Shown here: positions 1 to 64,000 of the stretch, one piece after another
How the letters are laid out: each line of letters begins with the position of its first letter
How positions within the stretch are numbered: position 1 is the stretch's first letter
Assembly: GCF_003173735.1 (NCBI RefSeq)
Contig: NZ_CP029551.1
Location: 933,001-997,000, forward strand
DNA from: Methylobacterium radiodurans
GTDB lineage: Bacteria > Pseudomonadota > Alphaproteobacteria > Rhizobiales > Beijerinckiaceae
DNA length: 64,000 nucleotides
Reading direction: 5' to 3'
Made by a program: the position numbers and the translations under genes
The notes under the pieces: model-generated
The model's input: only the letters and a program-made list of their open reading frames with translations
Databases searched by the model: none
Told to the model about the DNA's origin: nothing

Positions 1-444
1 CTCCCCGGCCCGCGCTTGTGCCGCGACAGCGCCCGTTCCGTCCTCGAAGCCGTACCCGAGCATCGGTGATAACCTCCGTACCGCCCGGTCCATCGCAGAG
101 CCCTGCCACAGAATCAGCACCTCGCGGTCGATGAGGTCCGACAGGAAGTACCACAGCGTCATCATGAGGCCGAGCGACGGTCGCTCGGCCCATTCCGCCA
201 TGATACCTTTGGCAATGCGTTCGAGCCGGCGCATGGTTGCTTGCCGCTTCCGCGGAGCCAAATCGTCGAACGGTTCCAGACAAGCGATGCGGAGGTTCTC
301 GCGCAGCTCGGCGACGTCGGCCTCGGCTCGCGCGGCCAGGGCCAGATCGGACGGTACGAAAGCGCCCGGTATCTGGCAGAGCGCGAACAGCAGATACGCG
401 GGTAGCGCGAGTTCCAGGCGTTGGCGGTCGGTAAGGATGGCCAT
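1..444 (-). CDS. Hypothetical protein, C-terminus beyond left edge
   Basis: Reading the minus strand from an ATG at 444 gives 148 uninterrupted codons that continue past base 1, so the C-terminus is missing. The protein begins MAILTDRQRLELALPAYLLF and is rich in Leu, Ala and Arg with predicted amphipathic helices. A segment near residue 97 reads LGLMMTLWYFLSDLID. I do not recognise the family. Codon pattern and amino-acid composition look like a real gene, unlike the Arg/Ser-rich readings of the other frames here. No strong ribosome-binding site is visible upstream. It lies just left of a large palindrome and has the same orientation as the unknown genes of the Tn7-like island, so it may be island cargo or the first chromosomal gene outside it. 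Confidence 0.6.
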   Translation of the reverse strand, partial: MAILTDRQRLELALPAYLLFALCQIPGAFVPSDLALAARAEADVAELRENLRIACLEPFDDLAPRKRQATMRRLERIAKGIMAEWAERPSLGLMMTLWYFLSDLIDREVLILWQGSAMDRAVRRLSPMLGYGFEDGTGAVAAQARAGE

Positions 445-1454
445 CCCGTGATCCGTGGCGGATCCGATCGGGATAGGCAACGCCGTCCACGCTCGGTCGG
501 CCCGTATGGGCCCGACCGAGCGTGGACGGCAATGGGCGCTCGTCTTGGTGGCGCTGCGTACGCGGCGTTCGGAATGGATCCGGCCAATTCCGTCGGTCGC
601 TCCTGCTCGACGATCCGCTCACGTTGATGTTCGCGATCGGACGAGCCACGCTCGGAGCGTAGTGGGCGCGGTCGCTGGGCTCTATCTATGCTCGACCGCT
701 ACCCGACGGGATGCGTCCATCGGGGGAGCGACCCGGCCCGAAGAGACCTTTGTCTCTCCGGGTGAGGGACGGGCGCGACGTCTCCGTCCCCATCCCGGCC
801 CTATCTAAGAGAAGAGAGAATCTAGGACTCTGTTTTTTCTATTGGAGGCTGGATGGCGGGACCGCAACCGTGTCCACAGGCCGTCCCCGCCGCCACGGCG
901 TTAAGAGGGCTTTAACAGGTTCGCTCTAATGTCCGGGATAGGCTCGGCCCCAGAAGGCCTTGGATGCGATGACCGCCCGAGAGGCGTGCCCGCGTCCCGG
1001 ATTCTCCCACGTGCCCGGATTCCGGGTCGTTGGCCGGCGCACCTGTTGAGCGCGGAGTCGATGGCCGGGACGGAGCCGGCGCTGGACCGTGCCGCCGGGC
1101 CGTCCTATCCACATCTATCGACTCCCCTGACGGCCCCCGGTGGACAACTGGGCCATCGTCGAATGCCAATTCCGCCCCGGCCGCGACCTCGAATATGCGG
1201 TGGAGGTGGCTTGTTCGGCCCAATGTCCCCGAGGGCTCGATAGAGTCCCTATTGATAGCGCATGACGGAGGAACCCGGCAGCCGGACGCCGAAGCTGGGC
1301 TGCGTCGGATGGTCGGCAAAGACCGCTTGGGCGGACGCGCTCGGTCGCGATCCCGAATGCTGCCGCAGTGAGGCGAGTGTTTCCACCTGAAGACACACGG
1401 ATGCCCGCATTTCGAGGAACGCTGAGCATCATCCGAGGTTTCGGCGCGGTGAAT
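445..1454. other. 1-kb gap without a convincing gene; several hairpins
   Basis: All open frames here read as Arg/Pro/Ser-rich shadows. Besides the palindrome at 482-530 there is a two-part hairpin at 731-763 (outer ACCCGG/CCGGGT, inner AGAGAC/GTCTCT around CTTT), followed at once by GGGACGG (766-772)/CCGTCCC (784-790). A run of six T at about 832-837 follows a weak AGAG/CTCT stem and could act as a plus-strand terminator. If the Tn7-like element has a left end inside the window, this gap is one plausible place, but I found no repeated transposase-binding motif. Confidence 0.5.
482..530. repeat. 49-bp inverted repeat with perfect 19-bp arms
   Basis: The arms at 482-500 (GCCGTCCACGCTCGGTCGG) and 512-530 are exact reverse complements, with an 11-base centre (501-511) that is itself partly palindromic. 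There is no T-run on either side, so it is not a standard intrinsic terminator. It sits 38 bases upstream of the ATG at 444. It could be an operator, a hairpin in a leader RNA, or part of a mobile-element end. Confidence 0.85.
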
Positions 1455-2519
1455 TCAGGCTCGGCTATCCAGATGTCCGAACGAATCCGTCAAACTGATT
1501 CTGTCGAAGCCCTGTGGCAACGTGTAGCCACTCGCGATGGTCATCCCCAGATCGAAAATCCATTCGTCGTTGCTTCCGAATAGGCGATCGAAGTAGCCTT
1601 GCCTTTCGAGATCGTAGGTGTGGACGTCGCGGCGGGCTTCTTCCAAGGTGAGATAGCCATACGACATCGCCTCAATGGCGTTACGGATCCGCACGCGACG
1701 GGCACTCAGGACCGGAGGCATGACGTCCCTGCGAAAACGTTCGCGAAAGACTCTGTGGCTCAGCGCCTCGAGATCCAATTCGTCCAGTCCTCCGAGAACC
1801 TCGGTCAAGGGCTTCCAGACGGGGCGTGGTTCGAAAGGCACGACATTGTCTTCAATCACCGGAAACAAGGATTTGAAGGTCAGGGGTGAGCGATCGTTGA
1901 GCCAGATCGCCGCCGTTCGGTCATCCCACATGTCCATCGGCTCCAGCAGCGTTCTAAATGGAGGGAACTCTCGCAACCATCTCGCGGCATCCGTCGGTCG
2001 CCAGGGCGTAAGGAAGTACCCCGTCGCGACGAGCGGCTTGTTCCAATCGGGAAACGCCTGTCGAACGCTCGTAGGCGGCTCGCCGGACAAATCCTGCGCG
2101 AGCATCGTCGCGAGTCCCGCGCGGACCTCGGCCGGTACCAGGGTCGGATCGGCATACTCCGCGATGGTCTCGCGCACCGGTGCCCAGTGAAATGCCCCCC
2201 GAAGCTCGTCGAGGATCGGCGAGGCCGTCAATGGCCTGTCCCCTTCGATATGCGCCTCCAGATGCGGAAACGGTCTGCGGAGGCCCTTCGCGTAGGCCCG
2301 CAGGAGCGGGCGGATCACATGGTTCAGGCGTTCCCGAACGGTGTCGCGACGCTGATCCTGCGTTACGGAGGACCGAAACACGACGAGGTTCGAGGCCGGG
2401 CTGGTGCCGGTCCTCGGACGGGCCCGGCCACGGGTGTCTCCCTCGATCGGCCGCTCGGTCGATTCGGTGATGCTCGGCACGCCGGCCGCCGAGTCCCGCT
2501 GGGAAAAGTCGTCGCTCAA
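1455..2519 (-). CDS. Hypothetical protein, 354 aa, Tn7-island cargo
   Basis: The start is a TTG at 2519, chosen because a full AGGAGG Shine-Dalgarno lies five bases upstream and no in-frame ATG is near. The first about 40 residues are polar and probably disordered. The rest is a mixed, soluble-looking protein with many Trp/Pro/Phe positions (for example WNKPLVATGYFLTPWRPTD) and a C-terminal part reading SYGYLTLEEARRDVHTYDLE. There are no transmembrane segments and I recognise no catalytic motif. It follows the 2626-3597 gene in the same direction with a 106-bp gap and may be co-expressed with it. Position downstream of tniQ suggests cargo of the Tn7-like element; function unknown. Confidence 0.75.
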   Translation of the reverse strand: MSDDFSQRDSAAGVPSITESTERPIEGDTRGRARPRTGTSPASNLVVFRSSVTQDQRRDTVRERLNHVIRPLLRAYAKGLRRPFPHLEAHIEGDRPLTASPILDELRGAFHWAPVRETIAEYADPTLVPAEVRAGLATMLAQDLSGEPPTSVRQAFPDWNKPLVATGYFLTPWRPTDAARWLREFPPFRTLLEPMDMWDDRTAAIWLNDRSPLTFKSLFPVIEDNVVPFEPRPVWKPLTEVLGGLDELDLEALSHRVFRERFRRDVMPPVLSARRVRIRNAIEAMSYGYLTLEEARRDVHTYDLERQGYFDRLFGSNDEWIFDLGMTIASGYTLPQGFDRISLTDSFGHLDSRA

Positions 2520-2625
2520 CGCAACCTCCTGGAGGTCGATCCTCGATTCACGAGAAAGTCCGCCGGCACTTCGTCTTACGTGACGGCATCGGGTGTGGTC
2601 TTCAGGGGGAGGCCGGATGCGGGCG

Positions 2626-3597
2626 TCAGACCAGCACGATCGCGCGCAGCTTCCGCGCCGGGAAGCGGCGATTCGACCAGTCGTCCGGATCCGGCTGGCC
2701 GCCGGGTGTCACGGTGCCGGCATTGCTGAACATGTTGACGCTGGCGGCCACCAGAGTGATGTCGGCGCGGCCATCCGGAACGCCCGGACCTACGGACCGA
2801 TACGCCTTTTCGAGCGTGATGCCGACATGTCCGGCTTCGGCGTTACGAATGGCGTCGAAGACGGAGGTTGCGTACGCGCGAACGCTCGGCTCCTGTCTGA
2901 ACGCTTCGACGGTCGGGAGATCGGCCGGACGCAGATTGACGAGCGGGCCGCAAATCTTCTCGTCGTGCGGCGGTCCCATGTAACGCAGGTCCGGGATCGC
3001 GAATGGCCTCGGCCAGCGATTCTTCACGAGGATGGCGCCGAGATCGGCGAGAATGAAGCGGTCGCATTCCGCGAGAACGAGCACGGCAGCCGTCTCCCAC
3101 GCCCAGAGAGCTTGCATCAGCAAGCCGGCAAGGTAGGTTTCCGCCCTGCCGTCGTCGTTGTGGAGGTGCCGCAGTGCATGGTAGTGGCCGATCCAGGCCT
3201 CTTTCGTATCGATGGCGTTCAAGACGTCGTTGGATGCCGCTGCCAACCGGCCCAAGACGCAGACCCTGGCAACGTCCAGGGCTTCCTCCGTCACCTGATC
3301 GAAGTGGAAGATGGCCCGCAAGCGCTGCATGAAGGCTTCCGGGTCGGTTACGCGAACCGGAGTTCCGAGCGTACCCTCGTCGCGGACCGGATCGGGAGCG
3401 TAGCGGACGTAGGGTAAGGGCACGATCTCGTCGGATAGAGCAGCCAGGGTGCCGGCCAGCTCGAAGTATCGCGCGTCGGCGGCGCGTCGCTCTTCAACGA
3501 GTTCCAGGTCTACGTTGTCATCGGGCTCCAAGCCCATTGAGATCGCGAACTCGTTCGCGAACACGCGATCCAGCTGGCCGCCGAAAACGATTTTCAT
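2626..3597 (-). CDS. Hypothetical protein, 323 aa, Tn7-island cargo
   Basis: The start is placed at the ATG at 3597 because GAGGAG lies six bases upstream; an open frame extends to 3690, but that extension has shadow-like composition. The protein begins MKIVFGGQLDRVFANEF. It has a largely helical middle (LLMQALWAWETAAVLVLAE) that could be amphipathic rather than membrane-spanning, and ends in a basic tail. I see no known nuclease, ATPase or toxin motif and do not recognise the family. It lies between two other unknown genes on the same strand, all downstream of tniQ. A defence or accessory role would be a guess from location only. Confidence 0.75.
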   Translation of the reverse strand: MKIVFGGQLDRVFANEFAISMGLEPDDNVDLELVEERRAADARYFELAGTLAALSDEIVPLPYVRYAPDPVRDEGTLGTPVRVTDPEAFMQRLRAIFHFDQVTEEALDVARVCVLGRLAAASNDVLNAIDTKEAWIGHYHALRHLHNDDGRAETYLAGLLMQALWAWETAAVLVLAECDRFILADLGAILVKNRWPRPFAIPDLRYMGPPHDEKICGPLVNLRPADLPTVEAFRQEPSVRAYATSVFDAIRNAEAGHVGITLEKAYRSVGPGVPDGRADITLVAASVNMFSNAGTVTPGGQPDPDDWSNRRFPARKLRAIVLV

Positions 3598-3950
3598 AAT
3601 GGACTCCTCGGCGCGATCCGTCATGTTTCGAATACGTGGGTGGGAGGCCGACTCTGCTGCATCCGACCGCCTGAAGAACCGTGCGGTCACTGCAGCGATT
3701 CACACAAGTCTCGCTCGGCACGGACTCGGCTGCGACCGTTCGTTCGTCGCAGCGGCAGGGATGGTCCGACGCGAGCCACGGAAGGCTGCCCGCGACGAAC
3801 GGGGACGGGATCGCCTGTGCCTCGACGCCAGCGTTCGCTCGTCGGCGTGGCTGTCGTCTGGCCAGCGACCTTGCGGACCGGCGCCCGACCGTCCTCCGCG
3901 GGAGAACACCGACGTGACGACGGCCGATGTGGTGCGCGGCTCGGCTCCGG
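3598..3950. other. 353-bp gap, no gene recognised
   Basis: Between the end of the 3951-4493 gene and the start of the 2626-3597 gene. Only Arg/Ser-rich shadow frames are open. The ribosome-binding site of the downstream gene lies at its left end. No terminator-like hairpin with a T-run was seen. Confidence 0.5.
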
Positions 3951-4493
3951 TCAGCGGAGGCGGCGAAGGGCGTCGTCGACGAGACCGTGTACGCCGTCGA
4001 CGGTCACGGTGTCGTAGTCGAGCGTGCGTTCGTCGCGTTCAACCCCGGCCGACCCGCCGCTGGGGTAAAGCTCGATGGTCACCTCCACCACGTGCTCGGG
4101 ACACCGCCCATGGAAGCCGACGAAGGAGACGCCGCCGAACAGGGCGATGGTGTCGGCGTCCGGCAGAGGCTCCCGCGAGACAAGTAGGCGGATGCCGGGT
4201 GTCGCCGCGCCGAAGATGCCGGCTGGCTCATCCTCGCGAACGAGACGCATGTGCAGGCCCCGGGCCTGCGCGTCGGCGGCGAGCCCGGCGAGCGCCGGCG
4301 CCAATACGGCGTCCGCGAGCTCGGCGAAGGCGCTCTCTTCCCGCCCGTACGCTTCGGCCAGTTCGGGCCGTGTCTCCTCGATATGCGCGCGAAGGCGCGC
4401 GCGTTGCGCCACGTCGAAATCACGCCGCGCGGCCATTGCCTCGTCGATGGAGCCATTCGCGTCGAAGGAGGAGTGTTCGTCGTTCGGTGCCAT
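3951..4493 (-). CDS. Hypothetical acidic protein, 180 aa, Tn7-island cargo
   Basis: Start taken at ATG 4493, which has GGAGAG about eight to nine bases upstream; a GTG at 4499 is in frame but too close to that site. The protein is acidic and Ala/Glu-rich. The N-terminal half is helical (for example ARLRAHIEETRPELAEAYG) and the C-terminal half probably beta-rich (LFGGVSFVGFHGRCPEHVVE, then VTIELYPSG). No transmembrane segment or known motif. It is the first gene downstream of tniQ (58-bp gap, same strand), so it may be read from the transposition operon or be the first cargo gene. Function unknown. Confidence 0.7.
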   Translation of the reverse strand: MAPNDEHSSFDANGSIDEAMAARRDFDVAQRARLRAHIEETRPELAEAYGREESAFAELADAVLAPALAGLAADAQARGLHMRLVREDEPAGIFGAATPGIRLLVSREPLPDADTIALFGGVSFVGFHGRCPEHVVEVTIELYPSGGSAGVERDERTLDYDTVTVDGVHGLVDDALRRLR

Positions 4494-4551
4494 TGTCACG
4501 TCTCTCCGGGGATTTTTTCAAAAACTCTGATCATTCGCTAGAATTCAATGT

Positions 4552-6471
4552 TCAACCTTCAATTGCCGTATGCGCTTCTCTGTACCTCCTTCGTTGTTTC
4601 GCGAGGACGGATTTCACCGTGTTCGCGCGATAGATGGCCGCCGCTCCCTCGCCGATCAGCAGGGCCGGCTCGCATCCGGCGGCCTTCAAGCGCTTCTCAA
4701 GGGCGGGCGCGGGCGTGTTTCTCAGGCGACACAGGTTGCGCAGACTGACATACGTTTCGTCGAACGCTTGGAGGGTGTCGTTCCCGACGGTCGTGGTGTG
4801 CCGCCCGTTGACCGGATGGCGCCGCGTTTGCAGCCGCAAGTGGCCGAGATCCGCCAAGCGACGGACGTGTTCGATCGCCACGCCCAGCTCCCGGGCGGCG
4901 TGTCCGACGGGCGTCACGTCGTCGAACCGGCCTCGGAGTAGACGTTCGACCTCCTCGAAGTCGACGAGCAGCGATGCGTAGGTGCGCCGTTCCGTCGCCG
5001 ATCCCACCCAGCCGAGGCGGCCGGACAGGATCAGGCCGACGATCGCGGGCTTTCCGCACCGCAGCCGCAACTGCGCCTCGTGAAGCGATACGACACGCGC
5101 CGAGGCCGGACGTGGATTGGCGGCCGGGGCGTAGAGGCGTTCGAGGAAGGCGTCCACGTCCGCCTTCCGGAAGACGTACATCCCGAGGGGCGCGTCCCGT
5201 TGCCCCCCTCGGCAGATCGCAACCAGGTGGCCGGCCCTCTCCAGGACGGTGACGTCGCGTCGTCCCGCACCGATATGATCGGCCACCGCTCCGAGGGACA
5301 GGCTGGTCTGGATGTCCTGCAGGAGGGTCTTGGCCGCGAGCGCGTCGAAGGTCACCCTGTCGTCGGGTCGGCTTTCGTGGTCCGATGCGATCAGCCCGCG
5401 GAAGGCTAGGATGCGGCGTAGACGGCGCGGTTCGAGATCGTAGGCTAGCGACGCCGCCCGGATGGAGAGGACGCTCCGCTCGGATACCGGTTCGCCGAAG
5501 ACGCCACGTCCCAGACCGAAACCCAGTGTCTGGGTGAAATGGTCGCGAAAGATCTCTCGAATACAGGCATATGTCGGATCCTTCACTTCGAACACGAGCC
5601 ATCGGTAGACCGATCCGTAGGCGCTGTAGCGATTAGTCGAACGACTGTGTCCGTGTGACGCCTGAAGTTTTTCCAGGAACCGATGGATGCCGGTGGGACC
5701 TTCCCGCAGTACGTCGTAGCCGGCGCTCCCCGCGGTATGCCAATCGTCCTCGGAGAGCTGGCGCAGGATCTGCGCTGGGCCGAAGCGCGCCACGCATCCG
5801 AAGATTCGGCACGCCTTCACGGCGGCGTAGTAGGGCAACGTATCGAGCCATAGCTCGCCCGAGGCCCCGTTCTCCAATCGGGTCAGCAAGTAGCGTTCTA
5901 GGCCGGACGGCTCGGCCGATCCTCCGGGTGCGACGGCCTTCGGATCGCCGCCGTGGCGGTTCGTCACGAGATGATGAAAATCGTGGCGCGCGTAGCGATT
6001 GCCGGCCTTGAGCGACTTGTGGTCGATCCGTGCGAGTTCGGCGCGGTGAATCGGACAGGTTCTAATGGCCGAGAGATTCCATGTGGAGCGTCCGTAGGCG
6101 GCGTGTTCCCCGAGTTCCGGCGATGCCCGATGGTCGTCGGCCAGACAGTGCGGGCAGACGCGGATGGCGTTGCGGTGCAGGCAGGTGATCCGCAGTCGCT
6201 CGCCGCGGTAGGATCGCTCCAGCCGGTTGGCACCATCCGAGATCGCCCGGAAGCAGTTGGCTTCGAGGTTCTCCAACGACGCGCCCGTCAAGCGGGCGAG
6301 GCGTTCGAGCGTTTCCGCGTCGCCATGCGCAACCGCTTGGATGTCCATTCCGAGTTCGCGACAGAACTCCCTCATGGAGGGCGCCCGATGGAAGGACGCG
6401 TGCCGGGAGACGTAACTCGTCGGCGTTTCGTCCCGCCCCAAGGGTAGGACAGGCGACAGGAAGGCGGTCAC
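4552..6471 (-). CDS. tniQ: TniQ/TnsD-type target-selection protein of a Tn7-like element
   Basis: A 639-residue protein starting at a GTG (6471) that overlaps the tnsC stop as GTGA. The N-terminal 170 or so residues are TniQ-like: LPLGRDETPTSYVSRHASFH, then zinc-binding Cys/His pairs in RVCPHCLADD and RTCPIHRAEL. The long C-terminal part contains several winged-helix-like stretches (LGAVADHIGAGRRDVTVLE; VGHAARELGVAIEHVRRLAD), as expected of a TnsD-type DNA-recognising protein rather than a short TniQ. In Tn7-like elements this protein binds a target sequence and recruits TnsC. It is last in the tnsABC-tniQ operon. Length suggests recognition of a fixed attachment site, which I cannot identify here. 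Confidence 0.85.
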   Translation of the reverse strand: MTAFLSPVLPLGRDETPTSYVSRHASFHRAPSMREFCRELGMDIQAVAHGDAETLERLARLTGASLENLEANCFRAISDGANRLERSYRGERLRITCLHRNAIRVCPHCLADDHRASPELGEHAAYGRSTWNLSAIRTCPIHRAELARIDHKSLKAGNRYARHDFHHLVTNRHGGDPKAVAPGGSAEPSGLERYLLTRLENGASGELWLDTLPYYAAVKACRIFGCVARFGPAQILRQLSEDDWHTAGSAGYDVLREGPTGIHRFLEKLQASHGHSRSTNRYSAYGSVYRWLVFEVKDPTYACIREIFRDHFTQTLGFGLGRGVFGEPVSERSVLSIRAASLAYDLEPRRLRRILAFRGLIASDHESRPDDRVTFDALAAKTLLQDIQTSLSLGAVADHIGAGRRDVTVLERAGHLVAICRGGQRDAPLGMYVFRKADVDAFLERLYAPAANPRPASARVVSLHEAQLRLRCGKPAIVGLILSGRLGWVGSATERRTYASLLVDFEEVERLLRGRFDDVTPVGHAARELGVAIEHVRRLADLGHLRLQTRRHPVNGRHTTTVGNDTLQAFDETYVSLRNLCRLRNTPAPALEKRLKAAGCEPALLIGEGAAAIYRANTVKSVLAKQRRRYREAHTAIEG

Positions 6472-7547
6472 GGCTTTCCCTTCATGCGGTTGCGGTGAGC
6501 CTTGATGCGCTCGGCCGGGGTCTTGTCCGTGGTCGGGGCAGCGCTCTTCTGTAGGACGCGGGAGCAATCGATCTTCTGCCAAGCGTCGACGGTGAACGGA
6601 TTCGCGGCGGCGCCGCAGGCGGTGCGCTTGTAGTAGGCGGACGCGAAATGCTCGCGGCGGAGATCGTCGGTCTCGGCCTTGAGCGCCTGACCGATCGCTT
6701 CCTGGATCAGCTCGATCGAAGTGCCCATCTGATAGAGGCCGGCATGCAGCAGGCGGGGTACGAGCGGCTTCGCGACCGTGTCCGAGAAGACCACACCCGC
6801 GACGGAAGCGAGGGTCTTGCCCATCTCCCGGATGGCCTCGCCGTCGAGTTCCGGATCCAGGGCGTCGAAGTTCACGGTCAGCGCGCGTCGCCTGTCTTCC
6901 TCCGCCTCCTCTAGGAAGTCGGCCAGAACGGGCAGGCCGGAGACGATCACGACGATCGGCCACGCTTCGTCCGTGACCATCGACTTGAGCGCGTTCTGAA
7001 TGTCCGTGCGGTCGATCTCGTTCGCCTTCAACACGACGTTGTGCATCTCGTCGAGATGGATGGCGAGGAGTCCGCACATCTCGATCCGCTCCTGGACGCG
7101 CTCCCAGACGAGGGTCTTGTCGAGGGCTCCCTTGATCGGATACCCGAGCTTCTGCAGGATCTGCCGTCCGACGCCGGTGAATGTCGTCGGCGCGCGCACC
7201 TTGATCGTGACCAACGGACAATTGGAGCGGGGCCGATCGTAGCCGGGGAAGGCGTCGTGCCTGGCGAACATCCGCTTGAGCGAACGGGTCTTGCCGGCGC
7301 CCGTCTCGCCCAGGACCATGAGGATCTTGGCCTCGGTTCGGTTTCCGGGCCCGAGATCGGCGTCCGGGTCGGCCCGCAGCTCCAGGCTGTCCAAAGCCTC
7401 CTGGAAACTCTCCACCAGCTCGTCGTAGCGATCGGTCTCAAGGAACTTCGCTCTGACGCGCTCCATGATCCGAGCGCGGGCGCGTCGTTTCGCGTCCCCG
7501 CTATTCGCGAGAAGATCGAGTGCCCTGGTCTGGACTTGGCTAAACAT
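6468..7547 (-). CDS. tnsC: TnsC-type AAA+ transposition regulator
   Basis: A 359-residue ATPase. Walker A is GETGAGKT near residue 77 and Walker B is LLAIHLDEMHN near residue 165, followed by a sensor-like VIVVIVSGLPVLADF. In Tn7-like systems TnsC forms ATP-dependent filaments on the target DNA and links the target-selector (TniQ/TnsD) to the TnsAB transposase. The ATG at 7547 shares its A with the stop codon of tnsB (TGATG), and its own stop overlaps the GTG of tniQ, so the four genes are translationally coupled. The basic C-terminal tail fits contacts with partner proteins or DNA. Confidence 0.9.
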   Translation of the reverse strand: MFSQVQTRALDLLANSGDAKRRARARIMERVRAKFLETDRYDELVESFQEALDSLELRADPDADLGPGNRTEAKILMVLGETGAGKTRSLKRMFARHDAFPGYDRPRSNCPLVTIKVRAPTTFTGVGRQILQKLGYPIKGALDKTLVWERVQERIEMCGLLAIHLDEMHNVVLKANEIDRTDIQNALKSMVTDEAWPIVVIVSGLPVLADFLEEAEEDRRRALTVNFDALDPELDGEAIREMGKTLASVAGVVFSDTVAKPLVPRLLHAGLYQMGTSIELIQEAIGQALKAETDDLRREHFASAYYKRTACGAAANPFTVDAWQKIDCSRVLQKSAAPTTDKTPAERIKAHRNRMKGKP

Positions 7548-9742
7548 CAGTCGACGATCCTGTAGCGGCTCGGACTCTTGATCTGCGGAGAAGACTGGCG
7601 GTCGCCGGAAGCCACATCGCCTGTGCCGGTATCCACCGGAACGGCGCCGCTGGCGTCGTTCGTGGTCATGGAACCCCCGGGCGACGTCTCCACCTCTATG
7701 ACGTGGTCGAAATCCCCGTCGCCGGCGAGGTCGATCTCGGTCTCGGGTTCGGTCGGAACGAAGCCGAACGCCAAGCTTCGTTCCAAGCGGGCCAGTTCGA
7801 ACTCGCCGATCGTCTCCGGCGAGATCCCCGCGAACGCCTCGGCGTTCTCGCGGAGGGCCTCGATGGCGCGTCGGGTTTCCCGGACCGCCTTCATTCCGTG
7901 GCGGTTGTCGTCCGCGTGCCGCAGGCGCAATTCGGCGAGCGTCCGCGTCCAGACGCCGATGGACACGTCCGTGAAGTCGTCGTGGATACAGGGAACCGTC
8001 AGAAAGGCGCCACCGACATCGACCGACACGGCGCCGAGATCGAGTTCGTCCACCCGAACCTCAACCTTTCGATCTCCGACTTTCTTGTAATGCGCGTGCA
8101 GCGACGTGGACTGGTAGTACAGTCCGAGCACCCGGACACCCCTATTGCTCAGAACACACCGCATGCGCTTCCCGAAGGCGGCCCGCAGGCTCGGCCGGTC
8201 GGGCGGCTGGACCAGACCGTACTCTCGTACCAGGCGATGCCAGGCATTGCGCGGGCTCTCGCCTCCCAGGCCCTCGTGCGGGAGGTTGTGATAGATGTCG
8301 ACTACGTAGCGGCAAAGGACCCACCTCAACTGATCGACGAAAAGGATCGCCTGCTTCTCTGAGTCGTAGTCACCGCGGCGAACGGTATTCTCGAACGTGC
8401 GCCCGCTGAAACGTGCGATGAGCTGCGTGTGGATCCGTCGAAAGACACGCTCGACGCGGCCCCGCAGGAACGGAACTCCGGATGTCGGGACGTGCTTGGC
8501 TCCCCTCATCGCGGCGATCGCGATTCTGAACTTCGTCCACACGAAGCTCGGTCCGCCGTCGGTGACGACTTCCTCAATGCCACCGAACATGTCCCAGGGG
8601 GTGAGTGCGCCGCACGCGTCGGCGTAGCGCCCCTTGTCGCTGACGACCATGCGGAGCGTCGCCAGCGCGTTCTCGCCCGAGGGCGAGCGCGACAGGGTCA
8701 TACCGACGATGCAGCGGGTCGCCGCGCAGATCGCGACGCAGATCCAGCACTTCGTCCGCTCGACGGCGGCCTTCTGCGACGCGTCGAGGGTTTCCCAGAT
8801 GCCGGCGTCGATCGCCAACACCATAAGGGACACCTCCCATTCGTCCATTTCGATCCGCTGAAGCGGGCGAACCGCGTCGACACCGTGACCGATCAGATTG
8901 AACTTCGCGCGGGCTGCAGCCGGGCTGTGACGGTTCGAATAGACGTCGAAGGCATCCAGTTTACGGATTTGGGCGTTGAACCACTTGTTCGAAGGCGCGA
9001 CGAGTTCTGGCTGGCCCGCCGCAGTACGGCCTGCGTTGACGAGGGCGAGTGCGATTACGAAGTCGTCATAGAGGTCCGCCTTGCTCGGTTTGAGCTGGCT
9101 GGCGAACTTCGTGACGTACTCCAGAGCGAGCGTACGGAGGTCCGGATCGATGACGGGCGCACGTGGACCGCAATTGTCGTAGTATGTTTGCAGGGCTTGG
9201 CTGTCGTAGTCGGCCTCCCTCAGACGCTTGAGCCATTGCCGCAGGCATTTCGGCCCCGGAAGCCCGCGTAGGTCCGTCGCTCCTGAGCGGGACCGCTTCG
9301 GCGTGCCGTCCTTTCTCAGGTTGTGCACGTTCGGCACATGCGTGATTTGGGTCGCGATGACGGACATCGCCTTCCGAATCGACCGGTCCGACCTGCTTGC
9401 CTGGCCGGCCGCTTCCATTTGCAGGAAAAGCGTGCAGACGGCCGCGCGGAAGACGACGATACGCTGTTCCGCCTCGTCGATATGCGCGACGAACGTGGTT
9501 CCCGTGCGCAGCCGGATCTTGATGCGGGCGGGATGGAACCATCCCCGCTCGTGGCGATAGTCGGGCAGCCGGCGACACGTCTCGAACTTGTCGTGAGTGA
9601 ACCCGGTATGGATCGTGGGATCGTCGACGCGCGCGAAAACGATGCCGTTCCGGTCCGAGCTGACGTACCGGAACGCGATGCCCCCAATCGTGTGTTGATC
9701 GAGCGGATCGAACGCGTAGCGTATTGCGAGAGCTGCGCTCAT
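7547..9742 (-). CDS. tnsB: TnsB-type DDE transposase
   Basis: A 731-residue Mu/rve-fold transposase that cuts the 3' ends of the element and joins them to target DNA. The start is ATG 9742, overlapping the tnsA stop (ATGA); the longer open frame upstream is a shadow of tnsA. A helix-turn-helix-like segment (GLPGPKCLRQWLKRLREADY) lies near residue 165. The catalytic triad is readable: Asp in RIEMDEWEVSLMVLAID (about residue 300), Asp in EVVTDGGPSFVW (about 385), and Glu in LRGRVERVFRRIH (about 420). A beta-barrel region follows (YYQSTSLHAHYKK). The last about 60 residues are acidic and Ser/Thr-rich, which fits a TnsC-interacting tail. Confidence 0.9.
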   Translation of the reverse strand: MSAALAIRYAFDPLDQHTIGGIAFRYVSSDRNGIVFARVDDPTIHTGFTHDKFETCRRLPDYRHERGWFHPARIKIRLRTGTTFVAHIDEAEQRIVVFRAAVCTLFLQMEAAGQASRSDRSIRKAMSVIATQITHVPNVHNLRKDGTPKRSRSGATDLRGLPGPKCLRQWLKRLREADYDSQALQTYYDNCGPRAPVIDPDLRTLALEYVTKFASQLKPSKADLYDDFVIALALVNAGRTAAGQPELVAPSNKWFNAQIRKLDAFDVYSNRHSPAAARAKFNLIGHGVDAVRPLQRIEMDEWEVSLMVLAIDAGIWETLDASQKAAVERTKCWICVAICAATRCIVGMTLSRSPSGENALATLRMVVSDKGRYADACGALTPWDMFGGIEEVVTDGGPSFVWTKFRIAIAAMRGAKHVPTSGVPFLRGRVERVFRRIHTQLIARFSGRTFENTVRRGDYDSEKQAILFVDQLRWVLCRYVVDIYHNLPHEGLGGESPRNAWHRLVREYGLVQPPDRPSLRAAFGKRMRCVLSNRGVRVLGLYYQSTSLHAHYKKVGDRKVEVRVDELDLGAVSVDVGGAFLTVPCIHDDFTDVSIGVWTRTLAELRLRHADDNRHGMKAVRETRRAIEALRENAEAFAGISPETIGEFELARLERSLAFGFVPTEPETEIDLAGDGDFDHVIEVETSPGGSMTTNDASGAVPVDTGTGDVASGDRQSSPQIKSPSRYRIVD

Positions 9743-10443
9743 TCCGCCTCCGATGTGGTTTGATGCGCGGCCCTGACGCTCGTTTCGGGGGCAAGACGGG
9801 CCGCCTTGGGTACGACGAGACGTCCTGCGGCAATCAGGCGGATGCCGGCGCGAAAGCCACGCCCGTCGAACCCGGATGTGCACGCGATGTTGCGCAGCGT
9901 CGTCTCGCCATGCAGGTCCGCGACGACCTCCGCGACGGCCGCGTCCGCTTCCGGGTCGACGTCGCGGCGCGCGCTCAGGATCAGCCGGGCGTTGTGAACG
10001 GTGTCGCGTCCCAGGCGCCGTTCGGTCAGCAGAGCGACCCGGTCGGCAACGTCGATACCGCTCGCACCGATCTGCTCCGCGATCGACCGAAGCGTTCGAG
10101 GCAGATCCTGTTCGATGGCGCGCCGCCACGGCTTGACCGCGACGAGAACGCGGGTGCCGTCGCGCAAGGTCTGGAGGAAATCGAACGTGTGCCGTCGTGT
10201 CCGACCATCGGTATCCTCGTACGGGATGGCCGGCGGCTGCTCCCACAGGTCGACGGTTTCGCGCCGAGCCAGCATGACGAACGCGGCCTTGGCCTCAAGA
10301 TGGCTCTCGAGATGGAACTCGCGCTCCGGAGATCCGGCGACGATCGTCACGCGCGACCCGCCGCGCGACGGTTTCGTCACGATGCGGCTGGCTCGGCTCC
10401 TCTCGGGCGGGTACCAGAGATGGTCTGCCGGCATCGTGTCCAT
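9739..10443 (-). CDS. tnsA: TnsA-type endonuclease
   Basis: Start at ATG 10443 (234 aa), preceded by GGAAGGG; the open frame further upstream to 10809 has shadow composition. TnsA nicks the 5' ends of Tn7-like elements so that they move by cut-and-paste. The restriction-enzyme-like core is visible: Glu in EFHLESHLEAKAAFVMLA, Asp in RRHTFDFLQTL, and Lys in RVLVAVKPWRRA. In canonical TnsA an acidic or Gln residue precedes the Lys by two; here that position is Ala, so activity should be judged from a family alignment. A C-terminal helical domain (VALLTERRLGRDTVHNARLI and onwards) would contact TnsC. First gene of the operon, with coupled translation to tnsB. Confidence 0.85.
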   Translation of the reverse strand: MDTMPADHLWYPPERSRASRIVTKPSRGGSRVTIVAGSPEREFHLESHLEAKAAFVMLARRETVDLWEQPPAIPYEDTDGRTRRHTFDFLQTLRDGTRVLVAVKPWRRAIEQDLPRTLRSIAEQIGASGIDVADRVALLTERRLGRDTVHNARLILSARRDVDPEADAAVAEVVADLHGETTLRNIACTSGFDGRGFRAGIRLIAAGRLVVPKAARLAPETSVRAAHQTTSEAE

Positions 10444-10860
10444 GGAGACCCTTCCATCAGTTGGAAGGCGGCAGTCGCTCTCCACCGCCCGAGAAGGCAC
10501 GGTCGATGCGGTGCACGCCAGGTGCATGCGAGTGGTCACGATCGGTGGCACGCGCGGTCCTGGTCCGCCGCGACGAGCCGAAGCCATCGCGCCGGTACGG
10601 ATCCGGTACGAACCTGCATCCACTGCGTGGGCGCCCGACGCATCGCTTGCCCAGGGGCGACGCCCCGCTCGGGGAGCGCCGCCGACGCCGCGGGGCGTTC
10701 CGGGGCGTCGGTCCACGATTCCCCGAGGAGGGAAGCTGCCGCTACGGTTCTTCGGAGATCCTTCGAAGGACTCCTGTCCGGTCGTCACCGTGATGCGGCC
10801 ATCGGCCATGGTAGCGAGCGTGGGGGCGCTCGCATCTCCGGAGCGGTAGGCCAGCGGTTC
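10444..10860. other. 417-bp leader region upstream of tnsA
   Basis: No convincing gene. Contains the hairpin at 10450-10468, a TGCAC/GTGCA stem near 10510-10526, and a cluster of GC-rich self-complementary words with repeated GGGGCG and CGCCCC around 10670-10710. It may hold the tnsABC-tniQ promoter, but no clear -35/-10 pair stands out. Confidence 0.45.
10450..10468 (-). promoter_or_regulatory. Hairpin covering the tnsA ribosome-binding site
   Basis: On the minus strand CCTTCCA pairs with TGGAAGG across a five-base loop. The second arm contains the GGAAGG that would be the tnsA Shine-Dalgarno, so in the RNA this stem would hide the site. Such a structure could keep TnsA, and through coupling the whole operon, at a low level. 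The pairing is seen; the role is inference. Confidence 0.5.
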
Positions 10861-11385
10861 CTATCGAGTGCGACCTTCGCGAACCCAGCGCCCCAGGGTC
10901 GCCGGACTCGGCCTCGCTCGACGCACCGAAACGACCTCGACCCGCATAGCGGCGGCGCGACAGGACAGTGATCGATCGGTGCTCGACGAACGAGCGTCCT
11001 GTTGATGGTCCGGATCGTCGACGAGGCTCCGGATCAGCGGGGTGAGGACTTTGATTGCGCGGCCGAAGCCCACCACCGTCGGCGGGTACGTGGCGAGATC
11101 CCGAGTGGAGAGATAACGGTACCCGTTGCACCAAATGGCGCGCCAACACCTGGCCGCAGTCTGCTCGTCCAAATGGTTGACGTCGCCTCCCGACGGGTCG
11201 TTGGCCGCATCGACGCCGACGGGAAGGCCTGCCGGAGCCGGAAGTACGACAGGAGTGGGGCGATCGCCGGAAGCGTTCACGTCGGATGCCTCGGCGTAGG
11301 ATCGCCTAGTAGCCGACATGAGATCGTTGTGGTGGCGAGACGCGTCGAAGTTCTCCGATACCTGAAGTGCGCGATTGGTTGTCAT
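10861..11385 (-). CDS. Small putative DNA-binding protein, paralog A
   Basis: Start taken at ATG 11385 (174 aa, MTTNRALQVSENFDASRHHN). The N-terminal half is low-complexity and Pro/Ala-rich. The C-terminal half matches the protein at 12273-12851: WRAIWCNGYRYLSTRDLATY here against WRRLWLNGYAHLRDRDPVFY there, then AIKVLTPLIRSLVDD against AIAVLAPLMRRIEAD, and the terminal PSPATLGRWVREGRTR against PSAVTLLRWHDAEAKTR. The last segment looks like the recognition part of a helix-turn-helix, similar in style to PGPKCLRQWLKR in TnsB. I do not know a named family. Its place upstream of tnsA on the same strand suggests an accessory or regulatory role in transposition. Confidence 0.65.
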   Translation of the reverse strand: MTTNRALQVSENFDASRHHNDLMSATRRSYAEASDVNASGDRPTPVVLPAPAGLPVGVDAANDPSGGDVNHLDEQTAARCWRAIWCNGYRYLSTRDLATYPPTVVGFGRAIKVLTPLIRSLVDDPDHQQDARSSSTDRSLSCRAAAMRVEVVSVRRARPSPATLGRWVREGRTR

Positions 11386-11471
11386 AGGGATGCATCCTGC
11401 AGTCGGGGAAGCTACGGCACCGCGATCAGCCTTGAGGACGATCGCGATACTGATGTCTGCTGGATGCTGGC

Positions 11472-11496
11472 CCCCTGATTCATTATGACTCAGGGG
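11472..11496. repeat. 25-bp near-perfect palindrome
   Basis: Outer arms CCCCTGA and TCAGGGG are exact complements, and the inner TCAT/ATGA also pair, leaving only two mismatched pairs and the centre base. It lies 87 bases upstream of the ATG of paralog A, where an operator would be expected. Confidence 0.7.
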
Positions 11497-11558
11497 CGTC
11501 GGCGCTGAAGCCTCTTGTATCGCTGCGATAGGCATGCGATCTCCAAGGCCGTACCGAG

Positions 11559-11578
11559 CCGTCGTGAATTCACGACGG
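11559..11578. repeat. 20-bp perfect palindrome
   Basis: The sequence CCGTCGTGAATTCACGACGG is identical to its reverse complement over all 20 bases. A perfect palindrome without a loop is more typical of a dimeric protein-binding site than of an RNA hairpin. Confidence 0.75.
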
Positions 11579-12272
11579 AGTGGTGCAGCATCTCAGCCTG
11601 TTGCAAAGGGATGGCCGACAGTTCGTGCTTCGACGTCGGCGAGAGAAAGCGTCACCGGGGGCGTCCGAGTGCTAGTCGGACGTCACCCGGTGATCGCACC
11701 GGTCATGAATCCTTCATTGTCGATCTCCTGTCCTGCTCACGGTGCGGGAGGCACCGGCTATGCCCGGAAGATCCGGAACAGTGTCACACGTCGGATCGCC
11801 GGTGACATGCTCGTGTATGTTCGTCGTGATCTGTGTGCGTCAAGTCCGGATCTCGACCCAAAACCTTCGGTAAGCTTGGTTTTCCGCGATCCTTCGGACA
11901 TGGATGCTGCAAGTTCGGAACGACAGGCTCATCTGAAACTTGCTTACGCCGGTCTTGCGTCAGCTTGGGGTGTGGCGGAGAGTTAGGCCTACAGTCCTAT
12001 AATTGACTGTCGCGATCGAATGCGTGGGTCTCTCCCACCGCAAGTGGTCCGCTTACGGTAAAGGCTTCTGCGCATTGGTGAAAAGATAGGCCTATGGGTT
12101 CACCGACGACTGTGTCCGACGGTTCATGGGATTGAACCATCGCACGATGCCTGAAGCATCGTCACAGATCCGATCAAGAGGATACGAGATCAGCATCTCG
12201 GGCGTCGCAGCGCGTCCGAGCTCGCGTGATCACGAGTTTCGGACAACGAGTCGCATAGATTTTATATCCTAT

Positions 12273-12851
12273 TTAGGAACATAAAGATTGCAGTCGGTTC
12301 GGGTTCGTCCAGGCGGTTTGGGAGGCCCGAGTTCTGGTCTTGGCTTCGGCATCATGCCACCGCAGGAGTGTCACGGCCGATGGGGCACTGCGGACCCATA
12401 CCAGCGGGCGTGATGGAGGGCCGCTGGCTACACCCGACTTAAGGAAATCCGCCTCGATGCGTCGCATCAGAGGAGCCAGAACGGCGATTGCACACGCCGC
12501 GCCCTCGGGCGTGACGGCATAGAAGACCGGATCCCGGTCGCGGAGATGGGCGTAGCCGTTCAACCACAAGCGCCGCCAGGCTTCAGGCGTCAGAGTCCTT
12601 TGGGCCTGCGCCGCTCGGACGCCGACGATCTTCGGCCACACGGCATCGAAGACCTCCGGTCGAAAAACCCGAGGGTCGATGGAGCACGTGTCCTCGCGAT
12701 CGGGGCCGTCGCCCTCGGATGGCCACGCCAATCTCGCCTGGGACCGGTCAGCCGTCGAGCTTCGAGTATCACCCCCACGTGAGACGGCTCCGCCGGGGAG
12801 TGCGGGTGAGCGGACCGCGCGTGGCTCCGGGATATCGTAGTCATACGGCAT
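12273..12851 (-). CDS. Small putative DNA-binding protein, paralog B
   Basis: ATG at 12851 with AGGAA upstream gives 192 residues (MPYDYDIPEPRAVRSPALPG at the start). As in paralog A the N-terminus is Pro/Ser-rich and the C-terminal about 100 residues hold the shared pattern: WRRLWLNGYAHLRDRDPVFY, AIAVLAPLMRRIEADF, then a variable Pro-rich linker and a terminal helix-turn-helix-like APSAVTLLRWHDAEAKT. An extra preceding segment, RVFRPEVFDAVWPKIVGVRA, is present here. Same strand and order as paralog A, so the pair looks like a tandem duplication that then diverged. Function unknown; a DNA-binding accessory to the Tn7-like element is the simplest inference. Confidence 0.65.
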   Translation of the reverse strand: MPYDYDIPEPRAVRSPALPGGAVSRGGDTRSSTADRSQARLAWPSEGDGPDREDTCSIDPRVFRPEVFDAVWPKIVGVRAAQAQRTLTPEAWRRLWLNGYAHLRDRDPVFYAVTPEGAACAIAVLAPLMRRIEADFLKSGVASGPPSRPLVWVRSAPSAVTLLRWHDAEAKTRTRASQTAWTNPNRLQSLCS

Positions 12852-13067
12852 GAGGGATTCCTTCACTCCGCGAGTTGGCCGGTAGGTTCCGCCGGCGTGA
12901 GGCGGGTCTCCGCCTGGAAGCGCTCGTCCCGAGGAAGGCCGGGCGCGACGATGTCGAACGATCAGGGGGTAAGGACGCCGAGATGCGGACCCGGCGATCT
13001 GCACGGTTTCCTGTCTTGCCGTGCGTTCTCGCGAAGGTGATCCGCCGCTTCGGCGGCACGTGTGCAG

Positions 13068-13304
13068 TTAGAGGAACACGAGCGGGATGGCGGCGATCAG
13101 TCCGGTGACGAGGGCGAAGCCGAGGAGTATCAGCCACAAGCCCATGCGCGCGTTCCAGACGCGGAGCTCGTCTCGAACCGCGTCGATCGACTCGGCATTG
13201 AGATCGTAAACCAGCTGGGCGACGGCATCCGCCTGCTTGAGGGGAAGGCCAGACTGCACCAAGGTACGGAGCGCGTCGCGCTTCTGCGTGATCGTTTCCC
13301 GCAT
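13068..13304 (-). CDS. Small single-span membrane protein
   Basis: A 78-residue protein from ATG 13304; a TTG at 13313 overlapping the stop of the upstream exonuclease gene is also possible. The N-terminal 50 residues are charged and helical (MRETITQKRDALRTLVQSG; AESIDAVRDELRVWNARM), likely a coiled coil. The C-terminal 22 residues are one hydrophobic segment (LWLILLGFALVTGLIAAIP), so it should be a tail-anchored inner-membrane protein. Its start overlaps or abuts the stop of the DnaQ-like gene, which points to co-translation. I do not recognise the family. Confidence 0.6.
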   Translation of the reverse strand: MRETITQKRDALRTLVQSGLPLKQADAVAQLVYDLNAESIDAVRDELRVWNARMGLWLILLGFALVTGLIAAIPLVFL

Positions 13305-13309
13305 CGCCG

Positions 13310-14206
13310 TCAAATCCGGGTCGAGTAGCGGTCGTAGGCGCCGATCTCCGTGATCGGCACGTCAACGTCGGCTTCGTATATCTCGCGTCGGAGATACTGA
13401 ATCTCCAGTGCGACCAGTTCCTCCGTGACTTCACGGTACCAAGCTGTCGGCCGACCGGGCTTCGCGATCTCGTTCCAACGATAACCGCGCGCGCGCAGCG
13501 AACGTATCCGGCCGAGCGGGCACCGCACCGCCCATACTTGATAGGTCGGCGCTTCGGCGGCGACGACGAGCCTCGCGAACGCGGTCGTCTCCGAGTTCGG
13601 CAGACGCTGCGCCAGAACCTCGATCGCGGCCGCGCAATCCTCCTGCGCACGGTTGAGCGAAGTAAAATAGCCGAGTTCCGCTAGCAGACGACCGAGCTTC
13701 GCTCCCCCGAAGCCCGCCTCCCGCCACGGGATCTGCGTGAGCGAGCATGCCCATCTCTTCCGTGCGAAGGCGGGTGTGATCTGCTCGGCGAACGGTCGAT
13801 CGTGCTGGCCGTCGTGACTGCAGATCCAATCGACGTCGGCGAGCATCCGCTCGATCTCCGCGATGTCGAGCAGGCAGCCATCGACCATTCGTTGCGTGAT
13901 ACCCGTGAGCTTGGTCACCTCGGCCGAGATCGGCATGAAGGGCTGCTGGAACGAACTGTAAGGTTCCTGGACGTCGAGGATCCGTCCGTCGGCCGAGTAC
14001 GTGAACGGGACCAGGGCGATCTCGATCAGTTCGTGCATTCCGGGGTCACGTCCCGTAGTTTCCAAGCCGAGGAAGATGCCGCGCCCCGCGACGGGTGGGA
14101 GGGCATCATCATGGGGATCGCGTCGCCTCAGACGACGCAGGACGCGGTAATGGCCCGACTGCTCCAGCAGGCAGGCGATGCGATCGAGAGGGAGGTCATT
14201 CGACAT
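13310..14206 (-). CDS. DnaQ-like 3'-5' exonuclease family protein, catalytic residues altered
   Basis: Start at ATG 14206 (298 aa, MSNDLPLDRIACLLEQSGHY); the longer open frame upstream is not protein-like. The fold is that of the epsilon/DnaQ DEDDh exonucleases: GIFLGLETTGRDP near residue 48, TKLTGITQRMVDG, WICSHDGQHDRPFAEQI, and LNRAQEDCAAAIEVLAQ. The first catalytic position (normally D-x-E in FLDLETTG) is Gly, and the His of the last motif (normally HRAxxD) is Asn, while the Asp residues of motifs II and III remain. This suggests a weak or inactive nuclease. The C-terminal part is a separate domain (RSLRARGYRWNEIAKPGRP). Divergent from the XRE gene. Confidence 0.8.
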   Translation of the reverse strand: MSNDLPLDRIACLLEQSGHYRVLRRLRRRDPHDDALPPVAGRGIFLGLETTGRDPGMHELIEIALVPFTYSADGRILDVQEPYSSFQQPFMPISAEVTKLTGITQRMVDGCLLDIAEIERMLADVDWICSHDGQHDRPFAEQITPAFARKRWACSLTQIPWREAGFGGAKLGRLLAELGYFTSLNRAQEDCAAAIEVLAQRLPNSETTAFARLVVAAEAPTYQVWAVRCPLGRIRSLRARGYRWNEIAKPGRPTAWYREVTEELVALEIQYLRREIYEADVDVPITEIGAYDRYSTRI

Positions 14207-14281
14207 GGTTCGGCGCCACCGTTGGTTGCGACAAAACCAACATAGGTCGTTTTTCTGAAATCGCACATTTTGGGTGGTTTT

Positions 14282-14587
14282 GTGGTTAACAAATCGTTGG
14301 GATGTATTGATTTGTCGAATATAGAACCCGTGCAAGCCAGAGCAGCGCGCGCCATGCTCGCTTGGTCGCAGGATGAATTGGCGGATCGCGTCGGTGTGCT
14401 GCGGCGTGTCATTTCGGATTTCGAAAAAGGCAAAAGCCTTCCACATCAGGAAACCATGGATAGTATGTATAGAGTTTTTGTCGAGGCTGGCGTATCGTTC
14501 ACGAGATCATCTGGAATGCTTGGCGTAAACATTACAGAAACGGCGAATTTCACGAATTGGCTGCATTCGATCTCTCCGAGAAAATGA
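14282..14587 (+). CDS. XRE-family helix-turn-helix regulator
   Basis: A small regulator of about 100 residues. The exact start is uncertain: GTG 14282 is used, TTG 14270 and later TTG/GTG codons are possible, and no clear ribosome-binding site decides. The Cro/CI-type helix-turn-helix is at ARAARAMLAWSQDELADRVG followed by VLRRVISDFEKGKSLPHQ, and the C-terminus continues MDSMYRVFVEAGVSF. Divergent from the DnaQ-like gene with a short gap. The inverted pair ACAAAACCA (14231-14239) and TGGTTTTGT (14275-14283) lies in that gap and could be its operator. DNA here is noticeably richer in A+T than its surroundings, which fits acquired DNA. Confidence 0.7.
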   Translation: MVNKSLGCIDLSNIEPVQARAARAMLAWSQDELADRVGVLRRVISDFEKGKSLPHQETMDSMYRVFVEAGVSFTRSSGMLGVNITETANFTNWLHSISPRK

Positions 14588-15197
14588 GTTTTTCCAAGAT
14601 CTCCTCACGGCGGTGACGAGCAGGGCGCGATGGCGCTTTCGCGTGCCCGAAGCTCCCGCAGCGAAGATCTCACGGTGCGGCCCGCCGCTGCGGCTCCTCG
14701 TGATCCGAGGCCATGGCGGGACGCTTCGTCGCCTGAGGATGCGTTCGACGCGCCGGCGGATGTGCACCGTGCGCACCTTCAGGATTCGCGACCGAGAATC
14801 GCAGCAGGCGAGTGGCGGAGGCGAGGCGGCGTCCTATTGGCGTGCCGACGGCGCTCCCGAACGGGTGACATGCGCCCTGTCTCGTTTCTTGCGAACGTTG
14901 AGTATCGGCGTCGACACGTGCACGCTTCGACCGTCGTCGCGCGCAAGCCCGATCGATCGCGTCGGCGACCGGCGGGCTGGCGCGGCCGATTTCCACGACC
15001 AGCCCGCCGATGGTCATGCCGGATAGGCGAACGTCCGCGACGGTTTTCCGGGTCACGGCGCCTTGTCCCAGACCTCGACCACGTTTCGCGCCGAACGGAT
15101 GATACCGGCGCCCGACCCCTGGTTGCTTCGTTCGCTCGCGAGTTTGGATTGCACGAGTTCCAGTGCATCCATTCCCTCGTCCGTTCGTTATTCGAGC
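14588..15197. other. 610-bp gap, no gene recognised
   Basis: Between the XRE regulator and the deacetylase-like gene. Open frames are Arg-rich shadows. On the minus strand around 14960-15050 a short stretch (DVRLSGMTIGGLVVEIG) reads more like protein than its surroundings and might be the relic of a gene, but I could not extend it. It probably includes the right boundary of the island and the promoter of the next gene. Confidence 0.4.
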
Positions 15198-16079
15198 ATG
15201 AAACATTCGGATCACGGACGCTACCCCTATCGTTCCATACAGGACCGGAAGGATTACAGTTGGCCTGACGGACGGAGGCTTGCAATATATATTGGTGTAA
15301 ATTATGAGGTGTTCGATTTTACGGAAGGTCTCGGGGCAAAGCTGAGTCCCTCGCAGACGAGTCCGGACGTTCTGAATACGGGATGGCGGGATTATGGGAA
15401 CCGCGTCGGGGCTTGGCGTCTGTTCGACTTGTTCGACGATCTGGACCTTCGGACGACGGCGCTCCTGAACTCCGATGTCATCCAGCGATGCCCCGGTCTG
15501 GCCGAGGCGTGTCGAGATCGCGGAGACGAACTGGCCGCCCACGGGCGTACCAACGCCGAAGCTCAGGGCGACATGGATCGCGAGCGCGAGAGCGCAATGA
15601 TCGCCGACGTGACGAAAGCGATCGAGACGCTCGGTAGGAAGCCCACGGGATGGCTCGGTCCTTGGATCTCGGAAAGTCACGAGACGCCCGAGCTTCTGGT
15701 CGAGCACGGATACCGCTACGTCTTGGATTGGGCACACGACGACCAACCGACGCGGCTGCGGACCGCGGCGGGTCGCCTATTGTCGGTTCCCTATTCTCAG
15801 GAGATCAACGACCTACCCGCGATCGTCGGTCGTCATCAGGAGGCGGAGGCGTTCTCGGCGATGATCGCCGCGGCCGTCGATCAACTGCTACTCGAGAGCT
15901 CGCGACGGCCGGCGGTGCTCGGTATCGCGCTGCACCCTTACATCATGGGGCAGGCGCATCGCGTTCCGGCACTCGCAGGCGTATTGAAGAGAATCCGCGG
16001 CGGGGGTGATCCGCGTATCTGGTGGACGACGGCCGGTGCGATCGCCGAACACGTCGAGTCCATCGACGCCGCGGTCTGA
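15198..16079 (+). CDS. Polysaccharide-deacetylase-fold protein, allantoinase (PuuE)-like
   Basis: Start at ATG 15198 (293 aa, MKHSDHGRYPYRSIQDRKDY). The sequence follows the cofactor-independent allantoinase/deacetylase branch of the NodB fold: WPDGRRLAIYIGVNYEVFDF near residue 20, DYGNRVGAWRLFDLFDDLDL, DELAAHGRTNAEAQ (metal-side His), GWLGPWISESHETPELLVEH, and HPYIMGQAHRVPAL near the end. It resembles the PuuE protein at 23892-24827 in overall plan but is clearly a different subgroup. Activity on allantoin or another ureide is plausible from the fold and the neighbouring purine genes; the exact substrate cannot be read. It converges with the nucleoside deaminase gene with a 20-bp gap. Confidence 0.75.
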   Translation: MKHSDHGRYPYRSIQDRKDYSWPDGRRLAIYIGVNYEVFDFTEGLGAKLSPSQTSPDVLNTGWRDYGNRVGAWRLFDLFDDLDLRTTALLNSDVIQRCPGLAEACRDRGDELAAHGRTNAEAQGDMDRERESAMIADVTKAIETLGRKPTGWLGPWISESHETPELLVEHGYRYVLDWAHDDQPTRLRTAAGRLLSVPYSQEINDLPAIVGRHQEAEAFSAMIAAAVDQLLLESSRRPAVLGIALHPYIMGQAHRVPALAGVLKRIRGGGDPRIWWTTAGAIAEHVESIDAAV

Positions 16080-16099
16080 ACCGTCGGCGGGTTGGAGGG

Positions 16100-16579
16100 T
16101 CATGAGGCGCCGACGGCGCGGGCGTGGAGTTCCCGGATGTGATCGGCGAATTCCGGGAACGGCCCTTCGACGTCGGCGTCCTTGAGAACCTGTTCGATGG
16201 TCAGGGGCGCGATGTCCATCGGGGGGCGTCCGAGCTCCGCCATCCATCTGGTGAACTGGCCGGTCGAGCTGGCGTAGACGATCTTTCCCAACCCGACGAG
16301 GCCGTGCGCTGCGGCGCACATCGCGCAATGCTCGCCTGAGGTGTAGACGACGGCTCTCCGACGATCGTCGGGTGACATGTTCTCCGCGGCCCACCGGGCA
16401 ATGGCGAACTCGGGATGCCGCGTCGCGTCCCCCCGTCCGATCCTGTTGCGATCCTCGAACAACACGACGTCGTCGTGGGAGACCAGAACGGAGCCGAACG
16501 GTTCGTCCCCGGCCGATACCGCGGTTTCCGCCAGTTCGATGCAGCGCAGAAGATGCGTACGGTATCTGTTCATGGTCAT
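16100..16579 (-). CDS. Nucleoside/guanine deaminase, CDA fold
   Basis: A 159-residue zinc deaminase of the cytidine/tRNA-adenosine deaminase superfamily. The metal site is readable as RHPEFAIARWAAE (His and catalytic Glu, about residue 54) and SGEHCAMCAAAH (Cys-x2-Cys, about residues 84-87). Ring specificity cannot be read for certain. The length, the HPEF form of the motif and the purine-catabolic surroundings favour guanine deamination to xanthine, which would feed urate formation; cytosine or another base is possible. Starts at ATG 16579, with a second ATG two codons on. Stands alone, convergent with the deacetylase-like gene. Confidence 0.75.
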   Translation of the reverse strand: MTMNRYRTHLLRCIELAETAVSAGDEPFGSVLVSHDDVVLFEDRNRIGRGDATRHPEFAIARWAAENMSPDDRRRAVVYTSGEHCAMCAAAHGLVGLGKIVYASSTGQFTRWMAELGRPPMDIAPLTIEQVLKDADVEGPFPEFADHIRELHARAVGAS

Positions 16580-17072
16580 GATGCGATTTCCAGGAAGAGG
16601 CCGACGCGATCACCGGATCGCGCACGGAAGCTCCGCTTGATCGGACGTTCGGTCGAACGGACACGCGCTAGCGCGTCGCGAACGTGATCGTCGCGCCTCG
16701 AAGTTTCGCTCCCCCTTCCGACGAGCGGCGGGCGCATTTCCGCCAAGGCTTGAACAGCGGCAGCTGCCGCCGGTCAGATAACGGTGCGGCGACGCACGCA
16801 TATGCGATGGAAACACGAAACAGTTTCGCGATTTTTCGTCGGATCGCCCGCTGTCAGACCAGGCGGCGGCGGGCGATGTAATCCGAAAGGGTGCGCTCTC
16901 GATCATCAAGCTGCCGCGCCGGGGGGGACCGTCTCGGCTGCGAGACGATCGCGCCGTGGCAGCCAAGACGGTCTGGAATGCCAGCGCAAGGCGATGTCGA
17001 CGGCAAGAACCGCGGACCTGTTGGAGAGACGCCGATCCGGACGGGACCGATCGGTAGAAGGATGATCGTGTC
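16580..17072. other. 493-bp divergent promoter region
   Basis: Between the deaminase and the MFS transporter, which read away from each other. No gene recognised. Includes a CGTCTCG/CGAGACG stem near 16929-16949 (arms around GCTG). It probably holds both promoters; no operator can be assigned. Confidence 0.4.
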
Positions 17073-18281
17073 ATGACCCCGAACGGCGGTGCCGCCGCGG
17101 CCCGACTGCCCATCTTGCTTCTCGTGATTTTGGTCGGCTTGAACCTTCGGCCGTTCCTGACGGCAGTCGGGCCGCTCACGGCCGATATTCGGGCGAGCAT
17201 CGGTTTGAGCCTGCAAGGCCTCTCGCTGTTGACCCTCATCCCCATGGGGTTGATGGGCGTTCTGGCGTTCGTCGGACCGACGGTGGAGGCGAAATTCGGC
17301 GCTCGACCCGCTCTGGTGGCGGCGTTGTGGGCGGTCGCGGGTGGATCTCTGGCGCGGTGGTTCGTCGTCGATGCCGAAGGCATGTTCGCGAGCACGGTCG
17401 TTCTGAGCGTCGGCGTCGCCGTCGCGCAGGTCGTCTTTCCCGGTGTGCTCAAGCGGCAGTTCCCGAACGGACTGTCGACGGTGATGGGTTTGTACTCCGC
17501 CATGCTGATGGGTGGTGGGGCGGCCGGGGCGCGTCTGGCTCCGCTCGTCGCGGAGACGATCGGGGATTGGCGCGCCGGTCTCGGCCTGTTGGCGGCGCCG
17601 GCGGCGCTGGCCGCGATCGCTGCTGCTCTCATTCTGCCGCGATCCGACCGCCGCGAGGAACGGGCGATTCCCGCCGTGGGCCTTCTCCGACGGCCACGAA
17701 CCTGGCTTCTGATGGCCTGCTTCGGATTGGTGAACGGGGGATACTCCACGGTGGTCACCTGGCTCGCTCCATTCTATCAGGAGCGCGGCTGGAGCGTGGG
17801 CTCGAGCGGCACGTTGCTCGCCGTCATGGCGCTGAGTCAGGGCGCGGCCGCGCTTCTCCTTCCGATGGTGTCCCGGCATGCTCGGGATCGGCGGGGCTGG
17901 CTTTGGTTCACGCTCGCTCTGCAGGCCTTCGGCTTTCTCGGTCTGGCGGCGGCGCCCGATCTGGCTCCCATGATCTGGGCGGTCGGCGTGGGCGCGGGAT
18001 TAGGCTCCAGCTTCGCGCTGACCATGGTCGTATCGCTCGATCACTCGCCGGACCCGGCTGCCGCTGGAGCCTTGACGGCGATGATGCAGGGAGGGGGCTT
18101 TCTGCTCGCCGCCGTCGCTCCGTGGCTCGTCGCGCTCCTGCACGATTTGTCGGGCGGGTACACCGCCGGCTGGATCATGCATCTCGGGAATGTCATGGTC
18201 GTCGCCTGTCTGACGACGCGGCTCGCTCCGGGAACCTATCGCCGCGCTTTGGGCATGGCGGTGCCGTCTCCGGCCGAATGA
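17073..18281 (+). CDS. MFS transporter, CynX/NimT type
   Basis: A 402-residue inner-membrane protein with about twelve hydrophobic segments. It opens with LPILLLVILVGLNLRPFLTA, and that LNLRPFLTAVGPL pattern is typical of the CynX/NimT (cyanate and 2-nitroimidazole) branch of the major facilitator superfamily. Substrate is not defined by sequence. The neighbours handle purine breakdown, so uptake of a small nitrogen compound would fit, but this is inference. ATG at 17073 has AGGA about ten bases upstream. The GNAT gene follows 43 bp downstream in the same direction. Confidence 0.8.
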   Translation: MTPNGGAAAARLPILLLVILVGLNLRPFLTAVGPLTADIRASIGLSLQGLSLLTLIPMGLMGVLAFVGPTVEAKFGARPALVAALWAVAGGSLARWFVVDAEGMFASTVVLSVGVAVAQVVFPGVLKRQFPNGLSTVMGLYSAMLMGGGAAGARLAPLVAETIGDWRAGLGLLAAPAALAAIAAALILPRSDRREERAIPAVGLLRRPRTWLLMACFGLVNGGYSTVVTWLAPFYQERGWSVGSSGTLLAVMALSQGAAALLLPMVSRHARDRRGWLWFTLALQAFGFLGLAAAPDLAPMIWAVGVGAGLGSSFALTMVVSLDHSPDPAAAGALTAMMQGGGFLLAAVAPWLVALLHDLSGGYTAGWIMHLGNVMVVACLTTRLAPGTYRRALGMAVPSPAE

Positions 18282-18324
18282 CCGAGGCGGGATGCGGCGT
18301 CGGCCCGGTATGCGGTGATACGGA

Positions 18325-18861
18325 ATGCTTTGGCGGCCCATGCGAGAGACGGATCTGGACGAGGTCGCGGCGCTGGCCGACCTCGTCTTCCCCGGTCATC
18401 ACGAGGATCGACGGTTTTTCGCGGAGCGCCTTCGCCTCGGACCCGCGACCTGCTTCGTCCTGAGAGATCCCGAAGATCGTCTGGAAGGGTATCTCGTCGC
18501 CTATTTCTGGCGGCTCGGCGTCGTTCCACCGCTCAATGCGCCGACGGGGACGACGTCGGGGGCGCCCGATTGCGTGTACATCCACGATCTCGCGCTGACG
18601 CCCGAGGCGTCGGGACGGGGGTTGGCAACCGCGATTCTGAGGGAATTGTCCGATCGTGCCCTCGCGAGAGGAGTGTCACGCCTCGCGCTCGTTTCGGTCA
18701 ACGCATCGGCGGCCTTCTGGGAGCGGAGCGGCTTCAGTGGCGATAGTTGGGGAGACGCGATGCTCGACAAGCGAAGCGCCTACGGCGAGGACGCGCGGTA
18801 CATGGTCAGGGACCTCCGCGTCGGCGGTCGGGCCGAGGCAACCGTGACGATCACCAACTGA
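18325..18861 (+). CDS. GNAT-family N-acetyltransferase
   Basis: A 178-residue protein with the acetyl-CoA-binding core of the GNAT superfamily: YIHDLALTPEASGRGLATAI (motif A, the R-G-x-G-x-A-type loop near residue 100), then ARGVSRLALVSVNASAAFWE and RSGFSGDSW (motif B). Substrate unknown. It follows the MFS gene with a 43-bp gap and likely shares its transcript. Its last 11 bases overlap the end of the convergent porin gene. Confidence 0.85.
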   Translation: MLWRPMRETDLDEVAALADLVFPGHHEDRRFFAERLRLGPATCFVLRDPEDRLEGYLVAYFWRLGVVPPLNAPTGTTSGAPDCVYIHDLALTPEASGRGLATAILRELSDRALARGVSRLALVSVNASAAFWERSGFSGDSWGDAMLDKRSAYGEDARYMVRDLRVGGRAEATVTITN

Positions 18862-20128
18862 TCTGCGCGCGTGCGATGAACGCGTCGACCGTGAACGCTC
18901 TCGTACCGAGTTCCTCTTGCCCCACGCCGGGCAGGACACGTCCGCGCACGTAGTTGGCGATGAATCGGAGGTTCGGCTCCGGGTACCAGCTCAGGCCGAC
19001 GCTCACGTCGCGCTCGGAACCGCCACGTAGGTTCCTGTCGTCCAGATCGACGAAGCTGTAGCGAGCCGAGAGTTCGAATATGCCCGCCCCTCCTCGGGAG
19101 ACGCGACGGCCCTCCGGTACGCCGACAGGCTCGAACACGGCGTAAGCCGTGCTCGCATCGGGTGTGAGCGCATATGCGCGGCCCGCGCCGTTGAGGACGA
19201 GCGAGCCCTCCAGATAGCCGCCCTGGAAGCCAAGGCTCGGGCCGCCACCGAAACGCTCGACCTCGGTGCGGATGTACTCCGCCTGGACCAGAAACGGACC
19301 GGCGCGATAGGCTACCTCGGCACCGAGGCGCGACACGTGGGACACATCCGGAATCGTGCCCGTGTCGACGAAGGGGCGTCCGAACAGAAACGCCTCGGCT
19401 TGGACGGACAAGCCGAACCTGTCGTCGCCGCGTGAGCGCTCTCGCCGGATCGCGGCGAGCCCGAAATGCAGCGTCTCCCGCTCCTCGAGGATTGGCGCGT
19501 ACGTCGCGCGTCCGGCCGCCGCGAGACCGTCGCCCGTGATGCCGTTGCCGGCGGCGTTTCCGAACACGCCGAGAACCGCCGTCCAAGCCTGGCCATGATG
19601 ACCCACCGCCATGCCGAAGCGACGCTCCGGTACGAGGGCGTTGGCGAGAGAGCGCTCGGCGAACAGGGTGCCCGTGTTGTTCTGCAGCCACTCCAGACTG
19701 AAGGGCATTTTCATGTTCCCGATGGTCACGACCGTATCGGGAAGGCCCTTCCACGAGACCAGAGCGTCGTTGATCGGCAGGACCGGATCGTTGAAGTCGT
19801 ACTGAAACGCGATCACCCACTCTTTGCCGATGGTCAGCGTCGGCTCGATCCAGGCGCGGCGCACGGCGACGTTGTCCGGAAACGCCTCCGGCAGATCGGG
19901 TCTGCCGAACCCCGCCGCGCCGGCATCCACCTGCAGGCGGCCGCCGATCGCGAGTTTCACGGCCGGTTCGGGAACGGTGAGCGTCAGGCCCTTCTCGTCG
20001 TAGCGGAGCCGTTCGCCATAGGGGCCGACCGACGCCTCGATCGCATCGCCGGCCAAGGCGCCGGGAGATCCCGCCAGAGCGAATGCCACGGCGAGAGCGG
20101 CTCGACGGTGGGGACGCGCGTTCGACAT
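18851..20128 (-). CDS. OprP/OprO-type outer-membrane porin
   Basis: Start at ATG 20128 gives a 425-residue precursor with a signal peptide (HRRAALAVAFALAGSPGALA, cut near ALA-GD). The mature part is a beta-barrel of the phosphate-selective porin family: AIGGRLQVDAGAAG, a strand pattern of alternating residues, GNMKMPFSLEWLQNNTGTLF (diagnostic of the OprP/OprO family), repeated turns, and a C-terminal strand ending in ARAQISW with an aromatic last residue. The upstream open frame to 20311 is not used. Despite the family name many members are not phosphate-specific; given the neighbours it may admit purines or ureides. It converges on the GNAT gene with an 11-bp overlap. Confidence 0.85.
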   Translation of the reverse strand: MSNARPHRRAALAVAFALAGSPGALAGDAIEASVGPYGERLRYDEKGLTLTVPEPAVKLAIGGRLQVDAGAAGFGRPDLPEAFPDNVAVRRAWIEPTLTIGKEWVIAFQYDFNDPVLPINDALVSWKGLPDTVVTIGNMKMPFSLEWLQNNTGTLFAERSLANALVPERRFGMAVGHHGQAWTAVLGVFGNAAGNGITGDGLAAAGRATYAPILEERETLHFGLAAIRRERSRGDDRFGLSVQAEAFLFGRPFVDTGTIPDVSHVSRLGAEVAYRAGPFLVQAEYIRTEVERFGGGPSLGFQGGYLEGSLVLNGAGRAYALTPDASTAYAVFEPVGVPEGRRVSRGGAGIFELSARYSFVDLDDRNLRGGSERDVSVGLSWYPEPNLRFIANYVRGRVLPGVGQEELGTRAFTVDAFIARAQISW

Positions 20129-20413
20129 GGGTGGCACTGAAGACGGTACGCGTCGCATCTGCAAACGGGGCGGGGGTCCACCAAGCCGAAATTCGGGTGG
20201 TGCACGAGGAGAACGTCGCGGACGAGCGCGGGTGTGGCGCATTGAGGATGGTCCGAGCCGGCGCGCTTCCCACTGACGCCGAAAGCTTCGAGCCTCGTCC
20301 GAGCGCGGCACGGCGAAGCCCGGATTAGTCGAGGCGGCCGCATCGGGCGGCCGACGTCACGGCGCGTGAACGCCGTCCGGGTCGTGCCGACGCGCGCCCG
20401 TCGCGCTCCGCCG

Positions 20414-20773
20414 TCAGCTGCCGCGATAGGTCGAGAACGCCCAGGGCGATACGAGAAGCGGGACGTGGTAGTGACCATCCGGGTTCGCTATGCCGAAGCG
20501 GATCGGAACCTCGTCCAGGAAGGGCGGATCCGCGAGATCCGGGGTTTGCCGGTCGCGGAAATAGGGTCCGACATGGAAGGTGAGCTCGTACGTCCCGACG
20601 GCGAGGGCGTCGCCGCCGAGAAGGGGCGCGTCGGTCCGACCGTCCGAATTGGTCACGGTTTCGCCGACGCGGACTGACGATCCATCCGAACCCAAGCGCC
20701 GTAATACGATCTTGACGCCGGCAGCCGGTTTGCCCGAGTTCGTGTCCAGCACATGTGTTGAGAGACGGCCCAC
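20414..20773 (-). CDS. uraH: 5-hydroxyisourate hydrolase
   Basis: A 119-residue transthyretin-related protein that hydrolyses 5-hydroxyisourate, the product of urate oxidation, to OHCU. Diagnostic features are present: the N-terminal [16 protein letters not shown] with its active-site His, [29 protein letters not shown], and the C-terminal YRGS tetrapeptide that separates these enzymes from true transthyretin. Length matches the family; there is no signal peptide, so it is cytoplasmic. It is divergent from the urate/xanthine permease gene across a 236-bp gap and is the step after PuuD and before UraD, both encoded nearby. Confidence 0.95.
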
Positions 20774-20950
20774 TGTAACGTCCTCCGAGAGCGATCGTGT
20801 CCGTCACGACCGGACGGCACGGAAACGAACACTCCCACCGCCGCCGACGCAACCGGAAACCCACCGACATTTAACGAACCGCTTTGAAGGTGTTTGGTCA
20901 AAACGGGGATCGCTTCGAATTATCGCGCGCCGCACAGTACCGGCGTTGCA

Positions 20951-20965
20951 CGAGTCGGTGACTCG
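20951..20965. promoter_or_regulatory. Palindrome in the uraH/permease divergent promoter
   Basis: CGAGTC and GACTCG pair around GGT, 45 bases upstream of the permease ATG. It is a possible operator for a ligand-responsive regulator of the purine genes. The site is short and could be chance. Confidence 0.3.
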
Positions 20966-21009
20966 GCGAACAAAAGGTCTGGGCAAGAACCCGGGTCGGG
21001 AGGAAAGAT

Positions 21010-22365
21010 ATGAGGTACTCCGTTCACCCGGTGGACGAGGTTCTGCCCGCGCCTAAACTCGTCGCGCTGGGCCTTCAGCACGTCCTGGTGATGTATGCCG
21101 GCGCCGTCGCGGTGCCTCTGATCATCGGCCGAGCTCTCCAGTTGCCGCCGAATCAGGTAGCGCTGCTCGTCAACGCCGACCTGTTCGTCGCCGGCGTGAC
21201 GACCTTGATCCAGTCCTTGGGACTCGGGCGCTTCTTCGGCATCAAGATGCCCGTCATGATGGGCGTGACCTTCGCCGCCGTCGGCCCCATGGCGGCCATG
21301 GCCGCCGATCCGAACCTGGGCGCCACCGGCATCTTCGGAGCCACGATCGTGGCGGGCGTGGTCACCATTCTTCTGGCGCCGTTCTTCAGCAAGTTGATGC
21401 CGCTGTTTCCGCCGGTCGTCACCGGCACGGTCATTCTGATGATCGGCATCTCGCTGATGCGCGTCGGCGTGAACTGGGCGGCGGGCGCTTCGGTGGACAC
21501 GCTCCCGGGCTACGGTGAGCCGTTGCACCTCGTCATGGCCGCCGGCGTGATGGTGTTCATTCTGATGATCACCCGTTTCGCGAGCGGCTTCCTAGCGAAC
21601 GTTTCGGTACTCGCCGGCATCGTCGCGGGCTGCATCGCGTCCTTCCTGCTCGGACGGATGGATTTCACCCAGGTCGCGGGGGCCGATTGGTTCGCGCTGG
21701 TGACGCCGTTCAGCTTCGGCATGCCGATCTTCGATCCGATCGCCGGCCTGACGCTCAGCGTCGTGATGATCGTGGTGATGATCGAGTCCGCCGGCATGTT
21801 CCTAGCGCTCGGTGACCTGACGGAGCGCCATATCGACGCGAAGGCCATGTCGCGTGGCCTGCGCGTCGATGGTCTCGGCACGATGATCGCCGGGGTGTTC
21901 AACAGCTTCCCGCATACGTCGTTCTCGCAGAACATCGGCCTGGTCGGCGTGACCGGCGTGCGCTCCCGGTGGGTCACCGTCGTCGGTGGCGCCCTTCTGA
22001 TCGTCATGGGTCTCGTACCGAAGCTCGGCGCGCTCGTCGCGGCGGTGCCCCTGTTCGTACTCGGCGGCGCCGGGATCGTCATGTTCGGAATGGTGGCCGC
22101 CACCGGCATTCGCATCCTGACGGAGGTCGATTACCGCACGAATCGCAACAACCTCTACATCGTGGCCATCGCCAGCGGCTTCGGGATGATCCCGCTCGTC
22201 GCACCCAAATTCTTCCATGCACTACCGGACTCCCTGGGACCGATCCTCCACTCCGGAATACTCCTGTCCGCCGCCGCCGCTGTCGTCCTGAACCTGTTCT
22301 TCAACGGGCCCGGCGGCAAGGAGCCGCCGAAGGAGGAGATCGTCATTCCGCCGCCGGGCGAGTGA
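21010..22365 (+). CDS. Urate/xanthine permease, nucleobase:cation symporter-2 family
   Basis: A 451-residue inner-membrane transporter with about 14 hydrophobic segments. It has the NCS2 opening LVALGLQHVLVMYAGAVAVP with its conserved GLQH, the GVTFAAVGPM region, the long motif around DLTERHIDAKAMSRGLRVDG, and NSFPHTSFSQNIGLVGVTGV, whose QNxG pattern is the NCS2 signature. The QNIGLVGVTG form is shared by the xanthine/urate (PucK/UacT) branch rather than the uracil branch. Proton-coupled uptake of urate or xanthine is the likely role because puuD follows 76 bp downstream on the same strand. Cytoplasmic ends are short; the C-terminus is charged. Confidence 0.85.
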   Translation: MRYSVHPVDEVLPAPKLVALGLQHVLVMYAGAVAVPLIIGRALQLPPNQVALLVNADLFVAGVTTLIQSLGLGRFFGIKMPVMMGVTFAAVGPMAAMAADPNLGATGIFGATIVAGVVTILLAPFFSKLMPLFPPVVTGTVILMIGISLMRVGVNWAAGASVDTLPGYGEPLHLVMAAGVMVFILMITRFASGFLANVSVLAGIVAGCIASFLLGRMDFTQVAGADWFALVTPFSFGMPIFDPIAGLTLSVVMIVVMIESAGMFLALGDLTERHIDAKAMSRGLRVDGLGTMIAGVFNSFPHTSFSQNIGLVGVTGVRSRWVTVVGGALLIVMGLVPKLGALVAAVPLFVLGGAGIVMFGMVAATGIRILTEVDYRTNRNNLYIVAIASGFGMIPLVAPKFFHALPDSLGPILHSGILLSAAAAVVLNLFFNGPGGKEPPKEEIVIPPPGE

Positions 22366-22441
22366 TCGGCTCACCGATCGAAGGGACGCGATCGCGGCAG
22401 CGCTCGGCCCCAGCGTCGCAATTCAACGAGGACAATTCGAA

Positions 22442-23698
22442 ATGGACCCGATACTGCACGAATGGGGCGGCTTCCTCATTCGGTGGACGCACGTCGTCAC
22501 GGCCATCGCCTGGATCGGTGCGTCGTTCTACTTCATGCATCTCGACGCGAGCATACGGTCGATCGCCGAGATACCGGACGGCAAGGGCGGTGAGGCCTGG
22601 GAGGTGCACGGCGGCGGCTTCTACCAAGTGCGAAAGTACCTCGTCGCTCCGGACCGGATGCCCGACCATCTGATCTGGCACAAATGGCAGTCCTACTCGA
22701 CTTGGCTGTCGGGCTTCGCGCTGCTGTGCTGGGTCTACTACGCTCAGGCCGACCTGTACCTCATCGATCCGGCCGTCCGGCAGATCACCCCAATCGTCGG
22801 GGCCGTCATCGGAATCGGCGCGCTCATCGTGGGTTGGCTGATCTACGACGGCCTCAATCGCTCGCAACTGGCGAACCGCCCGCTGCTGCTCTCGGGTATC
22901 GTGTTCCTCGTCGTGGTCGCTTTCGCCTTCGGCTTCCAGCAAGTGTTCTCGGGCCGCGCGGCGATGCTGCACACGGGTGCCGTGATCGCCACCTGGATGA
23001 CGGCGAACGTCTTCTTCGTGATCATGCCCAACCAGCGGAAGGCCATCGCCGAACTGATCGCCGGTCGCGTGCCGAACCCGGCCTGGGGCAAGCAGGCCAA
23101 GAACCGCTCGTCCCACAACAACTACCTCACCCTGCCGGTGCTGTTCTTCATGCTGTCCGGTCACTATCCCTTGGTCTGGTCTACGCCCTACACCTGGACG
23201 ATCATCGGCTTGGTCGTTGTCACGGGCGGCGTCGTGCGGCACTTCTTCAACGTCCGTCACGCCGGAAAGGGTGACCCGTGGTGGGCTTGGGGCGTCGCGG
23301 CCGCTTGCATCATGCTCGCCATCGCGATCACCGTGGTCTCGTCTCCCGGCGCCCGGGATCGCCTCGGTCTCGCTTCGGCCGCCGCGTCGTCCGGCGCGGA
23401 GACGGTGGACGCCACGGCGTCCATCCACCTCGCGTCGCTCCGCGTTCCGGCGGCCGACGAGGACGTCGTCACCATCGTGACGAGCCGCTGCAGCATGTGC
23501 CACGCGCCCGAGCCGCTCTGGCCCGGTCTCGCGAGTCCGCCCAAGGGCGTACTCCTCGACACGCCCGAGAACATCGCGCGTTTCGCGGATGCCATTCGCG
23601 TCCAGGCCGTGCTCACCCACGCGATGCCCCCAAACAACGTCACGGACATGCAACCCGAGGAACGGGCCACGCTCGCACGTTATCTACAGGGGCACTGA
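22442..23698 (+). CDS. puuD: Urate hydroxylase PuuD, membrane-bound with cytochrome c domain
   Basis: A 418-residue protein that oxidises urate to 5-hydroxyisourate and passes electrons to the respiratory chain, replacing soluble urate oxidase. The N-terminal 310 or so residues hold about eight hydrophobic segments, starting FLIRWTHVVTAIAWIGASFY. The C-terminal about 100 residues are a periplasmic cytochrome c domain with the haem motif CSMCH and a later Met-containing AVLTHAMPPNNVTDM that can supply the axial ligand. Length and domain order are the usual ones for PuuD. It lies between the permease and puuE on the same strand, and uraH and uraD nearby complete the conversion to allantoin. Confidence 0.95.
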   Translation: MDPILHEWGGFLIRWTHVVTAIAWIGASFYFMHLDASIRSIAEIPDGKGGEAWEVHGGGFYQVRKYLVAPDRMPDHLIWHKWQSYSTWLSGFALLCWVYYAQADLYLIDPAVRQITPIVGAVIGIGALIVGWLIYDGLNRSQLANRPLLLSGIVFLVVVAFAFGFQQVFSGRAAMLHTGAVIATWMTANVFFVIMPNQRKAIAELIAGRVPNPAWGKQAKNRSSHNNYLTLPVLFFMLSGHYPLVWSTPYTWTIIGLVVVTGGVVRHFFNVRHAGKGDPWWAWGVAAACIMLAIAITVVSSPGARDRLGLASAAASSGAETVDATASIHLASLRVPAADEDVVTIVTSRCSMCHAPEPLWPGLASPPKGVLLDTPENIARFADAIRVQAVLTHAMPPNNVTDMQPEERATLARYLQGH

Positions 23699-23891
23699 TC
23701 GCCCGGCGCTGCCGCTCTCGATCCGGCGCCTGTCAGGCGATCCGGGGCAAACTTCGAAGCCCGTCCGAGCCGAGCGCGGGCCGGGGGCCGGCCGCGCGGT
23801 CCGAGACGGCCGCAGCTCCGAACAGGCGCTATCGAGGGCGCCACTCGGAAGAGCTCCTACGCACATCACTATCCAGAGGAAGGGTCCCTCC

Positions 23892-24827
23892 GTGGCCGAT
23901 CTTGCCGGCATGCCCGACGATCCCGCTCGCGATTTCATCTGCTACGGCGAGCATCCCCCACACCCGCGCTGGCCGGGGGGCGCGAGGGTCGCGGTCCAGT
24001 TCGTCCTGAACTACGAGGAGGGCGGCGAGCGCTCCGTTTCGGACGGCGACACCCACTCCGAAATCTTCCTTTCGGAAATCATCGGCGCGCAGCCCTTCAC
24101 CAGCCGTCACATGAGCATGGAGAGCCTGTACGAGTATGGCGCGCGCGCCGGGGTCTGGCGGATCCTGCGGCTCTTCCGCGATCGGGGCTTGCCGCTGACG
24201 GTGTTCGGTGTCGCGCAAGCGCTCGCGCGCAATCCAGCCGTCACCGAGGCGGTTCTCCGCGACGGCCACGAGATCGCCGGGCACGGCTGGCGCTGGTTGC
24301 CCTACCAGGACGTGTCCGAAGAGGTCGAGCGAGAGCATCTCGCCCGCGCCGTCGAAACGATCCAGCGCCTTACCGGACAGCCGCTGCTGGGGTGGTACAC
24401 AGGGCGTGACAGTCCCAACACCCGGCGGCTCGTGGTGGAGCATGGCGGCTTCGCCTACGACTCCGACAGCTACGCCGACGATCTGCCCTATTGGGTACAG
24501 GTCGCCGGCCGGCAGCATCTGATCGTTCCCTACACGCTCGACACGAACGACATGCGCTTCGCCGTCCCCGGCGGCTTTCCCACCGGCGAGCAGTTCTTCG
24601 CGCACCTGCGCGACGCCTTCGACTGTCTGTATGCGGAAGGCGCGAGCGCTCCCAAGATGCTGTCGATCGGCCTACATTGCCGTCTCGTGGGGCGTCCCGC
24701 GCGGCTGCCGGCGCTCGCGCGTTTCATCGACCATGTGCTGTCCCATCCCGACGTTTGGGTGGCACGCCGGATCGACATCGCTCGGCACTGGGCGGCGATC
24801 CATCCCGCGCGATTCGATCAGGTCTGA
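23892..24827 (+). CDS. puuE: Allantoinase PuuE
   Basis: The start is taken at GTG 23892 (311 aa), preceded by AGGAAGGG and matching the family length; the longer open frame upstream overlaps the end of puuD and is not used. PuuE opens the hydantoin ring of allantoin to give allantoate without the metal centre of amidohydrolase-type allantoinases. Family features: RVAVQFVLNYEEGGERSVSD, GDTHSEIFLSEIIG, HMSMESLYEYGARAGVWRIL, GHEIAGHGWRWLPYQDV, and YTGRDSPNTRRLVVEHGGF. It is separated from puuD by 193 bp and followed by uraD after 88 bp, all on the plus strand, which suggests one catabolic operon. Confidence 0.93.
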   Translation: MADLAGMPDDPARDFICYGEHPPHPRWPGGARVAVQFVLNYEEGGERSVSDGDTHSEIFLSEIIGAQPFTSRHMSMESLYEYGARAGVWRILRLFRDRGLPLTVFGVAQALARNPAVTEAVLRDGHEIAGHGWRWLPYQDVSEEVEREHLARAVETIQRLTGQPLLGWYTGRDSPNTRRLVVEHGGFAYDSDSYADDLPYWVQVAGRQHLIVPYTLDTNDMRFAVPGGFPTGEQFFAHLRDAFDCLYAEGASAPKMLSIGLHCRLVGRPARLPALARFIDHVLSHPDVWVARRIDIARHWAAIHPARFDQV

Positions 24828-24915
24828 GCCGCGAACGCGCCAAGTTACCCGACACCGTTCCCGAGGTCGCGAGCCGCAGGGAGCCAGTTACATTCTTGGG
24901 ACATAGGAGTCTGAA

Positions 24916-25425
24916 GTGATTTCCCTAGATCGCCTCAACGAGGTCGACCGCCCGGAGTTCGTCGCCCTCCTCGGTGAGATCTACGAGCATTCGCCTTGGG
25001 TGGCAGAAGCCGCGTTCCAACGCCGGCCCTTCGCCACGCGTGACGCGCTGCGAGACGTCATGAACGACGTGGTCAGTCAGGCGGATCCGGAGCGACAGCT
25101 CGCCCTGTTGCGCGCTCACCCGGAACTGGCGGGTCGCGCCGCGATACGAGGCGAGCTGACTACCCATTCCGCCGACGAGCAGGGGGCGAGCGGTCTGCTG
25201 AATTGTTCTCCCGAAGAACTGAAACGCATACAGGAGCTGAATCAGGCATATGGGGAGAAGTTCAAGTTTCCGTTCGTGATCGCGGTCAAAGGGATGGATC
25301 GAAGCGCCATCATCGCGTCGCTCGAGAAGCGTCTCGGCAATCCACGCGAGGAGGAAAAGCTGGAGGCGCTACGGCAGGTTTCGCGGATCGCCGGCTTCCG
25401 GCTTGAGGCTTCGATCGGCTCGTAG
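24916..25425 (+). CDS. uraD: OHCU decarboxylase
   Basis: A 169-residue enzyme that decarboxylates OHCU to S-allantoin, the last of the three steps urate-to-allantoin. Start is GTG 24916 with TAGGAG eight to ten bases upstream. Family residues are readable: ALLRAHPELAGRAAIRGEL with the catalytic His of the AHPELA motif, THSADEQGASGLLN, the QAYGEKFKFPFVIAVKGM signature, and a basic C-terminal helix. The C-terminal SIGS is not a strong peroxisome-like or membrane tag; the protein is cytoplasmic. Together with puuD and uraH nearby the full urate-to-allantoin set is in about 5 kb. Confidence 0.95.
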   Translation: MISLDRLNEVDRPEFVALLGEIYEHSPWVAEAAFQRRPFATRDALRDVMNDVVSQADPERQLALLRAHPELAGRAAIRGELTTHSADEQGASGLLNCSPEELKRIQELNQAYGEKFKFPFVIAVKGMDRSAIIASLEKRLGNPREEEKLEALRQVSRIAGFRLEASIGS

Positions 25426-25817
25426 CGTGCGGAGCCGATCGATCTCGCCTCGTGACAGGGCGGTTCGTTGGTTCGCTCGGCGCCGCGACGCGCACCTGCG
25501 CGTCGCGTGAGGAAGACGGGAGAACGGTGTCTCGAATGTCTGGCGCCCGGGCAGGACGGCGTTCCACGCAGGAAAATGCCGGGTGCCCCGAGTGCATCGG
25601 TTGGAACCGATCTCGATCGATCGGCTGCGGCGGCGTTCGCGCAGTCCGGCATTCCGAAGGGGCGCGCGAGTTCCAACTCGGGAGAAACGTGATGACGGTT
25701 GGTCGTCTATCGTATCACGCTCGACGAAGGTCGTAGGTGTTCACGTCTTCGAAGTAACCATGAACTCTCACGTGGTCACCAACGTTGAGCGATGACGAGA
25801 TATGGAAAGGTATGATC
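25426..25817. other. 392-bp gap with possible OB-fold gene relic
   Basis: Between uraD and the PepSY gene. No intact gene. The minus strand at 25715-25795 carries a protein-like stretch, listed separately. The end of the gap supplies the promoter and the GGAAAGG ribosome-binding site of the PepSY gene. Confidence 0.45.
25715..25795 (-). pseudogene. Possible C-terminal relic of a small OB-fold protein
   Basis: The minus strand reads SLNVGDHVRVHGYFEDVNTY then DLRRA and a stop. The pattern GDxVxVxGYxxDxNxYD is what one expects of a beta-strand/turn of a small periplasmic OB-fold protein, and it is far more protein-like than the Arg-rich frames around it. The reading loses this character to the right, where the oppositely oriented PepSY gene begins, so the N-terminus appears lost. 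It could also be a chance reading. Confidence 0.3.
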
Positions 25818-26081
25818 ATGCGCCTCACTCGGACTCTTGTCGCTGTTTGCGCCCTTGCCCTGGCGGGCGGCGCATATGCTAAAGATCGTCCCGGTTCGGA
25901 TTGGATCAGTAAGGACGATCTCAAAAAGCAGATGCAGAGCGAGGGCTACAGCGCAATCGTCGTCGGCGTGGACGACGGGCATTGGGAAGGCGAGGCCGTC
26001 AAGGACGGACGAATCGTCGAGTTCCACGCCGATGGCAAGACGGGTAAGATCACGAAGTCCAAACCCAAGACCGAGGATTGA
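25818..26081 (+). CDS. Small periplasmic PepSY-domain protein
   Basis: ATG 25818 is favoured because GGAAAGG lies seven bases upstream; ATG 25812 is in frame but too close to it. The 87-residue precursor has a signal peptide (LTRTLVAVCALALAGGAYA, cleavage near AYA-KD). The mature part is one PepSY-like repeat: DWISKDDLKKQMQSEGYS near the N-terminus, then VDDGHWEGEAVKDGRIVEFH and DGKTGKITK. Such proteins are periplasmic and often of unknown function. A strong terminator follows 31 bp downstream. Confidence 0.85.
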   Translation: MRLTRTLVAVCALALAGGAYAKDRPGSDWISKDDLKKQMQSEGYSAIVVGVDDGHWEGEAVKDGRIVEFHADGKTGKITKSKPKTED

Positions 26082-26111
26082 TCGGCCATCGATCGGCGGA
26101 CGATTGCCGAG

Positions 26112-26145
26112 ACGCGTTCCTCCTGACCGGGAGGAACGCGTTTTT
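26112..26145 (+). terminator. Intrinsic terminator after the PepSY gene
   Basis: Perfect 12-bp stem (ACGCGTTCCTCC, 26112-26123, with 26130-26141) around TGACCG, followed by TTTTT to 26145. It lies 31 bp after the PepSY stop and would also separate it from the convergent LysR gene. Confidence 0.92.
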
Positions 26146-26178
26146 CATGGCGAGCGAACGTGTTCTCGAATGGCGCGG

Positions 26179-27108
26179 TTAGTTCGGATGCCTCCCGACG
26201 AGTGCGAGCTGCCCGGTGACATGATCGCGCATGGCCTCGTATGCCATATCCACGAACGTCTTTCCGCGTGCCGACAGCATCTTCCGTGAGGGATAGAGAA
26301 TACCGAGCGTCACGGACAGGGGTGGCGTCTTCGGGAGAACCGTTACGAGCTGGCCGTCGGCGATATGGGAAGCAACCTCGAACAGAGGCTTCAAGGCGAT
26401 GCCTTCCCCGGCCAACGCCCACTTCGTCAAGGTGTCGCTGTCGTCGACATCGATGTGTCCGGACACCGGGAGGGTCAAGCTCTCGTCCCGATCGGTCAGC
26501 GTCCAGCGAAACTGTTCGGATCCGGGGAATCGCAGCAACAGACAATCGTGATGCAAAAGGTCGCCGGGCTCGTTCAGGGGTGGGCTTCTTTCCAGATATG
26601 ACGGGGAAGCGCACAGTACGCGCTCGACACTGGCGACCTTTCGCAGGGTGAAACTGGAATCTCGCATTTGCGAGAGGCGGATCGCCACGTCGACGGCCTC
26701 CTGAACGAGATCCAGCAGGTGATCGGAAAGCCTGAGATGCACGTCGGCTTCCTGGTGTCGCTCGCGGAATCGAGGGATCAGAGGCGCGACGACGCGTCTG
26801 CCAAGGCCGAGGGGGGCCGTCACTTTGAGTGTACCGCGCGGCGTCGCACCCGCCGTTTCGACGCTCTTTTCCGCGCGCTCGACGGCTGAGGTTATGTCGA
26901 GGCAGCGATCGTAGAAGATGCGGCCCGCCTCGGTGAGACTCATCCGCCGCGTGGTACGTGTCAGGAGAAGGCATCCGAGGTGCTTCTCCAGATTCTGGAT
27001 CCGGTAGCTGATGACGGACGGTGACAGTCGCAGATCTCGCCCGGCGGCCGAGAAGCTGCCCGTGTCCGCCGAACGCATGAAAATGCGAATGCTTTCCAGC
27101 GATATCAT
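26179..27108 (-). CDS. LysR-family transcriptional regulator
   Basis: A 309-residue regulator with the N-terminal winged helix MISLESIRIFMRSADTGSFS, then AAGRDLRLSPSVISYRIQNL, EKHLGCLLLTRTTRRMSLTE, and the C-terminal effector domain (LKVTAPLGLGRRVVAPLIP; SGHIDVDDSDTLTKWALAGE). The RTTRRMSLTEAG form is that of the CrgA/DmlR-like branch. It is divergent from the ureidoglycine aminohydrolase-type gene at 27280 across 171 bp that contain a well-spaced direct repeat. By the usual LysR layout it most likely controls that gene and allA; the ligand could be a ureide or glyoxylate-related compound. Confidence 0.9.
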   Translation of the reverse strand: MISLESIRIFMRSADTGSFSAAGRDLRLSPSVISYRIQNLEKHLGCLLLTRTTRRMSLTEAGRIFYDRCLDITSAVERAEKSVETAGATPRGTLKVTAPLGLGRRVVAPLIPRFRERHQEADVHLRLSDHLLDLVQEAVDVAIRLSQMRDSSFTLRKVASVERVLCASPSYLERSPPLNEPGDLLHHDCLLLRFPGSEQFRWTLTDRDESLTLPVSGHIDVDDSDTLTKWALAGEGIALKPLFEVASHIADGQLVTVLPKTPPLSVTLGILYPSRKMLSARGKTFVDMAYEAMRDHVTGQLALVGRHPN

Positions 27109-27119
27109 CCTGCATTAAT

Positions 27120-27157
27120 CAACGAAAAATTCGAAAAATGCCAACGAAAAATGCGAA
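27120..27157. promoter_or_regulatory. Direct repeat, candidate LysR operator
   Basis: CAACGAAAAATTCGAA at 27120-27135 is repeated as CAACGAAAAATGCGAA at 27142-27157, one mismatch in 16 bases and a 22-bp (two helical turns) spacing. It starts 12 bases upstream of the LysR ATG and faces the divergent cupin gene, the classical place for a LysR-type binding region. Confidence 0.55.
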
Positions 27158-27279
27158 GATTCGGGCGAACTGTAACGGGTAGGATGTCGGAAGGGTCAAT
27201 AGCGCCCATGCTTCAAACCCTACCGGTGGAGCCTCGCAATCCACCCATCAATTCGATGTGATCATTCGGAGGCGGCCCG

Positions 27280-28119
27280 TTGAGCAGTTCCCCCTACAAC
27301 CCGCCCTGCGGCGGCCTGCCCCCCCAGACTGCGCTGATGACCGGCCGGGCCGTGTTCACCGAGGCCTACGCCGTCATCCCGCGGGGCGTGATGAGCGACA
27401 TCGTCACCTCGGTCCTGCCCTTCTGGGAGGGCACCCGCGCCTGGATGCTGTCGCGCCCGCTCTCCGGCTTCTCGGAGACCTTCGCGCAGTACCTGATGGA
27501 GGTCGCGCCCGGAGGCGGCAGCGCGAGCCCGGAGCCCGACCCGGAAGCCGAGGGCGTGCTCTTCGTCGTCGAGGGGCGCCCGAGCCTCACGCTGGAGGGC
27601 CACGAGCACGGCCTGCGCCCCGGCAGCTACGCCTACCTCGCGCCCGGCGCCGCGTGGTCTCTGCGCAACGCGGAGGGCGCGGCCGCCCGATTCCACTGGA
27701 TCCGCAAGGCCTACGAGCGCGTGCCGGGGATCGAGGCGCCCGAGAGCTTCGTCACCCACGAGAGCCGCGAGGATCCCGTCGCGATGCCCGGCACGAACGA
27801 CGCCTGGGCCACCACCCGCTTCGTGTCGTCCGACGACGTGCGCCACGACATGCACGTCAACATCGTCACCTTCCAGCCGGGCGGCTCGATCCCGTTCGAG
27901 GAGACGCACGTGATGGAGCACGGCCTGTTCGTTCTGGAGGGCAAGGCGGTCTACAAGCTCAACCGCGACTGGGTGGAGGTCGAGGCCGGCGACTTCATGT
28001 GGCTGCGCGCCTTCTGCCCGCAGGCCTGCTACGCGGGCGGCCCCGGCCCCTTCCGATACCTGCTCTACAAGGACGTGAACCGCCACGCCGGTCTGAGAGT
28101 CGCTGGAGGGGCGCGGTAG
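27280..28119 (+). CDS. allE: (S)-ureidoglycine aminohydrolase-type bicupin
   Basis: A 279-residue protein starting at TTG 27280, with GGAGG seven bases upstream. It has two cupin barrels: the first with GVLFVVEGRPSLTLEGHEHG and RPGSYAYLAPGAAWSLRN, the second with VNIVTFQPGGSIPFEETHVM, EHGLFVLEGKAVYKLNRDW and the metal-binding E-x-H pair. It matches the YlbA/AllE family, which converts ureidoglycine to ureidoglycolate and ammonia; such proteins are also often labelled bifunctional with allantoicase, which I cannot confirm. Codon choice is almost entirely G/C-ending, stronger than in adjacent genes. Upstream lies the divergent LysR; allA follows 191 bp downstream. Confidence 0.88.
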   Translation: MSSSPYNPPCGGLPPQTALMTGRAVFTEAYAVIPRGVMSDIVTSVLPFWEGTRAWMLSRPLSGFSETFAQYLMEVAPGGGSASPEPDPEAEGVLFVVEGRPSLTLEGHEHGLRPGSYAYLAPGAAWSLRNAEGAAARFHWIRKAYERVPGIEAPESFVTHESREDPVAMPGTNDAWATTRFVSSDDVRHDMHVNIVTFQPGGSIPFEETHVMEHGLFVLEGKAVYKLNRDWVEVEAGDFMWLRAFCPQACYAGGPGPFRYLLYKDVNRHAGLRVAGGAR

Positions 28120-28310
28120 GTCCCCTTCGTGAAGAGGGTGCATCCGGAGATTGCCTCGCGGGGGCTTCATTCGGCCGCCGCAGACCGCAGAAACGCCGTC
28201 TCCCTGGATATCGCCAATCGAACCGACGCGACATCTCCTGCGGATGCCGATCCGGCACCGCCCCGCCTTATCCGTCTTGTTCTTCAACGCGGGCTGACCA
28301 GGAAGTTCTG

Positions 28311-28805
28311 ATGAGTGACCGTCACATCCAAGTTAAAACTCTGACGCCCGAGGCTTTCGCGCCATTCGGATCGGTGATCGACCGATCATGCCTGGAGCCA
28401 CGAGCGATGAACGCCGGTATGGCCCGTCGCTTCCACGATCTCGCGAAGATCGAAATCGCCGGACAGGACGCCCGTGTGGTAATCGGCGTCGTGGAGGCGA
28501 AAGCCTATCCGGTGCCTCTGAACCTACCGCTGGTCGAGCGTCATCCGCTCGGTGCCCAAGCCTTCGTTCCGTTGACCGACGCCCCCTTCCTGGTCGTCGT
28601 TTGTCACGATGAGAACGGACGTCCCGGTCGACCGCAAGCCTTCGTGACGACCGCCGGCCAGGGCGTGTGCTATGGCATGAACGTCTGGCACGGTGTTCTG
28701 ACTCCGTTCGGTGCTCCCCAGGATTTCATCGTGATCGATCGAAATGGCCCAGGCGTAAATCTGGAAGAGCATGTCTTCGACGAACCCTGGATCGTGACGA
28801 TCTAG
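28311..28805 (+). CDS. allA: Ureidoglycolate lyase
   Basis: Start ATG 28311 with AGGAAG upstream gives 164 residues, the usual length. The enzyme splits ureidoglycolate into glyoxylate and urea. Family features: VKTLTPEAFAPFGSVID at the N-terminus, the MARRFHDLAKIEI segment, the central LVERHPLGAQAFVPL (matching the ERHPxxxQ active-site motif), and WHGVLTPFGAPQDFIVIDR near the C-terminus. It ends the ureide branch; its glyoxylate product is the substrate of Gcl and GlcB encoded later in the window, and the urea may relate to the urea transporter at 49-50 kb. Confidence 0.95.
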   Translation: MSDRHIQVKTLTPEAFAPFGSVIDRSCLEPRAMNAGMARRFHDLAKIEIAGQDARVVIGVVEAKAYPVPLNLPLVERHPLGAQAFVPLTDAPFLVVVCHDENGRPGRPQAFVTTAGQGVCYGMNVWHGVLTPFGAPQDFIVIDRNGPGVNLEEHVFDEPWIVTI

Positions 28806-29207
28806 GGCGCCCACCGACTGTCCGCGGCACTCGGTTCTTCCGGTCGTCGCACGGAAGCGCATACTCGGGGGTGTTCCGAACGACGGAACATCCCGTCGTT
28901 CCGGACAGGGTGCGACGCTCGACCTGTCCGGATCCAGCTTCCGGCCGACGCGCCTGAGCTTGCATCGCTCAAGCGCGGGATCATCCGCGGGGTACTCGCC
29001 TTCGGACGGCCGAACCTGCGGGCCACCCGAGGAAGTGCTCTATAGGCCGGTTGCGAGCAACCCCACAATCGTATGGGATCGGAGAGTGCGCGTGAACAAG
29101 GCGCTTTGGCAGTCTCGCCGCCTGCGTCCGTCGTACGCACCAACCGTAGCCCTTGGCCTTCTCGCGTATCGGGCGTCGCGATCGAGGCTCGCACGCGCCC
29201 CTGCACG
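28806..29207. other. 402-bp gap with one hairpin
   Basis: No gene recognised. An inverted repeat at 28878-28901 (GAACGACGG/CCGTCGTTC around AACATC) lies 73 bp after the allA stop and may end its transcript, although no T-run follows. The rest shows only shadow frames. Confidence 0.45.
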
Positions 29208-29405
29208 TCACTGAGCTCGCGCCGTCTCCGGGTTCTCACTCATTTGGGCAGCGAGTTTCATCCCGAGGTCGAACAGCACGAGGTCGACGAGCTTCTGAAG
29301 TGGCGGATCCGCCAAGCTGTCCGATGCGTGCTTCAGCTTCAAGGCGAATTCGATAGCCGTGACGAGATCTGCGGTGCGATCGTCGAGTTTACCGGGGTCA
29401 TCCAT
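29208..29405 (-). CDS. Small hypothetical protein, 65 aa
   Basis: ATG 29405 with GAGG five bases upstream. The product (MDDPGKLDDRTADLVTAIEF at the start, then ALKLKHASDSLADPPLQKLV and DLVLFDLGMKLAAQMSENP) has balanced composition and strong helix propensity, unlike the neighbouring shadows. No motif or transmembrane segment. I do not recognise it. Confidence 0.5.
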   Translation of the reverse strand: MDDPGKLDDRTADLVTAIEFALKLKHASDSLADPPLQKLVDLVLFDLGMKLAAQMSENPETARAQ

Positions 29406-29772
29406 TGCAGCCTCGAAGCTTGCGATCCGACAGCGCTATGGTTTTGCCTGCCGGATGTTGGAACGCACATGCAACATGAATTTGGCGTATGTGGCAGGAT
29501 AGGCCCCTGAACGGAGCGTGATCGCGACCTGTACTGTCCGCAGGTGCGCGAAAGGTTTCGGTATGCCACTCGCGCTTCATCCCTGACGCGCGTAGTGTCT
29601 CGCTGGAGGCCGATCTGCCAACGGCTTCCGGCTGTCCCGAAGCGTTCCGTCGATCCCCAGGGCACGTTCTAAGGATCTGGCGGGAATGCGCATCCATAAA
29701 TTGGATGTTGTGAGGCCAGCGTTCGATGATATCGCCTGGCTCGAGTAAGTCGTACTGTAAAGGAATCGCGAT
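29406..29772. other. 367-bp gap upstream of the serine hydrolase
   Basis: No gene recognised. The last 100 bases are richer in A+T (around 29690-29770) and probably hold the promoter of the next gene. No operator-like repeat stands out. Confidence 0.4.
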
Positions 29773-31005
29773 ATGAAGCGTTACCGTATTCTCACTATGG
29801 GCTGTATGAGTTTGCTTTGCAACCTCTCGGCCGTCGCTTTGGCCAGGCCGCAAGACGAGGTATCCGCGAATTCGCCCGATATCGCATCCGTGCAAAGCGT
29901 TTACGATGGCCGGGTATTGCCTGACATCCAAGCGCGTACGTTCCGGAACATCGATCGTCTCTTCCCGACCCGGACCGTGAACCGCGATATGCGGGGCAAG
30001 CCTCTGGCCGAGGACCTCCGAAATTTCGACGATCTGAAGATCGAATCGGACGGGAAGGCTTACGATATCTACGATTACATATCGTTGAATCGGATTGGTG
30101 GGCTTCTGGTGCTCAAGGACGACAAGATCGTCTTTGAGGACTACGAGCTGGGAAACACGCCGACGTCACGTTGGATGTCGATGTCCGTGGCGAAATCCAT
30201 CACGTCCACGCTGATCGGCGCGGCGATCAAGGACGGTCACATCAAGAGCATCGATGACGATCTCACGGTCTACCTACCGGAGTTGAAGGGTAGCGCGTAC
30301 GACGGTGTCAGCGTCAAGAACCTGCTACGGATGGCATCGGGGGTTAAGTGGGACGAGACCTACACCAACCCCCGGTCCGACCGCCGTCGCATGTTGGAAC
30401 TGCAACAGGCCGGCAAGCCGGGCGAGATCGTCAAGTTCATGGCGAGCCTCCCCCGTGCAGCGCCTCCTGGCACGGTCTGGAACTACAGCACGGGTGAGAC
30501 CCACATCGCCGGCGCTCTCGTGCGGGCGGCCGTAGGGCGACCCGTCGCCGAATATCTCTCGGACAAGATCTGGTCCAAGATCGGGGCACAGGACGACGCG
30601 ACGTGGTGGCTCGAGGCGCCGAACGGTCTGGAAGTCGGCGGGAGTGGCTTCAGCGCGACGTTGCGCGATTACGCCCGTTTCGGCCTCTTCGTCCTGAATG
30701 GAGGAAAGGTCGGCGACACACAAGTCGTACCCGAGGGGTGGTTCGACCAAGCCGGCCGGCCTCAGGATCTGGCGGACAAGACCGTGAACTACGGCTACAT
30801 GTGGTGGCCTTTGGCAGCTCCGGCCGGGTCTCCGAACCAGGACGCGTTCCAGGCGCGGGGCATCTTCGGTCAGAGCGTATACGTCAATCCCAGGGAGCGT
30901 CTCGTGATCGTCCACTGGGGCGCGCGTTCCAAGCCTACCGGGATCCAGCCCGTACGCGATCCTGAGTTCTACGCGGCGGTGGTCAGGAAGCTGCAGTTCA
31001 AGTAG
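29773..31005 (+). CDS. Secreted beta-lactamase-fold serine hydrolase
   Basis: A 410-residue precursor with a signal peptide (residues 1 to about 25: RILTMGCMSLLCNLSAVALA). The class C beta-lactamase/esterase fold is shown by SMSVAKSITSTLIG (the S-x-x-K nucleophile, about residue 140), WNYSTGETHIAGALV (Tyr of the Y-x-N/S motif), and the HWG triad in RLVIVHWGARSKP. The closest general group is the 6-aminohexanoate-dimer hydrolase-like esterases rather than true beta-lactamases. Substrate unknown. It is not obviously part of the purine operons and is followed by a strong hairpin. Convergent with eno. Confidence 0.85.
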   Translation: MKRYRILTMGCMSLLCNLSAVALARPQDEVSANSPDIASVQSVYDGRVLPDIQARTFRNIDRLFPTRTVNRDMRGKPLAEDLRNFDDLKIESDGKAYDIYDYISLNRIGGLLVLKDDKIVFEDYELGNTPTSRWMSMSVAKSITSTLIGAAIKDGHIKSIDDDLTVYLPELKGSAYDGVSVKNLLRMASGVKWDETYTNPRSDRRRMLELQQAGKPGEIVKFMASLPRAAPPGTVWNYSTGETHIAGALVRAAVGRPVAEYLSDKIWSKIGAQDDATWWLEAPNGLEVGGSGFSATLRDYARFGLFVLNGGKVGDTQVVPEGWFDQAGRPQDLADKTVNYGYMWWPLAAPAGSPNQDAFQARGIFGQSVYVNPRERLVIVHWGARSKPTGIQPVRDPEFYAAVVRKLQFK

Positions 31006-31017
31006 CCCGAACTCGCT

Positions 31018-31048
31018 CGGACCCGCCGCTCTTCAGGCGGCGGGTCCG
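31018..31048. terminator. Hairpin between convergent genes, probable bidirectional terminator
   Basis: Perfect 12-bp stem (CGGACCCGCCGC, 31018-31029, with 31037-31048) and a seven-base loop, 13 bp after the hydrolase stop and 51 bp beyond the end of eno. No T-run on either strand, so termination strength is uncertain. Confidence 0.65.
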
Positions 31049-31098
31049 GCCCATCGGATGCTACGTCGATCAAGATTGGTGGGCGACGGCTTGCCGCG

Positions 31099-32478
<1,380 letters not shown>

Positions 32479-34326
32479 CTACGGATGACGAGGCTTCCGC
32501 GGCGCGTAGATGTCGGTAATCGTCCCCTCGAAGACCTCCGCCGCCATTCCCACCGTCTCGGACAGGGTCGGATGCGGATGGATCGTGCGCCCGATGTCCT
32601 CGGCGTCCGCGCCCATCTCGATCGCGAGCGCGGCCTCGGCGATGAGGTCGCCGGCGGAGGGGCCGACGATGCCGCAGCCGACGATGCGGTCGGTCGCTTC
32701 GTCGAACAGGACCTTCGTCATGCCTTCGTCACGTCCGAGCGAGAGCGAGCGGCCCGAGGCCGCCCACGGGAAGACCCCCTTGCCGACCTTGATGCCCTTG
32801 CCCTTCGCCTCGTTCTCCGTCAGCCCGACCCAAGCCACTTCCGGATCGGTGTAGGCCACCGATGGAATCACCTTCGCGTCGAAGAAGCTGTTCTTGCCGG
32901 AGGCGTTCTCGGCCGCCACCTTGCCTTCGTGGACGGCCTTGTGCGCGAGCATCGGCTGTCCGACGACGTCGCCGATGGCGAAGATGTGCGGCACGTTGGT
33001 GCGCATCTGGCGGTCGACGGGCACGAAGCCGCGTTCGTCGACGATGACGCCGGCTTTCGCCGCGTCGATCAGTTTGCCGTTCGGGCGGCGTCCGACGGAC
33101 ACGAGGATCTTGTCGAACGTGTCCGTTGCGGGTGCCGACCCGCCCTTGAAGGTCACGCGCAGACCGTCGGGCGTCGCCTCGACGTTCGTCACCTTCGTCT
33201 TCAGGTGAACCGCCTCGTACTGCTTGCCGATGCGCTTCGCGAGCGGCGTCACGAGATCCTTGTCGGCACCGGGGATGATCTGGTCCATCAGTTCGACGAT
33301 GGTCACCTTCGTGCCCAGCGCGTGATAGACGGTCGCCATTTCCAGGCCGATGATTCCGCCGCCGATCACGAGAAGGCGCTTCGGAACGTCTGCGAGTTCG
33401 AGCGCGCCGGTCGAGTCGATGACACGCGGATCGCCGTGCGGAATGAACGGCATGGTGATCGGCTCGGAGCCGGCCGCGATGATGGCCTGATCGAAGCCGA
33501 CGATCGTGCTCTTCCCCTCATGCTCGACCGCGATCTGGTTGGGGCTGACGAAGCGTCCCAGCCCGGTCACGACCGTGACCTTGCGCTGCCTGGCGAGACC
33601 GCCGAGACCGCCGGTGAGGCGCTTGACGATCCCGTCCTTCCAATCACGAAGCTTGTCGATGTCGACCTGCGGTGGCGCGAAGCTGATGCCGTGGGCCGCC
33701 ATCGCGTGGGTTTCGTCGATGACCTTCGCGGCGTGCAGGAGCGCCTTCGACGGGATGCAGCCGACGTTGAGGCAGACGCCGCCGAGTTGCGGCCAGCGTT
33801 CCACCAGCACGACCTTTCGGCCGAGATCGGCGGCGCGAAACGCGGCGGTATAACCCCCGGGTCCGGCCCCGAGCACCAGCACGTCGGCCCGCAGATCCTC
33901 GCCCTGAACCGGCGCGGCGGCTTGTGGAGCGGCCTTGGTCGCGGAACCGTCAAGGGTCGCGCCGGCGGCGGACGAGCCGTAGCCGGCTTGGCCCTCCCCG
34001 GGCTTGTGCGGTCCGTTCGAGAGTCCGGGCGTCGCCTGGACCGTCTTACTCGCCTTGTCGGTCGTCGCCGGCTTGGGAGCTCCGGTCTCGACGGTATCGG
34101 ACATGACGAGAAGCAGGTCCCCCCGGCTGATCGTTTCCCCGGGTTTCACCCGGACCTCGGCGACGGTGCCGGCGACAGGCGACGGAATGTCCATCGTCGC
34201 CTTGTCGGACTCGAGAACGAGGAGGACGTCGTCGACGGCGATCCGATCGCCGGCGCTCACGTTCACCTCGATGATCGGGACGTCCTTGAAGTCGCCGATA
34301 TCCGGTAACCTGACCTCGTTGCCCAT
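32479..34326 (-). CDS. lpdA: Dihydrolipoyl dehydrogenase (PDH E3) with N-terminal lipoyl domain
   Basis: A 615-residue fusion: an N-terminal lipoyl domain (residues 1 to about 80, lipoyl-Lys in LESDKATMDIPSP), an Ala/Pro/Thr/Gly linker, then a full flavoprotein. The E3 part has the FAD site VLGAGPGGYTAAFRAADLG, the redox disulfide GGVCLNVGCIPSKALLH, the NAD site LLVIGGGIIGLEMATVYHAL, and the C-terminal His-Glu pair in IHPHPTLSETV. It reoxidises the lipoyl groups of the pyruvate dehydrogenase complex. Lies 51 bp after aceF. A lipoyl domain on E3 is known in several bacteria; the domain resembles the one on AceF (IGDFKDVPIIEVNV against IGDFTDIPIIEVFV), which suggests origin by duplication. Confidence 0.97.
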   Translation of the reverse strand: MGNEVRLPDIGDFKDVPIIEVNVSAGDRIAVDDVLLVLESDKATMDIPSPVAGTVAEVRVKPGETISRGDLLLVMSDTVETGAPKPATTDKASKTVQATPGLSNGPHKPGEGQAGYGSSAAGATLDGSATKAAPQAAAPVQGEDLRADVLVLGAGPGGYTAAFRAADLGRKVVLVERWPQLGGVCLNVGCIPSKALLHAAKVIDETHAMAAHGISFAPPQVDIDKLRDWKDGIVKRLTGGLGGLARQRKVTVVTGLGRFVSPNQIAVEHEGKSTIVGFDQAIIAAGSEPITMPFIPHGDPRVIDSTGALELADVPKRLLVIGGGIIGLEMATVYHALGTKVTIVELMDQIIPGADKDLVTPLAKRIGKQYEAVHLKTKVTNVEATPDGLRVTFKGGSAPATDTFDKILVSVGRRPNGKLIDAAKAGVIVDERGFVPVDRQMRTNVPHIFAIGDVVGQPMLAHKAVHEGKVAAENASGKNSFFDAKVIPSVAYTDPEVAWVGLTENEAKGKGIKVGKGVFPWAASGRSLSLGRDEGMTKVLFDEATDRIVGCGIVGPSAGDLIAEAALAIEMGADAEDIGRTIHPHPTLSETVGMAAEVFEGTITDIYAPRKPRHP

Positions 34327-34377
34327 CGTTTCGCTCTCTCGTGTGTCTGCTCGGTGGAACGGTTCGACGCGGCCTCG

Positions 34378-35679
34378 TCAGATGACGAGGCGCCGTACGT
34401 CCTCCAGGACATGGGCGAGGTGGCGGGTGAAGCGGGCTCCGAGCGCCCCGTCGATGACGCGATGGTCGTAGGAGACCGCCAGCGGCAACATCAGGCGCGG
34501 CGCGAATTCGGTGCCGTTCCAGACCGGGGCCATCTTCGCGCGCGGCACACCCAGGATTCCGACTTCGGGCGCGTTGACGAGCGGAGTGAACGAGGTTCCG
34601 CCGATGCCGCCGAGACTCGAGATCGAGAAGGTCGCGCCCTGCATGTCGCCGGCGCCGAGTTTGCCCTCGCGCGCCTTCTTGGAAAGGGTGCCGAGCTCCT
34701 GGCTGATCTCGACGATGCCCTTGCGATCCGCATCCTTGACGACGGGCACCACGAGCCCGTCCGGCGTATCGACCGCAACGCCGATGTTGTAGTAACGCTT
34801 GAGTATCAGGGCGTCCTTCTCGGGCGAGAGCGACGCGTTGAACTCGGGATGTGCGCGGAGCGCCGAGATCGAAGCCTTGATCAAGAAGGCAAGGAGCGTG
34901 ACCCGATAGCCCTTCTCCTTGCCGGCCGTATCGAGCTCTTTGCGATAGGTATCCGTCTCGGTGATATCGGCCTCGTCCGTATGCGTGACGAGCGGCACGT
35001 TGAGCCACGAACGGTGCAGGTGCGGACCGGAAATCTTCTTGATCCGCGCGAGCGGCTTGATCTCGATCGGGCCGAATTTCGAGAAGTCGACGGCCGGTAT
35101 GTCCGGAATGCCCATGCCGCCGGATGCCATCACCGCCCCACCCGTCGGGGCCGGGGTGCCGGAGCCGACGAGGTGACCCTTCACGTCGTCCTTCGTGATG
35201 CGTCCCTTGTCGCCGGTACCCTTGACGGCGGTCAGATCGATACCGAGTTCGCGGGCGATCCGACGCACCGTCGGGCTGGCATGGACGTTCGAGAAATCGG
35301 GTATGCCGGAGGCTGGCGCCGCGGCAGGAGGAACGGCGGCTGCAGGCGCCGGGGAAGAGGCAGACGGGGTGGCCTCGGGAAGCGGCTCCTGTTTGGCCGC
35401 AACCGCGACGGCATCGGCCGGAGCGGGCAGGTCGCCGGCTCCCGCTTCGGCTCTCAGTACCAGGAGGGGCGAGCCCTTGCTCACCCTATCGCCAGCCTTG
35501 ACCAACAGCTTCTCGACCATGCCCGCGCTCGGGGAAGGTACGTCCATCGTCGCCTTGTCGGATTCGAGCGAGACGATGGGATCGTCCGGCCCGATCGTGT
35601 CCCCCTCCTTCACGAACACCTCGATGATCGGAATATCCGTGAAATCGCCGATGTCGGGGACCTTGACCTCGATGCCCAT
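34378..35679 (-). CDS. aceF: Dihydrolipoamide acetyltransferase (PDH E2)
   Basis: A 433-residue E2 with one lipoyl domain (residues 1 to about 80, Lys in LESDKATMDVPSP), an Ala/Pro linker, a peripheral-subunit-binding domain (VHASPTVRRIARELGIDLTA then VKGTGDKGRITKDDVKGH), and the catalytic acetyltransferase domain ending with LAVSYDHRVIDGALGARFTR, where the His-x3-Asp of DHRVID is the active site. One lipoyl domain, against three in E. coli, is within the normal range. It is the core of the pyruvate dehydrogenase complex, between aceE (122 bp upstream) and lpdA (51 bp downstream). Confidence 0.97.
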   Translation of the reverse strand: MGIEVKVPDIGDFTDIPIIEVFVKEGDTIGPDDPIVSLESDKATMDVPSPSAGMVEKLLVKAGDRVSKGSPLLVLRAEAGAGDLPAPADAVAVAAKQEPLPEATPSASSPAPAAAVPPAAAPASGIPDFSNVHASPTVRRIARELGIDLTAVKGTGDKGRITKDDVKGHLVGSGTPAPTGGAVMASGGMGIPDIPAVDFSKFGPIEIKPLARIKKISGPHLHRSWLNVPLVTHTDEADITETDTYRKELDTAGKEKGYRVTLLAFLIKASISALRAHPEFNASLSPEKDALILKRYYNIGVAVDTPDGLVVPVVKDADRKGIVEISQELGTLSKKAREGKLGAGDMQGATFSISSLGGIGGTSFTPLVNAPEVGILGVPRAKMAPVWNGTEFAPRLMLPLAVSYDHRVIDGALGARFTRHLAHVLEDVRRLVI

Positions 35680-35801
35680 GCTGTCTTTCCTGCGTTCCTC
35701 GCGGGTCCGTCTTCGGACCCTACCGTGCCGACCGCGCTCGATTGGAGACCGACGCGTTCTCGCCTTTGCCGTTGGCGCCGGCGCGTCGATCGTGTCTCAG
35801 G

Positions 35802-38462
35802 TCAGACCGTCCAGGGGGCGGCCTTGCCGGGATCGATTCCGTACTTGGCGATCGCGCTCGCGACCGCGCTCGCGGGCAGCGCGCCTTCCTCGACGAGACC
35901 GCTCAGCGCCGCGATCGTGACCCAGCGTCGATCGACCTCGAAGAAATCGCGCAGTTTGCGACGGTAGTCCGAGCGCCCGAAGCCATCGGTCCCGAGCACG
36001 CGATATCGGCCGGGAACCCAGGCCCGTATCTGATCGGCGAACAGCCGCATGTAGTCGGTCGCCGCGATCACCGGGCCGGTTCCCGCTTCCAGACAGGTCT
36101 CGACGTGCGACTTGCGCTTGGCCTCCCCCGGATGGAGCAGGTTCCAACGCTCGCAGGCCATCGCGTCGCGTCGTAGTTCCGTGAAGCTCGGGCAGCTCCA
36201 GACGTCCGCCGCGATCCCGTGCTCCGCCTCCAGCATCTCGGCGGCGGCGATCACCTCCCTGAGGATGGTACCGCTGCCGAGCAACCGCACCCGCGGCGCG
36301 CCGGTCTTTCCCCTGCCCTCGCGGAACAGATACATCCCCTTGATGATGCCGGCCTCGGCGCCCTCGGGCATGCCTGGGTGCTCGTAGTTCTCGTTCATCA
36401 CGGTGATGTAGTAGAACACGTCTTCCTGCTCGGCGTACATCCGACGCAGGCCGTCCTGGACGATGACCGCGACTTCATAGGAGAACGTCGGGTCGTAGGA
36501 GACGCAGTTCGGGATCGTGGCCGACTGGATGTGGCTGTGACCGTCCTCGTGCTGCAGACCCTCGCCGTTGAGTGTCGTGCGTCCGGCCGTTCCGCCGATC
36601 AGGAAGCCGCGGGCGCGCAGGTCACCCGCCGCCCAAGCGAGATCGCCCGTGCGTTGGAAGCCGAACATGGAATAGTAGATGTAGAACGGGATCGTCGGCG
36701 CGTTCGAATGCGAGTAGGAGGTGGCCGCCGCGATCCAGGAAGACATCGCCCCGGGCTCGTTGATGCCTTCCTGGAGCATCTGACCCTTCTCGTCCTCCTT
36801 GTAGTACATGAGCTGGTTCGCATCCTCCGGCCGGTAGAGCTGACCGACCTGGGAGAAGATGCCGAACTGGCGGAACATGCCCTCCATGCCGAACGTGCGG
36901 CTCTCGTCGGGCACGATCGGGACGATGCGCGGTCCGACGTTCTTGTCGCGCAGAAGCGTGTTGAGGATGCGCACGAACGCCATGGTCGTGGAGATCTCGC
37001 GCCCGGCCGTCTCCTTGAGCTGCGCGCCGAACGCCGTAAGGGATGGGATCTCCAGCGGCTGCGACAGGCGGCGGCGTGCCGGAAGAGGGCCGCCCAGGGC
37101 CTGACGCCGCGCCATCAGGTAGCGGTGCTCCGGGCTGCCTTCCGGGAAGCGGATGAAGGGGATTTCCGTGACCTGCTCGTCCGTCAGTTCGATGCCGAAG
37201 CGGTCGCGAAACTGCCGCAGCACCGCCTCGCCCATCTTCTTCTGCTGATGAGTGATGTTCTGGGCTTCGCCGGCCTCGCCCATGCCGTAACCTTTCACGG
37301 TCTTGGCGAGAATGACGGTGGGCTGGCCCTTGTGCTTCACAGCCGCCGAGTAGGCCGCGAAGACCTTCGCCGGGTCGTGACCGCCGCGGGTCAGACGGAA
37401 GATGTCTTCGTCCGACCAGTCACGCACCAGAGCTGCGGTCTCGGGGTATCTCCCGAAGAAAAACTCCCGGATGTAGGCGCCGTTCTTCGATTTGAAATCT
37501 TGGTATTCGCCGTCGACGCATTCCTCCATGAGGCGAGCGAGCGTTCCCGTAGAGTCGTTCGCCAGCAGCGCGTCCCAACCGGTACCCCAAAGGCACTTGA
37601 TGACGTTCCAGCCGTTGCCGAGAAAGTTCGCCTCGAGCTCCTGGACGATCTTGCCGTTCCCGCGAACGGGTCCATCCAACCTCTGGAGGTTGCAGTTGAT
37701 CACGAAGATCAGGTTGTCGAGTTTCTCCCGGCCCGCCATGGAGATGGCGCCCAGACTCTCGGGTTCGTCCATCTCGCCGTCGCCCATGAAGGCCCAGACC
37801 TTGCGACCGTCCGTATCGACGTGGCCCCGGTGGTGCAGGTAGCGGAGGTAGCGCGCCTGATAGATCGCCATGAGCGGACCGAGACCCATGGAGACGGTGG
37901 GGAACTGCCAGAAATCCGGCATCAGCCAAGGATGCGGATACGAGGACAACCCGTTCCCGTCGACCTCGGCGCGGAAAGCCAGCATCTGCTCCTCAGTGAG
38001 CCGGCCTTCCAGGTAAGCGCGAGCGTAGATGCCCGGCGACGAGTGTCCCTGCACGTAGATCAGGTCGCCACCACGCCCGTCCTGGTCCCCCTTCCAGAAG
38101 TGCATGAAGCCGGTGTCGTAGAGTGTCGCGGCGGATTGAAAGCTCGCGATATGTCCCCCGAGCTCCGAGGATTCCTTGTTGGCGCGTAGGATGATGGCGA
38201 TCGCGTTCCAGCGAATTGCCGAGCGGATGCGGTGCTCGATCTGGCGATCACCCGGATGGGGATCCTGCTTCTCGGGAGCGATCGTGTTGAGGTAGGGCGT
38301 GTTGGTCGAGTACGGAACCGGAAGTCCTGTCTGCTTGGCCTCGTCGACGATCCTGTCGAGCAGAAATCGAACCCGGTCCGGGCCAGCGAACTGCGCCACG
38401 GAATGGAGGGCGTCGACCCATTCGCGTGTTTCCAAGGGGTCGATATCGGGCAGGTCGCGCAT
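35802..38462 (-). CDS. aceE: Pyruvate dehydrogenase E1, homodimeric type
   Basis: An 886-residue E1 of the single-chain (AceE) type. ATG 38462 is chosen because GAGGAA lies six bases upstream and it matches the usual length; an earlier in-frame ATG at 38483 is possible. The thiamine diphosphate motif is VWAFMGDGEMDEPESLGAI, and other family marks are RWNAIAIILRANKES, GGHIASFQSAATLYDTGFMH, and the C-terminal GTDGFGRSDYRRKLRDFFEV. It decarboxylates pyruvate and acetylates the E2 lipoyl group. Alphaproteobacteria more often use a two-subunit PdhA/PdhB E1, so the homodimeric type here is a point to note. 296 bp separate it from pyk upstream. Confidence 0.96.
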   Translation of the reverse strand: MRDLPDIDPLETREWVDALHSVAQFAGPDRVRFLLDRIVDEAKQTGLPVPYSTNTPYLNTIAPEKQDPHPGDRQIEHRIRSAIRWNAIAIILRANKESSELGGHIASFQSAATLYDTGFMHFWKGDQDGRGGDLIYVQGHSSPGIYARAYLEGRLTEEQMLAFRAEVDGNGLSSYPHPWLMPDFWQFPTVSMGLGPLMAIYQARYLRYLHHRGHVDTDGRKVWAFMGDGEMDEPESLGAISMAGREKLDNLIFVINCNLQRLDGPVRGNGKIVQELEANFLGNGWNVIKCLWGTGWDALLANDSTGTLARLMEECVDGEYQDFKSKNGAYIREFFFGRYPETAALVRDWSDEDIFRLTRGGHDPAKVFAAYSAAVKHKGQPTVILAKTVKGYGMGEAGEAQNITHQQKKMGEAVLRQFRDRFGIELTDEQVTEIPFIRFPEGSPEHRYLMARRQALGGPLPARRRLSQPLEIPSLTAFGAQLKETAGREISTTMAFVRILNTLLRDKNVGPRIVPIVPDESRTFGMEGMFRQFGIFSQVGQLYRPEDANQLMYYKEDEKGQMLQEGINEPGAMSSWIAAATSYSHSNAPTIPFYIYYSMFGFQRTGDLAWAAGDLRARGFLIGGTAGRTTLNGEGLQHEDGHSHIQSATIPNCVSYDPTFSYEVAVIVQDGLRRMYAEQEDVFYYITVMNENYEHPGMPEGAEAGIIKGMYLFREGRGKTGAPRVRLLGSGTILREVIAAAEMLEAEHGIAADVWSCPSFTELRRDAMACERWNLLHPGEAKRKSHVETCLEAGTGPVIAATDYMRLFADQIRAWVPGRYRVLGTDGFGRSDYRRKLRDFFEVDRRWVTIAALSGLVEEGALPASAVASAIAKYGIDPGKAAPWTV

Positions 38463-38758
38463 CGCGGTTCCTCGAAAGGTCATTGGAAGTGGAGTCGCTC
38501 GGCCAGGGCGGCGAAACGGTAGCGGCCGGAGGCGGACGGTCGCGTAGACCGGTGTCGACGAGGCGGAACGCATCGGTTCCGCCCGATACGACGATCGCGA
38601 TCTCGCGCGATCCGTCTCAGAGAGGGCCGCCACGTGCGAGCTGTTCGGCACGATCGACGGTGTCGTTTCGCTTCCGATCGTACCGGCGCCGATGGCCGAC
38701 AGGGATCGTGCATGCTCCGCGCGACGGCCGCGTCAGCGAACCGATCGCGCGGCGCCGG

Positions 38759-40189
38759 TCAGGCGGCCTTCCGGGACAGCGTCGCCAAGCGGAGCAGGTT
38801 CGTCGTCCCCGAGACTCCGAACGGAACGCCGGCCGTGATGACGATGTTGTCGCCGGCTTCGGCGAAGCCCTCCTCGACGACGGCCTCGCAGGCGAGTTCC
38901 GTCATCGACGCTTCGTCCGACGCTTCGTTCTCCACGACGACCGAGTGGATGCCCCAAGCGACCGTCAGCCGACGGGCCGTGTCGATCGACGGAGTCAGGC
39001 TCAGGATCGGCGCGACGGGTCGCTCGCGCGCGGCTCGGAGACTGGTGGAACCGGACCGCGTGTAGCTGACCGTCGCCCGCGCGTTGATCACGTGCGCGGT
39101 GCGGCGCAGGGCGCAGCAGATCGCATCGGCCAACGTCGCCCTCGGTGCCCCGTGCTGCCCGTCGAGGAGAACGCGGTACTGAGGATCGCGTTCGACGCGT
39201 CGCAGGATCGAGTCCATCATCGCCACGGCTTCTCGCGGGTAGGCACCCGAAGCCGACTCCGCGGACAGCATGACGGCGTCGGCGCCCTCGTAGACGGCCG
39301 TCGCCACGTCGGACGCCTCGGCTCGGGTCGGGACCGGGGACGCCGTCATCGACTCCAGCATCTGGGTCGCGACGATCACCGGTTTGCCCTCTCGCCGACA
39401 GGACCGAATGATGGTGCGCTGGACGATCGGCACTTCTTCCGTCGGCATCTCCACGCCGAGGTCGCCGCGCGCCACCATGATGCCGTCGCAAAGCGACACG
39501 ATCTCGTCCAGTCGATCGACGGCGGCCGGCTTCTCGATCTTGGCCATGACGAGCGCCCGATCTCCTATCAGCTCGCGAGCCTCCAGGATGTCCTCGGGAC
39601 GCTGGACGAAGGACAGGGCGACCCAATCGACGCCGAGGTCGAGGCCGAACGCGAGATGTCGGCGGTCCCGCGCGGTCAGAGGGGACATCGGCAGGACGAC
39701 GCCGGGCACGTTGACGCCCTTGCGGGCCGAGAGGGGACCTCCCACACGAACCACCGTCTCCGCGTGATCCGGCCCGCAGGATAGCACTTCCAGTCGCAGC
39801 TTGCCGTCGTCCAGCAGGATGTCCGTCCCGGGCGACAGCGCGGCGAAGATTTCCGGGTGGGGCAGCGAGACGCGCCGCCCGTCGCCGAGGGCGGCATCGA
39901 GGTCGAGGCGGAAGGCGGCGCCCGCTTCCAGCCGGACCGCGCCGTCCGCGAACGTACCGACGCGTAGTTTCGGTCCTTGGAGATCCATGAGGATCCCGAT
40001 CGGTCTGCCGACCTTGCTTTCCAAAGTGCGGATCGTCCGCACACGCTCGGCGTGATCGGCCTCGGTGCCGTGGCTGAAGTTCAGACGGAAAACGTCCGCT
40101 CCAGCGAGGAACAGGTCCTCGATCGCACCGGCCGAGTCGCTCGCAGGCCCGAGGGTAGCGACAACTTTGGCGTTTCTCGAACGTCGCAT
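38759..40189 (-). CDS. pyk: Pyruvate kinase
   Basis: Start ATG 40189 gives 476 residues. Hallmarks: KVVATLGPASDSAGAIEDLF, FRLNFSHGTEADH, GILMDLQGPKLRVG, the catalytic MAKIEKPAAVDRLDEI, GIMVARGDLGVEMPTEEVP, and MLESMTASPVPTRAEASDVA. It transfers phosphate from PEP to ADP, giving pyruvate for the PDH complex encoded downstream. GGGAG precedes the start and the gene begins 2 bp after the stop of the glycerate kinase gene, so the two are co-transcribed and probably translationally coupled. Co-location with glyoxylate-assimilation genes suggests a copy dedicated to growth on glyoxylate precursors; a second pyk elsewhere in the genome would be expected. Confidence 0.96.
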   Translation of the reverse strand: MRRSRNAKVVATLGPASDSAGAIEDLFLAGADVFRLNFSHGTEADHAERVRTIRTLESKVGRPIGILMDLQGPKLRVGTFADGAVRLEAGAAFRLDLDAALGDGRRVSLPHPEIFAALSPGTDILLDDGKLRLEVLSCGPDHAETVVRVGGPLSARKGVNVPGVVLPMSPLTARDRRHLAFGLDLGVDWVALSFVQRPEDILEARELIGDRALVMAKIEKPAAVDRLDEIVSLCDGIMVARGDLGVEMPTEEVPIVQRTIIRSCRREGKPVIVATQMLESMTASPVPTRAEASDVATAVYEGADAVMLSAESASGAYPREAVAMMDSILRRVERDPQYRVLLDGQHGAPRATLADAICCALRRTAHVINARATVSYTRSGSTSLRAARERPVAPILSLTPSIDTARRLTVAWGIHSVVVENEASDEASMTELACEAVVEEGFAEAGDNIVITAGVPFGVSGTTNLLRLATLSRKAA

Positions 40190-40191
40190 GC

Positions 40192-41463
40192 TCAGCTTCT
40201 CCCGAAGACGAATACCGCGCGAAAGTCGTTTACGTTGGTCAACGTCGGTCCCGTGACGACGAGATCGCCCACCGCGTCGAAGACGCCGTAGGCGTCGTTC
40301 GCGCGAAGGCTCGCCTCGGCGTCGATCCCGAGCGCCGCCGCCCGAGCGAGCGTATCGGGCTTGAGGACGGCACCCGCATTCGACTCGGTCCCGTCGATTC
40401 CGTCCGTATCGGCGGCGATGGCCGCGATTCCGGGATGGCCGTCCAGCGCGAGGCCGAGACCGAGAAGGAATTCGGCGTTGCGCCCCCCGCGTCCGCGCTC
40501 CCTGACGGTCACCGTGGTCTCCCCGCCCGAGATGAGCACGCACGGAAGTTCCAGCGGTTCTCCGTATCCCGCACATTGGAGCGCGATGCCCGCGTGCACG
40601 ATGCCGACCTCGCGCGCCTCGCCCTCGATCGCGCTTCCCAGGATCAGCGGCGTGATCCCGGCATCGCGTGCGACCCGTGCAGCTGCCTCCAACGACCTCT
40701 GTGGTGTGGCGACGAGCTTCGCCAGCGAGCCCGCGAAGCAGGGATCTCCCGGCTTGGGAGTTTCGGATTCCGGACGTGCCAGATGTTCGAGCACGCTCCG
40801 GGGCGCATCGATACGGTACCTGTCGAGGATCGCGCGAGCCTGGTGGCGCGTCGAGGGATCAGGGACGGTCGGACCGGAGGCCACGAGAGAGACGTCGTCG
40901 CCGGGCACGTCCGAAATGACCAGGGTCACCACGCGTGCGGGAGCCGCCGCCGCCGCCAGGCGACCGCCCTTCAAGGCCGACAGGTGCTTGCGCACCACGT
41001 TCATTTCCGAGATGGGCGCGCCACAACTGAGCAGCGCCCGGTTCACCGCCTGCTTGTCGGCCAAGCTGATACCCGGCGCCGGCAGCGAGAGAAGGGACGA
41101 ACCGCCGCCCGAGATCAGGCAGAGGACGAGATCGTCGGGGCCGAGCCCCTGGACCTTGTCGAGGATGGCTTCCGCCGCGCGGAGGCCGGCTTCGTCGGGA
41201 ACCGGATGCGCCGCCTCGACGATCGAGATCCGTCCGGCCGGAACGGCGTGACCGTACCGGGTGACGACCAGACCGTCGAGCGGTCCTTGCCAGTTCGCGT
41301 CCACCGCAGCCGCCATCGCGGCGGATGCCTTGCCGGCACCGATCACCACCGTCCGCCCGAGAGGGGCGGGCGGCAGGTTGGGAGGGATGCGGATCGCCGG
41401 CGCGGCGGCGTCGACCGCCGCGGCGAACATCCGGCTGAGTAGACCTGCCGCATCGATGGTCAT
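40192..41463 (-). CDS. ttuD: Glycerate 2-kinase, MOFRL family
   Basis: A 423-residue glycerate kinase of the GckA/TtuD type. It has the N-terminal domain VVIGAGKASAAMAAAVDANW, the glycine-rich LCLISGGGSSLLSLPAPGIS, SEMNVVRKHLSALKGGRLA, and the C-terminal MOFRL region (VLISGGETTVTVRERGRGG, then RNAEFLLGLGLALDG and AADTDGIDG). Members of this family generally make 2-phosphoglycerate, which enolase can use directly without phosphoglycerate mutase. That fits the presence of eno and the absence of a mutase gene in the same run. It follows glxR by 32 bp and is followed by pyk after 2 bp. Also annotated as hydroxypyruvate reductase in older databases. Confidence 0.92.
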   Translation of the reverse strand: MTIDAAGLLSRMFAAAVDAAAPAIRIPPNLPPAPLGRTVVIGAGKASAAMAAAVDANWQGPLDGLVVTRYGHAVPAGRISIVEAAHPVPDEAGLRAAEAILDKVQGLGPDDLVLCLISGGGSSLLSLPAPGISLADKQAVNRALLSCGAPISEMNVVRKHLSALKGGRLAAAAAPARVVTLVISDVPGDDVSLVASGPTVPDPSTRHQARAILDRYRIDAPRSVLEHLARPESETPKPGDPCFAGSLAKLVATPQRSLEAAARVARDAGITPLILGSAIEGEAREVGIVHAGIALQCAGYGEPLELPCVLISGGETTVTVRERGRGGRNAEFLLGLGLALDGHPGIAAIAADTDGIDGTESNAGAVLKPDTLARAAALGIDAEASLRANDAYGVFDAVGDLVVTGPTLTNVNDFRAVFVFGRS

Positions 41464-41495
41464 CGTGATTCCCTCCCTTCGGCCCGCCCTGGGAT

Positions 41496-42386
41496 TCAGC
41501 CTTTCGATGCGACCTCGTGGCCGGACATGATCTCCAGGGCGCGGACCATCGCGGAATGGTCCCAGGCGCGGCCGCCGTGTGCCGAGCAGGTGTTGAACAG
41601 TTCCTGCGCCGTCGCGGTGTTCGGCAGCGCCACGCCGAGTGTGCGGGCCCCCTGCAGCGCGAGGTTCAGATCCTTCTGATGGAGCTCAATCCGGAAGCCC
41701 GGATCGAAGGTCCGCTTGACCATCCGCTCGCCGTGGACCTCGAGGATCTTCGAGGATGCGAAACCGCCCATGAGCGCCTGCCGGACACGCGCCGGATCCG
41801 CACCGGCCTTCGAGGCGAAGAGCAGCGCCTCGGCGACGGCTTCGATGTTGAGGGCGACGATGATCTGGTTGGCGACCTTCGTGGTCTGGCCGTCGCCGTT
41901 CCCGCCGACGAGTGTGATGTTCTTGCCCATCAGTTCGAACAAGGGCCGAACCGTCTCGAAGGCCTTGTCCGGCCCACCGACCATGATCGTGAGCGAAGCC
42001 GCCTTCGCTCCGACCTCGCCACCGGAGACCGGCGCATCCAAGTAGTCGACGCCGTGCTCGTTGATCCGCTTGGCGAAATCCTTGGTCGCGATCGGAGAGA
42101 TCGAGCTCATGTCGACGACGATCTTGCCGGGCGAAAGCCCCTCGGCGACACCGCCGGCGTCGAACAGGACGCTCTCGACGTGAGGCGTGTCCGGGACCAT
42201 GACGAAGACGATGTCGGACTTTTCGGCGACCTCGCGGCCGTTCGCGCAGGCCGTGCCGCCCGCCTTCAGCAGATCGCTCGGGATCTCCGCGACGCTGTGG
42301 AGGAAAAGCGTGTGGCCGGCCGTCTGAAGATGGGCCGCCATGGGGCTTCCCATGATGCCGAGTCCGATAAAGCCGAGTTTAGCCAT
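41496..42386 (-). CDS. glxR: Tartronate semialdehyde reductase (2-hydroxy-3-oxopropionate reductase)
   Basis: A 296-residue beta-hydroxyacid dehydrogenase. The Rossmann start is KLGFIGLGIMGSPMAAHLQ, followed by the substrate site YLDAPVSGGEVGAKAASL and the catalytic Lys in GGNGDGQTTKVANQIIVAL. The C-terminal helical domain ends with NTCSAHGGRAWDHSAMVRAL, typical of GarR/GlxR. It reduces tartronate semialdehyde, the product of Gcl, to D-glycerate using NAD(P)H. Located between hyi and the glycerate kinase, the standard order of glyoxylate-assimilation operons. Confidence 0.95.
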   Translation of the reverse strand: MAKLGFIGLGIMGSPMAAHLQTAGHTLFLHSVAEIPSDLLKAGGTACANGREVAEKSDIVFVMVPDTPHVESVLFDAGGVAEGLSPGKIVVDMSSISPIATKDFAKRINEHGVDYLDAPVSGGEVGAKAASLTIMVGGPDKAFETVRPLFELMGKNITLVGGNGDGQTTKVANQIIVALNIEAVAEALLFASKAGADPARVRQALMGGFASSKILEVHGERMVKRTFDPGFRIELHQKDLNLALQGARTLGVALPNTATAQELFNTCSAHGGRAWDHSAMVRALEIMSGHEVASKG

Positions 42387-42512
42387 GTGAGTGCCTCCTG
42401 TGCGGGTTCCTCGGCAGGTCGCGTCGTGGACCTGGCGGGCCGCGTTCCGTCGGAAAGTTCGTGATCAGGCCGGTTTCGCCGCGAGTCCCGCTAGCGGGTC
42501 GTCCGGGTCGTC

Positions 42513-43289
42513 TCAGGCGGATTTCGGCAGCCAACCGAGGCCCGTCACCGTGTCGCTCTTGGGCTTGTATTCGCACCCGACCCAGCCTTCGTAGCCGATG
42601 GCGTCGAGATGATCGAACAGGAAGGGATAGTTGATCTCGCCGGTTCCAGGCTCGTTGCGCCCCGGATTGTCCGCCAGCTGCACGTGAGCGATCCGATCGA
42701 GGTTTCGATCGATCGTCTTTGCCAGATCACCCTCCATGATCTGCATGTGGTAGATGTCGTATTGCAGATAGACGTTGTTGGAGCCGATGTCGGCGATCAG
42801 CCCGAGGGCCTGCTCGGTCCGGTTCAGATAGAAGCCGGGAATGTCGCGTGTGTTGACCGGCTCGATCAACAACTTGATGCCTTCGCGCTCCAACGCGTCG
42901 GCCGCGAAGGAGAGATTGTCGACGAGCGTGTCTCGCAGGAGACCGTCGTCCACCCCCTTCGGCGTGATCCCCACGAGGCAGTTCACCTGCAGGCAGCCGA
43001 GTTCCCGGGCGTAGGCCACGGCACGATCGACGCCTTCCCGGAACTCCTTCTTGCGCTCGGGCAGGATCGCGATGCCGCGCTCGCCCGATGCCCAATCGCC
43101 GGCGGGCAGGTTGTGCAGAACCTGAGTCAGTCCGTCGTCCGCGAGACGCTTGGCGAGCTCGGAGGCGGGGAAATCGTAGGGAAAGAGATACTCGACCCCC
43201 GAGAACCCCGCCTTCCGAGCGGCGGAGAACCGCTCGAGGAAGGGCACTTCGTTGAAGAGCATCGTCAGGTTGGCGGCAAATTTGGGCAT
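42513..43289 (-). CDS. hyi: Hydroxypyruvate isomerase
   Basis: A 258-residue TIM-barrel of the Hyi/OtnI xylose-isomerase-like family. Marks are MPKFAANLTMLFNEVPFLER, FSGVEYLFPYDFPASELAKR, LLIEPVNTRDIPGFYLNRTE with a metal-binding Glu, YLQYDIYHMQIMEGDL, and a second catalytic Glu in GWVGCEYKPKSDT. It interconverts hydroxypyruvate and tartronate semialdehyde. It follows gcl after 96 bp and precedes glxR after 126 bp, as is usual for gcl-hyi-glxR clusters. Confidence 0.94.
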   Translation of the reverse strand: MPKFAANLTMLFNEVPFLERFSAARKAGFSGVEYLFPYDFPASELAKRLADDGLTQVLHNLPAGDWASGERGIAILPERKKEFREGVDRAVAYARELGCLQVNCLVGITPKGVDDGLLRDTLVDNLSFAADALEREGIKLLIEPVNTRDIPGFYLNRTEQALGLIADIGSNNVYLQYDIYHMQIMEGDLAKTIDRNLDRIAHVQLADNPGRNEPGTGEINYPFLFDHLDAIGYEGWVGCEYKPKSDTVTGLGWLPKSA

Positions 43290-43385
43290 GGGAGGCCCTC
43301 CCGTCTACGGCGGCGAATGTTCTCGAAACCCGGAGGTGACCGAGGTCGGCCCTCCCCGGGCGATGGGCTTCGTGGCCCCCGACGA

Positions 43386-45173
<1,788 letters not shown>

Positions 45174-45548
45174 GCCAACACCTCCCTTGAAATCAGTTGT
45201 TGCGGCCCATGTTTCGAGCAACGCCCCCTGACTCTCAAGAAGCTTCCGACGCATTTCCGTTGTGTGGAAACGATCGGAAAAGCGTCGAGTTGGCAGTGAC
45301 ATAGCTTGGGATACGGCCTGGAAAATCGCGATCCCTGGTGCGGCGGTCCGCGATGCGCCGGTCGTCGGTCGCGCGGTCGCTAGAAAGCATCCCGCCTCGG
45401 GCGGCGCTTGCTGCGAGCACTGACGCGTCGTTCTCGTTCGTGGTCGGTGGCGGCTGGTACTGCGGAGGCCGCGTGTCTCGCGATCGCTCGGGTTGGCGAC
45501 AGGGGAGTCCATGCGCGCGCCGCTCGCGTCTGCCTCATCGAGAGACGA
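45174..45548. promoter_or_regulatory. Upstream region of the gcl run
   Basis: Contains the gcl ribosome-binding site and, about 80 bp further out, a direct repeat TTTTCC-GATCG-TTTCC on the minus strand (near 45263-45279). Half-sites of this look occur in AllR/IclR-type operators, so it may be the site at which glyoxylate or a ureide signal controls the run. No gene present in the 375 bp. Confidence 0.35.
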
Positions 45549-45869
45549 TCAGGCCGCGGGTCGGGTTGTTCTGCAGACGCGATCGCGCCCTTTTCGTTTC
45601 GCGGCGTAGAGAGCCCTGTCGGCGCGATCCAGCCACTCGTGGGCGACCTCCGTCGTCCGATGGTCACCGCCTGCCAGTCCGACGCCGAAAGTGAGCACTC
45701 CGCGAGGGTGGTCGGCATGCGGGATGGCTTCGGTCGCGACGTCCCCTCTCACCGATTCCCCCGGAAACAGCGCTCTCTCCTCGGCACAGGGGGCGAGCAT
45801 CGCGAATTCCTCCCCACCGATACGGAAGGCGCCGCCCCCGGATCGGCGCGCGTGCTCCCTGAGTGTGCG
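45549..45869 (-). pseudogene. C-terminal fragment of a GGDEF (diguanylate cyclase) gene
   Basis: The minus strand reads RTLREHARRSGGGAFRIGGE then EFAML, which contains the GG-E-EF signature loop. It continues to GVLTFGVGLAGGDHRTTEVA and WLDRADRALYAAKRKGRDRV, the normal end of a GGDEF domain. Upstream of about 45869 the similarity stops and the frame turns into non-protein sequence. Without the N-terminal half of the domain it cannot be active, so it is a gene remnant. Confidence 0.8.
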
Positions 45870-46019
45870 GAAGCGTGGGCGGGGACGAACCGGTGACGTC
45901 GATTCCGATCGGTGCCCGGAGGATGCTCTCCACTCCGGGCGATGCGGCCCTATCTCCTGGATCCCGTCCGGGTTCGCGGCAATAGCGATCCGGAAGAGAT
46001 CTTTCGGAAGGTGTACGTC

Positions 46020-46250
46020 ATGCGGATGATGGCCTTGGGTTTCGCGATAGGGATGGCCGCTGTGTCGTGCGGTGCCGTGGACGCCGTTGCCCAGACGACG
46101 GCCGCACCCGCCGGCTCGATGGCGGCCACCGCCCCCGGAGGCACTGTAGGTCAGGCAGGTGCCCGCAACCGTCTGGAGGCGATCCGTAGCGGGAATGCCA
46201 TCGCCGTACCGAGGGGAAAGCGCTACCGTTCTATGCGCCGCGCGCGGTAG
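46020..46250 (+). CDS. Small secreted protein, 76 aa
   Basis: ATG 46020 with GGAAGG eight or so bases upstream. A signal peptide is visible (MRMMALGFAIGMAAVSCGAV, cleavage near VAQ-TT). The mature part is short, Ala/Gly/Thr-rich and then basic (RNRLEAIRSGNAIAVPRGKR). Whether it is lipidated is unclear: the Cys lies in AVSCGAV, which only loosely resembles a lipobox. Function unknown. Confidence 0.6.
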   Translation: MRMMALGFAIGMAAVSCGAVDAVAQTTAAPAGSMAATAPGGTVGQAGARNRLEAIRSGNAIAVPRGKRYRSMRRAR

Positions 46251-46458
46251 TTCGCTGGATTTGGCGCGCCGATTGTTCCATGCCAACGGCAGGATCGTCG
46301 GTGACGAGGCTGGCTCTGGCGGGCTTGCCTCGTCACCCGCGCAGGATCTGGTGCCGGCCTGAGGCCAGGAGCGGCGTTTTCGGATCGGACGTCGTAGATC
46401 CCTGGGCCGCGCACGGGGCGTCCATCGTTCCGACCGCCGACCGTGAAGGTCACCGCGG

Positions 46459-46689
46459 CTACGATTTGGCGAAACGTCCAGGATCCTCGAGGGGAGCGGT
46501 ACGGACGAGCGCGTGTTCGATGTGCAGCGAGATCAACGCTCTGCTTGGCGAGACGCCGGGGCATCGCAAGCCCTCGTCAATGAGCGGATCTATCGATAAT
46601 TTCCGATGCAGTCTCCAGATATCCGAAAGAACACCAATCGTACGAAGTCCATAAGACTTTGGTGCATAACGTGCTTGGGAAAAATCCAT
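46459..46689 (-). CDS. Hypothetical protein, about 76 aa
   Basis: From ATG 46689 the minus strand encodes MDFSQARYAPKSYGLRTIGV, then LSDIWRLHRKLSIDPLIDEG and LRCPGVSPSRALISLHIEH. The composition is plausible for a real protein, and the DNA from about 46570 to 46760 is less GC-rich than its surroundings. The frame stays open upstream to 47037, but that part is less protein-like. No motif recognised. It could be a degraded or recently acquired gene. Confidence 0.35.
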   Translation of the reverse strand: MDFSQARYAPKSYGLRTIGVLSDIWRLHRKLSIDPLIDEGLRCPGVSPSRALISLHIEHALVRTAPLEDPGRFAKS

Positions 46690-48917
<2,228 letters not shown>

Positions 48918-49109
48918 GCGGCGTGCTGGCCAAGGGCGACCGGGACTGACTTACGAGGGAGCTGCGGAACGGCTCGGCTGCCAAGCGGGGACCGTGAAAA
49001 CTCGTGTCAGTCGTTCGCGGCACCTCCTCGCGAACTCGCTCGGTTTGGACGACCGTACCCCGCCGGCGGGGGGCTCAGGCATTGCGTCGGCAATATCGTG
49101 TGACGACTG

Positions 49110-49173
49110 CGCCCGCTGAAGCGGGCGGCTTCTCAGGACAGCCATGCCGCAACCCCGCCTGCTTACGTCCTGA
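49110..49173. repeat. Hairpin cluster between thiC and the urea transporter
   Basis: CGCCCGCT/AGCGGGCG forms a tight hairpin at 49110-49127, and TCAGGAC (49133-49139) pairs with GTCCTGA (49167-49173). A compact hairpin followed by GGCTTCTCAGGACAG is reminiscent of ends of IS200/IS605-type elements, but no transposase or TnpB gene is present, so it may simply be a terminator between the convergent genes. Confidence 0.4.
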
Positions 49174-49192
49174 CTTCGCGTTCCTCGGCCCT

Positions 49193-50230
49193 TCAGCCTT
49201 TCGGTCGATGGGCAAACGGCCTACAGGATGCCGAAAGTCGCTCGACCGATCGACATGCCCAAACGGTCAGGACGAACGGCAGTGTCAGGATCGGCAAGCC
49301 AAAACCGGCGAACGTGTTGGCTGCACCGGCGTACAGGCCGGTCGTAGCGATCGAAGCGACGACCACGAGCGATACCCGCGCGAAGTCCGTCAACCGTGTC
49401 GAGCCGCCCAGGGCGATCGCGGTCAGTGCGGCGTTGTACCCGTAGAGGCCGTCCCGTACGGCGGCCGGATCGGCGCCGAACGACCATGCCGTCGTCAGGC
49501 CGATGACACTCCCGATCAACGCCCAACCGCACGCGGGCCCGGATGTCATCCTCAAGGCGATCAGGATGACCATTCCCATCCAGGCGTTTCGCACAAGGAG
49601 AATCTGCGACAGTCCGTCGAGTACGCCCATCCATACGTCCGTCGGCGACAGACCGATCGAGCTACTGGCCGCTACAGATATCCGGTCGTCAAGTCGGATA
49701 TGAAGCGTTCGATCGAGGTGTTCGGACAGCGCCGATACGAACCATGTCGCGACCACGAAAGGTGATGTGAGTATGCCGCTCCAGGCTACCGAGCGGCGTT
49801 TGAGACACACGATCCCGGACGTGCAGAACGCGACCGTCGCGACGATCCATGCGGCAAGCGTGGCGTCATGCTCCAGGCGACCGCCTAAAGCGATGGCGAT
49901 GAGGACCCCGTTGAAACCGTACAGCCCGCTTCGCAAATCTCCGGATGGCGATCCGAAGAGTTTCGCGATGGTCGACGCGGTCGCAGCGCCGAGTATGGCG
50001 CAGAGGCCGTAAGTTGGGGCGACGCAAAACAGACCGATCATGACCACGAATCCGCAAGACGATTCGCCTTGCAGAAACACCTGTCCGAATGCGGTCGGTA
50101 TCGATGCCGCGATGCATGAGATTCGGGTTCCAGGTCGGGAAACTCGGGCGGCAGACGTCAGTTCGCCCAGTATCGTCATGCTCCGATCCAGATCTGGCGG
50201 ACGTCCTCGTGAGCGTAGGATTTCGGTCAT
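49193..50230 (-). CDS. Urea transporter, UT/SLC14 family
   Basis: A 345-residue inner-membrane protein (ATG 50230; GTG 50233 and ATG 50179 are alternatives, and no strong ribosome-binding site decides). It shows the internal two-fold repeat of urea channels: SGLYGFNGVLIAIALGGRLE in the first half and DGLYGYNAALTAIALGGSTR in the second, each matching the signature loop lining the urea pore, plus LTSPFVVATWFVSAL and LTLPFVLTVWACRSV (the L-x-x-P-F/T elements). Two halves of about five hydrophobic segments each. It could take up urea or release the urea made by allA. No urease genes are in the window. Confidence 0.9.
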   Translation of the reverse strand: MTEILRSRGRPPDLDRSMTILGELTSAARVSRPGTRISCIAASIPTAFGQVFLQGESSCGFVVMIGLFCVAPTYGLCAILGAATASTIAKLFGSPSGDLRSGLYGFNGVLIAIALGGRLEHDATLAAWIVATVAFCTSGIVCLKRRSVAWSGILTSPFVVATWFVSALSEHLDRTLHIRLDDRISVAASSSIGLSPTDVWMGVLDGLSQILLVRNAWMGMVILIALRMTSGPACGWALIGSVIGLTTAWSFGADPAAVRDGLYGYNAALTAIALGGSTRLTDFARVSLVVVASIATTGLYAGAANTFAGFGLPILTLPFVLTVWACRSVERLSASCRPFAHRPKG

Positions 50231-50426
50231 CACGAATTGCCGGACGTCTATCGCTCACGAAGTGCGTAAAGCCACGAAATGTCGTCAGTTTCGTTTCGCC
50301 AGCCGACTGTCGAATCACGTCGATTGACCGTTGCGTTCCGCCGACGTGTCGCCGGTTCCGTGGCGAGCCGACGATACGTCCCGCGCGAGCGACCCGCGTG
50401 GTTTCGATTGTGACCGGACCGCAACG

Positions 50427-50933
50427 TCATCGATCGGCTTGTTTCGGCGTGCCCGCCTCATCGATGGCGGACTCCGCACGGCGTTCGATCGGGTTCGGGT
50501 CACCGCCGCTTCTTTTGGCCACTCTCCCGAGTCCGGAAGATCGCGCCATGATGCTGCGCCGAGCCGAATACTCCGGTGCGACGATCGGGTAGTCGAACGG
50601 CAAGCCGTAACGCTTGCGATAGTCGTAGGGGGTCAATCCGTGTTTCGAGAGATGGCGTTTCAGGACCTTGTAGGTCTGTCCGTCGATGAACGACACGATA
50701 CCGTCGCCGGCCAACGATCTGCGGATCTGGGCGGCCGTCGGCCTGTCGATCGGGGAGCGCGATTTTGCGGTCGGTCGCTGCGGTTCGCGGACAGCCGTCA
50801 GCGCCGTATGGATCGAAACGATCAGGGCTTCCAACTCCGAGACGAGGAGCGCGTTTCGGCTGACGTATGCCGTCACGATCCTAGCTGTCAGGTCCGCACG
50901 GCGGGGAGTCGTACGTCTCGCGGCTTCTCCCAC
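50427..50933 (-). CDS. MucR/Ros-family transcriptional regulator
   Basis: GTG 50933 with AGAGGA five or six bases upstream gives 168 residues. The N-terminal helix ADLTARIVTAYVSRNALLVS, then ELEALIVSIHTALTAV, and the C-terminal VSFIDGQTYKVLKRHLSKHG, LTPYDYRKRYGLPFDYPIVA and PEYSARRSIMARSSGLG are the MucR/Ros plan. Canonical Ros/MucR zinc fingers have Cys-x2-Cys before the KxLKRHLxxxH segment; here both Cys positions are replaced (SFIDGQTYK). The longer open frame upstream to 51410 is not used. Such regulators control surface polysaccharides and other traits in alphaproteobacteria; the target here is unknown. Confidence 0.85.
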   Translation of the reverse strand: MGEAARRTTPRRADLTARIVTAYVSRNALLVSELEALIVSIHTALTAVREPQRPTAKSRSPIDRPTAAQIRRSLAGDGIVSFIDGQTYKVLKRHLSKHGLTPYDYRKRYGLPFDYPIVAPEYSARRSIMARSSGLGRVAKRSGGDPNPIERRAESAIDEAGTPKQADR

Positions 50934-51091
50934 TGTGATCCTCTCGAAAGTCGGCAATCCGCGGATCCGCCGTCGATACGCCTCTCGCGATCGGAGGCGG
51001 CCGAGGTCGGTTTGTGGTTGCGATAGGACGTCGCCCGCGGCGAACGCCTGACTCGGGCGCGTTGTTGGTCGGCTTGGTGGGGCAGAAAACG

Positions 51092-52051
51092 TCAGGGTGC
51101 GTGAAACGCGAAACCGGCCAGGAAAGCCTTCTCCTCTGTATTGATCGTATTCCTCGGGTTGTTGCCGAACTTGTTCAGCCAGTATTGGAAACCTACGAAG
51201 GCGTCGATCTTGTTGGGTTGGCCGTACACCAATTTTCCGACGTCGAGCACGAGGTTCGTCCGCGACAGCCACTCCGTCTTGGTCTGGAACTGGTTCAGAG
51301 TGCCGTATGACCCCTTCGGCAATATGACGTTGTTGAAGCCCGCGATCGATATCGGAAGCCCGGTGAACGCGAGCGGGAAACTGAACGCCATCTCGAATTC
51401 GGGAGCCCACTTGTATTCGACGCTGCGGAAATCTCCCAGGCCGAACCCGTTACGGTTCCACTCTTTCGAAGCATGCACGCGGACGTTCAGGAAGCCGACG
51501 GGCACGTCGATCGCGAAGCTCAGACCGGCCACGGCGAGCCGTTTCTCCGGGCCGAAACGGGTGTCTTTCGTGTTGAGGTCGGCACCATAGGACAGCGCGA
51601 CGTCCTTCACGAGACCGGAGACCGCGAACGTCTTCGTGTCGAAGATTTTGTTGAAGCTCAGCGTGCCGCGATAAAGTCCGTATACCTCGGTCGCACCCTG
51701 ATCGGGGAAGGATTGGAATTTACTCCCTGCCGGATCCTGCGATCCGGACTTCAGGATGTCGACAGAGACCAGATTCGTTCCGTACGCCCATGTGTTCGTG
51801 TGGAACACGTTCAGGACGTTTTTCGGAATGCCGCGTCCCTCCAGTTGGCCGTTCGCGTTCCGCACGGATACCCCCGGTTCGGCGGCCGGGAAGACGTATC
51901 GGTAGCTCACCTGAGTGTCAGAGAAGATGAAGAACTTGGGCTCAAGCGTCTCTTTGGGCATGTCGGCCGCCGTCTTCGCCGGATCCGCCGCGAGGCAACC
52001 GGTCGACGTGGCCATGGCCAACAGGAGGCCGAGTGTGAAACGAGCGCCCAT
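51092..52051 (-). CDS. Outer-membrane channel protein, Tsx-like
   Basis: ATG 52051 with GGGGGAAA upstream gives a 319-residue precursor. Signal peptide residues 1 to about 22 (FTLGLLLAMATSTGCLA, cut near LA-AD). The mature part alternates as beta-strands: PKFFIFSDTQVSYRYVFPAA, KNVLNVFHTNTWAYGTNLVS with the Tsx-like VFHTNTWxYGxN pattern, and repeated strands to a C-terminal AFLAGFAFHAP. I assign it to the nucleoside-specific channel (Tsx-like) group with moderate confidence. Given the purine genes in the window, uptake of nucleosides or bases is plausible. It is convergent with nothing; mucR lies downstream on the same strand. Confidence 0.65.
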   Translation of the reverse strand: MGARFTLGLLLAMATSTGCLAADPAKTAADMPKETLEPKFFIFSDTQVSYRYVFPAAEPGVSVRNANGQLEGRGIPKNVLNVFHTNTWAYGTNLVSVDILKSGSQDPAGSKFQSFPDQGATEVYGLYRGTLSFNKIFDTKTFAVSGLVKDVALSYGADLNTKDTRFGPEKRLAVAGLSFAIDVPVGFLNVRVHASKEWNRNGFGLGDFRSVEYKWAPEFEMAFSFPLAFTGLPISIAGFNNVILPKGSYGTLNQFQTKTEWLSRTNLVLDVGKLVYGQPNKIDAFVGFQYWLNKFGNNPRNTINTEEKAFLAGFAFHAP

Positions 52052-52603
52052 GGTTTCCCCCAACACGTTCCGTCCGAGCCCGCGCGTTATCGCGTCTGGG
52101 CGCCACGCCCGCGTCGAGCCACGCGGCCGGGCATACGAGTTCGCGTCACCGCATCCGGTCGACGGCAAGCTTTGTCGCCTGACCTGACGCGGCGATGCGG
52201 ATCGCCGATCATGTACGCCGCCGTTTTGCGCCCTCATCCCAGATAGGGTTGGTGCCGCCTTCGTTTCCGGAGCGTGGCCAAGAGAGATCCGACGTGTTTG
52301 TTTATCTCTTCCGCCTGGAGTGCGTCGTATCCTGCCGGGAATACTTTGAGGACTCAACTTATTTAATGTTCCAAAAATTCCGGAGGTCTTTCGAATCCGT
52401 TGGCATAATCGACCCGCTCATCCACGTGCGGATACGCGTATAGTCGTTCGAAAGTACCGTCCCGCCCAGCGTCCCGCGGACGGAAATCGTCGGCGTCCGG
52501 GATTCTCGAACGATGTCCCGGTGTCGGCCGCGATCGTGAGCGGTAGAACGTTCGTTGCGAACGTCACTCCGCCCGCTCGGACGTCGGAGGAGGCCAGGTC
52601 ACC
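52052..52603. promoter_or_regulatory. Divergent region between the outer-membrane channel and IclR genes
   Basis: 552 bp without a gene. Around 52340-52400 the DNA is AT-richer (CAACTTATTTAATGTTCCAA), which may hold promoters. The palindrome ACGTTCG-TTG-CGAACGT at 52548-52564, ending 39 bp before the IclR start, is a good candidate for the regulator's own operator. Confidence 0.5.
52548..52564. promoter_or_regulatory. Perfect 7-7 palindrome, candidate IclR operator
   Basis: ACGTTCG and CGAACGT are exact complements around TTG. Its position just upstream of the IclR-family start codon fits autoregulation. I did not find the same 17-mer upstream of puuD, gcl or the cupin gene. Confidence 0.5.
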
Positions 52604-53485
52604 ATGCGCAAACCGATCGATCGACGCTCCCGTCCCAAGACTCCCGTCCGCCCCGAACCCGACGACAAGAGCGAGCGCACGAGTTCGGTCCAATCGGTCG
52701 ATCGCGCTCTCAGCGTGCTGGAAGTTCTGGGAGAGGACGAGGAAGGCTACCGCCTCACGGATCTCGCGACGCGGACGGGCCTCTCCCCATCGACGATCCA
52801 TCGCCTGCTCACCGCGCTCGAGCAGAGACGCTTCGTGCAGTTCGACCAGTCCGACGGCATGTGGCACGTCGGGCGGCGGACTTTCGCCGTGGGATCGGCC
52901 TTCGTGCGACGCCGCAATTTCGTCGCGCCGGCGCTGCCGATCCTCAGGCGCCTGCGCGACCAGACGCGCGAGACCGCCAATCTGGCGATCATCGACGAGG
53001 GCGAGGTCGTCTTCCTGACGCAGGTGGAGAGCCGAGAGATCATGCGGGCCATCACCCGTTCGGGCGGCAGCGTCCCGATGGTTACCTCCGGGGTCGGCAA
53101 AGTCATCATGGCGACCTACTCCGACGAGGACGTGGCAGCCATCGTACAGCGCTACGGCATGCGTCGCATGACACCGAAATCGCTGACCCGGGCGAGCGAG
53201 TTGCGCGAGGTTCTCAGGCGCATTCGCCGCGACGGCTATGGTATCGACGACGAGGAGTACATGATGGGATTGCGTTGCGTGTCGGCGCCGATCTACGACG
53301 CGCAGGGAGAGGCCCTGGCGGCCATCTCGATCTCGGGTCTGACATCGAGGATGACGGACGACCGACTCGAACGGTTGGGACGCCTCGTCAGGGACGCCGC
53401 ACACGAACTGACCGAAGCCCTCGGGGGCATCACACCTCTGTTCCCAGGGGATGAAGTCTCGACCGCTCCCTCGGCTTTTGCCTGA
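52604..53485 (+). CDS. IclR-family transcriptional regulator
   Basis: A 293-residue regulator. After a polar 30-residue N-terminus comes the winged helix VQSVDRALSVLEVLGEDEEG, then YRLTDLATRTGLSPSTIHRL and LTALEQRRFVQFDQSD. The C-terminal ligand domain follows: RDQTRETANLAIIDEGEVVF, VTSGVGKVIMATYSDEDVAA, and DDEEYMMGLRCVSAPIYDAQ, the IclR signature. AllR, the glyoxylate-responsive repressor of allantoin genes, belongs to this family, so control of the glyoxylate or purine genes here is a reasonable inference but not shown. A decayed partial copy lies downstream. Confidence 0.9.
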   Translation: MRKPIDRRSRPKTPVRPEPDDKSERTSSVQSVDRALSVLEVLGEDEEGYRLTDLATRTGLSPSTIHRLLTALEQRRFVQFDQSDGMWHVGRRTFAVGSAFVRRRNFVAPALPILRRLRDQTRETANLAIIDEGEVVFLTQVESREIMRAITRSGGSVPMVTSGVGKVIMATYSDEDVAAIVQRYGMRRMTPKSLTRASELREVLRRIRRDGYGIDDEEYMMGLRCVSAPIYDAQGEALAAISISGLTSRMTDDRLERLGRLVRDAAHELTEALGGITPLFPGDEVSTAPSAFA

Positions 53486-54169
53486 GCGCATCGACCTGCG
53501 CCGCGATTGCCGTGGACTTTCGCCGAGGCGGTGGGGCGGCCAAATCGTACGAACGCAGCCCGATCGAGCGCCATCACGTGGCCGCCGCAATGGACCGTGG
53601 AGGCGAAGTACCCGGTTCTCAGGTGGCTTGGTCGTGCCCGATCCTGTAGGAAACCGACGCTTCGCCAGGTCCCGGTGGGACAGGAGTGGAGCGTGAGCGC
53701 GACCCATGTCTTGCCGCCACAGATACAACCCCGCACATGGACGGCAGTCCGATGGGGCGCCGTCGCGTTGTCGAAAATGGCTCCGCTGGCCTAGCGAGTT
53801 GCCCCGAGCGGCGAATGACAACGGTTGGCGGACCATCTCGCTGGTGATCTATGTCGGCGGCGCGTTCTTCGGTGTTCTCGGCGCCCTCTGCCTCGTGCTC
53901 GCTCTCGTGTGTCATGCCATTCCGTGGCGATGTCCGATCGGTGGCGATGTCACCCGCTTGGACGGTCATCGCCCTGGTAATCGAATCTCGCGGCGAGGAG
54001 ATACCCCTGTGGAGCGGGATCAAGTCGGCTCGGTCCGCAGGGGAGCTCCGGCAGCGATCATACCGCTCCCGATACACGGATCGGGGCGACGCGACGACGA
54101 GACCACTCTCGTTCCCGATATGCGTTCCTGGCCACGTGACGGAGACCGACATCGCTTGGTGTCCGGAGG
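53486..54169. other. Degenerate region downstream of the IclR gene
   Basis: No intact gene recognised. A plus-strand frame from 53706 to 54260 contains SELPRAANDNGWRTISLVIY followed by VGGAFFGVLGALCLVLALV, one convincing transmembrane segment, so a small membrane-protein gene or its remnant may be present at about 53790-53910. The frame then degenerates and runs into the IclR relic. Around 53960-54030 short stretches (ALVIESRGEEI) loosely match the IclR protein and may be part of the same decayed copy. Confidence 0.4.
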
Positions 54170-54450
54170 CCAAGACGTCGTCGCGGCCACGCTTGAGCAC
54201 GGCTCGGAGAAACGCCTCATCCCGTGGTACGGAATGCGTCCCGGATACCAGCTATCCTGACGTGGGCGAGCGAGATGCGCGAGGTTCGAACGGATCTGTC
54301 GCGACGACCATGACATGGACGACGAGGAGTACGTGGCGAGGACGCGCCACGTGTCGGCGCCGACCCACGACACTCCGGCGAGACCCTGACCATCATCGCG
54401 ATCCGCGATCAGCTCACGCCCGTCTTTTCTGGCGACGAGACGATGCGCGG
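54170..54450 (+). pseudogene. Decayed partial copy of the IclR gene
   Basis: The stretch repeats the order of the intact IclR gene at 53120-53460 with many changes. It has QDVVAATL (for EDVAAIV), WYGMRP (for RYGMRR), then bases matching GCGAGCGAG-TGCGCGAGGTTC, MDDEEYVARTRHVSAPTHD in a shifted frame (for DDEEYMMGLRCVSAPIYD), and LTPVFSGDET (for ITPLFPGDEV). The about 30 codons between VSAPIYD and the C-terminus are largely missing, and frame changes break the reading, so it is non-functional. It may mark an old tandem duplication. Confidence 0.75.
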
Positions 54451-54609
54451 AGACCACGCACCGAACGATCGTCGCGACATCGAGGCCGGCCGCGAGGCCG
54501 CTGGGACGCCGAGCGAGGTTTTGCTGCCCCGCACCCGTGTGGCTTCCTTCTTCCGACGCATCGATGGCATACCGACCGTGTGCCGTTCGAGACGCGATGA
54601 CGCATGTCG

Positions 54610-55068
54610 TCAGCCGTTCCTCGGATGAGGGGCGGTCCTTAGCTGCTCGGTGATTTGCATGATCCGAGACCGGAGCTCTAGGACCGGCTCGACCTTGCCG
54701 CCCAGGGAGCAGATCATCGCCTTTCGGATCTGTCCGGCGAGAGGGCGGAGCTTGTCACCATCTTCGGTCAGCTCGATGTGAACGCTGCGCTCGTCCACCT
54801 TACTCCTCACGCGACGCAAAAGGCCGGCGGCCTCCATGCGCTTCGTCAGCGGTGTCAGTGTGCCGGAGTCGAGCTGGAGCGCGTCGCCGAGGGCCTTCAG
54901 GCTGAGGCGACCTTTTTCCCACAACACGAGCAGGATGATGAATTGTGGGTAAGTAAGCCCATGGGGCTCGAGGAGTGGTCGATAGGCCGCATTGAACGCG
55001 TGCGAGGCCGCATAGATCGCGAAGCAAAGCTGCTTGTCCAAGTGAGCGAAATCAGCGCCTTCGTCCAT
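54610..55068 (-). CDS. ohrR: MarR-family peroxide regulator, OhrR type
   Basis: A 152-residue MarR protein. The N-terminal DKQLCFAIYAASHAFNAAYR carries the single reactive Cys (residue 15) and surrounding pattern of OhrR, the organic-hydroperoxide-sensing repressor. The winged helix is at LSLKALGDALQLDSGTLTPL and TKRMEAAGLLRRVRS, with the wing DERSVHIELTEDG. OhrR normally sits beside ohr, the hydroperoxide reductase it represses; no ohr gene is visible on either side. It may regulate at a distance or have lost its partner. Confidence 0.88.
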   Translation of the reverse strand: MDEGADFAHLDKQLCFAIYAASHAFNAAYRPLLEPHGLTYPQFIILLVLWEKGRLSLKALGDALQLDSGTLTPLTKRMEAAGLLRRVRSKVDERSVHIELTEDGDKLRPLAGQIRKAMICSLGGKVEPVLELRSRIMQITEQLRTAPHPRNG

Positions 55069-56109
55069 GATCGTCCTCTTGCCACCGACCCGCAGGATCC
55101 CTGGCCGCTATGGCTGAGTTGTGAAACTTCCTACCGGCCGTCGCATATGCCAGGAACGCCGTTCGGAAACTCGATGCCGCCACCCCCGCCCTGCGAGGTG
55201 GACGATCCCGAAGCCCCGACCGCATCGCGGGCGCCCGGCTCGACAATTCGCATGGTGACAGCCAGAGGCAACGATCTCCTCCGGAGCGGTTCGACACCAC
55301 ATTCTGAAGAGGGCTGCTTCGACGCGGGCGTCGGCTCCAACGCCGTGCACCTACTCGTACACGACAGCCTCGCTTTAAACCACCAGATCATTACGTCACC
55401 GCTTACCGAAGTTGATGGCCGAACGACGTTCCCCGAGCGGGCCATGGATACCGAGCAGGTCACGACCGATCGGCGGTTCAATGCCTCCGTGCGAAATATC
55501 GAGCTGCGCCATGAGCGAAACGCAGGGCCCAGACGCGCAAGCCGCAATTGTACGCTGTGGTTCGAGTTGGCATACCAGAGGGGCGGGAAGGCGAGCTAGT
55601 CGCAATCCAGCCGCCCTTAACGGGGCGTTTCCTCCCAAGACTTCGGGCCGCCCCCATAGGGTGGCCTTTTTTCTTCGGGTCGTACGAAAGAGCGCATGCG
55701 GTCGTTTTCCGTCCCGGGGGAATGCTGGAGCTGGGGCACGGTTGGCGCTTGCGAGAGTGGCGATTGTACTCGGGATGCCCCTCCGCCAGACGGGCGGGTC
55801 TTGCACGAGCGGGCGGACGCCGTGTGGCGCCTCCGGGGCGATGGATATTTCACGCGGGGTTATAGTCGTGGTCGTGTTCGGCTCCTCAGACTATCCTCCA
55901 GGATCCTCAGGCCAAATATTTCAGGCTTCCCATCGAACGGGCGACGACTGTCGGAACAGTGCCGACTGGTACATCGGACACGGTGGACACCCGTTCAGTC
56001 CCGGGTTAGGAGCGCCGGGCGTTACGATACATGACTCGTTCGCTCGAAGCGGCCTCTTTCGGGTTTCCGGCCGCGGCTTCTCTCGCCGAGCCCGCATCAG
56101 GAACATACC
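55069..56109. other. 1-kb gap with an orphan terminator
   Basis: No intact gene on either strand; all frames are Arg/Ser/Gly-rich. A plus-strand terminator at 55646-55672 has no gene in front of it. The right part supplies the region upstream of the small multidrug resistance gene. This looks like an area of gene loss. Confidence 0.5.
55646..55672 (+). terminator. Orphan intrinsic terminator
   Basis: GGCCGCCC (55646-55653) pairs with GGGTGGCC (55659-55666, one G-U pair) around a five-base loop and is followed by TTTTTT. No plus-strand gene ends upstream within 2 kb apart from the IclR relic, so the gene it served appears lost or unrecognisable. Confidence 0.8.
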
Positions 56110-56430
56110 ATGGCGTGGCTCGTCCTGGGCATAGCTGTCGTGACCGAAATCGTATGGGCACTCAGCCTCAAATGGGCGGCCATGCGCGGAAGCTGGATCG
56201 CCTCTACGGTTCCGATCTCCCTAAGCTTCCTGAACATGGGATTGTTGGCGCTGGCCATGCGGGGTTTGCCCGCGGGTACCGCCTATGCCGTCTGGACCGG
56301 CCTTGGTGCCGTCGGTGTCGTCATCTGCGGTGCAGTCTTCCTGGGCGAGAAAGTCAATGGGATGCAAGGGGTGTTCATGGTCTTGACCATCGCCGGTGTC
56401 ATAGGGACCAAATACTTCGCGCAAGCTTGA
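56110..56430 (+). CDS. Small multidrug resistance protein, Gdx/SugE type
   Basis: A 106-residue inner-membrane protein with four transmembrane helices. The first helix is AWLVLGIAVVTEIVWALSLK, with the essential Glu in TEIVWA and the WAxxLK pattern. The second half includes GLPAGTAYAVWTGLGAVGVV, the diagnostic block, and LGEKVNGMQGVFMVLTIAGV. The WALSLKWA and LAMRGLPAGTAYA forms match the Gdx/SugE subgroup, which exports guanidinium, rather than EmrE. Proteins of this type work as antiparallel dimers and exchange protons. AGGAA precedes the ATG. No guanidine riboswitch could be identified upstream. Confidence 0.85.
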   Translation: MAWLVLGIAVVTEIVWALSLKWAAMRGSWIASTVPISLSFLNMGLLALAMRGLPAGTAYAVWTGLGAVGVVICGAVFLGEKVNGMQGVFMVLTIAGVIGTKYFAQA

Positions 56431-56805
56431 TCGCATCGCGCGATTGTCGAGCAGGCTTTCTCGAGACCGGGTAAGTGCTTCGTTGGGGATCCAAGAATAG
56501 CCGAGCGAGCTTTCGTTGGGGCGTCCCCACGGCGAAGGTACTCGACCGGTCAGGCGAGGCTGACGCCGCGATTGCAGAAGACCTCGATATGTTGCCGAAG
56601 GCCAACGTTGTACAAGTCTCGAAATTCCCGCGGCATGGCGCCGAGGGTTGCGTCTCATGTACGGTCGGGCCTGAGCCGGGGTGTTCGTAGGAACGTAGCG
56701 CCAGGCGCGAATCGGACATGCTCTGTTCCGGATGGCGACGATGGGAGCGCTTGACCGTCGCCTGAAGGTGACGGTCCCCCGCTGAATCATCCATGGGAGA
56801 GTCGA
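56431..56805. other. 375-bp gap, no gene recognised
   Basis: Between the small multidrug resistance gene and the LOG-family gene, both on the plus strand. Only shadow frames. The last bases include GGGAGAG, the ribosome-binding site of the next gene. Confidence 0.4.
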
Positions 56806-57387
56806 ATGCGGTTGTGCGTCTTTTGCGGGTCGAACGACGGCTTCGAACCCATCTATCGCGAGGCCGCCTCGCGATTGGGACGGACGCTCGCTTTGGAAGG
56901 CATCGGCTTGGTCTATGGCGGCGGCCGATCCGGTCTCATGGGAACTGTGGCGGATGCGGCGCTAGCTCACGGAGGCGAGGTGACTGGCGTCATGCCGGCT
57001 GCTCTCGTGGAAAAGGAGGTCGCGCATCGAGGCCTGACCGACCTTCGTGTGGTCGGATCGATGCATGAGCGCAAAGCGCTGATGTCGGATCTCGCCGATG
57101 GAGGATACGTCGGTCTCCCGGGTGGTCTGGGCACGTTCGAGGAGTTGTTCGAGGTTTGGACTTGGGGGCAACTTGGGTATCACAGGAAGCCTGTCTCAAT
57201 CCTCAACGTCGCCGGCTTCTACGACGACATGCTGCGTTTTCTGGACGGTGTCGCCGCAGGCGGATTCCTGCGTCAGCCCCACCGAGACATGTTGATCGTC
57301 GCCCGTGAGCCCGAGGAACTGCTTCGAGCGTTGCGTGCCTACGATCCGCCGAATTTGACGAAGTGGCTCGGAAGAGGGGAGACGTAA
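56806..57387 (+). CDS. LOG-family nucleoside monophosphate phosphoribohydrolase
   Basis: A 193-residue protein of the LOG family (formerly called lysine decarboxylase-like). These enzymes release the base from cytokinin riboside monophosphates or purine/pyrimidine nucleotides. Marks are RLCVFCGSNDGFEPIYREAA, the GGGRSGLMGTVADAALAHGG loop, MHERKALMSDLADGGYVGLP, and the nucleotide-binding PGGLGTFEELFEVWTW, the PGGxGTxxE signature. Length is normal. A link to purine salvage is possible but is not shown by position alone. Confidence 0.92.
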   Translation: MRLCVFCGSNDGFEPIYREAASRLGRTLALEGIGLVYGGGRSGLMGTVADAALAHGGEVTGVMPAALVEKEVAHRGLTDLRVVGSMHERKALMSDLADGGYVGLPGGLGTFEELFEVWTWGQLGYHRKPVSILNVAGFYDDMLRFLDGVAAGGFLRQPHRDMLIVAREPEELLRALRAYDPPNLTKWLGRGET

Positions 57388-57700
57388 GCGCGTCGGTCGC
57401 CCGAGCGAGCGCCGTCGGCGGCGTTCTTGTCATCGCGAACGACGGTCTGCCCGGCGAACAGGGGTTTTCGAAGCCGGCGGAGGCGGTCCACTGCACGATC
57501 GTCGATCACAGCGCCCGCTCCGTCATACTCCTAGCGGTTCCCGCAGAGGCTCGCCGGGCGCACTCAAGGTTTCATGTCGCGATCCGGTCGTTTCGGGAGG
57601 GGCGATCGTTCGATCCACCGAAAACTCCGACCCATAGGTCGAAGTTCGATGTCGCAATCTGCGTCCGATGCGGAGATCGGAAGCGCCCGAACCGTTGGTC
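57388..57700. other. 313-bp gap between convergent genes
   Basis: Between the LOG-family gene (plus) and glcB (minus). No gene recognised; no hairpin with T-run found. Confidence 0.4.
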
Positions 57701-59881
57701 TCAAGCAGCTAAAGCGACCGACGTTCCACTCTTCGCCTCGCGGCGGCGGGCGGTCAGCACCCACTCGGTGTAGCCGTTGGGCTGCGCGCGGCCCTTCAGG
57801 ACGAGATCGCAGGCCGCTCGGAAGGCCGGGCCGTCGAAGGCCGGCGCCATCGGCCGGTAGAGCGGGTCGCCCGCGTTCTGGCGATCGACCACCTTGGCCA
57901 TGCGCTTGAGCGTCTCCATCACCTGCGCCTCGTCGACCACGCCGTGGTGCAGCCAGTTGGCGATGTGCTGGGAGGAGATGCGGAGCGTCGCCCGGTCCTC
58001 CATCAGCCCGACATCGTGGATGTCGGGCACCTTGGAGCAGCCGACCCCCTGGTCGATCCAGCGCACCACGTAGCCGAGGATGCCCTGCGCGTTGTTGTCG
58101 AGTTCCTGCTGCACGTCGTCGGGCGCGAAGTTCGAGCGGGCGAGCGGCAGTTCCAGGATCTCGGCGAGCGCCGAGCGCGGCCGCCGCGCGAGTTCGAGCT
58201 GGCGCGCCCGCACGTCGGTCTCGTGGTAGTGGAGCGCGTGCAGCGTCGCGGCGGTGGGGGAGGGGACCCAGGCCGTCGAGGCGCCGGCCTTCGGATGGAC
58301 GCCCTTCTGCATCAGCATCTCGGCCATGGCGTCGGGGGCCGCCCACATGCCCTTGCCGATCTGCGCCCGGCCGAGCAGGCCGCAGGCGAGGCCGACATCG
58401 ACGTTGTTCTCCTCGTAGCCCTTGATCCAGGCGGTGGCCTTCATGTCGTTCTTGCGGATGACGGGGCCTGCCTCCATCGCCGTGTGGATCTCGTCGCCGG
58501 TGCGGTCGAGGAAGCCCGTGTTGATGAAGACCACGCGCGAGGCCGCCGCCTTGATGCAGGCGGCGAGGTTGACCGTGGTGCGGCGCTCCTCGTCCATGAT
58601 GCCCATCTTCAGCGTGTCGGCCTCCAGGCCTAGCATCGCCTCGACCCGGGAAAACAGCTCGACCGCGAAGGCGACCTCCTCGGGCCCGTGCATCTTCGGC
58701 TTGACGATGTAGACCGAGCCGGTCCGGCTGTTGCGCAGGCCAGATTCGCCCCGGAGATCGTGGATCGCGATCATCGCGGTGACGGCGGCATCCAGCATGC
58801 CCTCGGGGATCTCGTTGCCGTCGGCGTCGAGCACCGCGTCGGTGTCCATGTGATGGCCGACGTTGCGCACCAGCATCAGCGAGCGGCCGGGCACCACCAC
58901 CTCGCCGCCGCCGGGCGCGATGTAGTGCCGGTCGGGGTTGAGGCGCCGCTCGTGGGTGCGGCCGTCCTTCTCGAAGGCCGCCGCGAGCGTGCCCTTCATC
59001 AGTCCGAGCCAGTTGCGGTAGACCACGACCTTGTCGTCGGCATCGACGGTGGCGACCGAGTCCTCGAGATCCATGATCGTCGAGACCGCGGATTCGAGCA
59101 GGATGTCGGCGACCCCCGAGGCGTCGAACCGGCCGATCCGGTGGGTGCGGTCGAGGACGACCTCGATGTGCAGGTTGTTGTGGCGCAGCAGCAGGGCCGA
59201 GGGCATGCTGGCCCGGCCGCGATAGCCCGCGAAGGTCTCGGGGCGGGCGAGCGGCACGGTCTCGCCGGTATTGAGGTTGCCCACGAGCCGTCCGTCCTCC
59301 ACCGCGTAGGTGACGACGTCGGCGTGGCGGCCGCCCGCCAGCGGCACGGTGCGGTCGAGATAGGCGCGGGCGCGGGTGACGACGCGCGCGCCGCGGGTGC
59401 GGTTGTAGCCGCCGCCCCGGACTGCCCCGCCCTCCTCGGAGACCGCATCGGTGCCGTAGAGCGCGTCGTAGAGCGAGCCCCAGCGGGCGTTCGCGGCGTT
59501 GAGCGCGTAGCGGGCGTTCGAGACCGGAACGACGAGCTGCGGCCCGGCGATCTCGGCGATCTCGGCATCGACGTTGCGGGTCGAGACCTCGACGGGGCCG
59601 GGATCGGGCAGCAGGTAGCCGATCTCGCGCAGGAAGGCCTCGTAGGCGGCCGGGTCCGCCGGCTTGCCGGCCCGCGCGCGGTGCCAGTCGTCGATGCGTG
59701 CCTGGAGCGCGTCGCGCTTGGCCAGCAGGGCGCGGTTCTTCGGCGTCAGGTCGCGCACCACGGCGCCGAGGCCGCCCCAGAACGCCTCCGGCGAGATTCC
59801 CGTCCCCGGCAGTGCCTCCGCCACGACGAAGTCGTGCAGTACCCGCGCCACCGCGAGACCGCCCACATTCACTCGTTCCAT
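57701..59881 (-). CDS. glcB: Malate synthase G
   Basis: A 726-residue enzyme, the single-chain isoform G, starting at ATG 59881 with AGGAGA upstream. It condenses glyoxylate and acetyl-CoA to malate. Features: [15 protein letters not shown] near residue 150, [40 protein letters not shown], the catalytic-barrel elements [40 protein letters not shown], and [20 protein letters not shown]. Codon use is extreme G/C-ending, as in eno and thiC. In this window it is the second route for glyoxylate from ureide breakdown, besides gcl. It stands alone between other genes. Confidence 0.97.
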
Positions 59882-60409
59882 GACCGTTCTCCTAACGGCA
59901 GCCCCGGCGAGCGTCGTCTTCCGCAAACGCTCTGACGTCCCGGCGGCATCGGCGGGGCATACATCTGTAAATTCGTCATATGACCGGCGCATGCTTCACG
60001 ATGGAGAGGGTCTCGTACCCTCCGGAAGGGTCGTGCAGGACCGCCGTTCGAGGACGCTCGATATGCGCTCGCGGGGCGTTCCGTAACCCTCCTCAGTAAC
60101 GATTGTGCCGATCTGATCGATATGCGCGTCCAAGGATGAGATATTTACGCTGTCACTCGACGAAAAATCAGGAAGGACCTAACGGCGAATAGAAAGATCG
60201 TATCCGAAGCTTTGGAGTATGACGGTCGCGCGATCGGTCCGAGGGAACGGCGGTTCCGGTCGTCCATTCTGCCGAGACGGGATGCGGCCGGCTGCGACCT
60301 CGTACGAGGGTGCGGTACGTCCCATGATTCGAGACGCTCGAAGCCGTTCGCGGTAGCGCAACGAGATGCCTGTCACCTCGCAGCTCGACCGACGTCGGAT
60401 CGATCGACG
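59882..60409. other. 528-bp divergent region between glcB and the catalase-like gene
   Basis: No gene recognised. Part (60212-60409) is open in the frame of the following gene but is Arg/Ser-rich and lacks a family match, so it is treated as leader. AT-richer stretches near 59970 and 60110-60180 may hold promoters. Confidence 0.4.
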
Positions 60410-61483
60410 ATGGAAAGTGTCCAACAGATGCGACTCGGAAATCGATCGTCGCGACCCGAGCCGCCGCGACGGCTCAGGAGCGTTCTCGGCCACGCGGTCA
60501 TCGCATTCAATCTCGGATGCATCGGCGTCGTCGGGGCGATCCTGATCGGTACTCCATACGCCGGAGTGACGCCGGCGAAGATCGTCGATCGTCAGGAGAA
60601 GCTCGGTTTGTTCAATGGCTTTCGCCGTGCACACGCCAAGGGCGTTTGCGTCGAGGGCGTGTTCGTGAACAACGGAACGTTGGCGAGCCGGTCGACGGCG
60701 GCTGTCTTCCGTGACGACGAGACGCCCTTCGTCGGTCGCTTCTCCATCGGTGGCAACAATCCGACCGCGCCCGACCTTCGCGCCGGGGTGAGAAGCGTCG
60801 CACTCGATTTCAGGCTGTCCAACGGAGAGCGTTGGAGAACCGCGATGAACACGAACCCCGTGCTGCCGGTCCGTGACGTCGAGAGCTTCTACGATCAATT
60901 GGCGGCGATGACGCCGGTTCCGGAGACGGGAAAGCCGTCCGCGAATCGTTTGGCCGCGTTCTACGAGGCCCATCCCGAAAGCGTGGCTTTCCGCGATTGG
61001 CAGAAGAGCTACAAGCCCACTCCCAGCTTCGCGACGGAAACCTATCACGCCATCAACGCCTTCCTTCTCGTCGATCGAGATGGTCGCGAACGGGCCGTCC
61101 GATGGCGCCTCGTTCCAATGGAAGTCGTGCGCGATAACACCTTCGACGATGCCGATGCTTTGCAGCGCGAACTCGCGCGGAGGCTGACCGAAGGACCCGT
61201 GGGGTTTCGCCTGGAGTTCGATTTCGCGCGAGAGGGGGATGCCGTCGAGGATCCCAGTCGTCCGTGGTCGGACGACAGGGAACGCTACGACGCTGGGATC
61301 GTCGAAATCCGGTCGGCGTCTCCTCAGACCGGTGGATCCTGTGACGGCATCAACTTCGATCCCCTGATTCTGCCGACTGGGATGGAGGCATCGGGCGATC
61401 CCATCCTTCGCGCCCGCTCGGCGGCCTATGCGATTTCGCAACGGCGGCGCGGGCTGGAAGCCGCCTTGGATGCCCTTCGGTGA
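60410..61483 (+). CDS. Catalase-related (SrpA-like) haem peroxidase
   Basis: ATG 60410 (alternative ATG 60428) gives 357 residues. An N-terminal hydrophobic segment (GHAVIAFNLGCIGVVGAILI) suggests a membrane anchor or uncleaved signal. The catalase fold follows: FRRAHAKGVCVEGVFVNNGT (distal His in the RRAHAKG motif), FVGRFSIGGNNPTAPD, DFRLSNGERWRTAMNTNPVL, and RARSAAYAISQRRRG near the C-terminus with the candidate proximal Tyr. These small catalase-related proteins are usually peroxidases. Its stop overlaps the start of the cytochrome b561 gene (GTGA), a combination that suggests electron transfer between the two. Confidence 0.88.
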   Translation: MESVQQMRLGNRSSRPEPPRRLRSVLGHAVIAFNLGCIGVVGAILIGTPYAGVTPAKIVDRQEKLGLFNGFRRAHAKGVCVEGVFVNNGTLASRSTAAVFRDDETPFVGRFSIGGNNPTAPDLRAGVRSVALDFRLSNGERWRTAMNTNPVLPVRDVESFYDQLAAMTPVPETGKPSANRLAAFYEAHPESVAFRDWQKSYKPTPSFATETYHAINAFLLVDRDGRERAVRWRLVPMEVVRDNTFDDADALQRELARRLTEGPVGFRLEFDFAREGDAVEDPSRPWSDDRERYDAGIVEIRSASPQTGGSCDGINFDPLILPTGMEASGDPILRARSAAYAISQRRRGLEAALDALR

Positions 61484-62001
61484 CCGTTATCCGCTATTCG
61501 CGCGCTCACAGGCTGGTGCATTGGACGACGGCCGCGCTCGTGCTGTCCTTGCTCGGCCTTGGCTTGACCATGATCGACAGCTTGGCGTCCTGGCGATCGA
61601 CCGGCCTCGTCATACACAAGGCCGGAGGGCTCACGGTCTTCGTTCTGACCGCGTTTCGGCTCGGTTTGCTCGCGACCCGATCCCGGGCCTTGACGCCGCC
61701 CCGCCCCAGATCCGTCCAGCACGCAGCCGCCATCGTGACGCATACGCTTCTGTACGTGTTGCTGGTGATCGTGCCGCTCACCGGATGGGCGATGCAAGGC
61801 GCCGCCGGAACTCCGATCGTTCTGCCCGGCGGCTACGCGCTACCGCAGATCCTCTCACAGAATATCGTCGTTTACGGTGCCCTCCGAGAGGCTCACGGTG
61901 TCCTGACACGCGTATTGTGGACACTGATCCTATTGCATGCCGGTGCGGCGCTTTATCATGGTCTCATCCGGCGAGACGACGTTCTCGAGCGGATGCTTTG
62001 A
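61480..62001 (+). CDS. Cytochrome b561 family protein
   Basis: A 173-residue inner-membrane protein with four helices and conserved haem-ligand His: SRAHRLVHWTTAALVLSLL, GLVIHKAGGLTVFVLTAFRL, AAAIVTHTLLYVLLVIVPLT, and LREAHGVLTRVLWTLILLHA. It begins at GTG 61480, overlapping the stop of the catalase-related gene, so the two are coupled. It likely passes electrons from the quinone pool to its partner. No further gene follows in this operon. Confidence 0.9.
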   Translation: MTVIRYSRAHRLVHWTTAALVLSLLGLGLTMIDSLASWRSTGLVIHKAGGLTVFVLTAFRLGLLATRSRALTPPRPRSVQHAAAIVTHTLLYVLLVIVPLTGWAMQGAAGTPIVLPGGYALPQILSQNIVVYGALREAHGVLTRVLWTLILLHAGAALYHGLIRRDDVLERML

Positions 62002-62264
62002 GATCTCACTACCTGGGACGCGGGGCTCTCCGCGTCTCAGGCTGGCGGCTCTTCGCCATTCGGAACCGCGCTCAGGTCCGGACCAGGCGGGTCCGAAGCC
62101 CACCTCGCGATCCATCGCCCGGGATTGCCGTCGGTCCCGCCCGCGCGCGGCCGACCGCGACGTATCGTGACGCGATCGTTCCTCGGTCACGGGGCGCGCC
62201 GCGCGGCCCCGGAGCGCGCACGTCGATGGAGCGCCTCACGCGTTCCGACGACGCTCTGGACCCG
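62002..62264. other. 263-bp gap between convergent genes
   Basis: Between the cytochrome b561 gene (plus) and the helicase-nuclease gene (minus). No gene and no clear terminator. Confidence 0.35.
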
Positions 62265-64000
62265 TCAGATCGCGGCCTCCGTGGCGGTATCCGATTTCGA
62301 CGAGCCGTCGATGCCGACCACGAGGTTGGGGGGGGCGATCGGGGTATCGCGAGCGCCGACCTCGACGATCGAGCCGACCAGGGGCATGTGCACGAAGAGG
62401 CCGGCGCAGGCGGCCTCCGTCACGGTCGCTACCGCCCGCGCGTAGGTCGCGAGCTGAGGCGCCGCTCCGATGGCCCTTCGCTCCCACAGGTCCGCGCGGC
62501 CGGGAAAGCTCTTGTGATCGATGATCGCGAAGCCGTCGCCCCAATCCACGAGCAGATCGATGCGTCCGACGATCGCCTGTGAGCCGGCGGCGGCGTGGAC
62601 CGGCACCTCTCGGCGCAGGCGGGCGCCGGGAAAGCGGAGCGCCAGGAAGGACCAGAGTCGATCGGCGGCTTCCAGCAGATCCCTCGGATCGAGATGGCCG
62701 GCGACGCGCCATCGCTCCAGCACGCGCGCCGCCTGGGAGCGGCGATGTTCCGGCGAAACTTCCGCCCGATCGACGGCCAGGAAGGCGTGGACGGCCTGTC
62801 CCAGAAGGTCCATTTCCGGCTCGCCCGAGAGCGGTAGACGCGCCCCGAGCGAGATGCTCGCGATCGCGGTGTTGATGGTCGGGTCGACGGATCCACTCGG
62901 GCGAAGCCGAAGCGGACCACGCTCCGTTCGCGGGCGAGCGATCCCTAGGAACGTCGCGTCGCCTGGCTTCCCGGCGATCGGTTCTGTCGGAATGGCGAGG
63001 AGCTCGAAGCGGGCGGGATGCTCGACGCCACCGGCCACGACGGGACGGCCTTCGTGCATGGGCAGGATGATCCGGGGATCCTCCGACGTGTCCAAGACAC
63101 CGAGCCAAGCGGCGGTCTTCGCGTTTCGCGCGAGAACCAAGTGGTCGCGCGCGCGCGTCGCGCCGACATACAACAGGCGGACGGCCTCGTCGCGAGCCTC
63201 GCGGTGGGCGTGCCGTCCGATCGCGCTCGCCGCCGCCGCCGCGTCGAGGTGGACGCCCGCCGCCTGAGCTCCGTATGGCCAGGGCCAGAAGCGGATCCAG
63301 CGACCCGCCAAGGGGGTTCGCCAGTCGAGCGTTCCCTCCACCTCGACCACGGGGGCGAACAGGCGGGACCGCGGGCCGTTCTCGAGTTGAGCGAGAACGA
63401 CGACCGGCCACTCGAGACCTTTCGCCTTGTGGTAGGTCATCACCTGGACGGCGTCCTCGTCGCTGCGCGGGCACGGGACCTTCCGGTCTCGAAGCCACGC
63501 CACGAGGCCGCCGAGGGTGGCCGGTAGGCGCAGTCGCGCGCACTCTCCCTCGTAGGAGCAGGCGACGCCACGAAACGCCTCGAGAGCCTTCAGCCGGGCC
63601 GCCGCGTGTCCCCAGCGGCAGGCGAGATCCACCACGCCCGTCGACAGGATCACGGCATCGACGATCTCGCATGGGGTCATGCCGAGCTGACGCTCGCGCA
63701 GATCCGCGAGCGTCGACGCGAAGGGGAGCGCGGCTCGCAGCGCCGCGTCCGGATCGTCGGCGCCCAACGCCTCGAGCCAGCCACGCGGCTCGTCCTCCCC
63801 ACCCACGAGGCGAACGAGTTCGGCGAGGGAGAGGCGATCGCCCGGGTCGGCCGTCCAGCGCAACGCCGCCATCGCGAGTTCGACCTCCGGGGTCGCGAAC
63901 AGATCGCCGCGCTCGACCGCGACCCGGACCCCGCGCTCGGTGAGGGCGGAGGCGAGATCCTCCACGTCGGCGTTGCCGCGGCAGAGGACGGCGATGTCGG
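62265..64000 (-). CDS. addA: AddA-type helicase-nuclease, C-terminal part (start beyond right edge)
   Basis: The frame is open from the right edge, so the gene continues past 64000; 578 codons are visible. Helicase motifs of the UvrD/AddA class are present: VQVMTYHKAKGLEWPVVVLA (motif V) and EAVRLLYVGATRARDHLVLA (motif VI), with the nearby Lys-Ala-Lys-Gly-Leu-Glu-Trp sequence typical of double-strand-break-processing helicases. The C-terminal nuclease domain is shown by SQAIVGRIDLLVDWGDGFAI followed by IDHKSFPGR, the D..DxK catalytic site. With AddB it resects DNA ends for recombination. AddB is not in the window, so the assignment to AddA rather than another UvrD-nuclease fusion is inference. 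Confidence 0.85.
   Translation of the reverse strand, partial: DIAVLCRGNADVEDLASALTERGVRVAVERGDLFATPEVELAMAALRWTADPGDRLSLAELVRLVGGEDEPRGWLEALGADDPDAALRAALPFASTLADLRERQLGMTPCEIVDAVILSTGVVDLACRWGHAAARLKALEAFRGVACSYEGECARLRLPATLGGLVAWLRDRKVPCPRSDEDAVQVMTYHKAKGLEWPVVVLAQLENGPRSRLFAPVVEVEGTLDWRTPLAGRWIRFWPWPYGAQAAGVHLDAAAAASAIGRHAHREARDEAVRLLYVGATRARDHLVLARNAKTAAWLGVLDTSEDPRIILPMHEGRPVVAGGVEHPARFELLAIPTEPIAGKPGDATFLGIARPRTERGPLRLRPSGSVDPTINTAIASISLGARLPLSGEPEMDLLGQAVHAFLAVDRAEVSPEHRRSQAARVLERWRVAGHLDPRDLLEAADRLWSFLALRFPGARLRREVPVHAAAGSQAIVGRIDLLVDWGDGFAIIDHKSFPGRADLWERRAIGAAPQLATYARAVATVTEAACAGLFVHMPLVGSIVEVGARDTPIAPPNLVVGIDGSSKSDTATEAAI

Follow-up and report, generated by a model that had tools for sequence, protein, structure and literature searches.

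Probable stand-alone relatives of the TnsB end-binding region encoded beside tnsA in a Tn7-like element of Methylobacterium radiodurans

The stretch of DNA analysed here (the window, 64,000 nucleotides of Methylobacterium radiodurans) contains in its left part a Tn7-like gene set, all on the minus strand. In the order in which they would be read, the genes are those for a 3'-5' exonuclease of the DEDDh type (13310..14206) and a small protein of 81 aa that overlaps the exonuclease stop (13068..13313), two genes that we call A (12273..12851) and B (10861..11535), and then tnsA (9739..10443, its start placed by homology), tnsB (7547..9742), tnsC (6468..7547) and tniQ (4552..6471). Downstream of tniQ there are two ORFs, 1455-2519 and 2626-3600, with no family match. 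Divergent from the exonuclease lies a gene for an XRE-type regulator (14270..14587, plus strand), relatives of which occur near the exonuclease in related elements. Several Methylobacterium-type elements have this divergent pair (13310-14587 in the window) upstream of tnsA (loci with the pair: L005, L011, L041, L058, L153, L172, L173 and L174), and four further loci (L175-L178) have exonuclease homologues with no tns matches inside the collected stretch. By eye, a small ORF akin to the 81-aa protein follows the exonuclease in L005, L007, L011, L041 and L058, tblastn significance being reached among these for L007 only. A search for the element ends (terminal repeats with the left flank, and comparison of near-identical elements) gave breakpoints without a clear common terminal sequence.

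Gene A determines a protein of 192 aa, comprising an N-terminal part and a putative TnsB-type helix-turn-helix domain (residues 87-168, with three predicted helices; 12348..12593, minus strand), without a catalytic domain. For B, a diverged paralogue of A, two in-frame ATG codons, either of which may serve, would give a protein of 224 aa (from 11535) or 174 aa (from 11385, the start chosen in the initial annotation), and the domain occupies residues 126-220 of the longer form (10876..11160, minus strand). That annotation had described two ORFs upstream of tnsA, in the same direction and with a common C-terminal region, and this description holds: both are present on the minus strand, and their optimal alignment spans WR..W.NGY to PS..TL.RW. 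The proteins are identical at 20 of 44 positions (45%; pairwise blastp E 8e-9), and their Smith–Waterman score, 102, exceeds the highest value, 68, obtained by shuffling B 2000 times. At the DNA level A and B show no significant match (best blastn E 0.57), and searches of their own genome reveal no copies beyond these two. The intergenic stretch between B and tnsA (10444..10860, minus strand) is where we propose that they might act. A promoter scan gave no sigma-70 site, and repeat searches gave no convincing candidates for transposon-end sites. The sequence TYCGGAGATSC has only three exact matches in the window (10325-10335, 10751-10761 and 10832-10842), all lying in a 520-base span about the tnsA start, the motif having been picked, after the fact, from those same three copies.

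A third member, C, is encoded in another genome of the genus (G996). When 59 genus genomes were searched with the exonuclease, this one was nearest by far (66% identity, the next ones having 43-44%), and in the corresponding locus, L172, an ORF of 204 aa (C; 9298-9912, minus strand) lies between the exonuclease and tnsA. The TnsB of the L172 element is only 33% identical to that of the window. Residues 61-189 of A match C at 41% identity, the similarity starting upstream of the domain, and C carries the same conserved blocks as A and B. At the RW helix C also matches, below threshold, a family of excisionase-like proteins (Exc), a result that weakens the link to TnsB developed below.

A, B and C have codon statistics atypical of the region, which count against their being real genes. 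The GC content is 0.57-0.60 at codon position 2 and 0.66-0.71 at position 3, compared with 0.43-0.53 and 0.77-0.85, respectively, in tnsA, tnsB, tnsC, tniQ and the exonuclease gene, and the codon log-odds are about 0 for A and B, compared with 0.3-0.5 for their neighbours (tnsA, the exonuclease gene and the 81-aa gene). In an alignment of 111 codons, A and C have a protein identity of 44% and codon-position identities of 0.52, 0.68 and 0.37, the last of which composition alone would predict to be 0.29. Estimates of dS and dN are 1.92 and 0.56 for A and C, 1.42 and 0.84 for A and B, and 1.19 and 0.62 for C and B. Because synonymous sites are near saturation while the protein is conserved, A, B and C look like real genes, apparently under protein-level selection, this being clearest for A and C.

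The initial annotation had likened the last segment of the shared region to the DNA-recognition helix of TnsB, and this is backed both by profile comparison and by predicted helices. TnsB loci were drawn from 80 of 185 relatives in a genome collection, 6 of 3445 plasmid records and 20 of 21 family places other than the window's own. Against a profile of 82 TnsB sequences, from which the TnsB of the window was left out, the A+B profile matched columns 108-186 with a score of 38.5 (P 4.5e-5, hhalign probability 69%), and the single-gene profiles fell on the same region (A 28.8, B 29.0). In controls, none of 300 column shuffles of A+B exceeded 23.1, and reversing the profile gave 15.1. Inclusion of C brought the score to 38.9, the highest of 300 shuffles being 26.8. 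Weakening the case, C by itself aligned with just the later part of the TnsB region. The best score of A+B among 151 ORF families taken from these loci was 25.9; one of the families, a mixed cluster that includes some TnsB (14 of 60 members used), is uninformative as a control (score 7.8). Profiles of TniQ, TnsA, the exonuclease and the Ner-like proteins considered below scored 11.1-16.1, and that of TnsC scored 29.0 with A+B and 19.8 with A+B+C. Also against the link, a profile made from just six TnsB sequences matched the RW helix only, with a probability of 0.8.

In the reverse direction, 24 of 107 TnsB ORFs reached at least 6 bits with an A+B+C model, and none of 379 other ORFs that were 500 aa or longer did so (the median was 2.8 for the former and -4.2 for the latter, with unmatched ORFs set to -5). 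All 24 matches fell at about TnsB columns 102-207. Taken singly, each such match is worth around 10 bits or less, and since the TnsB ORFs are related to one another a p-value for this test is no true probability. Own copies, weak hits and short repeats (L001-L004, L091-L134, L156-L171 and L179-L181) were left out of it. Some elements recur among the loci (L079 and L152 are 100% identical, and L173 is probably L041 again), so 24 of 107, like the 34 of 105 given below for Ner-like genes, counts loci and not independent events. In the window's own TnsB the part that matches the A and B domain comprises residues 95-176 (9215..9460, minus strand), with helices at 90-111, 119-132 and 164-176, and the predicted helices of the A domain and of TnsB agree. 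A structure search with a model of A listed other helix-turn-helix folds at low Z; TnsB and MuA were not listed, which does not exclude them. Each part of this evidence is weak, and together the parts support a family link to TnsB fairly well; we consider it likely that A, B and C are free-standing proteins related to the first helix-turn-helix segment within the end-binding region of TnsB.

Comparison with established families gave nothing to set beside this. No family was found for A or B in Pfam, PHROGs or NCBIfam (E up to 1) or PADLOC (0.1), the Xre, MerR and Arc regulator families being among those without a match in these collections, and at E up to 1 neither had a Pfam match to a DDE catalytic domain or to the Ner-like HTH_35 family (PF13693). 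A sequence search of the PDB likewise gave no credible match for either. Kinship with a target selector, which the initial annotation had entertained, finds no backing in the TniQ profile (hhalign probability 0.3 and 0.1) or in Pfam, where TniQ was not matched.

Homologues are rare. With A alone as query, the only one of 297 order genomes to respond was its own. A query of A+B found two of 385 class genomes (its own, and one match with internal stops) and 20 of 199 family genomes (E up to 0.1), the matches beyond its own being weak and many of them having internal stops; those that were examined resemble anti-sense or composition matches. With A+B+C, two of 111 genus genomes responded (its own and G996), as did two of 397 family genomes (its own and G1101), of which only the first is credible: G1101 was rejected because the match near the reported position is confined to 13 residues. 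Three scans of viral contigs gave no homologue, and there was no significant match in plasmids (A, B and C) or phages (A only). A tblastn match of B in L011 proved to be to an unrelated gene, and another, in L009, is to the tnsB region and weak (E 0.006).

The A and B motifs were also sought in ORFs of at least 50 aa lying no more than 6 kb upstream of tnsA, and were found in none of 105 related loci (the full 6 kb being available in 81 of these, at least 1.5 kb in 97 and less than 500 bases in four); one locus of 106, L087, has no tnsA match. The single pattern match, in L080, was unrelated, and profile scans of the collected loci revealed no copy besides C. The co-occurrence with tnsA from which an accessory role had been suggested is borne out to the extent that the one credible homologue found, C, lies beside tnsA, which also speaks against the possibility that homologues lie mainly away from Tn7-like genes. 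It is not borne out among the 105 related tnsA loci, and from this A and B are no general Tn7 accessory. A, B and C make up a family that is small and rare, encoded next to tnsA in two elements and probably consisting of solo end-binding domains of the TnsB type.

What might such proteins do? What A and B share is a likeness to one piece only of the element's transposase, that which grips DNA, and so they probably help to regulate the timing of movement. In the mechanism that we infer, including DNA binding itself, the sites bound and the direction of the effect, A, B and C, with a predicted three-helix DNA-gripping domain but neither the catalytic domain nor the remainder of TnsB, would occupy TnsB-type (end-type) sites just upstream of tnsA and, once bound, repress the tnsABC promoter, compete with TnsB for the element end, or both, the outcome being lower transposition. 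We give this antagonist role at best about an even chance of being right. The suggestion in the initial annotation that A and B are regulators or end-binding cofactors is possible, and fits this best explanation.

A positive role is rather unlikely, though the same TnsB-domain evidence, from the profile comparison and the reverse model test, would suit it. A and B could join TnsB on the element end, aid assembly of the transpososome and confer an end specificity of their own, and in this case the two diverged copies might serve two kinds of site; the presence of the family in two elements with very different TnsB proteins is also in keeping with such a cofactor. Against it, the genes were not found upstream of tnsA in the 105 related loci, including those with the TnsB closest to the window's (L011, 48%; L005, 46%), from which A and B would not be generally required by this transposition machinery.

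Another reading, on which we place similarly little weight, starts from the neighbouring exonuclease. Between the window and L172, identity is 66% for the exonuclease and 41% for A and C, but only 38% for TnsA, 33% for TnsB and 32% for TnsC, whereas L011 and L005 show the reverse, with 43-44% for the exonuclease, 53-55% for TnsA, 46-48% for TnsB and 42-44% for TnsC, and with A missing. The simplest reading would be an exchange of the two sides, exonuclease and tns, between elements. A may then go with the exonuclease cassette, near which an A-type gene lies in the window and L172 alike, and A, B and C could belong to that module as regulator or partner of an XRE–exonuclease cassette riding in Tn7-like elements; it is this mosaic structure that earns the idea the weight it has. 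Yet no recognisable copy is present at the exonuclease loci L005, L007, L011, L041, L058, L153 and L173-L178, and the domain resembles TnsB. That A and B are mere remnants of a tnsB gene, decaying after duplication and with no present role, would accommodate their atypical codon statistics and faint TnsB similarity but is quite improbable, as dN/dS between A and C is about 0.3, the frames are intact in both elements, and the similarity of A to C far exceeds that of either to any TnsB seen. To return to the antagonist role, it is conceivable, if somewhat doubtful, that the end-binding domain of a transposase was made into separate, duplicated antagonist genes, which travel with the exonuclease cassette between distant TnsABC sets.

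A small gene for a DNA-binding protein just upstream of tnsA is not peculiar to these two elements. Ner-like ORFs on the tnsA strand occur in 34 of the 105 loci (A, B or C in none of them), at a median of 216 bp upstream of tnsA (for example, L037:6868-7101, L088:7013-7240 and L065:2586-2831), and in three that were tested the match to HTH_35 was well above the cut-off. The exonuclease was matched in nine loci, of which one, L088, also has a Ner-like gene, the exonuclease being about 4.8 kb upstream. The Ner-like proteins resemble A, B and C in gene size, strand, position and a predicted DNA-binding fold, but not in profile (hhalign probability 0.2 and 0.5). Since either Ner-like or A/B/C genes are found upstream of tnsA, a small DNA-binding gene recurs there while the proteins differ, and the frequency of the Ner-like genes points to a regulator slot that is filled differently from element to element.

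Among known systems, the end-binding domains of MuA are named I-beta and I-gamma. The end-binding domains of MuA (PDB 4fcy) and of Tn7 TnsB (PDB 7pik) have three helices in the succession predicted for A, B and C, as well as the P...TL.RW segment; A, B and C differ in possessing a single such domain, the first, and in lacking a catalytic part. In two of the collected loci tnsB itself appears to be divided between two ORFs, an N-terminal one for DNA binding and a catalytic one (L146:7062-7796, from an ORF match, and L006:11974-14127, from annotation), representing either a frameshift or a true two-gene form. InsA of IS1, which presumably carries the end-binding part, overlaps the transposase reading frame, whereas A and B are diverged genes in their own right, carried by a Tn7-like element. 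InsA, the element-encoded product of the first ORF, is described as lowering transposase expression (PMC8944449).

Self-encoded control of Tn7-like elements has been described for CAST types, in which, according to the relevant sections of these papers, general repressor families have been recruited: CvkR (of the MerR type) and Arc-type regulators in V-K elements (PMC9938897) and the Xre-type RtaC/RtbC in I-F3 elements (PMC11406308). As element-encoded regulators of transposition genes these are like the proposed A and B; they belong to general regulator families and, unlike A, B and C, are not described in those sections as derived from a transposase. A limited literature search, including parts of Benler et al. 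2021 (PMC8649781), found no description of a solo TnsB-type binder. If A, B and C are indeed solo TnsB-type end-binders, they would represent a solution unlike the recruited general repressors of CAST types, and could act as a natural off-switch for Tn7-like tools.
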